From the NCBI GenBank assembly GCA_020832545.1, contig JAFIEK010000036.1, positions 1 through 38,758 of the forward strand: a stretch of DNA of 38,758 nt, written 5' to 3'. Shown one piece after another: positions 1 to 38,758 of the stretch. The notes below the pieces were generated by a model. The model was not told where the DNA came from. It saw only the letters and a list, made by a program, of their open reading frames with translations, and ran no database searches. The position numbers were made by a program, and so were the translations under genes. Positions within the stretch are counted from its first letter, which is position 1, and each line of letters begins with the position of its first letter. Source of the stretch: Pararhodobacter sp. GTDB taxonomy: Bacteria > Pseudomonadota > Alphaproteobacteria > Rhodobacterales > Rhodobacteraceae.

Positions 1-40
1 GTGAATTGGCCGAGAGGCCAAGAGGGGGGCAGCGCCCCCC
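1..40. repeat. Palindromic intergenic repeat, copy A (truncated by window edge)
   Basis: Two adjacent hairpins are visible: TTGGCC/GGCCAA (6-11 with 16-21, loop GAGA) and GGGGGGC/GCCCCCC (24-30 with 34-40). The same order of blocks recurs at 10710-10794 on the opposite strand and in diverged form at 25035-25126 and 29265-29405. It lies just downstream of the gyrA stop codon, so its hairpins could help end gyrA transcription, although no T-run follows on the minus strand. Confidence 0.7.
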
Positions 41-61
41 TTCCTGAGTATCCGCAGGCCC

Positions 62-2788
62 TCAGCCCTCACCCTGTTCGGGCACGCGCGCGACCGAGAC
101 CACGAATTCACCGCCGCCGGTGTTGAACACCTTCACCCCGCCCGCAGAGCGTGAGCGGAAGCTGATCTGATCCACCGGCACTCGGATCGACTGCCCGGTG
201 GAGGTGGCGAGCATGATCTGGTCGCTCTGATCGACCGGGAAGCTGGCCACAAGGGGGCCACCGCGCATGGCCTTGTCCATCGCCATCACGCCCTGACCCC
301 CGCGCCCGCGCACCGGATACCCATGCGAGGATGACAGTTTGCCCGCCCCGTTCGACGTGATGGTCAGGATCAGGTCTTCGCGCGCTGACATCTCGGCGTA
401 GCGTTCGGGTGAAAGCTGGCCAGGATCGACGGCAATATCTTCACCAGCCTCCTCAGCGACGTCCTCGTCTTCGCCCTCGGCCTCTTCGGGCGCACCGGCC
501 ATCAGGCGGCGTTGTTTGAGATAGGCGGCACGCTCCTGGGGGTCGGCCTCGAAATGGCGGATCACGGCCATTGAGACCACCAGATCACCCTCGGCCAGCC
601 GGATACCGCGCACACCGGTTGAATCACGACCCTTGAAGATGCGCACTGCCGTCGTGGGAAAGCGGATCGCCCGGCCCAGGGCGGTGACCAGCATCACGTC
701 GTCATCCTCGTCGCAGATGCGGGCGTTCACCAGGCTCACGCCTTCGGGCAATTTCATGGCGATCTTGCCGTTGCGCATGACATTGGTGAAATCACTCAGC
801 GCATTGCGCCGCACATCGCCTTGCGAGGTGGCGAAGACGATCTGCAGGTTCTGCCAGTCTTCTTCAGGGGCATCGACCGGCATGATCGCGGCGATGCTCA
901 CGCCCGGCGGGATCGGCAGAATATTCACGATCGCCTTGCCACGCGCGCTGCGCCCGGCCAGCGGCAGGCGCCAGCATTTCAGCTTGTAGACCATCCCGTC
1001 GGTGGTGAAGAACAGAAGGTTGGTATGGGTGTTGGCCACGAAAAGCGTGGTCACCACATCATCTTCCTTGGTCGACATCGAGCTGAGGCCCTTGCCGCCC
1101 CGGTTCTGGGCGCGGAATTCGGCCAGCGGCGTACGCTTGATATAGCCGCCTGAGGTGATGGTCACCACCATGTCCTCACGCTCGATCAGGTCCTCGTCAT
1201 CCATGTCGCCGGCCCAGTCGACGATCTCGGTGCGGCGCGGGACGGCGAAGGCCTCGCGCACTTCAGCCAGTTCCGCCGAGATGATCGCCATGATCCGTTC
1301 GCGCGAGCGCAGGATATCAAGGTAATCCTTGATCTTGGCGGCCAGCTCTTCCAGCTCGTCGGTGACCTCTTTCACGCCCATCGCGGTCAGGCGTTGCAGA
1401 CGCAGTTCCAGAATGGCGCGGGCCTGAACCTCGGAGAGGTTATAGGTACCGTCGTCGTTCATCGTATGGCTGGGGTCGTCGATCAGCTGGATGTAGGACG
1501 CAATATCATGCGCCGGCCAGCGCCGGGTCATCAGCTTTTCGCGTGCCTCTGCGGGGTCGGCCGAGGCGCGGATGGTGGCCACCACCTCATCGACATTCGA
1601 CACCGCCACGGCAAGCCCGCACAGCACATGGCTGCGTTCGCGCGCCTTGTTCAGTTCAAACGCGGTGCGGCGGGTGACGACCTCTTCACGAAAGCCGATA
1701 AAGGCAGTCAGGAAGTCGCGCAGCGTCAATTGCTCAGGCCGCCCGCCATTGAGCGCCAGCATGTTGCAGCCGAAGGAGGTCTGCATGGGCGTGAAGCGGA
1801 ACAGCTGGTTGAGCACCACATCCGGCGTGGCATCGCGTTTGAGTTCGACGACGACGCGCACGCCCGTGCGGTCGGATTCGTCGGCAACCGCACTGATCCC
1901 TTCGATCCGCTTGTCACGCACAGCCTCGGCGATGCGTTCCACCATCGTGGATTTGTTCACCTGATAGGGGATCTCATCGATGATGATCGCATAACGGTCC
2001 TTGCGCAGCTCTTCGATATGGGTGCGCGCACGGATCACGACAGATCCGCGCCCCTCGATATACGCCTTGCGCGCGCCGGACCGGCCAAGGATCAGCGCGC
2101 CGGTCGGAAAATCCGGGGCCGGGACATATTCCATCAGGTCTTCGGCGGTCAGATCGGGGTTTTCGATCAGTGCCTGCGTGGCATCGATCACCTCGCCCAG
2201 ATTATGCGGCGGAATGTTGGTGGCCATGCCCACAGCGATGCCGCCCGCGCCGTTGACCAGCATGTTTGGAAAACGCGCGGGCAGCACCGTGGGTTCACGG
2301 TCCTTGCCATCATAGTTGTCCTGAAAATTGACCGTGTCCTTGTCGATATCGGCCAGAAGGAAGTTCGCAGGCTTGTCCATACGCACTTCGGTGTAGCGCA
2401 TGGCGGCGGCGGTATCGCCATCCATCGAGCCGAAATTGCCCTGACCATCCAGCAGCTTGAGCGACATGGCGAAGGGCTGCGCCATACGCACCAGCGCGTC
2501 ATAGATCGCGCTGTCACCATGGGGATGGTATTTACCCATCGTGTCCCCGATCGCGCGGGCGGATTTGCGGTAGGCCTTGTCATGCGTGTTGCCTGCCTCG
2601 TGCATCGCGTAAAGGATGCGCCGATGCACGGGTTTCAGACCGTCGCGAAGATCAGGAATCGCGCGGCTGACGATCACGCTCATTGCGTAATCCAAGTACG
2701 AGGCACGCATCTCGTCCACGATCGAAATCGTGGGGCCCAGCGGCTTCTTGTCGTCCATGTCTTCCGGGGTGTCGGGCGTGTCGCTCAC
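62..2788 (-). CDS. gyrA: DNA gyrase subunit A
   Basis: GyrA is the breakage-reunion subunit of the gyrase A2B2 tetramer, which introduces negative supercoils. The N-terminal topoisomerase core is complete. It contains [20 protein letters not shown] and the quinolone-resistance region [15 protein letters not shown] with the usual Ser and Asp, hence a wild-type pattern. The catalytic Tyr is in AAMRYTE, about residue 132. The C-terminal beta-pinwheel carries a GyrA box reading QNRGGKG, one residue off the common QRRGGKG, and an acidic insert (about residues 735-765). A GTG start at 2788 gives 908 aa and has AGAGG five bases upstream. An in-frame GTG at 2815 would add nine residues but has no clear ribosome site. 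It is divergent from the stress-protein gene. Family assignment is certain; the exact start is less so. Confidence 0.98.
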
Positions 2789-2878
2789 CGGGGCCTCTTT
2801 GTGTTGCAAATCCACAAGATTTTGTTGCCCCCTTATAGCCGAACCCCACCAGCGGACGCAATGGCAGGGGGCAATTGC

Positions 2879-2892
2879 ATGACCTGAATCAA
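2879..2892 (+). promoter_or_regulatory. FNR/FnrL-type binding site upstream of the stress protein gene
   Basis: ATGACCTGAATCAA matches the FNR consensus TTGAY-N4-RTCAA at 9 of 10 defined positions. Its centre (2885.5) lies 41.5 bases from a start point near 2927 predicted by a TAGCAT -10 element at 2916-2921, which is the standard spacing for FNR activation. The gene start is at 2946. Known: FNR-family regulators control universal stress genes in related bacteria. Binding here is inferred. Confidence 0.6.
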
Positions 2893-2945
2893 TGGAGAAA
2901 CGTGTTCATCCGGGGTAGCATGGTGAAAAGCAACGGAGGTTTGCC

Positions 2946-3347
2946 ATGTACAAGACCATTCTCGTCCCTATCGCCTATGAAGCCGGACATGATGCCAAGG
3001 CCGAACTGGCCGCAGCACAAAAGCTGGCCGCCCCCGGCGCCAGCATCACGCTGCTGCATGTGATGGACCCGGTGCCGTTCTTTGCCATCGACTACATGCC
3101 TGAAGGGTATCGCGACGAACTGGTGCAGGCCATCCGCGCGGATCTGCAACGCCAGGCCGACAAGCTGCAGGATGGACAGGTGGTGGTGATCGAAGGCGAT
3201 GCCGCGCGCGAAATCCTTGACTGGGCGCAAGGCAATGCGGTCGATTGCATCGTGTTGGCCACCCACCGCTCGGATACCAGCCTTTATGGCTCTACCGCCG
3301 CGCGCGTGGTGCGATATGCGCCTTGTGCGGTTCATCTGCTGCGCTAG
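2946..3347 (+). CDS. Universal stress protein, UspA family
   Basis: A single-domain Usp protein of 133 aa, normal for the family. It opens with MYKTILVPI, the usual first beta strand, has LLHVMDP in strand two, and ends with the core DCIVLATHRSDTSLYGSTA...APCAVHLLR. The Gly-rich nucleotide-binding stretch is only partly kept: ATHRSDTSLYGS has the terminal G-S but not the earlier glycines, so ATP binding is uncertain. The start is firm, with GGAGG six bases upstream of ATG. The FNR-type site upstream suggests induction under low oxygen. The next gene starts 25 bases downstream on the same strand and may be cotranscribed. Confidence 0.93.
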   Translation: MYKTILVPIAYEAGHDAKAELAAAQKLAAPGASITLLHVMDPVPFFAIDYMPEGYRDELVQAIRADLQRQADKLQDGQVVVIEGDAAREILDWAQGNAVDCIVLATHRSDTSLYGSTAARVVRYAPCAVHLLR

Positions 3348-3372
3348 ACTGCGCAAGAACCGGAGAGCCACC

Positions 3373-3762
3373 ATGCCTGTTTTGAAGTATCTCATCACGG
3401 CCATGGTGCTCGCCATGGCCCCGTTGACCGCCAGTGCCCAGAACCTGATCGGCTCGTATGTGACTTATATCGGCTGGGAGGATCTGCACAATTCGAACGG
3501 CCAGCGGCTGGGCGAATACTGGCAGATCCTGCGGCAGGACCGGGCCAATTTCCACCGCTTCAACATCCGCCATCAGGGCGATGAGTGGGATCCGTTCTTT
3601 GCCGATCCGGGCAACCGCGCCACGCTGGAGCAACTGGTGCGCAACAGCCGCACGGACCCCTATACCCGGCGGATGATCGTTCAGGGGAATGTTCCCGTCT
3701 TTGTCGAGATCTTCGGTCAGGGCAGCCGGATCACGGCGGTGCGGGTGCAGGTGCCGGGCTAA
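3373..3762 (+). CDS. Small secreted hypothetical protein
   Basis: A 129-aa protein of a family I do not recognise. It begins with a clear Sec signal peptide: MPVLKYLITAMVLAMAPLTA, then a predicted cut after ASA-Q (about residue 23). The mature part has no further membrane segment. It carries aromatic-rich YVTYIGWEDLHNSNG and a C-terminal strand ITAVRVQVPG, and contains no cysteine, so it is probably a small periplasmic beta-rich protein. I chose ATG 3373 because it gives an intact signal peptide and has GGAGA eight bases before it. A longer reading from 3199 would run through the preceding stress gene and is unlikely. Confidence 0.75.
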   Translation: MPVLKYLITAMVLAMAPLTASAQNLIGSYVTYIGWEDLHNSNGQRLGEYWQILRQDRANFHRFNIRHQGDEWDPFFADPGNRATLEQLVRNSRTDPYTRRMIVQGNVPVFVEIFGQGSRITAVRVQVPG

Positions 3763-3767
3763 AGGGG

Positions 3768-4277
3768 TCAGCGCAGGCGAAAAAGCACGGCAAGCAGCGC
3801 CAGTGCTTCACGCGGAATGTGGCGCAGCCATTGTCGTGGGCCGATGGCTTGTCGGGGCGGGCAGTCGGTTTGCACATGCAGGCCAAGCTGACGCGCGATC
3901 AGCCGGGCGCGCGGGGCATGATAGGGATCAGTGACAAGGATCACGGCGCCGGGGTTCAACCGGTCCAGAAGTGGCTGCGCATAACGCAGGTTTGTGCGGG
4001 TGCAGGCTGAGCGGTCCTCGTTGATCAGCGCGGCCTGCGGCACACCCTCGGCCCGGCAGAGCGCGGCAATGACATGGGCTTCGCTGGGGGGATGCGCGCC
4101 CAACCCGCCACACCCGATGATCACATCCACCTTACCCGCATGCCATAGCCCCGCCGCATGCCGCGCCCGCCGCGCAAGCGTCGGCGACGGCACGCCGCCG
4201 TGCCAGACGGCGGCGCCCAGAACCACGGCAACGCGCGGGCGGGCAGGGGCGGTGCCGGTCTCAGGACAGGTGTGCAT
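3768..4277 (-). CDS. YdcF/SanA/ElyC family (DUF218) protein
   Basis: The 169-aa product has the DUF218 signature: AVVLGAAVWHGGVPSPTLARR near the start, IIGCGGLGAHPPSEA, then NEDRSACTRTNLRYAQPLL and VILVTDPYHAPRARLIARQLG. In this family the conserved Glu/Ser-Thr-N and DPYH motifs line one putative active site. Members act in envelope metabolism, but the reaction is not settled. It lacks the N-terminal membrane segments of ElyC and so is the short, YdcF-like form. The start is uncertain: ATG 4277 is preferred, while an in-frame GTG at 4316 would add 13 residues without a ribosome site. It ends five bases from the convergent secreted-protein gene. Confidence 0.85.
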   Translation of the reverse strand: MHTCPETGTAPARPRVAVVLGAAVWHGGVPSPTLARRARHAAGLWHAGKVDVIIGCGGLGAHPPSEAHVIAALCRAEGVPQAALINEDRSACTRTNLRYAQPLLDRLNPGAVILVTDPYHAPRARLIARQLGLHVQTDCPPRQAIGPRQWLRHIPREALALLAVLFRLR

Positions 4278-4438
4278 GGCACAGCCATAGCCTGCCCGGC
4301 CTGCCCGTTCCAGCACCGCTTTTGTCAGCCTGCATGGGTGAGTGATAACAATTTGTTTTCATTGATTTTTAAAACAGATCAGGCAGATTTGTATCAGGCG
4401 CATTGCGCCTTGGGGCAACCAACTGCGGGCTTGATGAC

Positions 4439-4723
4439 ATGGAACGACAGGCAACTGACCACAGCGAAACCGAACTGATGCTGAAGGGCTATGGGCTGAC
4501 CACGGCAGAATTCTACTACCGCCTGCCGGATTACCGCCATGTGCTCAACAGCTATATCTGGCAGGATTACGATCTGGCGCCAGACTATCCGCGACTGTTC
4601 GATTTCATCGAATTCTGGCAACGCGAGATCGAGGGGCCGTTGCACTCGGTCCGTTTTACCCACCGCAAACTGATCGGGCCGGGGGAATGGCGCAACTGCG
4701 TGGGCGAATGGCTTTTGCATTAG
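4439..4723 (+). CDS. Usg family protein
   Basis: A 94-aa protein of the Usg-like family, small alphaproteobacterial proteins first noted next to trp or aspartate-family genes and of unknown biochemical function. The family signature fills most of the chain: LKGYGLTTAEFYYRLPDY, YIWQDYDLAPDYPRL, FWQREIEGPLHSVRF, HRKLIGPGEWR. There is no signal peptide or membrane segment, so it is probably cytosolic. ATG 4439 is chosen because the family begins shortly before LKGYGLTTA. An upstream in-frame ATG at 4403 would add 12 residues that do not look conserved. No trp genes lie nearby in this window. Confidence 0.85.
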   Translation: MERQATDHSETELMLKGYGLTTAEFYYRLPDYRHVLNSYIWQDYDLAPDYPRLFDFIEFWQREIEGPLHSVRFTHRKLIGPGEWRNCVGEWLLH

Positions 4724-4747
4724 TGTTCGCCACCAAGCATAGGGTAC

Positions 4748-4779
4748 CCGACGACGGCTTTGAGCCCCGCTATCGTCGG
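4748..4779. terminator. Hairpin between convergent genes (possible bidirectional terminator)
   Basis: CCGACGA (4748-4754) pairs with TCGTCGG (4773-4779), and GGCT/AGCC can pair inside the loop. It lies in the 73-base gap between the Usg gene and the convergent TetR gene. No T-run follows on either strand, so intrinsic termination is only possible, not shown. Confidence 0.35.
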
Positions 4780-4796
4780 ACTTGCTCCACGCCGAG

Positions 4797-5432
4797 CTAA
4801 TCGTCCGGGCGTTCCGCTTGGACCGCGCCGACCTGGACGCTTCCGGCAGTGAGACCACCGATCACCAATCCCATCAAGGTCTGCAAGCCTGCCTCCTGAT
4901 CCACTCCGGCCTTTGTCGCCGCTTCGACATGCGCGGGATGAACAAACACTGTGAAGGCGTCGCGGACGGCGGCTGCAGCCGCGTCGAGGTCCATCGTGGC
5001 GAACTCCCCCCGCGCGATGCCGTCGGCGAGGATGAGGCGGAGGAGGCCGGTCATGCGGCGTGCATAGTTCGAAATGAGGTCCGGGCGTTCCTCTACGATG
5101 CGCCGATACAGGGCGTGCATCTCGGGATCGTCGGCGAGTTTGACGCGCTTGCTCCGGTGGAGCGTCAGGACAAGCCCTGCCAACCGCTCGGCAGCCGGAG
5201 CATCCGCCTTGACGAAGGTTTCGGCAAGCGCGGCTTCCTCGGCCATCGTCAAGGCGGCGAGGGCGTCGAAGATTTCGGCTTTGGACCGGAAGTGTCGGTA
5301 AATCGCTGAATGCGAAAGGCCCATGGCCTGGGCGATATCGACCACGTTTGTCTTCGCTCCACCAAAGCGGCGGATCAGGTCCCTGGCTGTTTCCAGGATG
5401 CGGTCGCGTGGTTCAGAGGCGTGGTTTTTCAT
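4797..5432 (-). CDS. TetR/AcrR family transcriptional regulator
   Basis: A 211-aa regulator. The N-terminal TetR domain has RDRILETARDLIRRFG (helix 1) and the helix-turn-helix VVDIAQAMGLSHSAIYRHFRSKAEIFDAL (about residues 28-56). The rest is an all-helical ligand-binding and dimer domain with no recognisable specificity. ATG 5432 begins MKNHASEPRDRIL, as usual for the family; the frame stays open to 5555 but would cross the divergent promoter. It is divergent from the epimerase gene with a 116-base gap, the classic layout for a TetR repressor controlling its neighbour and itself. The ligand is unknown. Confidence 0.92.
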   Translation of the reverse strand: MKNHASEPRDRILETARDLIRRFGGAKTNVVDIAQAMGLSHSAIYRHFRSKAEIFDALAALTMAEEAALAETFVKADAPAAERLAGLVLTLHRSKRVKLADDPEMHALYRRIVEERPDLISNYARRMTGLLRLILADGIARGEFATMDLDAAAAAVRDAFTVFVHPAHVEAATKAGVDQEAGLQTLMGLVIGGLTAGSVQVGAVQAERPDD

Positions 5433-5467
5433 GCAAAAAGGTCTAGGGCAAGTATAGGCAGAACGCA

Positions 5468-5515
5468 ACATGTAACAGATTTCATTTTTTGTATTGTGTA
5501 GCAAAACCACATGTG
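5468..5515. promoter_or_regulatory. Divergent promoter region with two ACATGT sites, candidate TetR operators
   Basis: The gap between the TetR gene and the epimerase gene is AT-rich, unlike its surroundings. It holds ACATGT at 5468-5473 and the perfect palindrome CACATGTG at 5508-5515. The two centres are 41 bases apart and flank the AT-rich tract at 5477-5506. Placement between divergent genes suggests operator function, but no footprint-like long palindrome is present, so this is inference. Confidence 0.4.
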
Positions 5516-5521
5516 CGATGT

Positions 5522-5543
5522 AGCTCCTGCAAGCAAAGGAGCT
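5522..5543 (+). promoter_or_regulatory. Hairpin masking the epimerase ribosome-binding site
   Basis: AGCTCCT (5522-5528) and AGGAGCT (5537-5543) form a perfect 7-bp stem with an 8-base loop. The right arm contains the AAGGAG ribosome-binding site of the epimerase gene (ATG 5549). If this region is transcribed, the hairpin would hide the site. The pairing is seen; any regulatory role is inferred. Confidence 0.45.
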
Positions 5544-5548
5544 CCGCC

Positions 5549-6625
5549 ATGACACCGATTTCCGACAGTCCCACCCGCCGCACCGCCCTCGTCACCGGAG
5601 GATCCGGATTCGTCGGTGGCCATCTCATCGCGCGCCTGCTCAAGACCGGCTGGCAGGTCCGCGGGATCGGCCGGTCGGGCTCGAGCCGCTCCGCCGTTGC
5701 TGCGCTGGGGGCCGAGCCGCGCGAGGCTGACCTCGCCAACGCTGACGCGCTCGAGCGCGCGATGGAGGGGGTGGACACGGTTTTCCACGTTGCGGCGCAT
5801 TTCAAGCTCTGGGGTCCGCTCCGGGTATTTCGGGCCATGAATGTCGATGGCACCCGCAATGTGGTGACTGCGGCCGAGCGCGCGGGTGTCAGGCGCGTCG
5901 TCTATGTCAGCGCCGCCGCCGTCGTCATGGGACATCCCCAGCCGCAGCACCGTGTGACCGAGGACCTCCCTTTGCAACGGATGGGATTTGCTCCCTACTC
6001 CGCCAGCAAGGCCGACGCCGAAGAACTCCTGCGGGCGGCAAGCGGACGCCGCAAAGGCTTCTCGACCGTCGCGATCCGCCCGCCCATGATCTGGGGGCCG
6101 GACATGCCGATGCTCGACCATATGGTGGAGACGGTGAAGGCCGGGCAGTTCCGCTGGGTGGCGGGCGGTGGGCAAACCATGTCAACCTGTCATGTCGACA
6201 ATCTGTGCCACGCGCTGATCCTGGCGGCCGACCAGGGAAAGGACGGTGCCGCCTATTTCGTGTCCGACAGTGTCGACACAACCCTGAAGTCCTTCCTGTC
6301 ACGCCTTCTGGCGACCCGCGGCGTCCAGCCGGATGATCGCGGCGTGCCCTTCCGGTTCGCCTGGACGATCGCGGGCATCATGGGCGCGGTCTGGCGCCTG
6401 CTGCGCCTGAAGGGCGAGCCGCCACTCACCCGGCAAATGCTGCGGCTGATGGGCAAGGACTTCACGGTCGACATCTCGCGGGCGCGGAAAGACCTTGGCT
6501 ACGGGCCGGTCCTGTCGCCCGAAGACGGGTTGCGCCTGATGGCACAGCCCGCCTTTCATGTCCGCGACAGCACCAGTGCAACCGGGTCGCACCATGACGC
6601 CCTGAACGCTCGGGCTGAAGCATGA
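5549..6625 (+). CDS. NAD(P)-dependent epimerase/dehydratase (extended SDR)
   Basis: A 358-aa extended short-chain dehydrogenase. The Rossmann motif TGGSGFVGG is at residues 16-24, the strand VDTVFHVAAH follows, and the catalytic pair YSASK has Tyr150 and Lys154 with an upstream SAAAVV serine. IRPPMIWGP is the usual proline-rich substrate loop. It resembles the dihydroflavonol reductase and 3-beta-hydroxysteroid dehydrogenase-like branch; the substrate cannot be read from sequence. ATG 5549 has AAAGGAG seven bases upstream. The stop overlaps the next start in ATGA, so the two are translationally coupled. The divergent TetR gene is the likely regulator. Confidence 0.9.
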   Translation: MTPISDSPTRRTALVTGGSGFVGGHLIARLLKTGWQVRGIGRSGSSRSAVAALGAEPREADLANADALERAMEGVDTVFHVAAHFKLWGPLRVFRAMNVDGTRNVVTAAERAGVRRVVYVSAAAVVMGHPQPQHRVTEDLPLQRMGFAPYSASKADAEELLRAASGRRKGFSTVAIRPPMIWGPDMPMLDHMVETVKAGQFRWVAGGGQTMSTCHVDNLCHALILAADQGKDGAAYFVSDSVDTTLKSFLSRLLATRGVQPDDRGVPFRFAWTIAGIMGAVWRLLRLKGEPPLTRQMLRLMGKDFTVDISRARKDLGYGPVLSPEDGLRLMAQPAFHVRDSTSATGSHHDALNARAEA

Positions 6626-7218
6626 GCGCGCCCGCGCAATCGCTGCAGGCAGGCGACACGGCGCGCTTCCTGCGGGCGTGGCTGGCCGACCCCTTGGCCA
6701 TCGCAGCGGTTGCACCGTCCGGACGGACGCTGGCGCGCATGATGACCGCAGGGATCGGGCCCGAAACCGGCCCAGTTATCGAACTCGGCCCCGGAACGGG
6801 CGTCTTCACGCGGGCGTTGCTGTCCCGAAGGGTCGCGCCCGATAATCTCTTGCTCATCGAGCGTTCGCCGGCCTTCACTCTGCTTCTGCGCGAAAGATTT
6901 CCGGATCTGGATATCGTCTGCGACTTCGCGCAAAGGTTAGACGACCATGCCAGAGCGCGGCTTCCGGACGCTCCCGGCGCAATCGTCTCGGGCCTGCCGC
7001 TTTTGGCGATGTCGAGGTCGGACCAGCGCGAGATCCTGAACGCAGCCTTCAGCGCCATGCGCTCCGGCGGATCCTTCATCCAGTTCACCTACGGACACGT
7101 CCCGCCAGTGGACAAGGGCGTGGCGAGGGGACTGGGGCTGAGGTTCGACTGCCTTGGCCGCACACTCCGTAACCTGCCGCCAGCCTCCGTCTACTCAATC
7201 CGTCGCATCGCTACTTGA
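6622..7218 (+). CDS. SAM-dependent methyltransferase, phospholipid N-methyltransferase (PmtA)-like
   Basis: A 198-aa class I methyltransferase. FLRAWLADPLAIAAVAPSGR near the N terminus and the SAM-binding motif VIELGPGTGVFTRALL (residues 52-67) match the PmtA-type phosphatidylethanolamine methyltransferase family. The acidic residue of motif II is in LLIERSP, and IVSGLPLLAM takes the place of motif IV. Known PmtA enzymes make phosphatidylcholine, but this family also includes rRNA-dimethylase-like relatives, so the substrate is unproved. It overlaps the epimerase stop by four bases. With the epimerase and TetR genes it forms a self-contained regulated cassette. Confidence 0.82.
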   Translation: MSAPAQSLQAGDTARFLRAWLADPLAIAAVAPSGRTLARMMTAGIGPETGPVIELGPGTGVFTRALLSRRVAPDNLLLIERSPAFTLLLRERFPDLDIVCDFAQRLDDHARARLPDAPGAIVSGLPLLAMSRSDQREILNAAFSAMRSGGSFIQFTYGHVPPVDKGVARGLGLRFDCLGRTLRNLPPASVYSIRRIAT

Positions 7219-7581
7219 CGAAGACAGTTCAATCCTGGGCGCACGAGCGATCTGAGGACCGCGCTCGACGCGCTCACATAACCGGAAACCGGCCACCCCT
7301 ACGACTCTCTCCTTGAGTGAGAGGCAGGTAAGCTCAATATGCCAAGGATCGATTTCCGCCCACCACGTCTGTGATGCCGGAAGCGCAAAGGATTTCTTGC
7401 TAGTGCAGCGAACGACGGGAACGTCCGCAAACCGGTCTCCCGCAATTTTGTCCGTGCAGACAAAACCGAGACAGCGGGGAGCGCGAGCCGATGGTCAGGT
7501 GGCAGACACCTGATCAGAGGGCAGGTTGAACCATGACTCCTGACCCTGCCCCGAACCGGCCAGCGGGGGCGCGTTTGTTGG
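7219..7581. other. Gene-free gap with two short perfect inverted repeats
   Basis: No credible gene is seen in these 363 bases; open frames on both strands are short and of random composition. Two perfect inverted repeats are present: TTTTGTC/GACAAAA (7446-7452 with 7459-7465, 6-base loop) and TCAGGTG/CACCTGA (7495-7501 with 7507-7513, 5-base loop). Neither is followed by a T-run. The gap marks the right end of the TetR-epimerase-methyltransferase cassette and could be decayed sequence left by its insertion. Confidence 0.5.
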
Positions 7582-7893
7582 TCAGTGCGTCCAGACCTGA
7601 CGGCGGTTGGTCGAGAAGTTTTCGGCATAGCCGCCGGGCCGGATATTGGCGGCCCGTGGCTTGGGCTGGATCACGATATACTTGATCCCACGCGCTTCGG
7701 CAAAGGCCTCGGCCTCTGCCTGGGTGGCGAAGCGCAGCCGCACCTGGCTCTGGGTGTCGCCTGAACTTGTCCAGCCCATCAAGGGATCGGTTTCACGGGC
7801 CTCGGCAGGGGCGAATTCCAACAACCAGTCCCGGGTTCCGGCGGTGCCGGATTGCATTGTGTTGCGGGCGGGGCGGTAGATACGGGCACGCAT
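7582..7893 (-). CDS. NADH dehydrogenase (complex I) accessory subunit, NDUFS4/18 kDa type
   Basis: A 103-aa protein of the ETC complex I conserved-region family, the bacterial counterpart of mitochondrial NDUFS4. It opens with [20 protein letters not shown], followed by WLLEFAPAE, the signature [19 protein letters not shown], and [13 protein letters not shown], ending in the conserved YAENF...RRQVWTH. Alphaproteobacterial complex I carries this subunit at the junction of the Q and N modules on the cytoplasmic side, where it stabilises assembly. It is usually encoded away from the nuo operon, as here. ATG 7893 has GGAGA upstream. It is divergent from uvrB. Confidence 0.9.
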
Positions 7894-7962
7894 GGGTTGG
7901 TCTCCGATTGCTTTGATGCTTTATCGCGAAAACGTGCAGGGCTGGCAAGGGTGCGAAAAGGG

Positions 7963-7977
7963 GAACAAACGCGGCAC
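7963..7977. promoter_or_regulatory. Degenerate SOS box in the uvrB promoter region
   Basis: GAAC-N7-GCAC differs at one base from the alphaproteobacterial LexA site GAAC-N7-GAAC (GTTC-N7-GTTC on the other strand). It lies 74 bases upstream of the uvrB start, and uvr genes are usual SOS members. The mismatch makes it a candidate only; compare the perfect box before uvrD at 16133-16147. Confidence 0.35.
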
Positions 7978-8050
7978 ATTTGCTGCGGCAAAGGGTTGCA
8001 TCCGCCCGCCAATCCCCCACATTGTTGCACAAGCCAAGGAGGGCCCGCCC

Positions 8051-10240
<2,190 letters not shown>

Positions 10241-10260
10241 GCTGACCGGCCCCTGAGAAC

Positions 10261-10294
10261 ACAAAACGCCGGCCCCGAGGGACCGGCGTTTTGT
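10261..10294. terminator. Bidirectional terminator between uvrB and tRNA-Gly
   Basis: ACAAAACGCCGG (10261-10272) pairs perfectly with CCGGCGTTTTGT (10283-10294), a 12-bp stem with a 10-base loop. Each arm ends in a run of A or T, so a U-tract is produced on both strands. It stops uvrB from the left and the tRNA, whose 3' end is two bases away, from the right. Confidence 0.9.
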
Positions 10295-10295
10295 C

Positions 10296-10370
10296 TGGAG
10301 CGGGCGAGGCGATTCGAACGCCCGACCCTAACCTTGGCAAGGTTATGCTCTACCCCTGAGCTACGCCCGC
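10296..10370 (-). tRNA. tRNA-Gly (anticodon GCC), downstream copy
   Basis: A 75-base cloverleaf with encoded CCA. The acceptor stem is GCGGGCG/CGCCCGC with discriminator T, the D arm is AGCTCAGGGGTAGAGC, the anticodon loop is CTTGCCAAG-like with GCC at its centre, and the T loop is TTCGAAT. The T stem is GGGCG/CGCCT, with one G-U pair. The rest is identical to the copy at 10515-10589 except this T stem. It is separated from that copy by a terminator, so it probably has its own promoter. Confidence 0.97.
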
Positions 10371-10382
10371 TCTATGCGCGCA

Positions 10383-10412
10383 GCACTAGCCCAAGTCCGG
10401 GGCCGGTGCAAG
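10383..10412 (-). promoter_or_regulatory. Probable promoter of the downstream tRNA-Gly
   Basis: On the minus strand TTGCAC (10412-10407) is followed after 17 bases by TAGTGC (10388-10383), 12 bases before the tRNA 5' end. The spacing is ideal and the hexamers are moderate sigma-70 matches. A terminator between the two tRNAs makes a separate promoter necessary. Confidence 0.5.
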
Positions 10413-10480
10413 CGGGTTTCGCGCCGGTTTGCGGATCGGATGGAAGGGTCTTGCGGCAGGAAACGTCGCGCATACCGGGC

Positions 10481-10511
10481 AAGAAAAAAGGCACCCCGCA
10501 GGGTGCCTTTT
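10481..10511 (-). terminator. Intrinsic terminator of the upstream tRNA-Gly
   Basis: On the minus strand GGGTGCC is at the stem top: AAAAGGCACCC (10486-10496) pairs with GGGTGCCTTTT (10501-10511), an 11-bp stem with a 4-base loop. It is followed by a U-rich tail (TTTTTTCTT reading down to 10481). It starts four bases after the tRNA 3' end. Confidence 0.9.
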
Positions 10512-10514
10512 CAC

Positions 10515-10589
10515 TGGAGCGGGCGATGAGATTCGAACTCACGACCCTAACCTTGGCAAGGTTATGCTCTACCCCTGAGCTACGCCCGC
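10515..10589 (-). tRNA. tRNA-Gly (anticodon GCC), upstream copy
   Basis: A 75-base cloverleaf with encoded CCA. The acceptor stem is GCGGGCG/CGCCCGC, the anticodon is GCC and the T loop is TTCGAAT. It differs from the other copy only in the T stem, here GTGAG/CTCAT, in which both sides changed together so pairing is kept. It has its own terminator directly downstream and its own promoter upstream. Confidence 0.97.
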
Positions 10590-10605
10590 TCCCTTGATGG
10601 CGCGT

Positions 10606-10634
10606 GATGTATGAAAAGCCGGGGTGCGCTGCAA
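10606..10634 (-). promoter_or_regulatory. Probable promoter of the upstream tRNA-Gly
   Basis: On the minus strand TTGCAG (10634-10629), a 17-base spacer, then TACATC (10611-10606), 16 bases before the tRNA 5' end. Good spacing, and TTGCA is shared with the -35 of the other tRNA copy. Confidence 0.55.
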
Positions 10635-10709
10635 GGAGAAAATGCGGTGAGGCGCGAAAATTTCCAGCCAGCGCCCGGCCGCAAGCGCGGTGTTTGGTGG
10701 GGACCGGGC

Positions 10710-10794
10710 AGGGGGCTTTGCCCCCTCTTGGCCTCGCGGCCAATTCACCCCCAGCGTATTTGTGGCAAGATGAAGGGGCGCGGCAGCGCCCCTG
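10710..10794 (-). repeat. Palindromic intergenic repeat, copy B (complete)
   Basis: Read on the minus strand: a hairpin of GGGGCGC/GCGCCCC type, the spacer TTCATCTTGCCACAAATACG, GGGGGTGAATTGGCCGCG and GGCCAA (second hairpin), then AGGGGGC/GCCCCCT (third hairpin, 10710-10726). It fills the gap between the tRNA promoter and the 3' end of pyruvate carboxylase. It is the best full copy and serves as the reference for copies A, C, D and E. Confidence 0.75.
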
Positions 10795-10835
10795 TCATGG
10801 CGTCGGTCTAGGCCCGCACGGGCCGTTGTGCGGCG

Positions 10836-13800
10836 TTATTCCAGCTCGATCAGCAGATCCTTGGCGTCGATCTGCGCGCCGGGCTGAACATGGACGGCGC
10901 GCACGGTGGCCGCGCGCTCGGCATGCAGGCCGGTTTCCATCTTCATCGCCTCGATGGTCAGAAGCAGATCACCCGGTTTCACCTTTTGCCCCACGGACAC
11001 CGCCACCGAGGCCACCGAGCCGGGCATCGGCGCGCCCAAGTGATCAGCATTGGTCGGGTCGGCCTTTGGCCGGGCCGCAGTTGTGGCCTTGACCTTGCGG
11101 TTGGGCGTGCGGACGGTGCGGGGTTGGCCGTTCAGTTCGAAGAAGACCTTGACCTCGCCTTCTTCGTTGGTTTCCCCCAGCGCGATCAGGCGGATCTCCA
11201 GCGTCTTGCCGGGGTCAATCTCGGCGGAAATCTCCTCGCCTGCCTCCATCCCGTAGAAGAAATTCCAGGTGGGCAGGGTGCGCACCGGGCCATAAAGCCG
11301 GTGGCGGCCCATATAGTCGAGGAAGACCTTGGGATACATAAGGTAGCCGTTGAGGTCTTCATCATCAATGCGAAGCCCCTCCATCTCGTCGATCAGCTTC
11401 TGGCGCGTCTCGTTCAGATCGACAGGTGGCAGGTGCTTGCCAGGGCGATCAGTCATCGGCGCTTCACCCTTGAGCACCTTGGCCACGATCCCGGCAGGCC
11501 AGCCACCCTCAGGCTGGCCAAGGTTGCCGCGCAACATGTCGATGACAGAGTCGGGGAAGGCCATGTCATGCTCGGGGTCTTCGACCTGCGCGCGGCTCAA
11601 CCCCTGCGTGACCATCATCAGCGCCATGTCGCCCACCACTTTGCTTGAGGGCGTGACCTTGACGATATCGCCGAAGATTTGGTTCGCATCGGCATAAGCG
11701 CGCGCCACCTCGGGCCAGCGTTCCTCAAGGCCAAGCGAGCGGGCCTGCGCCTTCAGATTGGTGAACTGCCCGCCCGGCATCTCATGCAGATAGACCTCGC
11801 TTGAGGGCGCCTGCTGCCCGGTCTCGAACGCGCCGTAATGCACGCGCACCTGCTCCCAGTAATCCGAGATCGCGCGGATGGCGTTGATATCCAGCCCGGT
11901 GTCGCGGTCGGTGTGGCGCAGGGCCTCGACGATGGAGCCGAGCGTGGGCTGGCTGGTATTGCCCGAAAACGCATCCATCGCGGCATCGACAGCATCGACC
12001 CCGGACTCGGCGGCGGCGATGATCGTGGCGATCGACGCGCCCGAGGTGTCATGCGTATGGAAGTGGATCGGCAGATCCACCGCATCCTTGAGCGCTTTGA
12101 ACAGCACCCGCGCGGCGGGGGCCTTCAACACGCCCGCCATGTCCTTGACGCCCAGCACCTGTGCGCCCGCCGCTTCCAGCGCTTTGGCCATGCGGACGTA
12201 GTAGGCAAGGTCGTATTTGGCGCGCGCAGGGTCCAGCAGGTCGCCGGTGTAGCAGATGGTGCCCTCGCAGATGCGCCCGGTCTCCAGCACCGCGTCCATG
12301 GCGACGCGCATGTTCTCCACCCAGTTCAGGCTGTCGAACACGCGGAACACGTCCACCCCGGTTTCAGCGGCCTGTTTCACGAAGGACTGCACCACATTAT
12401 CCGGGTAATTGGTGTAGCCCACCCCGTTCGAGGCGCGCAGCAGCATCTGCGTCAACAGGTTGGGCATGCGCGCGCGCAGGTCACGCAGGCGTTGCCAGGG
12501 GCATTCCTGCAAGAAGCGATAGGCCACGTCGAAAGTGGCGCCGCCCCAGCATTCAACGCTGAACAGCCCCGGCAGGTTGGCGGCATAGGCGGGCGCCACG
12601 CGGATCATGTCAATGGAGCGCATGCGCGTGGCCAGAAGCGACTGATGCGCGTCGCGCATGGTGGTATCGGTGAGCAAAAGGCGCTTTTCGGCCTTCATCC
12701 AGTCGGCCACGGCCTTGGCGCCCTTTTCCTCCAGCAGGGTCTTGCTGCCGGGGGCCGGAGGGGCGCTGGTGGCGGGCGGCTGCGGCGTGCGCGGTTGGGC
12801 CGCGGGGCGCGGGCGGCCTGCGGTCTCGGGGTGGCCGTTGACAGTGATATCGGCCAGATAGGTCAGGATTTTGGTGGCCCGGTCACGGCGCTTGCGGAAG
12901 TGGAACAGCGCATCCGTGGTGTCGATGAACTTGGTCGTATAGGTGTTATCCAGAAACGTCGGATGCTTGAGCAGGTTTTCGACGAACGCGATGTTGGTTG
13001 AAACGCCCCGGATGCGGAATTCACGCAAGGCGCGGTCCATCCGGGCGATGGATTCCGCGGGCGTCGGTGCCCAAGCGGTGACCTTTACCAGAAGGCTGTC
13101 ATAGTAGCGTGTGATCACGCCGCCCGAATAGGCGGTGCCGCCATCCAGACGAATGCCCATGCCTGTGGCTGAGCGGTAGGCGGTGATGCGCCCGTAATCG
13201 GGGATGAAGTTATTCAGCGGGTCTTCGGTGGTGATGCGGCATTGCAGCGCGTGGCCGGAAAGGGTGACATCAGCCTGTGAGGGGGTGCCGGTGGCCTGCG
13301 CCAGCGTCTCGCCCTCGGCAATGCGGATCTGGGCTTTGACGATGTCGATGCCGGTCACTTCTTCGGTGACGGTATGTTCGACCTGAACGCGGGGGTTCAC
13401 CTCGATGAAATAGAACTGCTCATCGTCCATATCCATCAGGAATTCGACGGTGCCCGCGTTCTGATAACCCACTGCGCGGCCAAGTTTGAGGGCCAGATCG
13501 CAAACCTCGGCGCGCTGGGCCTCGGTCAGATAGGGGGCGGGGGCGCGTTCAACCACCTTCTGGTTGCGGCGCTGAACCGTACAATCACGCTCATAAAGGT
13601 GATAAAGTTCACCATGCGTGTCGCCCAGAAGCTGCACCTCGACATGGCGCGCGCGTTCGATCATCCGCTCCAGATAGCCCTCGCCATTGCCGAACGCGGC
13701 CTCGGCCTCGCGCCGGCCTTCGCGGATGCGGGTTTCCAACTCATCAGGACCAAGGATGGCGCGCATGCCGCGCCCGCCGCCGCCGTGGCTGGCCTTGAGC

Positions 13801-14276
13801 ATCAGCGGATAGCCGATTTTTGCGGCCTCGGCGCGGATGGCCTCCATATCCTCGCCCAGAACCTCAGTCGCGGGGATGACCGGCACCCCGGCTTCGATCG
13901 CCACACGCCGGGCGCTGGCCTTGTCACCCAGCGCGCGCATCGTGTCGGCGCGCGGGCCGATGAAGGTGATGCCCGCCTCAACGCAGGCATCCACCAGTTC
14001 GGGGTTTTCCGACAGCAGGCCATAGCCCGGATGGACCGCATCGGCGCCTGACAGCTTGGCCACGCGAATGATCTCGGGGATCGACAGATAGGCCGCCACC
14101 GGCCCCAGCCCGGCACCGATGCGGTAGGCCTCGTCAGCCTTGAACCGGTGCAGGCCCAGCTTGTCCTCTTCGGCATAAACGGCGACGGTGCGCTTGCCCA
14201 GCTCATTGGCTGCGCGCATGACGCGAATGGCGATTTCGCCGCGGTTGGCGATGAGGATCTTCTGGAAAGCGGTCAT
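10836..14276 (-). CDS. pyc: Pyruvate carboxylase
   Basis: This biotin enzyme makes oxaloacetate from pyruvate, bicarbonate and ATP (anaplerosis), and works as a tetramer in the cytosol. All domains are present in one 1146-aa chain, the usual length. Biotin carboxylase (about 1-450) starts KILIANRGEIAIRVMRAA, with HGGGGRGMR as the ATP-grasp glycine loop. The carboxyltransferase (about 535-835) has LLTDTTMRDAHQSLLATR, and VLGVKDMAG holds the carboxylated Lys. An allosteric and tetramer linker follows. The biotinyl domain has EAMKMETG with biotinyl-Lys at residue 1112. ATG 14276 has GGGGGAGA upstream. The frame stays open to 14387, but that would overlap the next gene. Confidence 0.98.
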   Translation of the reverse strand: MTAFQKILIANRGEIAIRVMRAANELGKRTVAVYAEEDKLGLHRFKADEAYRIGAGLGPVAAYLSIPEIIRVAKLSGADAVHPGYGLLSENPELVDACVEAGITFIGPRADTMRALGDKASARRVAIEAGVPVIPATEVLGEDMEAIRAEAAKIGYPLMLKASHGGGGRGMRAILGPDELETRIREGRREAEAAFGNGEGYLERMIERARHVEVQLLGDTHGELYHLYERDCTVQRRNQKVVERAPAPYLTEAQRAEVCDLALKLGRAVGYQNAGTVEFLMDMDDEQFYFIEVNPRVQVEHTVTEEVTGIDIVKAQIRIAEGETLAQATGTPSQADVTLSGHALQCRITTEDPLNNFIPDYGRITAYRSATGMGIRLDGGTAYSGGVITRYYDSLLVKVTAWAPTPAESIARMDRALREFRIRGVSTNIAFVENLLKHPTFLDNTYTTKFIDTTDALFHFRKRRDRATKILTYLADITVNGHPETAGRPRPAAQPRTPQPPATSAPPAPGSKTLLEEKGAKAVADWMKAEKRLLLTDTTMRDAHQSLLATRMRSIDMIRVAPAYAANLPGLFSVECWGGATFDVAYRFLQECPWQRLRDLRARMPNLLTQMLLRASNGVGYTNYPDNVVQSFVKQAAETGVDVFRVFDSLNWVENMRVAMDAVLETGRICEGTICYTGDLLDPARAKYDLAYYVRMAKALEAAGAQVLGVKDMAGVLKAPAARVLFKALKDAVDLPIHFHTHDTSGASIATIIAAAESGVDAVDAAMDAFSGNTSQPTLGSIVEALRHTDRDTGLDINAIRAISDYWEQVRVHYGAFETGQQAPSSEVYLHEMPGGQFTNLKAQARSLGLEERWPEVARAYADANQIFGDIVKVTPSSKVVGDMALMMVTQGLSRAQVEDPEHDMAFPDSVIDMLRGNLGQPEGGWPAGIVAKVLKGEAPMTDRPGKHLPPVDLNETRQKLIDEMEGLRIDDEDLNGYLMYPKVFLDYMGRHRLYGPVRTLPTWNFFYGMEAGEEISAEIDPGKTLEIRLIALGETNEEGEVKVFFELNGQPRTVRTPNRKVKATTAARPKADPTNADHLGAPMPGSVASVAVSVGQKVKPGDLLLTIEAMKMETGLHAERAATVRAVHVQPGAQIDAKDLLIELE

Positions 14277-14356
14277 TCGGTTCTCCCCCTGAGTCGCGCT
14301 GGTACCGGTTTCGTAAAGGAGTTTCTGCGCTGCGGCAAAGCATTTGAAAGATTTGG

Positions 14357-15517
14357 TTACATTTCGCCAACATTCTTTGCAGGCCATAGCCGCAAGCCTG
14401 CTTCGCGGGGGGATACGAGGCCAAGCTGCATCATGTTTGCAATCATGTCTTCACGCAGGATGTGGTCAAGATGCGCAGCGCCCTTCGGGCCAAGGGCGGC
14501 AAGTGCGTAATGCCATGCGCGGCCCAACATGACAAAATTTGCACCGCGCGCGATCATGCGCAGGATATCGAGGCCGGATTCGACACCACCATCGGCGATC
14601 AGCGGGTAGTCAGGGCCAACCGTGGCGCGGATGTCGGGAAGGACATCGACACTGGCAGGTGCGCCGTCAAACTGCCGCCCGGCATGGTTGGAGACCCAGA
14701 CGGCATCAACCCCGGCGTCAATCGCGCGGCGCGCGTCATCCGGGCGCAGGATGCCTTTGAGAACGAAGGGGCCATCCCAGCCCGCGCGCAGGGCCGCCAC
14801 ATAATCCCAGTCAGGATTGACGCGCAGCAGATAACCTGCGTGCCCGGTGGAGGGGGCGTTGCCGTCAAGGCGCTTGTATTCCTCCATCAAGCGCAGGCGG
14901 GGCACGCCCATGCGCAAGGTCCGCAACGCCCATTCGGGGCGCAGTACGGTCTGCATGATCATGCGCGGCGTCTTGCGGGGTGGAAAGGCCAGATCGGCGC
15001 GCAACTGGCGCTCACGCCGCGAGGGGGCAGGCACATCAACGGTCAGCACCAATACCCGGAACCCCGCCGCCTTTGCGCGCTTCAAAAGGTCTGTGCGGAT
15101 ATTGGGGTCGCGGGGCGGGTAAAGCTGGAACCAGCCTTTGTCCCCGGCCAGCGGCCCGATCTCTTCGGGCAGGCGGGTGGCGACGGTGGACAGACAATAG
15201 GGAATGTTGCGATGCGCGCCCAGCCGGGCCAGCGCAGCTTCGGCCCCCGGCCAGATCAGGCCGGACATGCCGATAGGTGCAATGCCAAAAGGCGCGGCAT
15301 GGTCCTGCCCCAGCAGGGGGGTGGTCAGATCCGGCGTGAACTCACCATCCAGCGCGGCGGGTAACATGCGCACGCCGTCAAGTGCTGCGCGATTCAGATG
15401 TTTGACCGATTCCGTGCCGGTCGCGCTGTCCAGATATTCCCAGGCGAAATGCGGAATCCGGTGCTGCGCGCGTTTGCGCAGATCAGAAAGGGCGGGGAAG
15501 CGCAGGTCAAGATCCAT
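14357..15517 (-). CDS. lldD: FMN-dependent alpha-hydroxy-acid dehydrogenase, L-lactate dehydrogenase (LldD)-like
   Basis: A 386-aa TIM-barrel flavoenzyme oxidising an L-2-hydroxy acid to the keto acid and passing electrons to the respiratory chain or oxygen. FMN site and catalytic motifs are FGIAPIGMSGLIWPGAE, WFQLYPPRDPNI, VLTVDVPAPSRRERQLR, FVLKGILRPDDA, and WVSNHAGRQFDGAPA with the catalytic His and substrate Arg. The last is a slight variant of the usual SNHGGRQLDG. IADGGVESGLDILRMIARGA closes the phosphate site. Lactate is the likely substrate, but other hydroxy acids are possible, so the symbol is tentative. ATG 15517 begins MDLDLRFPALSDL. It lies 80 bases upstream of pyc on the same strand; together they would route lactate to pyruvate to oxaloacetate. 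Confidence 0.87.
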   Translation of the reverse strand: MDLDLRFPALSDLRKRAQHRIPHFAWEYLDSATGTESVKHLNRAALDGVRMLPAALDGEFTPDLTTPLLGQDHAAPFGIAPIGMSGLIWPGAEAALARLGAHRNIPYCLSTVATRLPEEIGPLAGDKGWFQLYPPRDPNIRTDLLKRAKAAGFRVLVLTVDVPAPSRRERQLRADLAFPPRKTPRMIMQTVLRPEWALRTLRMGVPRLRLMEEYKRLDGNAPSTGHAGYLLRVNPDWDYVAALRAGWDGPFVLKGILRPDDARRAIDAGVDAVWVSNHAGRQFDGAPASVDVLPDIRATVGPDYPLIADGGVESGLDILRMIARGANFVMLGRAWHYALAALGPKGAAHLDHILREDMIANMMQLGLVSPREAGLRLWPAKNVGEM

Positions 15518-15587
15518 GGCAAAGCTATGCCAGCCAGCTGCGGGGCTGGCAAGCGGGCTCAGTTCTGGCGGGCTCAGTCTGGCAGGC

Positions 15588-16013
15588 TCAGTCTGGAGGC
15601 AGTTGCGCCACCCCGGCTTCGTCATAGAACTGCACAGGCTGACATTCGCTCAGCCAGTCGCGGGCCTCGATGTCGCAAAGCACTTCGGCCACCTGTTCGG
15701 CCACTGCGCGTGAGGGCAGTCCGCAGATGATTTCATGCCAGTGCACCCCCTCCTGATGCATGACAAACAGATCCACCGACCAGCCGGCAGGCTGGCACCA
15801 GTTGGTGGGCAGACAATCCTCGGCCAGCGCACCCCCTGCCACGCATTGCGCGGTGGCGGCGGCGAAACCATCTTCCGGCGTGTGGGCCACAGCCATGCCC
15901 GAGGCCATCTCGGGCGCCTGAACAAAGGCAATGCCCAATGGCCCCTCCTGCGCGGCTGCCGGCAGCAGCCCAAGGCCGACCACCATCACCGCAATACGCA
16001 CCATGCCTGTCAT
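15588..16013 (-). CDS. Exported small Cys-rich protein, DUF4189-like
   Basis: A 141-aa protein with a signal peptide (MTGMVRIAVMVVGLGLLPAAA, cut before QEGP). The mature part reads GIAFVQAPEMASGMAVAHTPEDGFAAATAQCVAGGALAEDC, the pattern of DUF4189-like periplasmic proteins: a strand, a small-residue loop, then a helix ending in Cys. Six cysteines in the mature chain suggest disulfides. No enzyme motif is seen. ATG 16013 is chosen; ATG 16004 would shorten the signal by three residues. It is divergent from uvrD, and the SOS box in the gap could affect both genes. Confidence 0.65.
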   Translation of the reverse strand: MTGMVRIAVMVVGLGLLPAAAQEGPLGIAFVQAPEMASGMAVAHTPEDGFAAATAQCVAGGALAEDCLPTNWCQPAGWSVDLFVMHQEGVHWHEIICGLPSRAVAEQVAEVLCDIEARDWLSECQPVQFYDEAGVAQLPPD

Positions 16014-16132
16014 GCCCTTTGTCCCTCGCGACTTTACAGGTGCGAATGATGGCACAAATCACGCCCAGCGGGAACGATCTTGCCGCGCGCCTCACCGCAA
16101 TGGGCGATCACGCATATTCGCAGGATAAATGT

Positions 16133-16147
16133 GAACAAATAATGAAC
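16133..16147. promoter_or_regulatory. SOS box (LexA site) upstream of uvrD
   Basis: GAACAAATAATGAAC is a perfect GAAC-N7-GAAC, the reverse complement of the alphaproteobacterial LexA consensus GTTC-N7-GTTC. It lies 64 bases upstream of the uvrD ATG in an AT-rich patch. uvrD is an SOS gene in many bacteria. The match is exact; binding is inferred. Confidence 0.75.
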
Positions 16148-16210
16148 GCAGACTTGGAACCCGCGCCTGCCTGCGTTAGGGTTCTGTAAAGGGCAACGGG
16201 GCCATCAGGC

Positions 16211-18628
16211 ATGAGCAGCGAAACCACATCCGGGCAAAGCCTGTCGCAGCAGGCCATGGCGCAGGCGGGGCAGGCGGCACAGGCGCGCTATATGGAGGGG
16301 TTGAACGAGCCCCAGCGCGAAGCCGTTGCGGCCATGGATGGCCCGGTCCTGATGCTGGCGGGGGCGGGCACCGGGAAAACCCGCGCCCTGACCGCGCGCA
16401 TCGCCCATCTGATCGCCACCGGCACCGCGCGACCCAATGAAATTCTGGCCGTGACCTTCACCAACAAGGCCGCGCGCGAGATGAAAAACCGTATCGGTGC
16501 GCTTTTGGGTGACTCGGTCGAGGGAATGCGCTGGCTGGGCACCTTTCATTCGATAGGTGTCAAGCTGTTGCGCAGGCATGCCGAACTGGTGGGGCTGAAG
16601 CCCGGCTTCACCATTCTGGACACCGATGACCAGTTGCGCTTGCTCAAGCAGTTGATTCAGGCCTTCAATATCGACGAAAAGCGCTGGCCTGCGCGGCAGA
16701 TGGCCTCGATCATCGATGGCTGGAAAAACCGCGCATGGCGCCCCGAATCGGTGCCAGGGGCTGAGGCCGGGGCCTATAACCATCGTGGCACCGAAATCTA
16801 CGCCGCCTATCAGGACCGCCTGCGCACGCTCAACGCCTGTGATTTCGGCGATCTGCTGCTGCATGCGGTGACGATCTTTCAACAGCATCCTGATGTGCTG
16901 GCCCAATACCAGCGCTGGCTGCGCTACATACTGGTCGATGAGTATCAAGATACCAATGTGGTGCAGTATCTGTGGTTGCGGCTTCTGGCCGGGGGGCACA
17001 AGAATATCTGCTGCGTCGGCGATGATGATCAGTCAATCTACGGCTGGCGCGGGGCAGAGGTGGGCAATATCCTGCGGTTTGAGCGTGATTTTCCCGGCGC
17101 CAAGGTGATCCGGCTTGAGCAGAATTACCGCTCGACCCCGCATATTCTGGCCGCGGCTTCGGCGGTGATTGCGGGCAACGAGGGGCGGCTGGGCAAGACG
17201 CTGTGGACCGAGCTGGAAGAGGGCGAAAAGGTGCGCCTGATCGGCCACTGGGACGGCGAGGAAGAGGCGCGCTGGATCGGTGATGAGATCGAGGCGCTGG
17301 AGCGCGGCGCGCGCGGGTTGGAGCCGATCTCACGCAACAACATGGCGATTCTGGTCCGTGCCAGCCACCAGATGCGCGCGTTCGAGGACCGTTTCCTGTC
17401 AATCGGCCTGCCTTACCGGGTGATCGGCGGCCCGCGCTTTTATGAGCGGCTGGAGATTCGTGATGCGATGGCCTATTTCCGCCTCGCCATCTCACCCACC
17501 GACGATCTGGCCTTTGAACGCATCGTCAACACGCCCAAGCGCGGATTGGGTGACAAGGCGCAGCAGACCATCCAGAAAGTGGCGCGCGCGGCTGATGTGC
17601 CGCTTCTTATGGGCGCGCGCCTGGCATTGCGCGACGGGCTGATATCGGGCCGGGCCTCGGGCGCGCTGCGGTTGTTTGTTGAGCAGATGGAACGCTGGCA
17701 TGACGCTGTGGGCACCGCGCCCGCCGCGCCCATGATCGAAGACGGGCTGGTGATAGAAGAGCCGCGCGACACCGGCTTGTCGCATATCGAACTGGCCGAG
17801 CAGATACTGGACGAAACCGGCTATACCGCCATGTGGCAGGCCGACAAGTCGCCCGATGCGCAGGGGCGGCTGGAGAACCTGAAAGAACTGATCAAGGCGC
17901 TGGAAAACTTTGAAAACCTTCAGGGCTTTCTGGAGCATGTTGCACTGATCATGGACAACGAATCCGAGGATTCGGCGGAAAAAGTCACCATCATGACGCT
18001 GCATGGGGCCAAGGGGCTGGAATTTCCCGTGGTCTTCCTGCCGGGCTGGGAGGACGGGTTGTTCCCGTCACAGCGCAGCATGGACGAGACCGGGCGCAAA
18101 GGCCTGGAGGAGGAACGCCGCCTGGCCTATGTCGGCATCACACGGGCTGAGCGGCTGTGCACCATCTCTTTCGCCGCCAATCGCCGGGTCTACGGGCAAT
18201 GGCAATCGCAACTGCCCTCGCGTTTCATCGATGAACTGCCCGCCGATCATGTCGAGGTTCTGACCCCACCGGGATTGTATGGCGGGGGCTTTGGTGCGGC
18301 GGGGATGTCGCGGGCCTCTTCGACGGTCGAATCCCGCGCAGCAAAGGCCGATGTCTATGCCTCGCCGGGCTGGAAGCGGTTGCAGTCACGTAGTCAGATG
18401 ACAGCAACTCCGGCGGAACTGGGGCGCAGCATCGCGCGGGCCTCAGGGGCCGGGGATGGGCCGTTTTTCAGCCCCGGTGAACGGGTGATGCATCCGAAGT
18501 TCGGGCTGGGCACCATCGTCGCGGCCGAAGGTGACAAAATGGCCGTGGCCTTTGACCGTGCGGGCGAAAAGCATATCGTCGCGCGCTTCCTGACCCCTGC
18601 CGAAGGGGTGGATGACGTGCCGTTCTGA
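16211..18628 (+). CDS. uvrD: ATP-dependent DNA helicase UvrD/PcrA (superfamily 1)
   Basis: A 3'-5' SF1A helicase acting after UvrABC and in mismatch repair to strip the cut strand. The motifs in order are LNEPQREAV (Q motif), LAGAGTGKTRAL (Walker A, residues 49-60), VTFTNKAAREMK (Ia), LVDEYQDTN (Walker B), GDDDQSIYGWRGA (III), LEQNYRST (IV), IMTLHGAKGLEFPVVF (V) and EERRLAYVGITRAE (VI). The 805-aa length and a C-terminal Tudor-like end (GERVMHPKFGLGTIVAAEGD) fit PcrA/UvrD with an RNA-polymerase-binding tail. ATG 16211 is the natural start. A SOS box lies 64 bases upstream. It converges with the hairpin RNA operon downstream. Confidence 0.97.
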   Translation: MSSETTSGQSLSQQAMAQAGQAAQARYMEGLNEPQREAVAAMDGPVLMLAGAGTGKTRALTARIAHLIATGTARPNEILAVTFTNKAAREMKNRIGALLGDSVEGMRWLGTFHSIGVKLLRRHAELVGLKPGFTILDTDDQLRLLKQLIQAFNIDEKRWPARQMASIIDGWKNRAWRPESVPGAEAGAYNHRGTEIYAAYQDRLRTLNACDFGDLLLHAVTIFQQHPDVLAQYQRWLRYILVDEYQDTNVVQYLWLRLLAGGHKNICCVGDDDQSIYGWRGAEVGNILRFERDFPGAKVIRLEQNYRSTPHILAAASAVIAGNEGRLGKTLWTELEEGEKVRLIGHWDGEEEARWIGDEIEALERGARGLEPISRNNMAILVRASHQMRAFEDRFLSIGLPYRVIGGPRFYERLEIRDAMAYFRLAISPTDDLAFERIVNTPKRGLGDKAQQTIQKVARAADVPLLMGARLALRDGLISGRASGALRLFVEQMERWHDAVGTAPAAPMIEDGLVIEEPRDTGLSHIELAEQILDETGYTAMWQADKSPDAQGRLENLKELIKALENFENLQGFLEHVALIMDNESEDSAEKVTIMTLHGAKGLEFPVVFLPGWEDGLFPSQRSMDETGRKGLEEERRLAYVGITRAERLCTISFAANRRVYGQWQSQLPSRFIDELPADHVEVLTPPGLYGGGFGAAGMSRASSTVESRAAKADVYASPGWKRLQSRSQMTATPAELGRSIARASGAGDGPFFSPGERVMHPKFGLGTIVAAEGDKMAVAFDRAGEKHIVARFLTPAEGVDDVPF

Positions 18629-18670
18629 CCCGCCACGGCAGTTCTGAAACCAACTGAGAATTCAAAGCTG

Positions 18671-18716
18671 AAAACAAAAAACGCGGCTGCCCTGGGAGGA
18701 GGAGGGGGCAGCCGCG
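18671..18716 (-). terminator. Terminator of the DUF1127-sRNA operon, with CCUCCUCCC in its loop
   Basis: On the minus strand CGCGGCTGCCC (18716-18706) and GGGCAGCCGCG (18692-18682) form a perfect 11-bp stem. The 13-base loop contains the CCUCCUCCC motif. It is followed at once by TTTTTTGTTTT (18681-18671). The last loop of the array is thus itself the intrinsic terminator. Confidence 0.9.
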
Positions 18717-18755
18717 CTATTTGTGCTTGGATCCGGGAGGAGGAGGGACCCTTGC
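18682..18755 (-). ncRNA. CcsR-like sRNA, fourth (last) two-hairpin unit
   Basis: Two hairpins 41 bases apart with loop motif GGGAGGAGG on the plus strand at 18735-18743 and 18694-18702, i.e. CCUCCUCCC in the minus-strand RNA. The first (18725-18755) has arms GCAAGGGTCC/GGATCCAAGC on the minus strand, with one G-U pair and a 2-base internal loop. The second is the operon terminator. Layout matches a CcsR unit of R. sphaeroides. Exact ends would be set by RNase processing and cannot be read here. Confidence 0.75.
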
Positions 18756-18763
18756 ATCACTAT

Positions 18764-18780
18764 GGAACACAAATGTGTCC
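18764..18780 (-). other. Small spacer hairpin between sRNA units three and four
   Basis: GGAACAC and GTGTCC pair around AAAT with one bulged A. It fills part of the longer 70-base interval between motif loops and lacks the CCUCC motif. Possible processing site or separator; inferred only. Confidence 0.35.
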
Positions 18781-18789
18781 CGATTTTGT

Positions 18790-18865
18790 TTGCACGACCA
18801 CCCAGGGAGGAGGAGAGGGTCGGCGCGCAAATGTGCCTGGTTCGGGGAGGAGGTCGAACCAGGCA
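18790..18865 (-). ncRNA. CcsR-like sRNA, third two-hairpin unit
   Basis: Loop motifs (plus-strand GGGAGGAGG) at 18845-18853 and 18805-18813, 40 bases apart. The first hairpin is a perfect 11-bp stem, TGCCTGGTTCG/CGAACCAGGCA (18834-18844 with 18855-18865). The second pairs 18790-18803 with 18817-18830, 12 of 14 positions on the minus strand counting one G-U. The RNA shows CCUCCUCCC in both loops, the sequence of the 16S rRNA anti-Shine-Dalgarno end. Confidence 0.77.
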
Positions 18866-18891
18866 TTCCGGTGGGGCTTTGGGCCCCGAAT
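18865..18891 (-). other. Spacer hairpin between sRNA units two and three
   Basis: GGGGC (18873-18877) pairs with GCCCC (18883-18887), extended by ATTC/GAAT (18865-18868 with 18888-18891) across a 4-base bulge. No CCUCC motif and no U-tract. It occupies the 65-base interval between motif loops. Confidence 0.4.
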
Positions 18892-18896
18892 AACGG

Positions 18897-18972
18897 GCGC
18901 GGTTGCCCAGGGAGGAGGAGAGGACAACCGCGCTGTTGAGCGAACAGACCCGGGAGGAGGTGGGCCCGCGCA
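18897..18972 (-). ncRNA. CcsR-like sRNA, second two-hairpin unit
   Basis: Loop motifs at 18952-18960 and 18910-18918, 42 bases apart. The first hairpin (18941-18972) pairs at 10 of 11 positions on the minus strand, four of them G-U; on the plus strand these are A-C mismatches. The second (18897-18933) is a 12-bp stem with GCGCGGTTG/CAACCGCGC plus an inner G-U and two G-C pairs. The strand bias of the wobble pairs shows that the minus-strand RNA is the functional form. Confidence 0.77.
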
Positions 18973-18979
18973 TCAGGTT

Positions 18980-19051
18980 GGAACGGCCGCAGGGAGGAGG
19001 AGAGCGGCGGTTCCGTCACGATCGGCCCAGGGAGGAGGAGGGGCCTTTCGT
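18980..19051 (-). ncRNA. CcsR-like sRNA, first two-hairpin unit
   Basis: Loop motifs at 19030-19038 and 18992-19000, 38 bases apart. The second hairpin pairs GGAACGGCCGC (18980-18990) with GCGGCGGTTCC (19004-19014), 10 of 11. The first pairs 19019-19028 with 19041-19050, 8 of 10. It starts about 45 bases after the DUF1127 stop, so it would be released from the 3' UTR of that message. Confidence 0.77.
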
Positions 19052-19096
19052 CTCGTGTCGGGCGGGCGCTGGGCGCCAACCCGGAATTCTCTTGCC

Positions 19097-19315
19097 TCAG
19101 GCGTTCTTGCCATAGGCGGCTTCATACGCCAGCCGGGTGATCATTGAGCGCGAAACGCCCATGTCTTGCAGTTCCCGGGTGCTCAGCGCACTCAGCTCTT
19201 CATACGTGCGCCGGAACGTGATGTACCGGTTCCAGCTGTCAGCGAGCCCTGCGAAGAAATCGCGGACGGTGCTGAAGGGGCTTGCGCCGCGGAAGGTTTC
19301 ATTCAGAAAAGCCAT
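19097..19315 (-). CDS. ccaF1: DUF1127 small protein, CcaF1-like
   Basis: A 72-aa protein. The DUF1127 part is at the C-terminal half: WNRYITFRRTYEELSALSTRELQDMGVSRSMITRLAYEAAYG, with the usual LxxLSxRELxDxGxxR pattern. The Arg-rich helix fits nucleic-acid binding. In R. sphaeroides the homologous DUF1127 protein CcaF1 is encoded directly upstream of the CcsR sRNAs and binds RNA. Here the gene sits in the same place, 45 bases before the first hairpin, behind an RpoH-type promoter. DUF1127 genes are common in these genomes, so the symbol rests mainly on context. ATG 19315 is the only good start. Confidence 0.88.
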   Translation of the reverse strand: MAFLNETFRGASPFSTVRDFFAGLADSWNRYITFRRTYEELSALSTRELQDMGVSRSMITRLAYEAAYGKNA

Positions 19316-19398
19316 GTTCGTGCTCTTTCATCTTCGTTCTGCCGCGCTTTCCTGCCGTTCGCTTGCTTTCCGGCGCGGTTCTGTTCGTCTTGAAGGTA

Positions 19399-19426
19399 AG
19401 ATGGGGGAAATGCTGCGCTTGCACAA
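19399..19426 (-). promoter_or_regulatory. RpoH (sigma-32)-type promoter of the DUF1127-sRNA operon
   Basis: On the minus strand TTGTGC (19426-19421), a 14-base spacer, then CCCCATCT (19406-19399). The second element matches the sigma-32 -10 consensus CCCCAT-N-T at every defined position, and the spacing is typical for heat-shock promoters. A start near 19390 leaves a leader of about 75 bases. The R. sphaeroides ccsR operon is known to depend on RpoHI/RpoHII, so the match agrees with the operon identity. Confidence 0.7.
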
Positions 19427-19636
19427 TCCCTTGCTTCGTCAATGCTGCCATGCAGCGACTGCATGGCGACGCGGCGTAAACTTTTGGCTGGAATCAATGG
19501 ACTTGCCGCGAAAATGATCGCCCGGCAAAGTTTGGCAGGGGGCGCAAGGTCGCATCGGCTTGCATCGGCCTTGTTCGGCTGGAAAAAGAGCACAGGTTTA
19601 GCGCGACAGAACGACCGGCCAGAACAGGAGCCCGCC

Positions 19637-20743
19637 ATGAACACGCCCCCATCCCCCACGCGCGAAGAGGTGCTTGAAGCACTGCGCGCCGTCACCTTGC
19701 CTGACGGTGGTGATCTGGTCGGGCGCGATTTGGTGCGCGCACTGGTCGTGGACGAAGGCATTGTGCGATTCGTGCTTGAAGCCGAAACACCTGAGGACGC
19801 GCGCAAGCTGGAAACGGTGCGCGGGCAGGCCGAGCGCGCGGTTCTGGCGCTGCCCGGTGTGGCCAAGGTCAATGTGGCGCTGACCGCGCATGGTCCCGCC
19901 GCAAAGCCCAGCCCCCGCCCACCGCAAGGAGGCCCACAAGGCGAGGCGCCATCGCTTAAGATCGGTCGTCACCCCACTGCGGGCCCTGCCACTGTGCCGG
20001 GCGTCAAACGGATCATTGCCATCGGCTCGGGCAAGGGCGGGGTGGGCAAATCCACCGTTTCTTCAAATCTGGCAGTGGCCCTGTCGCGTGAGGGCTGGCG
20101 CGTGGGGCTGTTGGACGCCGATATATACGGCCCCAGCCAGCCGCGCATGATGGGCGTCAGCAAGCGCCCCGCCTCGCCCGATGGCAAGATCATCGTGCCC
20201 CCGGTGGCGCATGGCGTCACCATGATCTCGATCGGGCTGATGCTGCGCGAAGATGAGGCGGTGATCTGGCGCGGGCCGATGCTTATGGGCGCGTTGCAGC
20301 AGTTGCTGACGCAGGTGCAATGGGGCGAACTGGATGTGCTGATCGTCGACATGCCACCGGGCACGGGCGATGTGCAACTGACGCTCTGTCAGAAATTCGA
20401 CGTCTTTGGCGCGATCGTGGTGTCCACCCCGCAGGACGTGGCGCTGCTGGATGCCCGCAAGGCCCTGCGCGCTTTTCAGACACTGAAAACCCCGATTCTG
20501 GGCCTGATCGAAAACATGTCGACCTTCATCTGCCCCAAATGCGGCCATGAAGAGCATATCTTCGGTGATGGTGGCGTGAAGCGCGAGGCAGAGAAGTTGG
20601 GCCTGCCGTTTCTTGGTGAGCTGCCGCTGTCGGTCGAGGTGCGGCTGGCGGGCGATGGCGGTATTCCGGTCGCGGCCACGGACAGCCCGGTTGCCGATGC
20701 CTACCGTCGCATGGCGAAGCGGCTGATGGAACGCTGCGCCTGA
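19637..20743 (+). CDS. mrp: Mrp/ApbC family iron-sulfur cluster carrier ATPase
   Basis: A 368-aa P-loop ATPase that carries a [4Fe-4S] cluster to apo-proteins in the cytosol. The N-terminal MIP18-like domain (1-85) is followed by a Pro/Gly-rich linker and the deviant Walker A SGKGGVGKST (131-140). LLDADIYGPSQPRMMG and LIVDMPPGTGDVQLTL follow, then the cluster-ligating pair CPKC (Cys299, Cys302). All family residues are present. ATG 19637 has CAGGAG six bases upstream and gives the normal length. An in-frame opening at 19442 would overlap the divergent RpoH promoter. The gene ends with a GC-rich hairpin (20769-20787) and no obvious T-run. Confidence 0.96.
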   Translation: MNTPPSPTREEVLEALRAVTLPDGGDLVGRDLVRALVVDEGIVRFVLEAETPEDARKLETVRGQAERAVLALPGVAKVNVALTAHGPAAKPSPRPPQGGPQGEAPSLKIGRHPTAGPATVPGVKRIIAIGSGKGGVGKSTVSSNLAVALSREGWRVGLLDADIYGPSQPRMMGVSKRPASPDGKIIVPPVAHGVTMISIGLMLREDEAVIWRGPMLMGALQQLLTQVQWGELDVLIVDMPPGTGDVQLTLCQKFDVFGAIVVSTPQDVALLDARKALRAFQTLKTPILGLIENMSTFICPKCGHEEHIFGDGGVKREAEKLGLPFLGELPLSVEVRLAGDGGIPVAATDSPVADAYRRMAKRLMERCA

Positions 20744-20768
20744 ACCTTTGACGCATCCGCGATGACGG

Positions 20769-20787
20769 CCCGTGCCCATGGCGCGGG
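20769..20787 (+). terminator. Weak terminator hairpin after mrp
   Basis: CCCGTGCC (20769-20776) pairs with GGCGCGGG (20780-20787) with one G-U and a 3-base loop. No T-run follows, so termination is uncertain. It separates mrp from the dcw leader region. Confidence 0.4.
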
Positions 20788-20789
20788 TC

Positions 20790-21079
20790 GAATCATTTGC
20801 AGCGGACGCACGGCTGGGAAATCATGGGAGAAGTTGGTTTTTTGTCCGGGAAGGGCGGTGATTCGAGTGGTTACAATGGCTTTTCGTGGGGAAAAACGTG
20901 GCATTCATGCCACATCTGTTCTGCTTCTTCGGGAAATCATGGCCCGAATTTGGATCACGTAACTTTCGGTTATTTTGTGGGGGCTGGTGCAATTTTTGTC
21001 TATATGTTGTTTATCACGCCTTTAGAATCGCGGATATCGTGCCTGAATCCTTCACCGCAGCGTGAGAAGTGAGTGAGTC
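20790..21079. promoter_or_regulatory. Cluster of five GANTC (CcrM methylation) sites before the dcw leader
   Basis: GANTC occurs at 20790 (GAATC), 20860 (GATTC), 21025 (GAATC), 21045 (GAATC) and 21075 (GAGTC). GANTC is the site of the cell-cycle methylase CcrM in alphaproteobacteria, where promoter methylation with GcrA times division genes. Five in 290 bases is dense for a GC-rich genome. This stretch holds no gene. Confidence 0.5.
20815..20839 (+). promoter_or_regulatory. MraZ-box array, forward orientation
   Basis: Three direct repeats at exact 10-base spacing: TGGGA (20815), TGGGA (20825) and TGGTT (20835). MraZ of E. coli binds TGGGN repeats separated by 5 bases, the same geometry. The array lies 558 bases before mraZ, downstream of mrp. 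An inverted copy of the whole array is at 21091-21115. A partial third copy, GGGAAATCATGG, is at 20931-20942. Confidence 0.55.
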
Positions 21080-21090
21080 AGAGCAAAGAA

Positions 21091-21115
21091 AACCATTGCT
21101 TCCCATAATTTCCCA
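21091..21115 (-). promoter_or_regulatory. MraZ-box array, reverse orientation, at the likely dcw promoter
   Basis: On the minus strand TGGGA (21115-21111), TGGGA (21105-21101) and TGGTT (21095-21091) repeat every 10 bases, an inverted copy of the array at 20815-20839. The plus-strand hexamer CATAAT at 21104-21109 lies inside and fits a -10 element. A start near 21117 would put this operator over the promoter and give a leader of about 256 bases. No good -35 is seen, so the promoter itself is tentative. Confidence 0.6.
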
Positions 21116-21116
21116 T

Positions 21117-21324
21117 GCCATTCCTGTTCTCACGGAAGAGCGGTTAAAAACAAAAAGACGAAACGAGGCGTTTCATACAGGCAACCCGCTTTTCTCCAAC
21201 AAGAGATCCGACGCGCAAGCGAGCAGACATCCCCCCCAGGTGGCATGCGTAGTCGGGCACCCAGAGATGGGACAGAGGGCGGCGGTTCGGGCAGTGGCAG
21301 CAGCCCGACCGCCGTTTTCCTTTT
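21117..21324 (+). ncRNA. upsM: UpsM-like leader sRNA of the dcw cluster
   Basis: In R. sphaeroides the dcw mRNA has an unusually long leader (about 268 bases) with an internal intrinsic terminator; termination releases the sRNA UpsM. Here the same layout is seen: a gene-free leader before mraZ, a small hairpin GAAACG/CGTTTC (21160-21174), and a strong terminator at 21280-21324. The terminator ends 49 bases before the mraZ start. From the candidate start near 21117 the RNA would be about 208 bases. The 5' end is inferred from the -10-like CATAAT; the 3' end is well supported. Confidence 0.72.
21280..21324 (+). terminator. Intrinsic terminator/attenuator in the mraZ leader
   Basis: CGGCGG and TCGGGC (21280-21292, one bulged T) pair with GCCCGA and CCGCCG (21303-21314) around a 10-base loop, then TTTTCCTTTT (21315-21324). 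Twelve base pairs with a U-rich tail is a strong terminator, yet it lies upstream of the first dcw gene. Every dcw transcript from the upstream promoter must read through it. Confidence 0.88.
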
Positions 21325-21372
21325 GCGGCGGGACATCCTCGTCGTGGGCAGTGAGTGGAAAGGCGAAAAGGC

Positions 21373-21876
21373 GTGGCGCGCAGGTTTCGCGGCGAATACC
21401 ACCAGAAGGTGGATACCAAGGGCAGGGTCTCGATCCCGGCCCTGTTTCGCCGTGTGATCGAAGCCGCCGACCCTGACCACACCGACGGCCAGCGCCCCAA
21501 TCTGGTGATTGTCTACGGCACGAATACCCAAAAACAGCTTGATTGCTACACGATCGACGCGATCGACGAGATTGATCGCCGGATCGACCGCATGAAACCC
21601 GGCTCCATTGAACGCAAGATGCTGGAACGCATCTATCACGGCCATTCTCTGCCCGCGCAGGTCGATGAGGACGGGCGCATCGTGCTGCCCGCCAAACTGC
21701 GTGAGAAGATTGGTCTGGGCGGTGAGGCGTTTTTCATCGCCTCAGGCGATCATTTCGAAATCTGGAAGCCCGAAACCTATGAGGCCGAGGAAACGGCCAA
21801 GGCCGAAGAATGGCTTGAGCAGCAGGATGAAGGCTTTGACCCCCGCACCCTTCTGCCGGATCTGCCGGACGTGTGA
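21373..21876 (+). CDS. mraZ: Transcriptional regulator MraZ
   Basis: First gene of the dcw cluster, a ring-forming DNA-binding protein with two SpoVT/AbrB-like halves. The conserved DxxGR motifs are [13 protein letters not shown] (residues 14-26) and [13 protein letters not shown] (98-110). It binds TGGGN repeats at its own promoter and usually represses the cluster. GTG 21373 is chosen since it yields [14 protein letters not shown], the usual N terminus; an ATG 18 bases earlier is possible. Length 167 aa includes an acidic C-terminal tail ([13 protein letters not shown]). The stop overlaps the potential GTG start of rsmH. Confidence 0.95.
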
Positions 21877-21887
21877 CGGAAAGGATT

Positions 21888-22880
21888 ATGCCCCAGCCAA
21901 CGGATGCCGCCCCCCATGTTCCCGTTCTCCTCGGCCCGCTTCTGGCTGCGGTGGCGCCGGTTGCCGGGGTCTGGCTGGATGGTACGCTCGGCGCTGGCAG
22001 CTACGCACGCGGCCTGCTGGAGGCCGGAGCGGCGCAGGTGATCGGCATTGACCGCGATCCGCTGGCACTGGAACTGGCGCAGCAATGGGCCGCCCCCTAT
22101 GGCGACCGGATGCGGCTGGTGCAGGGCACGTTCGGGCGGCTGGATGAATACTCTGAGGTGCCGCTGGATGGCGTGGTGCTGGATCTGGGCGTGTCCTCGA
22201 TGCAGCTTGACCGGGCCGAGCGCGGCTTTTCCTTCGCCAAGGACGGCCCGCTGGACATGCGCATGAGCCAGGAGGGCGAGACGGCGGCCGAACTGGTGAA
22301 CTCGGTTTCCGAATCAACGCTGGCCGACATTCTGTATCACTACGGCGAAGAGCGCGCCTCGCGCCGGATTGCCCGCGCCATCGTCAAGGCCCGCAGCATT
22401 GCCTCGATCGAGAGCACGCTGCAACTGACCGAGATCGTCTCGTCCTGCCTGCCACGCCCCAAGCCCGGGCAAAGCCACCCGGCCACGCGCAGCTTTCAGG
22501 CGATCCGCATCGCAGTGAATGCCGAATTTCATGAACTGGTGAACGGGCTTGAGGCCGCTGAGCGCGCGCTGAAACCCGGTGGAATGCTGGCGGTGGTGAC
22601 CTTCCATTCTCTCGAAGACCGGATCGTCAAGCGGTTCATGCAGGTGCGTGCCGGGCGTGCGGGGCAGGGCAGTCGTCATGCGCCGCTGGTTGCACCCGAG
22701 CCCGCGCGGTTCGATCTGATCACCCGCCGCCCGGTCGGTGCCGATGAGGAAGAACTTGCCGTCAACCCGCGCTCGCGCTCGGCGCTTTTGCGGATTGCGC
22801 GGCGCACGGATGCGCCGGCCGGCCCCGTTGACCGCTCGGTTCTGGGTCTGCCGCTTCTGGCCTTGAAAGGAGAGGGGTGA
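21888..22880 (+). CDS. rsmH: 16S rRNA (cytosine-1402 N4)-methyltransferase
   Basis: RsmH (MraW) methylates C1402 in the ribosomal P site with SAM. Family blocks are [26 protein letters not shown] (SAM site), [34 protein letters not shown], and near the C terminus [12 protein letters not shown] and [14 protein letters not shown]. The usual N-terminal HxPVL and the central insertion are complete; length is 330 aa. ATG 21888 is chosen since GGAAAGG precedes it. A GTG at 21873, overlapping the mraZ stop, would add five residues but has no ribosome site. It overlaps the ftsL start by one base. Confidence 0.96.
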
Positions 22881-23245
22881 TGCGCTCGTTGTTCTATGTT
22901 CTTTCCTCTCTGGCGATCATGGCGCTGGCCGTCTGGGCCTATAACGAGAACCACAAGACACAGCAGTCAAAGGCCCAGGTTGCAGAATTGCGCCGCGAGA
23001 TCCGCTCATTGCGCGAGGCGATCAGCGTACAGCGCGCCGAATGGGCCTTTCTCAACCGCCCTGACCGTCTGCGCGATCTGGCCGAGGTCAATTTCGACCG
23101 GCTGAAGCTGATGCCGATAACCGGCGCGCAGTTTGGCCGGATCGATGAGATTGTCTATCCGCTGCCAGAGCCCGAACCGGCAATCAGCGATGCCATCGAG
23201 GTTCTGGGCGAAATCCGCCATACTGCCGAGGATGAGCGCCCATGA
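22880..23245 (+). CDS. ftsL: Cell division protein FtsL
   Basis: A 121-aa bitopic inner-membrane protein: a short cytoplasmic end, one membrane helix (about 5-22, LFYVLSSLAIMALAVWAY), then a periplasmic coiled coil (about 28-60, heptad pattern in KAQVAELRREIRSLREAI). FtsL joins FtsB and FtsQ and activates FtsW-FtsI at the septum. Sequence is poorly conserved, so the call leans on topology and its place between rsmH and ftsI. ATG 22880 shares one base with the rsmH stop and has AAGGAG upstream. The end overlaps ftsI by four bases. The Pro/Glu-rich tail is ordinary for Rhodobacterales. Confidence 0.88.
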   Translation: MRSLFYVLSSLAIMALAVWAYNENHKTQQSKAQVAELRREIRSLREAISVQRAEWAFLNRPDRLRDLAEVNFDRLKLMPITGAQFGRIDEIVYPLPEPEPAISDAIEVLGEIRHTAEDERP

Positions 23246-25029
23246 TCCGCATTCCCCTGCGCCCTTTGCCTCGTGTCCTGCAAGCCCGCGCACAGGGTGA
23301 GAACCCGCTGCATATCGAACGCGAGAACCTGCGCCTGCGCCATGAGCAGATGCGCGATCAGGCACGGCGACGGGCTGAATGGCGGTTGATCTTTCTGGCG
23401 GCGTTCTTTTTCATGGGGTTTGCGCTGATCGGCGCGCGGATGGGCCTGTTGGCGGCCAGCCCGCCGCATGAAGCGGCGGCTTTTCAGGGTGAGGATATCG
23501 CCGCGTTCCGCGCCGAGATCCAGGATCGAAATGGCCGCATACTCGCCACCAATCTGGTGACCAACTCGCTTTATGCCGAACTGCGCTACATGGTCGACGG
23601 CGCGCGCGCGGCGCAGGAACTTGCACGGATCCTGCCCGAGGTTGATGCCGACCGCCTTGCCGCCCGCCTGACAGATCCCAATCGCCGCTTCGTCTGGATC
23701 CGCGCGCGTCTGTCGCCGGAACAGGTGCAGGCGGTACATGAAATCGGCGAGCCGGGGTTGCTGTTCGGCCCGCGCGAAATGCGCCTGTATCCCAACGGGC
23801 ACCTGGCAGCGCATGTGCTGGGCGGCACCAGCTATGGCCAGCAAGGCGTGAGCGCGGCCGAGATCATCGGCACCGCCGGGATCGAACACCGGCTCGACGA
23901 GCAGCTGCGTGACCCGGCGACGGCGGATGCGCCGCTGCGCCTGTCGCTTGACGTGACCGCGCAGGCCATCGCCGCCGAGGTGCTTGACAGCGGGATCAAC
24001 ATGCTGGGCGCGCGCGCCGGATCGGTGATCATCATGGATGCCCATTCCGGTGAGGTGGTCACCATGGTCTCGCTGCCGGATTTTGACCCCAACAACCGTC
24101 CCGCCCCCCCCACCGAGGGCGACCCCACCGACAGCCCGCTCTTTAACCACGCGGTGCAGGGGGTGTATGAGCTGGGCTCCGTCATGAAGGCCTTTGCTGT
24201 CGCGCAGGCGCTGGAGCTGGAGCTGGTGACCACGGAAACCATGGTTGATACGCGCGGCCCCCTGCGCATCGGGCGGCATTCGATCAACGATTTCCGCAAC
24301 TACGGCGCGCAGCTTTCGGTGAGCGATGTTTTCGTGCGCTCGTCCAATATCGGCACGGCCCGTCTGGCCCAGCAGATCGGTGCAGAACGTCAGCGCGAGT
24401 TCCTGCGCAGTTTCGGCTTTCTGGAACCGGCCACCATTGAACTGGCAGAAACCGCGCGCGCCCGCCCGCAGTTCCCTGATCGCTGGAGCGAGATCTCCTC
24501 GGTCACCATTTCTTACGGCCACGGGCTTTCGACCAGTCCGCTGCAACTGGCCGCCGGTTATGCGACGCTGGTGAATGGCGGCACGCGGGTAGTGCCGACG
24601 ATGCTGCGCCGCACCGCGCATGTGCCGGGTGAACGGCTGATATCCGAGCGCACCTCGGCCACCATGCGGTCGCTGATGCGCCAGGTGGTGACCCGTGGCA
24701 CGGCCTCGATGGCCGAGGTCGAAGGCTTTGCCTTCGGCGGCAAGACCGGCACCGCCGACAAACCCGATGCAAGGGGCGGCTATGCGCGCGATCGCGTGAT
24801 CGCCACCTTTGCCGGGGCCTTTCCGATGAACGACCCACGCTATGTGGTCGTGGTGACGCTGGATGAACCCAACGAGACCTCGTCCGGCGAGGCGCGGCGC
24901 ACCGCGGGCTGGACAGTGGTGCCCGTCGCCGCCGAGATCGTGCGCCGCACCGCACCGCTTCTGGGCGTGCGGCCACAGAGCAACGCAGAGAGCACGGCCG
25001 CGATTGAAGCGGCGCTGCGCCTGCGGTAA
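23242..25029 (+). CDS. ftsI: Peptidoglycan DD-transpeptidase FtsI (PBP3)
   Basis: The septal class B penicillin-binding protein, cross-linking peptide stems during division in complex with FtsW. It has a cytoplasmic N terminus of about 47 residues, one membrane helix (48-70), a pedestal domain beginning with IQDRNGRILATN, and the transpeptidase domain. Catalytic motifs are intact: SVMK (Ser313-Lys316), SSN (367-369) and KTGT (501-504). It is 595 aa. ATG 23242 overlaps the ftsL stop in ATGA. The gene is followed by a palindromic repeat and then murE, a 151-base break in an otherwise tightly packed cluster. Confidence 0.97.
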   Translation: MIRIPLRPLPRVLQARAQGENPLHIERENLRLRHEQMRDQARRRAEWRLIFLAAFFFMGFALIGARMGLLAASPPHEAAAFQGEDIAAFRAEIQDRNGRILATNLVTNSLYAELRYMVDGARAAQELARILPEVDADRLAARLTDPNRRFVWIRARLSPEQVQAVHEIGEPGLLFGPREMRLYPNGHLAAHVLGGTSYGQQGVSAAEIIGTAGIEHRLDEQLRDPATADAPLRLSLDVTAQAIAAEVLDSGINMLGARAGSVIIMDAHSGEVVTMVSLPDFDPNNRPAPPTEGDPTDSPLFNHAVQGVYELGSVMKAFAVAQALELELVTTETMVDTRGPLRIGRHSINDFRNYGAQLSVSDVFVRSSNIGTARLAQQIGAERQREFLRSFGFLEPATIELAETARARPQFPDRWSEISSVTISYGHGLSTSPLQLAAGYATLVNGGTRVVPTMLRRTAHVPGERLISERTSATMRSLMRQVVTRGTASMAEVEGFAFGGKTGTADKPDARGGYARDRVIATFAGAFPMNDPRYVVVVTLDEPNETSSGEARRTAGWTVVPVAAEIVRRTAPLLGVRPQSNAESTAAIEAALRLR

Positions 25030-25034
25030 AGGAA

Positions 25035-25126
25035 AGGCGCAGGGCTCCGCCTGTGTCATCTTGCCGCAAATACGCTGCGGGGGTGACCTGGCGCATCGCG
25101 CCAGGAGGGGGCTGCAAAAGCCCCCT
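25035..25126 (+). repeat. Palindromic intergenic repeat, copy C, inside the dcw cluster
   Basis: Same order of blocks as copy B: TCATCTTGCCGCAAATACGC, GGGGGTGA, a hairpin CCTGGCGC/GCGCCAGG, then AGGGGGC/GCCCCCT (25106-25126). The middle hairpin differs in sequence from copies A and B on both arms yet still pairs, so structure rather than sequence is kept. It sits between ftsI and murE. Confidence 0.72.
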
Positions 25127-25180
25127 TTCGCGGCAGTTGCGGGGCGGCCAAGTTGATCGAGGACAGCGCATGAGGGCCAG

Positions 25181-26665
25181 ATGGGGCAGTCACGGAAACT
25201 GAACGCACTGGGCCTCACAGCCAGTCGCGGCAATGCGCAGACCGACATAACCGGGATCGCGCTCGACAGCCGTGAGGTGCGGCCCGGCTTCTTGTTCGCA
25301 GGCTTGCCCGGCACCCGCGTGCACGGCGGTGAGTTCATCGAATTCGCGCTGCGGATGCAGGCGGGGGCTGTCCTGACCGACCGCGCGGGCGCGGCCCTCG
25401 CCGCCGAGGCATTGGCGGCCCATCCCGAGGTTGCGCTGATCGTGGCCGAGGATGCGCGCGAGACCTTCGCACGGGCCGCTGCGCTCTGGTTCGCGGCGCA
25501 ACCCGAATGCACCGTGGCGGTGACCGGCACCAACGGCAAGACCTCGGTCGCCAGCTTCACCCGCCAGATCTGGACCGCGCTGGGTCATGGTGCGATCAAC
25601 GTGGGCACCACAGGTGTGGAAGGGGCATGGGCCACGCCGCTGGCCCATACAACGCCCGATGCGCTGACCCTGCAACGCATTCTCGCTGAAGCGGCGCAGG
25701 AAGGCATCACCCATGCCGCGATGGAGGCCTCCAGCCACGGGCTGGACCAGCGCCGACTGGATGGCGTGCGCCTGGTGGCGGCAGGATTCACCAATCTCAG
25801 CCAGGATCACCTGGATTACCACGCCGACATGGACGCCTATTTCGAGGCCAAATGCGGCCTCTTCACCCGGCTTCTGCCCGAGGACGCGCCCGCCGTCATC
25901 AACACCGATGACCCCTGGGGCGCGCGGTTGGTGCAGATGATGGGTGAGCGCCCGGTGCTGCGTGTCGGTGCCGCACGCAACTGCGATCTGCGCATGCTGG
26001 CGCAACGTTTCAGCGCGCATGGGCAAGAGGTGCGGTTTTCGGTCAAAGACAAGCCCTATCAGGTGAAACTGTCGCTGGTGGGCGGGTTTCAGGCCTCGAA
26101 CGCGCTGATCGCGCTGGGTCTGGTGCTGGCCACCGGTGCGCATGCGGTCGAGGCGATTGCGGCGCTGCCAAATCTGCAAGGCGTGCGCGGACGGATGCAA
26201 CTGGCGGCAACCCGGCGCAACGGCGCACCGGTCTTTGTCGATTACGCCCATACACCTGCCGCCGTGGAAACCGCCCTCAAGGCGCTGAGGCCGCATGTGA
26301 TGGGACGGCTGATCGTGGTGCTGGGGGCAGGCGGTGACCGTGACCGCGCCAAGCGGCCCTTGATGGGGCGCGCAGCGGCTGAAAACGCCGATGTGGTCTA
26401 TGTCACCGATGACAACCCGCGCTCTGAAGATCCCGCCACCATCCGTCGTGCAATCATGGCGGCCTGTCCTGAGGCCAACGAGGTGGGCGACCGGGCCGAG
26501 GCCATCCTGCGCGCTGTCGATGCGCTGCTGCCGGGCGATGCGCTGCTGATCGCGGGCAAGGGGCATGAACAGGGGCAGATCGTCGGCGATACCGTCTATC
26601 CGTTCGACGATCTGGAACAGGCCAGCGTGGCGGTGGCCGCCCTTGATGGCAAGGTGAAGAAATGA
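25181..26665 (+). CDS. murE: UDP-MurNAc-tripeptide ligase MurE (meso-diaminopimelate-adding)
   Basis: It adds the third stem residue to UDP-MurNAc-L-Ala-D-Glu using ATP, in the cytosol. The ATP loop is GTNGKTS (116-122), the carbamylated Lys is Lys224 in FEAKCGLF, and DNPR (411-414) is the motif that selects meso-diaminopimelate over lysine. HGLDQRRLDGV and FTNLSQDHLDYH are typical. It is 494 aa, normal length. ATG 25181 has GAGGG upstream; an out-of-frame ATG lies at 25170. The stop overlaps the murF start in ATGA, so translation is coupled. Confidence 0.97.
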   Translation: MGQSRKLNALGLTASRGNAQTDITGIALDSREVRPGFLFAGLPGTRVHGGEFIEFALRMQAGAVLTDRAGAALAAEALAAHPEVALIVAEDARETFARAAALWFAAQPECTVAVTGTNGKTSVASFTRQIWTALGHGAINVGTTGVEGAWATPLAHTTPDALTLQRILAEAAQEGITHAAMEASSHGLDQRRLDGVRLVAAGFTNLSQDHLDYHADMDAYFEAKCGLFTRLLPEDAPAVINTDDPWGARLVQMMGERPVLRVGAARNCDLRMLAQRFSAHGQEVRFSVKDKPYQVKLSLVGGFQASNALIALGLVLATGAHAVEAIAALPNLQGVRGRMQLAATRRNGAPVFVDYAHTPAAVETALKALRPHVMGRLIVVLGAGGDRDRAKRPLMGRAAAENADVVYVTDDNPRSEDPATIRRAIMAACPEANEVGDRAEAILRAVDALLPGDALLIAGKGHEQGQIVGDTVYPFDDLEQASVAVAALDGKVKK

Positions 26666-28080
26666 CCGCGCTCTGGAGCGCGCGCGCGGCCGAGGCCGCA
26701 ACCGGCGGCACGGCCACCGCAGATTTCGCGGTCTCCGGTATTTCCATCGACACCCGCAGCCTGCAACCGGGCGATCTGTTCGTGGCGCTCAGCGCCGCGC
26801 GTGACGGGCATGACTTTGTGGCGCAGGCGTTTGAACGCGGCGCGGCGGCGGCCCTGGTCACGCATGTGCCTGACGGGGTCAGCGGCCCCTGTCTGGTGGT
26901 GCCCGATGTGCTGGCGGCGCTGACTGCGCTGGGTGCGGCGGGGCGCGCGCGCAGCCGGGCGCAGGTGATCGCGGTCACCGGTTCGGTTGGCAAGACCTCC
27001 ACCAAGGAGATGCTGCGCGAGATGCTGGCCGAGTTTGGCACGGTCCACGCCGCCGAGGCCAGTTTCAACAACCATTGGGGCGTGCCGGTCACATTGGCGC
27101 GGCTGCCGGTCGATGCCGATTTCGCGGTGGTCGAGATCGGGATGAACCAACCCGGCGAGATTGGCCCGCTGGCTGTGCTGGCCCGGCCCCATGTCGCGCT
27201 GATCACCATCATTGCTCCGGCGCATCTGGCCAATATGGGCTCGCTGGAGGCGATTGCGCGTGAGAAATCCGATGTTTTCAAGGGGCTGGAGCCGGGTGGG
27301 ACAGCCATCTACAACGCCGATACCGAAACCGCGCCAATTCTTGCCCAACGCGCTGCCAGCGCGGCACGGGTGCTGAGCTTTGGCAAATCAGGCCATGATG
27401 CGCGCCTGAGCGAGTTGCGCGCCACCCCCGATGCTCTGGTGGTGCGCGCCGAGGTCGGGGTCATGCCGCTCTTGCTGCGCCTGACCGACGCGGGCGACCA
27501 TTTCGCGATGAACGCACTGGGCTGCCTGCTGGTGGCGAAGGCGCTGGGTCTTGATCTGGCAATAGCGGCGCAGGCGCTGAGCCGCTGGCACCCGCCCGCC
27601 GGGCGCGGCCAGCGCGAAACGGTGCTGCTGGACCACGCCGATGACAGGGGCTTCACCTTGATCGATGATGCCTTCAACGCCAACCCCACCTCGATGGATG
27701 CCGCCCTGAAGGTGCTGGCTGCCAGCCAACCCGGGCCCGGCGGGCGGCGCATCGCCATTCTGGGCGACATGCTGGAACTGGGCCCAGACGAGATGGACTT
27801 GCACAGCGCACTGGCCCGCCACCCGGCGCTGGAGGGTGTGGCGCTGGTCCACTGTGTGGGGCCACGCATGGCCGCGCTCTGGCAGGACCTGCCCGAACAC
27901 CAGCGCGGCAAGGCCGTGTCGCAGGCCGAGGAACTGGGCGCGCATGCCCATCTGCTGGTGCGTGGTGGCGATGTGATTCTGGTCAAGGGCTCGAAAGGCT
28001 CGCTCGTCTCGCGCGTGGTTGACGCGCTGCGCAATCTGGGGCACGCGACGCCCATTGATACCCCGAAAGGAACTGGCTGA
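26662..28080 (+). CDS. murF: UDP-MurNAc-tripeptide D-Ala-D-Ala ligase MurF
   Basis: It attaches D-Ala-D-Ala to complete the UDP-MurNAc-pentapeptide. Motifs seen are VSIDTR-type substrate site (GISIDTRSLQPGDLFVAL), ATP loop GSVGKTST (107-114), FNNHWGVPVTLARLP, VEIGMNQPGEI, and the C-terminal DDAFNANPTSMDAAL and LGDMLELG. It is 472 aa, normal. The start overlaps the murE stop by four bases, and the stop is directly adjacent to the mraY ATG with no gap. Confidence 0.97.
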   Translation: MTALWSARAAEAATGGTATADFAVSGISIDTRSLQPGDLFVALSAARDGHDFVAQAFERGAAAALVTHVPDGVSGPCLVVPDVLAALTALGAAGRARSRAQVIAVTGSVGKTSTKEMLREMLAEFGTVHAAEASFNNHWGVPVTLARLPVDADFAVVEIGMNQPGEIGPLAVLARPHVALITIIAPAHLANMGSLEAIAREKSDVFKGLEPGGTAIYNADTETAPILAQRAASAARVLSFGKSGHDARLSELRATPDALVVRAEVGVMPLLLRLTDAGDHFAMNALGCLLVAKALGLDLAIAAQALSRWHPPAGRGQRETVLLDHADDRGFTLIDDAFNANPTSMDAALKVLAASQPGPGGRRIAILGDMLELGPDEMDLHSALARHPALEGVALVHCVGPRMAALWQDLPEHQRGKAVSQAEELGAHAHLLVRGGDVILVKGSKGSLVSRVVDALRNLGHATPIDTPKGTG

Positions 28081-29166
28081 ATGTTATATTGGCTGGCCGA
28101 ACTCTCCGAGGCCATAACCGGCTTCAACCTGTTTCGCTATATCACCGTCCGCGCTGGCGCGGCCTTCTTTACGGCGCTGATCTTCGGCTTTGTCTTTGGC
28201 AAGCCGCTGATCGCGTTTCTGCGCCGTCACCAGGGCAATGGCCAGCCGATCCGCGAGGATGGGCCGGAATCGCACCTGCTGACCAAGCAGGGCACGCCAA
28301 CCATGGGTGGTCTTCTGATCCTGTCGGCGCTTGTGGTGTCCACGCTGCTCTGGGCGCGATTGGACAACCCGTATGTCTGGCTGGTGCTGCTGGTGACTGT
28401 GGCGTTCGGGCTGATCGGCTTTGCCGATGACTATGCCAAGGTCAAGAAGGGCAATCACAAGGGGGTTTCGGGCAAGCTGCGTATGGCGCTGGGGCTGGTG
28501 ATTGCGCTTCTGGCCGCGCTGGCGGCTATGGCGATCCATCCGCCCGATCTGTCGGCAAAACTGGCTGTGCCGGTCTTCAAGTCGGTTCTGATCGATATGG
28601 GATGGGTCTTCGTGCCGTTTGCGATGTTCGTGATCGTGGGGGCGGCCAATTCGGTGAACCTGACCGATGGGCTGGACGGGCTGGCGATCATGCCGGTGAT
28701 GATTGCGGCAACCACGCTGGGGGTGATCGCCTATGCCGTGGGGCGGGTCGATTTCACCAGCTATCTGGATGTCCACTACGTGCCGGGCACCGGCGAGTTG
28801 CTGATCTTCACGGCTGCGCTTGCGGGCGGGGGACTGGGTTTTCTGTGGTACAACGCGCCCCCGGCTGCGGTCTTCATGGGCGATACCGGCAGTCTGGCGC
28901 TTGGCGGCGCGCTCGGCGCGATCGCGGTGGCTACCAAACATGAGATCGTGCTGGGCATCGTGGGCGGGCTGTTTGTGGTCGAGGCATTGAGCGTGATCAT
29001 CCAGGTGCTTTACTTCAAAACCACCGGCAAACGGGTCTTCCTGATGGCACCGATTCACCACCATTTCGAAAAGAAGGGCTGGGCTGAACCGCAGATCGTG
29101 ATCCGGTTCTGGATCATCAGCCTGGTGCTCGCGCTGATCGGGCTGGCCACACTGAAAATCCGTTGA
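28081..29166 (+). CDS. mraY: Phospho-MurNAc-pentapeptide transferase MraY
   Basis: An integral inner-membrane enzyme with ten expected helices that moves phospho-MurNAc-pentapeptide onto undecaprenyl phosphate, forming lipid I. Diagnostic cytoplasmic motifs are [15 protein letters not shown] (catalytic Asp pair), [25 protein letters not shown] and the HHH loop [12 protein letters not shown]. It is 361 aa. Translation starts at the base after the murF stop. In most alphaproteobacteria murD and ftsW come next; here the cluster stops and a pair of inverted repeats follows. Confidence 0.98.
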
Positions 29167-29264
29167 GCGCACAGGGCGGGGGCGCTCCCGCCCGTCGTCG
29201 CGCGATGGCACGCCATCACCCTCCTCCCGTTGGGCCGGGCCGCACCCCTGCGGGGCGCGGCAGC
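29167..29264. other. GC-rich palindromes after mraY
   Basis: Hairpins GGGCGGG/CCCGCCC (29174-29180 with 29187-29193) and GATGGC/GCCATC (29204-29209 with 29212-29217) are seen directly after the mraY stop. No T-run follows. No gene. They may end dcw transcription or belong to the repeat pair that follows. Confidence 0.5.
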
Positions 29265-29327
29265 AGGGGCGTTGCCCCTCTGGGCCTTCAGCCCATTCAC
29301 CCCAGGATATTTTCAGACAGGAAATGA
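29265..29327 (-). repeat. Palindromic intergenic repeat, copy D (left half of an inverted pair)
   Basis: On the minus strand the order is GATATTTTCAGACA reversed, then GGGGTGAATGGG, a small hairpin, and AGGGGC/GCCCCT (29265-29270 with 29274-29279). This is the block order of copy B with AAATATCC in place of AAATACGC. It faces away from copy E. Confidence 0.65.
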
Positions 29328-29363
29328 GGCAGAAGGGCAGTTCATTTTGTGTCTGAAAATATC
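29306..29363. repeat. 22-base inverted repeat at the centre of repeat pair D/E
   Basis: The arm at 29306-29327 pairs with 29342-29363 at 20 of 22 positions, including a perfect 14-bp outer part, GATATTTTCAGACA. The loop is 14 bases (29328-29341). It joins two outward-facing repeat copies and can form a long hairpin in RNA or a cruciform in DNA. Confidence 0.8.
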
Positions 29364-29405
29364 CCGGGGGAGTCGCCCGGAACGGGCGGCGGGGGCAGCG
29401 CCCCC
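29342..29405 (+). repeat. Palindromic intergenic repeat, copy E (right half of an inverted pair)
   Basis: Plus strand: TGTCTGAAAATATC, CCGGGGGAGT, hairpin CGCCCG/CGGGCG, and GGGGGC/GCCCCC (29391-29396 with 29400-29405). Same block order as copies A-C. With copy D it forms a divergent pair in the 318-base gap after mraY. Confidence 0.65.
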
Positions 29406-29484
29406 GACGCTGCGCAGCAGCCAGCAAACCGGCGTCGGCGTAGCCGGCAATCCGGTCACCCCTGTCAGTCGGTGTCGCGAGGGG

Positions 29485-29739
29485 TCAGCTCGTCAGGCGG
29501 GCGAGCCAGCTGCGGTTACGGCAGTAGTTCGGTGCTGTGGTGCTGCCTTGGGGATGCGCGTCCATCCATGAGGGGCATTCGCTTGCGCTGGTGCAGCCCA
29601 TGCAGGTGAACACCGCGCGGCGGATTTCGTCGCCCTGCATGGTGCCGCTTTCCAGCGCCGCGCCCATATCGGCCTGCACTGTCTCAGCCATACGTTTCAG
29701 GAGGTCGGCATGATGGTCGATTCTGTCGATAAAGCCCAT
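29485..29739 (-). CDS. DUF6455 family small protein
   Basis: An 84-aa protein of a family frequent in Rhodobacterales with no known function. The family pattern is clear: MGFIDRIDHHADLLKRMAETV, a helix with LRRAVFTC-like EIRRAVFTCMGCTSASECPSWMDAH, and YCRNRSWLARL at the end. Four cysteines (CMGC, C in ECP, YC) could bind metal or a cluster. The Cys spacing and two histidines are noted, but no ligand is known. ATG 29739 has AAAGGAGAG upstream. An FNR-type site lies 80 bases upstream, which suggests oxygen-dependent control. Confidence 0.8.
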   Translation of the reverse strand: MGFIDRIDHHADLLKRMAETVQADMGAALESGTMQGDEIRRAVFTCMGCTSASECPSWMDAHPQGSTTAPNYCRNRSWLARLTS

Positions 29740-29812
29740 GGGTCACTCTCCTTTCCGATATCCGGCAAATGCCGGTCGTGAATCAGAAAGCCATCGCCAG
29801 CCATCGGGTGCC

Positions 29813-29826
29813 ATGATCTGGATCAA
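29813..29826 (-). promoter_or_regulatory. FNR/FnrL-type binding site upstream of the DUF6455 gene
   Basis: ATGATCTGGATCAA (plus strand; TTGATCCAGATCAT on the minus strand) matches TTGAY-N4-RTCAA at 9 of 10 defined positions. It is nearly the same as the site at 2879-2892. A weak -10 (TCTGAT, 29787-29782) lies about 44 bases from its centre to the start point. Confidence 0.55.
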
Positions 29827-29894
29827 GTTGGCCGCGCGTCATGCCCCTGCGCGCAGAAAACGCGCAACAATCACCCTCCAGTTCGCCCCATGCC

Positions 29895-31373
29895 CTATCC
29901 CCGGTTTGGTTTGATGTGCTTTTTCAGCTTTGACGGTTGGGCCTTGCTGCGGTCCTTGTAGGGGTTCTGATCGGCGCGCGAGCGCAGATAGAGCCGGATG
30001 GGCGTGCCCGGCATGTCGAAGCGTTCGCGCAGCCCGTTGATCAGGTAGCGCTCGTAGCTTTTGGGCAGATCCTCGGGGTTGGAGCACATGATCACAAAGC
30101 CCGGTGGCCGGGTTTTGGCCTGTGTGATGTAGCGCATCTTGATCCGCCGGCCGCCCGGGGCGGGGGGCGGGTGGGATTCTGTCATCGCCCCCAGCCACTG
30201 GTTCAGCTTGGCCGTCGACACCCGGCGGTTCCAGATCGCGTGTGCGCGCAGGATTGCCTCGTGCAGCCGGTCCATCCCGCGCCCGGTCTTGGCCGAGACG
30301 GTGACCAGCGGCGCGCCCTTGAGCTGGGGCAGATGGCGTTCAAACGCCTGCAACAGCGCTTTCAGCTTGTCCTGCTTGTCATCCTCCAGATCCCATTTGT
30401 TGACGGCGACGACCACTGCGCGGCCCTCGCTTTCAGCCAGATCGGCGATGCGCAGATCCTGGGTCTCAAAGGGAATCGCGGCATCCAGCAGCACCACCAC
30501 CACCTCGGCGAATTTTACCGCGCGCAGCCCGTCGGCGACTGACAGCTTCTCCAGCTTTTCCTGCACGCGGGCCTTCTTGCGCATGCCCGCAGTATCAAAG
30601 AGCCGCATCGGCGTGCCGCCCCAGGTGAAAGGCAGCGAGATGGCGTCACGCGTGATTCCGGCCTCGGGGCCTGTCAGCAGCCGGTCGTCACCGATGATGG
30701 TGTTGATCAGCGTTGATTTCCCGGCATTCGGGCGACCGACGACAGCCACCTGCAGGGGGCGTTTCTCGCTGGGTGTCCAGTCCGGCGCGGCGTCGGACCC
30801 TTCGGTATTGTCGACCTCGCTGCCTTCCTCGACCGTCACATCGGTCTCGGGCGCTTCGGCCTCGGCGCGTTCGTCAAACTCCGCGGCGAGAGGGCGAAGC
30901 ATGTGGTAAAGCTCGTCCATCCCCTCGCCGTGTTCGGCTGACAGGCGCAAGGGTTCGCCCAGACCCAGTGAATACGCCTCAATCAGCCCGCCTTCACCGG
31001 CGCGGCCTTCGGCCTTGTTGGCGGCGAGGATCACATGGCGCGCGCGCTTGCGCAGGATCTCGGCGAAGATTTCGTCGGCGGGGGTGATGCCCACGCGGGC
31101 GTCGATCATGAACAGGCAGATATCCACCATCCCCACCGCGCGCTCCGTCAGGCGGCGCATGCGGCCCTGCAGGCTGTTGTCGGTGACATTCTCCAGCCCG
31201 GCGGTGTCGATTACGGTGAAACGCAGATCGCCCAGCCGTGCCGTGCCCTCGCGCAGATCACGCGTGACGCCGGGTTGGTCATCGACCAGCGCAAGGCGCT
31301 TGCCGACCAGCCGGTTGAACAGCGTCGATTTTCCGACATTGGGGCGACCCACCAGGGCCAGTGTGAAACTCAT
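29895..31373 (-). CDS. der: Ribosome-assembly GTPase Der (EngA)
   Basis: A double-GTPase needed for 50S subunit maturation. G domain one has GRPNVGKST (residues 9-17), PGVTRD and DTAG. Its G4 reads NKAE (119-122) instead of NKxD, a change I believe is common in alphaproteobacteria. An acidic linker (about 167-200) joins G domain two, with GRPNAGKST (213-221), GITRD, DTAG and NKWD. A C-terminal KH-like domain ends in a basic tail ([16 protein letters not shown]) that binds rRNA. ATG 31373 has GGAGGG upstream; a 17-residue extension to 31424 is unlikely. Length is 492 aa. It lies downstream of bamB, as in E. coli. Confidence 0.97.
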
Positions 31374-31466
31374 GTCACCCTCCGGGGGCGTTGCAATACG
31401 TGAAAGGCGCCCGACATAGGCCATGCCGGGCGCAGAGTAAAGGGCAGGGGCTGGCCCCGTTCCCGT

Positions 31467-32771
31467 TTAGCGGAAAGCGTGCAAAACGCCGTCGCGGGCC
31501 AGCACATAGAGCGTACGGTCCATCACGATCGGCCCCGAGGCCGCACCGCCTGGCACTTCGATCTGCGTGCCGATCGCGCCGCTGACCGGGTCAAAGCCGC
31601 GCAACGCCCCGTCGCCCGACGACACCCAGAGCCGCCCCCCGGCCAGAACCGGCCCGTATTGCGGGAAGATCCGTGCCTGACGGCGCGGGCGTTCATCGGC
31701 GAAAAGCGGCAGTTCCTGTGCCCAGACCGGCTCACCGCTGGATGCATCCAGCCGGATCACGCGGTTCTCGTCAGACACCAGAAAGACCGAGCCGCCGACC
31801 GGCCACACCGGGCTGTAAGCGGCCTCGCGCGCTGACCACAGGGTGTTGCCGTTGCGGGCGTCCACCGCCATCAGGCGGCCTGACTGGTTGGCGGCATAGA
31901 TGCGGTTGCCATCGACCACCGGATCGCCGGTGACTGACGAAATGTTGGCATAGGCCGCGCCGACGCGCCGCCCCACCACCGCCGTCGCCCAGGCCGAAGC
32001 GCCGTTGGAGCGGCGCACCGCGCGCAGTTCACCAGCCTGAGTGGGGAAGACCACCAGATCGCCTGCCAACGCGGGGGCTGCGGTGCGCGACATGATCGAG
32101 ATGTCTTGCGTGCCGGACAATGTCCAGTCAATGCGCCCGGTGGCGGCGTCGAGGCTCCACAATGTGCTGTCGCCTGCGCTGACAAAGACCCGGTCACCTG
32201 CCACCATCGGTGCGCCCATCAGCGGTGCGTCAAAGCGGTGATGCCAGATTTCCTGCCCGGTGGCGGCATCATGCACGGCCAGAAGCCCGTGGGCCGAGGC
32301 CACATAAAGCCGGTTACCCGCAACCGCGAGCCCCCCGCCTGAGGCCGAGCCGCGGCGCGCCCAGTCGGGCGTGATGTCGCGCGACCAGACAACCTGGCCA
32401 TTGGTGGCGGTGGCCTGCAGGCGGGCATTGGCGTCAAGGGTAAAGATACGGCCATCGGCGGCCACCGGCTCGGTCGCCAGCCGCAGGCGGCGGGCGTCAC
32501 CCTGTCCGATATCCGTGGACCAGGCCAATTGCGGCGAGGACGACAGCGCCGGATGCTGCGGGCGGGCGCCATTGGTGCCCTGCGGGTGGCTCCAGGCGGC
32601 ATTGGCGACCTGCGCAGGCAGCGATATCGGCTGTGCGCGATTGGCCACCTCGGTCCCGCCCCCCCAGGGCGCACGGATGTCGATCCGGTCGCCTTCGAGG
32701 ATGGTGTCACGCGAACACGCTCCCAGCGCGCCCACGAGGCCAAGAATTGCCGCGATTCTGATCAAGGTCAC
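31467..32771 (-). CDS. bamB: Outer-membrane assembly lipoprotein BamB-like (PQQ beta-propeller)
   Basis: A 434-aa lipoprotein: signal peptide and lipobox LGAC with Cys19, then an eight-bladed beta-propeller of PQQ-like repeats (for example GLLAVHDAATGQEIWHHRF, STLWSLDAATGRIDWTLSG, RLMAVDARNGNTLWS and RVIRLDASSGEPVWAQEL). BamB binds BamA in the periplasm and helps insert outer-membrane beta-barrels. The identity is supported by its place between a YfgM-like gene and der, the E. coli order yfgM-bamB-der. GTG 32771 is the start, with AAAGGGG upstream. The C-terminal blade closes with TLYVLARDGVLHAFR. Confidence 0.92.
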   Translation of the reverse strand: MTLIRIAAILGLVGALGACSRDTILEGDRIDIRAPWGGGTEVANRAQPISLPAQVANAAWSHPQGTNGARPQHPALSSSPQLAWSTDIGQGDARRLRLATEPVAADGRIFTLDANARLQATATNGQVVWSRDITPDWARRGSASGGGLAVAGNRLYVASAHGLLAVHDAATGQEIWHHRFDAPLMGAPMVAGDRVFVSAGDSTLWSLDAATGRIDWTLSGTQDISIMSRTAAPALAGDLVVFPTQAGELRAVRRSNGASAWATAVVGRRVGAAYANISSVTGDPVVDGNRIYAANQSGRLMAVDARNGNTLWSAREAAYSPVWPVGGSVFLVSDENRVIRLDASSGEPVWAQELPLFADERPRRQARIFPQYGPVLAGGRLWVSSGDGALRGFDPVSGAIGTQIEVPGGAASGPIVMDRTLYVLARDGVLHAFR

Positions 32772-32834
32772 GCCGGTGCCCCTTTCGATGCTTCATTTGC
32801 CCCGAACCGTCAGGTCCGGAGAGTCCATGGCCCG

Positions 32835-33518
32835 TCAGCCAAGGTCGGTATCGACCTCGCCGCCGAGAATGACAATCAACTGGTTGACGCGGCGACGCAA
32901 GTCGCTCGTCAGGTCGGGTTCGGACAGGAGGGCGCGGAATTGCGCCAGTGCCGCCGCTTCGTCGCCTGCTTCCAGCTGCAACAGTGCCAGTTGCTCCAGC
33001 GCCAGCGGGCGATAGGCTTGCCCGGCTGCGGCCAGTTCCGTCAACGCGCTTTCGCGTTCGGACAGTGGCAGATCGGGGCCCGCAATGATCACACGCTTGA
33101 GCGTGGCCAACTGGCGGTAGCTGGCGGGCAGGCTGGCATCCTGCGACACGGCCTGCAACGCTGACAGCGCGCCTGCGCGGTCCCCCGTTTCCAGGCTTTG
33201 CGCGGCCAGCAGCAGGTTGACGATCGCCAACCGACCCTGGCCCTCGCGCCCCGCGCCGGCCTGATCCTCGGCCAGGGCAGCCAGAGCATTCCGCTGGGCC
33301 GCGACATCATCATGCTCCAGCGCCATGATGACCCCGTCGCCAAAGGTCTGGGCCGATGCCTCCTGCCGGGCCTTCGACCACTCGTTCCATGCTGCGAAGC
33401 CGACAATCGCGACCACGGCCACCACCGCGATCCAACCATACTTGCGCATCATGGCAAACAGCCGGTCGCGTTTGAGTTCCTCGTTCACCTCGTCGATGAA
33501 GCTGTCGGTATTGCTCAA
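32835..33518 (-). CDS. YfgM-like tetratricopeptide membrane protein (SecYEG-associated)
   Basis: A 227-aa protein: cytoplasmic N terminus (SNTDSFIDEVNEELKRDRL), one membrane helix (about 28-47, WIAVVAVVAIVGFAAWNEW), and a periplasmic TPR-like helical region. YfgM of E. coli sits at the SecYEG translocon with PpiD and aids periplasmic folding. The gene order with bamB and der supports the match. The start appears to be TTG 33518, since the family begins MSxTDSFIDEV there. No ATG or GTG is close, and the ribosome site (CGGGAA) is weak. A frame open to 33722 would run through structured intergenic DNA. Confidence 0.85.
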   Translation of the reverse strand: MSNTDSFIDEVNEELKRDRLFAMMRKYGWIAVVAVVAIVGFAAWNEWSKARQEASAQTFGDGVIMALEHDDVAAQRNALAALAEDQAGAGREGQGRLAIVNLLLAAQSLETGDRAGALSALQAVSQDASLPASYRQLATLKRVIIAGPDLPLSERESALTELAAAGQAYRPLALEQLALLQLEAGDEAAALAQFRALLSEPDLTSDLRRRVNQLIVILGGEVDTDLG

Positions 33519-33648
33519 GTGTTCTGTTCCCGCTCTGATCAGTCCTGCCGGGGGTCCGGCCCAGCCCACTTCTAGCGCGAAGGCGCAAGGCTTGCCAAGC
33601 CCGCCCCCGGCTCTGTGCCATATTTTCCTGTGCGGTGTCGCGGATGAC

Positions 33649-33687
33649 GTGACGCAAGGGCAAGCGCAGCATGCCCTGTTGCGTGAC
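33649..33687. repeat. Imperfect hairpin in the gap before the efflux genes
   Basis: GTGACGCAA and GGGC (33649-33661) pair with GCCC and TTGCGTGAC (33673-33687), with a 2-base bulge and one mismatch. It lies next to the larger inverted repeat at 33703-33779 in the 369-base gene-free gap between the YfgM-like and efflux genes. Confidence 0.5.
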
Positions 33688-33702
33688 AAGGCAAACAGGC
33701 GT

Positions 33703-33779
33703 ATTTCGGCGCGCAATTGCACAAGGCGATCATATTATGGCCGCAATGGCCTTGAAGAACGCCCCTTGCGCGCCGAAAT
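33703..33779. repeat. Perfect 14-bp inverted repeat with nested inner stem
   Basis: ATTTCGGCGCGCAA (33703-33716) pairs perfectly with TTGCGCGCCGAAAT (33766-33779). Inside the 49-base loop, CAAGGC (33722-33727) pairs with GCCTTG (33749-33754). No T-run follows on either strand, so it is not a terminator. It could be an RNA element, an operator or a decayed mobile end. It is 108 bases before the efflux operon. Confidence 0.6.
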
Positions 33780-33887
33780 GTCGGTGACGTGGTGGCCCGA
33801 GGGTGACGCGCGCCGCGCTGGTGCGCACAATAGCGGTTGCTTTGGCCATTTCGCGTGGTGCGATGTGACCATCTCTGAGGTTTGAAA

Positions 33888-34973
33888 ATGCGTCTGGTTC
33901 CGCTGATTACGGCGATCCTTGTTCTGGTTTCGCTTTACCTGATCGTGATGGAGCGCGATGCGCTTCTGGCCTTTGCCGGTGCCGCACCCGCAGAGGTGCA
34001 GCCCGAGGACCCGACCGAGGACGCGCCGCCACTGCGCGTGACCGTCCAGCGTATCGATGAGCGCGAGATCGAAAGTGCCGTGATTTTGCGTGGCCGGACG
34101 TCGGCCGCGCGTCAGGTCGAGGTACGCTCAGAGACGTCGGGGCTGGTGGTCTCGCCGCCGATCGCGCGGGGCAGTTCGGTGCAGGCGGGCGACATGCTGT
34201 GCGAATTGGCACCCGGCACCCGCGCAGCCAGCCTGACCGAAGCCGAGGCGCGGCTGGCCGAGGCTGAGATAAATTACAACGCCGCCTCTCGCCTCAGCGA
34301 GGGCGGCTTTGCGGCACAGACCCGCGTGGCCTCGGCCGATGCCGCGCGACAGGCGGCGATGGCCGGTGTCGAGGCGGCACGCGCCGAGCTGGACCGGCTG
34401 AACATCCGCGCACCGTTCGACGGGCTGCTGGAGGCCGATACCGCCGAACAGGGCACATTGCTATCGCCCGGTGGCCTGTGCGCCACACTGATCCGGCTGG
34501 ACCCGATCATTCTGGTGGGCTTTGCCTCGGAGATGCAGATTGACCGGCTGTCGCTGGGCGTGCTGGCCGGGGCGCGGCTGTCGAACGGCGAAGAGGTAAT
34601 GGGGCGGGTAAGCTTTCTGGCGCGCTCGGCCGATCCCTCCACGCGCACCTTCCGCGTGGAAGTGACGGTGCCGAACAATGACCAGAGCATCCGCGAGGGC
34701 ATGAGCGCCGATATCATGATTTCCGCCACCGCCACGCGCGGCCATCTGGTGCCCGGCTCGGCGCTGACGCTGGACAATGAGGGCCGTCTGGGCCTGCGGC
34801 TGGTCGATGACGAGAACCGCACCTTTTTTGCCCCCGTGAGCGTATTGCGTGATTCGCCGCAGGGCTTCTGGGTGTCGGGCCTGCCGGACCCGGCGGATGT
34901 GGTTGTGGTGGGTCAGGAATACGCCACCGACGGCATCACTGTTCTGGTTCACCACCGCAACGCCGGGGAGTAG
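33888..34973 (+). CDS. RND efflux periplasmic adaptor (membrane fusion protein)
   Basis: A 361-aa HlyD/AcrA-type adaptor linking an RND pump to an outer-membrane channel. An N-terminal anchor helix (about 3-22, no lipobox) is followed by an acidic linker. The barrel-sandwich half-motif VEVRSETSGLVVSPPIARGSSVQAGDMLCEL comes next, then a coiled-coil hairpin (about 110-170, Ala/Glu-rich), the second lipoyl half RAPFDGLLEADTAEQGTLLSPG, and a beta-barrel. ATG 33888 has GAGG seven bases upstream. The permease gene starts four bases after the stop region (34978), so the two form an operon. No outer-membrane channel gene is in the window. Substrate unknown. Confidence 0.93.
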   Translation: MRLVPLITAILVLVSLYLIVMERDALLAFAGAAPAEVQPEDPTEDAPPLRVTVQRIDEREIESAVILRGRTSAARQVEVRSETSGLVVSPPIARGSSVQAGDMLCELAPGTRAASLTEAEARLAEAEINYNAASRLSEGGFAAQTRVASADAARQAAMAGVEAARAELDRLNIRAPFDGLLEADTAEQGTLLSPGGLCATLIRLDPIILVGFASEMQIDRLSLGVLAGARLSNGEEVMGRVSFLARSADPSTRTFRVEVTVPNNDQSIREGMSADIMISATATRGHLVPGSALTLDNEGRLGLRLVDDENRTFFAPVSVLRDSPQGFWVSGLPDPADVVVVGQEYATDGITVLVHHRNAGE

Positions 34974-34977
34974 GACG

Positions 34978-37900
34978 ATGGAACGCATCGTCGACTGGGC
35001 CGCCGATCACGCCCGCATGGTGATCGCCTGCATCCTGCTGACGCTGGGGGCGGGGATCTGGGCCTATGTCGGCCTGCCAAAAGAGGGCGAGCCCGATATC
35101 GAGGTGCCTGCGCTCTTTGTCTCGGTGCCGTTTCCGGGGATCTCGGCCACCGACAGCGAAAGCCTGCTGGTCCGCCCGATGGAGCGCGAACTGGCGGATA
35201 TCAACGGCCTGACGCGGATGTCGGCGACGGCGGCGCAGAACTATGCCGGGATCGTTCTGGAGTTTGAATTCGGCTGGGACAAGAACGCCACCATCGCTGA
35301 GGTGCGCGACCGCATGAGCCGTGCGGAAACCAGCTTCCCCGACGGGTTCGACACCTATTCTATCAATGAATTCAACTTCTCGCAGTTTCCTGTGGTGATC
35401 TTCGCGGTGTCAGGCGAGGTGCCTGAGCGCACGCTGCTGCGCGCCGCACGCGATCTGGAACGCGCCATCGAAGGGGTGGAGGCGGTGCTGTCGGCCGAAG
35501 TGGCAGGAACGCGCGACGAGATGGTCGAAGTTATCATCGACCCACTGCGGCTTGAGGCCTACAACGTCACCGCGGGCGAGCTGATCAACGCGGTGACGAT
35601 GAACAACCAGCTTGTGGCCGCTGGTGAAATCGAAACCGACAGCGGGCGCTTTTCGCTCAGCCTGCCGGGAAGTTTCGGCGATGTAAGCGACATCTACGCG
35701 CTGCCGATCAAGGTCAATGGCGACAGCGTGGTCACACTTGGCGATCTGGCCACGATCCAGATGACCTTTCAGGACCGGGCGGGCACGGCGCGGTTTCAGG
35801 GCACCAACACGCTGGCCATTCAGGTGGTCAAGCGCAAGGGCTACAACCTGATCGGATCGGTTGATGAGGTTGAGGCCGCGATCGCTGCTGAAATCGCCAC
35901 CTGGCCCGAGGAAATGCGCGCCGCCATCACCGTCACCCCGGCGCTGGACCGGTCCTGGCAGGTGGAGGCGATGATCAGTCAGCTTGAAGGCTCGGTGCTG
36001 ACGGCGATTGCGCTGGTGATGATCGTGATTCTGGCCGCCCTCGGCACGCGCTCGGCGCTTCTGGTGGGCTTTGCCATTCCGACCTCGTTCTTTCTGTGCT
36101 TCATCCTTCTGGGGCTGCTGGGGGTGACGATCTCGAACATTGTCATGTTCGGGCTGATTCTGGCGGTGGGTCTCCTGGTCGACGGAGCGGTGGTGGTGAC
36201 CGAGAACGCCGACAAGCGCATCGCCGAGGGCGAAGGGCCGATGCGCGCCTATGTGGGGGCGGCCAAGCGCATGTTCTGGCCGATCATCGCCTCAACCGCC
36301 ACCACGCTCTGCGCCTTTGGTCCGATGCTGTTCTGGCCGGGCGTGGCGGGTGAATTCATGGGGATGCTGCCGCTGACGCTGATCTTCGTGCTCAGCGCCT
36401 CACTGGTGGTGGCACTGGTGTTCCTGCCGGTGGTGGGCGGTGTGGCCGGTCGCATCTCGCGCAGCTTTGAAACGGGATCGGCGGCGCTGCGCCGTCTGCC
36501 GTGGCTCTTGCGGCTGCCGTTTCTGGCAGCGGCCTTCGCGATGCTGGCCGGGGGCGCCATGGTGCTGCTGAACCCGGCGCTTGCCGGGCTGGCGGGCGCC
36601 ACCGGCGTGCTGCGCTTTTTGCCGGGCGGGCTGATGATGATGGCGGGCGCGATGGCCATGTCTGTCACGCTGGGCGCGGTCTTGCCACAGCGGCGTCTGA
36701 AGCGCGTGACGGCGGGGCACCGGCGCACGCTCTTTGGCCGGTTGATCACGCTGATGGTGGGCAACCCGGTCATGCCGTTCGTGGCGATTGGCGCGGTCGT
36801 GTTCGTGGTGGTGCAGGTCTTCACCTATTTCGGCGAGAACAATTACGGGGTGGAATTCTTCGCCCCCACCGAGCCTGAGCAGGGCATTGTCTATATCCGT
36901 GCGCGTGGCAACCTCTCGCTGGTAGAGCGCGACGGGCTGGTGCGGCAGGTCGAGGATATCGTTCTGGCCGAACACGGTGTGGCGGCGAGCTTTGCCTTTG
37001 CCGGTGAGGGCGGTCTGAACGCCAACACCGCTGGCGCCCCGGCCCCACGTGATGCCATCGGGCAAATCCAGTTCGAGCTTCTGAACTGGGACGAGCGCGC
37101 AGGCAATCCGGCGTTGCGGGGGCGCGCAATTCTGGACCGGATGGAAGCGCAGTTCCAGCAGATCCCCGGCATCTTTACCGAATACATGATCATGTCCGGT
37201 GGCCCCGCAGGGTCAAAGCCGCTGCATCTGCGCCTGACCGGACAGGATTTTGACGAACTGGGCACAGCGGTCGAGGCCGTGCGCGAGCGGATGCGCAGCC
37301 TGCCCGGCGTGGTGGATATCGAGGATACGCGCCCGTTGCCCGGCATTGACTGGGAAATCCGCGTCGATGTGGCGCGCGCCGGGCGCTTCGGGGCCGATGT
37401 AGCGACCGTGGGCGGCATGGTGCAACTGGTCACGCGCGGTCTGATGCTGGACACGATGCGGGTGGACAGCTCGGATGAAGAGATCGAAATCCGCGTGCGC
37501 CTGCCACAGGGCGACCGGCTGCTGGCCACACTGGATACCCTGCGCGTGCAAACCAATGCCGGGCTGGTGCCGCTGTCGAATTTCGTCACCATCGAGCCGA
37601 TGCCGCTGCGGGGCCAGATCGACCGGTTTGATGAACAACGCTATTTTGACGTCAAGGCCGCGATCACCCCGGACCTGTTTACCGTGCAGGACAGCGCAGG
37701 GACGGTGCTGCGCGTGCTCTCGCGGCCCCAGGTTGACCCGCGCGAACATGCCGATGGCTCGACCGAGGCGCGCGCCGCCCAGGCGCTGCGCGACGAGATC
37801 CGCGCCGATGGTCAGCGACTGGTGCCGATCACGCCCAGCGAACGCATTTCGCTGCTGACCGAATGGTTGGAAAACGAGGCACCGCTGCCCGAGGGCGTGG

Positions 37901-38679
37901 GCTGGGAATGGACCGGCGAACAGCAGGACCAGGAAGAAGCCAGCGAGTTTCTGGTGGTCGCCTTTGGCGCGGCGCTGGCCTTGATGTTCCTGATCCTGCT
38001 GGCGCAGTTCAACAGCTTCTACAATTCGGTGCTGGTGCTGCTGGCGGTGATCTTGTCCACCACCGGGGTGCTGATCGGCATGCTGGTCATGGCGCAGCCC
38101 TTCTCGGTGATCATGACCGGAACGGGGATCATGGCGCTGGCCGGAATTGTGGTGAACAACAACATCGTGCTGATAGACACCTATCAGGATTACGCGAAAT
38201 ACATGCCCCGGATCGAGGCGATCATCCGTACCGCCGAAGACCGTATCCGGCCGGTGCTTTTGACCACGATCACCACTATGGCGGGGCTGACGCCGATGAT
38301 GTTGGGTGTGTCGATCGACTTTTTCGGCGGCGGCTATACCATCGATGCCCCGGCGGCGATGTGGTGGAAGCAGCTGGCGACGGCGGTGGTGTTCGGGCTG
38401 GGGGTCGCCACGGTGCTGACGCTGATCCTGACGCCCTCGTTGCTTGCGGCGCGGGTCTGGGCGACGGCGATGGCGCAGGGCGCGGGGCCCGCGCTGGCGG
38501 CACTGCGGCGCGGACGGGCGCGTGAGGATCGCGCGCTGACGGCGCGCACCCGCAAGGTGCGCCACGCGGAAATCATCTGGGAGCCGGTCCCAGTGTACCC
38601 GCCGGTGCAGCCCGAGGCCCCGGACCAGTCCGAGCCTGCCCCCGATGCGCCGCGCTCTCCCCTCAGGGCGGCCGAGTAA
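34978..38679 (+). CDS. RND family efflux permease with enlarged central membrane region
   Basis: A proton-driven inner-membrane pump of 1233 aa, longer than the usual 1020-1050. The two-fold RND layout is clear: TM1 near residues 12-33, a periplasmic domain, TM2-6 (about 338-480), TM7 near 595-615, a second periplasmic domain, TM8-12 (about 985-1165). Two additions explain the length: a segment at about 495-580 with two extra hydrophobic stretches between TM6 and TM7, and a Pro-rich cytoplasmic tail after 1165. The TM4 proton motif reads VDGAVVVTEN with Asp402 kept and its neighbour Gly, not the DD of AcrB. In TM10 the AcrB Lys position is Asn (GIVVNNNIVLI). This places it outside the AcrB group. 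GGAG precedes ATG 34978. Confidence 0.93.
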   Translation: MERIVDWAADHARMVIACILLTLGAGIWAYVGLPKEGEPDIEVPALFVSVPFPGISATDSESLLVRPMERELADINGLTRMSATAAQNYAGIVLEFEFGWDKNATIAEVRDRMSRAETSFPDGFDTYSINEFNFSQFPVVIFAVSGEVPERTLLRAARDLERAIEGVEAVLSAEVAGTRDEMVEVIIDPLRLEAYNVTAGELINAVTMNNQLVAAGEIETDSGRFSLSLPGSFGDVSDIYALPIKVNGDSVVTLGDLATIQMTFQDRAGTARFQGTNTLAIQVVKRKGYNLIGSVDEVEAAIAAEIATWPEEMRAAITVTPALDRSWQVEAMISQLEGSVLTAIALVMIVILAALGTRSALLVGFAIPTSFFLCFILLGLLGVTISNIVMFGLILAVGLLVDGAVVVTENADKRIAEGEGPMRAYVGAAKRMFWPIIASTATTLCAFGPMLFWPGVAGEFMGMLPLTLIFVLSASLVVALVFLPVVGGVAGRISRSFETGSAALRRLPWLLRLPFLAAAFAMLAGGAMVLLNPALAGLAGATGVLRFLPGGLMMMAGAMAMSVTLGAVLPQRRLKRVTAGHRRTLFGRLITLMVGNPVMPFVAIGAVVFVVVQVFTYFGENNYGVEFFAPTEPEQGIVYIRARGNLSLVERDGLVRQVEDIVLAEHGVAASFAFAGEGGLNANTAGAPAPRDAIGQIQFELLNWDERAGNPALRGRAILDRMEAQFQQIPGIFTEYMIMSGGPAGSKPLHLRLTGQDFDELGTAVEAVRERMRSLPGVVDIEDTRPLPGIDWEIRVDVARAGRFGADVATVGGMVQLVTRGLMLDTMRVDSSDEEIEIRVRLPQGDRLLATLDTLRVQTNAGLVPLSNFVTIEPMPLRGQIDRFDEQRYFDVKAAITPDLFTVQDSAGTVLRVLSRPQVDPREHADGSTEARAAQALRDEIRADGQRLVPITPSERISLLTEWLENEAPLPEGVGWEWTGEQQDQEEASEFLVVAFGAALALMFLILLAQFNSFYNSVLVLLAVILSTTGVLIGMLVMAQPFSVIMTGTGIMALAGIVVNNNIVLIDTYQDYAKYMPRIEAIIRTAEDRIRPVLLTTITTMAGLTPMMLGVSIDFFGGGYTIDAPAAMWWKQLATAVVFGLGVATVLTLILTPSLLAARVWATAMAQGAGPALAALRRGRAREDRALTARTRKVRHAEIIWEPVPVYPPVQPEAPDQSEPAPDAPRSPLRAAE

Positions 38680-38698
38680 GGGTTGCTCCTGCAACGGC

Positions 38699-38758
38699 GC
38701 GGGGGGGGGGGGGGGGCCCCCCCCGCGGGGGGGGGGGCGGGGGGGGGGGGGGGGGGGG
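38699..38758. other. G/C homopolymer run at the contig end, probable artefact
   Basis: The last 60 bases are almost only G, with one C block (38717-38725). The composition has no parallel in the window. Such runs are typical of two-colour sequencing chemistry failing at a contig end. No biological feature is claimed. Confidence 0.75.

Follow-up and report, generated by a model that had tools for sequence, protein, structure and literature searches.

Hairpins carrying CCUCCUCCC anti-Shine-Dalgarno loops on variable stems were described in Sinorhizobium in a 2011 paper, in which the same loop hairpins were linked to RS0680a, a stress RNA of R. sphaeroides made of two stem-loops (PMC3927594). 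In R. sphaeroides, the four CcsR RNAs and ccaF1 are reported to form one transcript, which begins at an RpoHI/RpoHII promoter and ends at a Rho-independent terminator; this transcript is cut by RNase E, and CcaF1 binds RNA and takes part in its processing (PMC10253847). RNase E cutting and PNPase effects have also been described for CcsR1-4 (PMC7866481). In S. meliloti, transcription of the ar14 RNA NfeR1 requires LsrB, which binds the sequence TGCA-N6-GCAT located upstream of it (PMC10746234). LsrB is called VtlR in Brucella (PMC11975290), where it positively regulates three DUF1127 genes and where its motif is reported as CAATGCAGCCATGCA (PMC12595884); the VtlR box of Agrobacterium and Brucella is given as GCAT-N3-TG-N3-T (PMC7486931). 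A 2025 paper presents LsrB as unique to Rhizobiales and reports autoregulation of the A. tumefaciens protein (PMC11975290).

The DNA analysed here, referred to as the window, is a contig of 38,758 nucleotides from Pararhodobacter sp. On its minus strand lies an operon of the ccaF1-ccsR type, belonging to the cuckoo RNA (Rfam ar14 / CcsR) family, a kind already described. Since such RNAs are the subject of PMC3927594, PMC10253847 and PMC7866481, the operon adds one more example of a known system and serves chiefly to verify its size and layout. The newer part, and the one worth following, is a conserved promoter element located upstream.

The DUF1127 gene and its eight hairpins

The DUF1127 gene (19097..19315, minus strand) codes, as originally predicted, for a protein of 72 residues; this CcaF1-like product is recognized by Pfam PF06568 with 42.4 bits for a cut-off of 23.3. 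The stop codon is followed after 58 nt, on the same strand, by the first of eight exact CCTCCTCCC motifs gathered within 345 bp downstream of the gene. Read on the plus strand as GGGAGGAGG, the motif occurs 9 times in the window, and 8 of these occurrences belong to the array (100 shuffled sequences: mean 0.42, largest 2). These eight are exactly the loop sites that the original prediction had listed, and the intervals of 38/40/42/65/40/70/41 nt that it had given between them are correct.

The hairpins, all on the minus strand, were delimited by a motif scan and 37-nt folds. Hairpin 1 occupies 19016..19052 (motif 19030-19038), hairpin 2 18978..19014 (motif 18992-19000), hairpin 3 18938..18974 (motif 18952-18960), hairpin 4 18896..18932 (motif 18910-18918), hairpin 5 18831..18867 (motif 18845-18853), hairpin 6 18791..18827 (motif 18805-18813) and hairpin 7 18721..18757 (motif 18735-18743). 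Two small motif-free hairpins were also found by folding on this strand, one in the 65-nt gap (18873..18887) and the other in the 70-nt gap (18764..18781). Hairpin 8 with its U-run (18671..18716, motif 18694-18702) is the likely intrinsic terminator, because the folded stem is directly followed by TTTTTTGTTTT. It was not listed by the terminator scan because its loop is too long for the rule of that scan, which takes loops of 3-8 only.

In the 37-nt folds, the 9-nt motif was fully unpaired in all eight hairpins, in agreement with the proposal that it is displayed in loops, and the stems proved as unlike between units as had been claimed (mean arm identity of 37% in the window) with pairing kept. 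The 13-nt core is 85% identical between the window hairpins, a value in which 9 of the 13 positions are identical by construction. The z-scores of the eight folds range from -1.2 to -6.8; hairpin 3, at 18952, is the weakest and, with hairpin 7, at 18735, is weak when taken singly because their z-scores are -1.2 and -1.8. The folding was then extended to 37 loci and their 295 distinct motif stretches: in 288 of these, an unpaired motif enclosed by 5 pairs or more was predicted, compared with 19% when the flanks were shuffled by mononucleotide. As judged from these predicted structures, the array is more than a product of chance.

Family, gene order and array size

A match to Rfam ar14 (RF02344) covers hairpins 1-3 (18937..19057, minus strand) with 62 bits for a gathering cut-off of 58.8. 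Only these three hairpins lie inside a match above the cut-off, the genome-wide search having scored the other two matches in the array at 48.6 and 31.7 bits. No other convincing ar14 array was found in the own genome by this Rfam search: three other matches were considered as further arrays and rejected (E of 0.06, 0.46 and 7.8), two of which turned out, on inspection, to be a poly-C sequence and a spot in and beside coding sequence. Among 248 genomes of the family, an ar14 match was obtained at E up to 0.1 in 212 and over the cut-off in 31. A search directed outside the family yielded matches in 8 of 385 genomes, of which 4 belong to other families; this search is weak because at most 8 candidates per genome were scored, and the exact motif was present in one (L083) of these four other-family loci. 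A second search outside the family matched 3 of 58 genomes, one of another family. Close relatives of the DUF1127 protein were sought in viral contigs and none was confirmed.

Thirty loci, the own one and 29 others, every one at or above the Rfam cut-off, were picked by ar14 score alone. A DUF1127 gene stands just upstream of the array in 28 of them. In the window, the divergent neighbour (19442..20743, plus strand) is a Mrp/ApbC-type gene (best model E of 9e-95, below its cut-off) and the convergent one (16211..18628, plus strand) a UvrD/PcrA-type helicase gene (best model E of 3e-228, below its cut-off). The former neighbour is conserved, a divergent Mrp/ApbC gene being found upstream in 23/30 loci and in 7/7 further loci, and a convergent UvrD/PcrA-type gene lies downstream in 16/30; the counts of 23/30 and 16/30 are lower bounds because the stored flanks were only about 1.5 kb long. 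The true start of the Mrp/ApbC-type gene in the window may be further downstream. The DUF1127 gene, the motif hairpins, the ar14 match above the cut-off and the shared layout bear out the original assignment of the locus to the same kind as R. sphaeroides ccaF1-ccsR.

The R. sphaeroides group was represented by Cereibacter johrii, Luteovulum azotoformans and Cereibacter ovatus, which were found via PufX; R. sphaeroides itself is not among them. The covariance check suggested along with the original prediction was successful in part: ar14 matches were obtained in the three genomes (best scores of 46-48 bits, E of 1e-7 to 5e-7), and none of the three passed the Rfam cut-off. In spite of these scores, motif count and gene order were unambiguous there, each genome possessing a DUF1127 gene and exactly 8 motifs. 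The window operon is thus not enlarged, contrary to what had been put forward. Among the 30 loci, which are not a random sample because the best-scoring ones were chosen, the motif count ranges from 2 to 15 with a median of 8, and 8 is also the commonest value (9 loci). Larger arrays exist: 26 motifs were counted in L048, 17 in L051, 16 in L050, 15 in L007 and 14 in L017, the L048 array consisting largely of a 140-bp unit present in 6.5 copies at 97%. In L049, the single additional genome searched from the genus of the window, 11 motifs were counted, and the counts among 37 loci extend from 2 to 26. In 57 places fetched by the promoter element alone (see below), 0 to 14 exact motifs were found, most commonly 4 (8 places), then 2 or 5 (7 places each).

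The spacing was also compared. The gaps of C. johrii (39/66/37/76/39/74/39) delineate four clear pairs, and L. azotoformans and C. ovatus are alike, whereas those of the window (38/40/42/65/40/70/41) correspond to four evenly spaced hairpins and then two pairs. The four two-hairpin units first proposed agree with the number of hairpins, eight, while four clean pairs are not seen in the spacing, which is 4 even + 2 + 2. To see in the window four pairs with one short linker would be a fair reading of the sequence, which does not prove it.

The promoter element and an LsrB-like regulator

Upstream of the DUF1127 gene, the minus strand carries an exact bipartite element GCATGGCAGCATTG-N13-TTGTGCAAGCGCAGCA (19411..19453), the only match in the own genome. 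It is associated with two TGCA-N6-GCAT boxes: the first (19450..19463) is an LsrB-type site by sequence, as defined in PMC10746234, and the second (19410..19423) lies 40 bp from it. A possible core promoter, TTGTGC-N17-CATCTT, is found at 19398..19426 on the same strand, its assignment to a stress sigma factor being putative; a sigma-70 type site was not found in the window promoter by the promoter scan. In 35 stretches upstream of DUF1127 genes of such loci, TTGTGC was present in 35 and TTGTGCANNYGCAG in 34 (largest numbers in 200 shuffles: 7 and 1), and the GCATNGCNGCATTG-like part (GCAT...GCATTG-like) in 27 (largest in 200 shuffles: 1). At least one TGCA-N6-GCAT was found in 30 of the 35, the window included (200 shuffles: mean 0.7, largest 4).

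The exact element GCATRGCRGCATTG-N12/13-TTGTGCANNYGCAGCA was then detected in 113/248 family genomes, at 116 places, and the reversed control gave none. It is absent from the other 135 genomes, among which are 39 of the 101 with a listed ar14 place; therefore, either the pattern is too strict for many genomes or the element is absent there. When up to 2 mismatches were allowed, the window box had 13 further sites in the own genome, all with 2 mismatches (reversed control: 0). No DUF1127 gene stood out, by inspection and not by a family search, around the 3 of these sites that were opened. One of the 13 falls inside a trxB match.

Of the 116 places, 64 were testable in that their genome had a listed ar14 place; in 60 of these 64, the element is followed within 1.5 kb by an ar14 match on its own strand. 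The 57 places mentioned above comprise the 52 remaining ones, the 4 without such a match and G197, which had already passed. The element is followed by a DUF1127 gene, by at least two motif-like strings or by both in 56 of them, the one exception, L166, which is near a contig start, having neither. The DUF1127 gene is within 700 nt of the element in 48/57; at least two exact motifs are present within 1.5 kb in 45/57 and at least two motif-like strings, recognized by sequence and left unfolded, in 52/57 (opposite strand: 0/57; 30 shuffles: mean 1.9, largest 5). In 8 of the 9 places without DUF1127, the first motif-like string begins 62 to 268 nt past the element. Where two boxes are present, they are separated by 39 or 40 bp in 16/16 cases among the 35 stretches and in 22/23 among the 57 places. 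Furthermore, in the split operons of G094 (L192, L193) and G048 (L032, L196), the hairpins and DUF1127 are at separate loci and the element is at both. The best evidence that the element is a regulatory site of the regulon is that it marks operons, stand-alone arrays and both halves of split operons.

A candidate regulator for such boxes was sought with the LysR-type gene located next to trxB in L109, a locus of another alphaproteobacterial family; this query was the sole pick of a residue pattern among 30 trxB loci. Twenty-three genomes, that is 20 of the own family (own included) plus C. johrii, L. azotoformans and C. ovatus, each gave one best match at 44-51% identity, followed by matches at 35% at most. 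The match in G006 contains an internal stop codon. Among solved LysR proteins, the best match of the own-genome protein (L141, 1450-2364) is LsrB of A. tumefaciens (9HH1), at 3.2e-69 against 4.7e-30 for the next one; the two are identical at 50 of 65 residues of the N-terminal, DNA-binding end. The single clear best match per genome and the value of 3.2e-69 to 9HH1 indicate that an LsrB-like regulator exists in the family. As it is also found in 6/6 family genomes in which the Rfam search gave no ar14 match, the occurrence of the regulator is in itself no indication about the operon. TGCA-N6-GCAT was found within 300 nt upstream of the LsrB-like gene in none of 24 genomes, unlike what autoregulation in A. 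tumefaciens would suggest. In the own genome, trxB was not found beside the gene, the neighbour being another reading frame, which we take to be Lrp-like.

From the boxes, we infer that operons of the window type may be under LsrB-type control. More broadly, we lean towards the view that cuckoo (CcsR-type) RNAs and their partner DUF1127 proteins form in Rhodobacteraceae one regulon, switched on by an LsrB-type LysR regulator on two boxes 39-40 bp apart, and that this circuit is shared with rhizobial NfeR1; if so, it predates the divergence of the two orders. A literature search found nothing joining LsrB with CcsR, nor LsrB with Rhodobacteraceae and sRNA; it did not extend to the 2015 cuckoo RNA, 2015 CcsR and 2021 CcaF1 papers, which are the likeliest to discuss the promoter.

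Proposed mechanism, rival readings and related systems

Taken as a whole, the locus is very probably a ccaF1-ccsR type cuckoo RNA operon giving processed trans-acting RNAs and preceded by LsrB-type boxes. A stress or redox signal would trigger transcription from the window promoter, in which two LsrB-type LysR boxes 40 bp apart would overlap or adjoin a stress sigma-factor promoter. One minus-strand transcript starting near 19390 would then comprise the DUF1127 RNA-binding protein and the eight hairpins, the last acting as terminator; RNase E, with the participation of the DUF1127 protein, would cut it into short RNAs of one or more hairpins, whose CCUCCUCCC loops would pair with purine-rich Shine-Dalgarno sequences and lower the translation or the stability of mRNAs under stress. 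The gene, the predicted hairpins and loops, the terminator sequence, the layout, the boxes and the LsrB-like gene come from the present analysis, and co-transcription, RNase E cutting, the RpoHI/RpoHII promoter and the stress role from the R. sphaeroides papers; by analogy, these last four presumably apply in the window organism as well.

Pairing of the loops with mRNAs is likewise presumed for the window organism. In its genome, GGGAGGAGG occurs 3-9 nt before an ATG at 4 sites versus 2 in the reversed control, which is no clear enrichment of full 9-nt target sites. With so few sites of full length (4 vs 2), it has to be assumed that pairing is shorter or that each loop has several targets. 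Whole complementary sites were also tried as a target finder, and the four sites led to no clear outcome; one of them is at the start of a reading frame which, we assume, resembles an ABC-transporter permease.

The hairpins could instead act mainly in cis, by stabilising or slowing the DUF1127 transcript or by buffering the DUF1127 protein, the loop being then a protein-binding site. Such a role, which we hold to be improbable, would suit the RNA binding by CcaF1 and its help in processing the ccaF1-CcsR transcript (PMC10253847), the variation in motif number (2 to 26 among 37 loci) and the small number of full complementary sites at start codons. It is difficult to reconcile with the arrays that have the same element and no nearby DUF1127 gene (2/30 loci, and 8/57 fetched places with motif-like strings and no such gene within 700 nt), with G048 and G094, where hairpins and DUF1127 are at different loci, or with NfeR1, an ar14 RNA reported as trans-acting in a paper whose main text does not contain the word DUF1127 (PMC10746234). 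A dispersed or tandem repeat devoid of RNA function, as REP-like DNA would be, is scarcely credible as an account of the array. The 140-bp unit repeated at 97% in a relative does reveal tandem expansion, but the window stems differ (mean arm identity of 37%) while pairing is kept, the own genome has no other convincing array, the gene order is conserved and a U-run follows the last hairpin in many loci.

The upstream element might also be nothing more than an RpoH-type (stress sigma factor) promoter in extended form, with no site for a LysR regulator. An RpoHI/RpoHII promoter is indeed named in the R. sphaeroides paper (PMC10253847), and in the window TTGTGC-N17-CATCTT is compatible with a -35/-10 pair. 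However, conservation continues for about 37 bp beyond the -35-like TTGTGC on its upstream side, in the form of a repeated TGCA-N6-GCAT box, and the spacing of the boxes is almost invariant (39 or 40 bp in 16/16 and 22/23 two-box cases), whereas the downstream hexamer is weakly conserved (as assessed in 25 of the 35 stretches, the rest having been dropped mostly for short flanks). We consider a promoter of this sort alone to be a tentative and rather doubtful explanation. If the reading as an LsrB-type promoter is true, it joins the Rhodobacter stress RNAs with the redox LysR regulator LsrB and the RNA NfeR1 of rhizobia, and it offers a simple test of which signal turns on the cuckoo RNAs. In addition, stand-alone and split loci can be located by the element with no need of the RNA model.

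In comparison with the LsrB/VtlR regulon of Rhizobiales, the window box read on the other strand, CAATGCTGCCATGCA, is identical by eye to 14 of the 15 letters of the reported motif CAATGCAGCCATGCA. It differs as GCAT-GGC-AG-CAT-T at the TG of GCAT-N3-TG-N3-T, and we therefore do not assign the operon to this regulon on the basis of the defined VtlR box; the own-genome regulator gene is also, unlike in that system, not next to trxB. The R. sphaeroides (Cereibacter) ccaF1-ccsR1-4 operon resembles the window in its DUF1127 gene of about 71-72 residues followed by motif hairpins, and the R. sphaeroides group in its 8 motifs in three genomes and its divergent Mrp/ApbC gene upstream. The window is distinguished from this type by hairpins 1-4, which are evenly spaced instead of forming two pairs, and by a DUF1127 protein that has diverged. 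The S. meliloti RNA NfeR1 has, by its published description, three hairpins and a sigma-70 signature, unlike the eight hairpins behind a protein gene in the window. The ar14 family to which NfeR1 belongs has the same adjacent hairpins, CCUCCUCCC loops and variable stems, and NfeR1 is preceded, as is the window operon, by a TGCA-N6-GCAT box.

Regulator, operon order and candidate target

The LsrB-like LysR regulator was found as a single clear copy per genome in all 23 relatives checked. In the Pararhodobacter sp. genome, its gene is located at C102:137836-138714 (1450-2364 on the minus strand of locus L141), where it adjoins one reading frame, possibly similar to a 2-oxoglutarate-oxygenase, and is divergent to a large reading frame. 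The trxB gene was not adjacent to it in this neighbourhood.

In two genomes, G094 (loci L192 and L193) and G048 (L032 and L196), the DUF1127 gene and the motif hairpins lie at separate loci and the same promoter element is present at both. Another operon (L199, G055:C1 2820777-2822818) displays an unusual order, in which the element is followed by two motif-like strings (at 68 and 107), the DUF1127 frame (303-563) and two further strings.

In the Pararhodobacter sp. genome, GGGAGGAGG occurs at C37:150981 (L053, 1501), six bases upstream of an ATG that opens a 268-aa reading frame, presumably resembling an ABC-transporter permease. This site is a candidate target of the cuckoo RNA loops.

The window also carries two near-identical tRNA genes on the minus strand (10299-10370 and 10518-10589), separated by 147 bp; from alignments, the anticodon position of both is GCC.

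Possible divergent relatives

Hairpin-like sequences were observed near position 1482 of loci L080 (minus strand) and L083 (plus strand), from two small genomes of a different alphaproteobacterial family. One contains CCUCCUCCC, the other loops are shorter and C/U-rich, and a U-run follows the last. DUF1127 was not found within either locus. These sequences are possibly a divergent relative.

Number of units in the arrays

In locus L048 (1382-2552, minus orientation; G165:C1 334949-336119), 26 exact motifs were counted downstream of a DUF1127 gene. This giant cuckoo RNA array, mostly composed of a 140-bp unit with three hairpins repeated 6.5 times at 97% identity, is a recent tandem expansion. 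The number of units in cuckoo RNA arrays seems quick to change, and short-read assemblies may undercount them. In a Cereibacter-like genome (L157, G051:C4 691060-693102), the array locus is 98% identical to that of C. johrii across 1.07 kb, and motif pairs 3-7 form a series of nearly identical repeats, each about 114 bp long; the locus harbors 14 motifs (seven pairs), whereas C. johrii has 8 at the same place.
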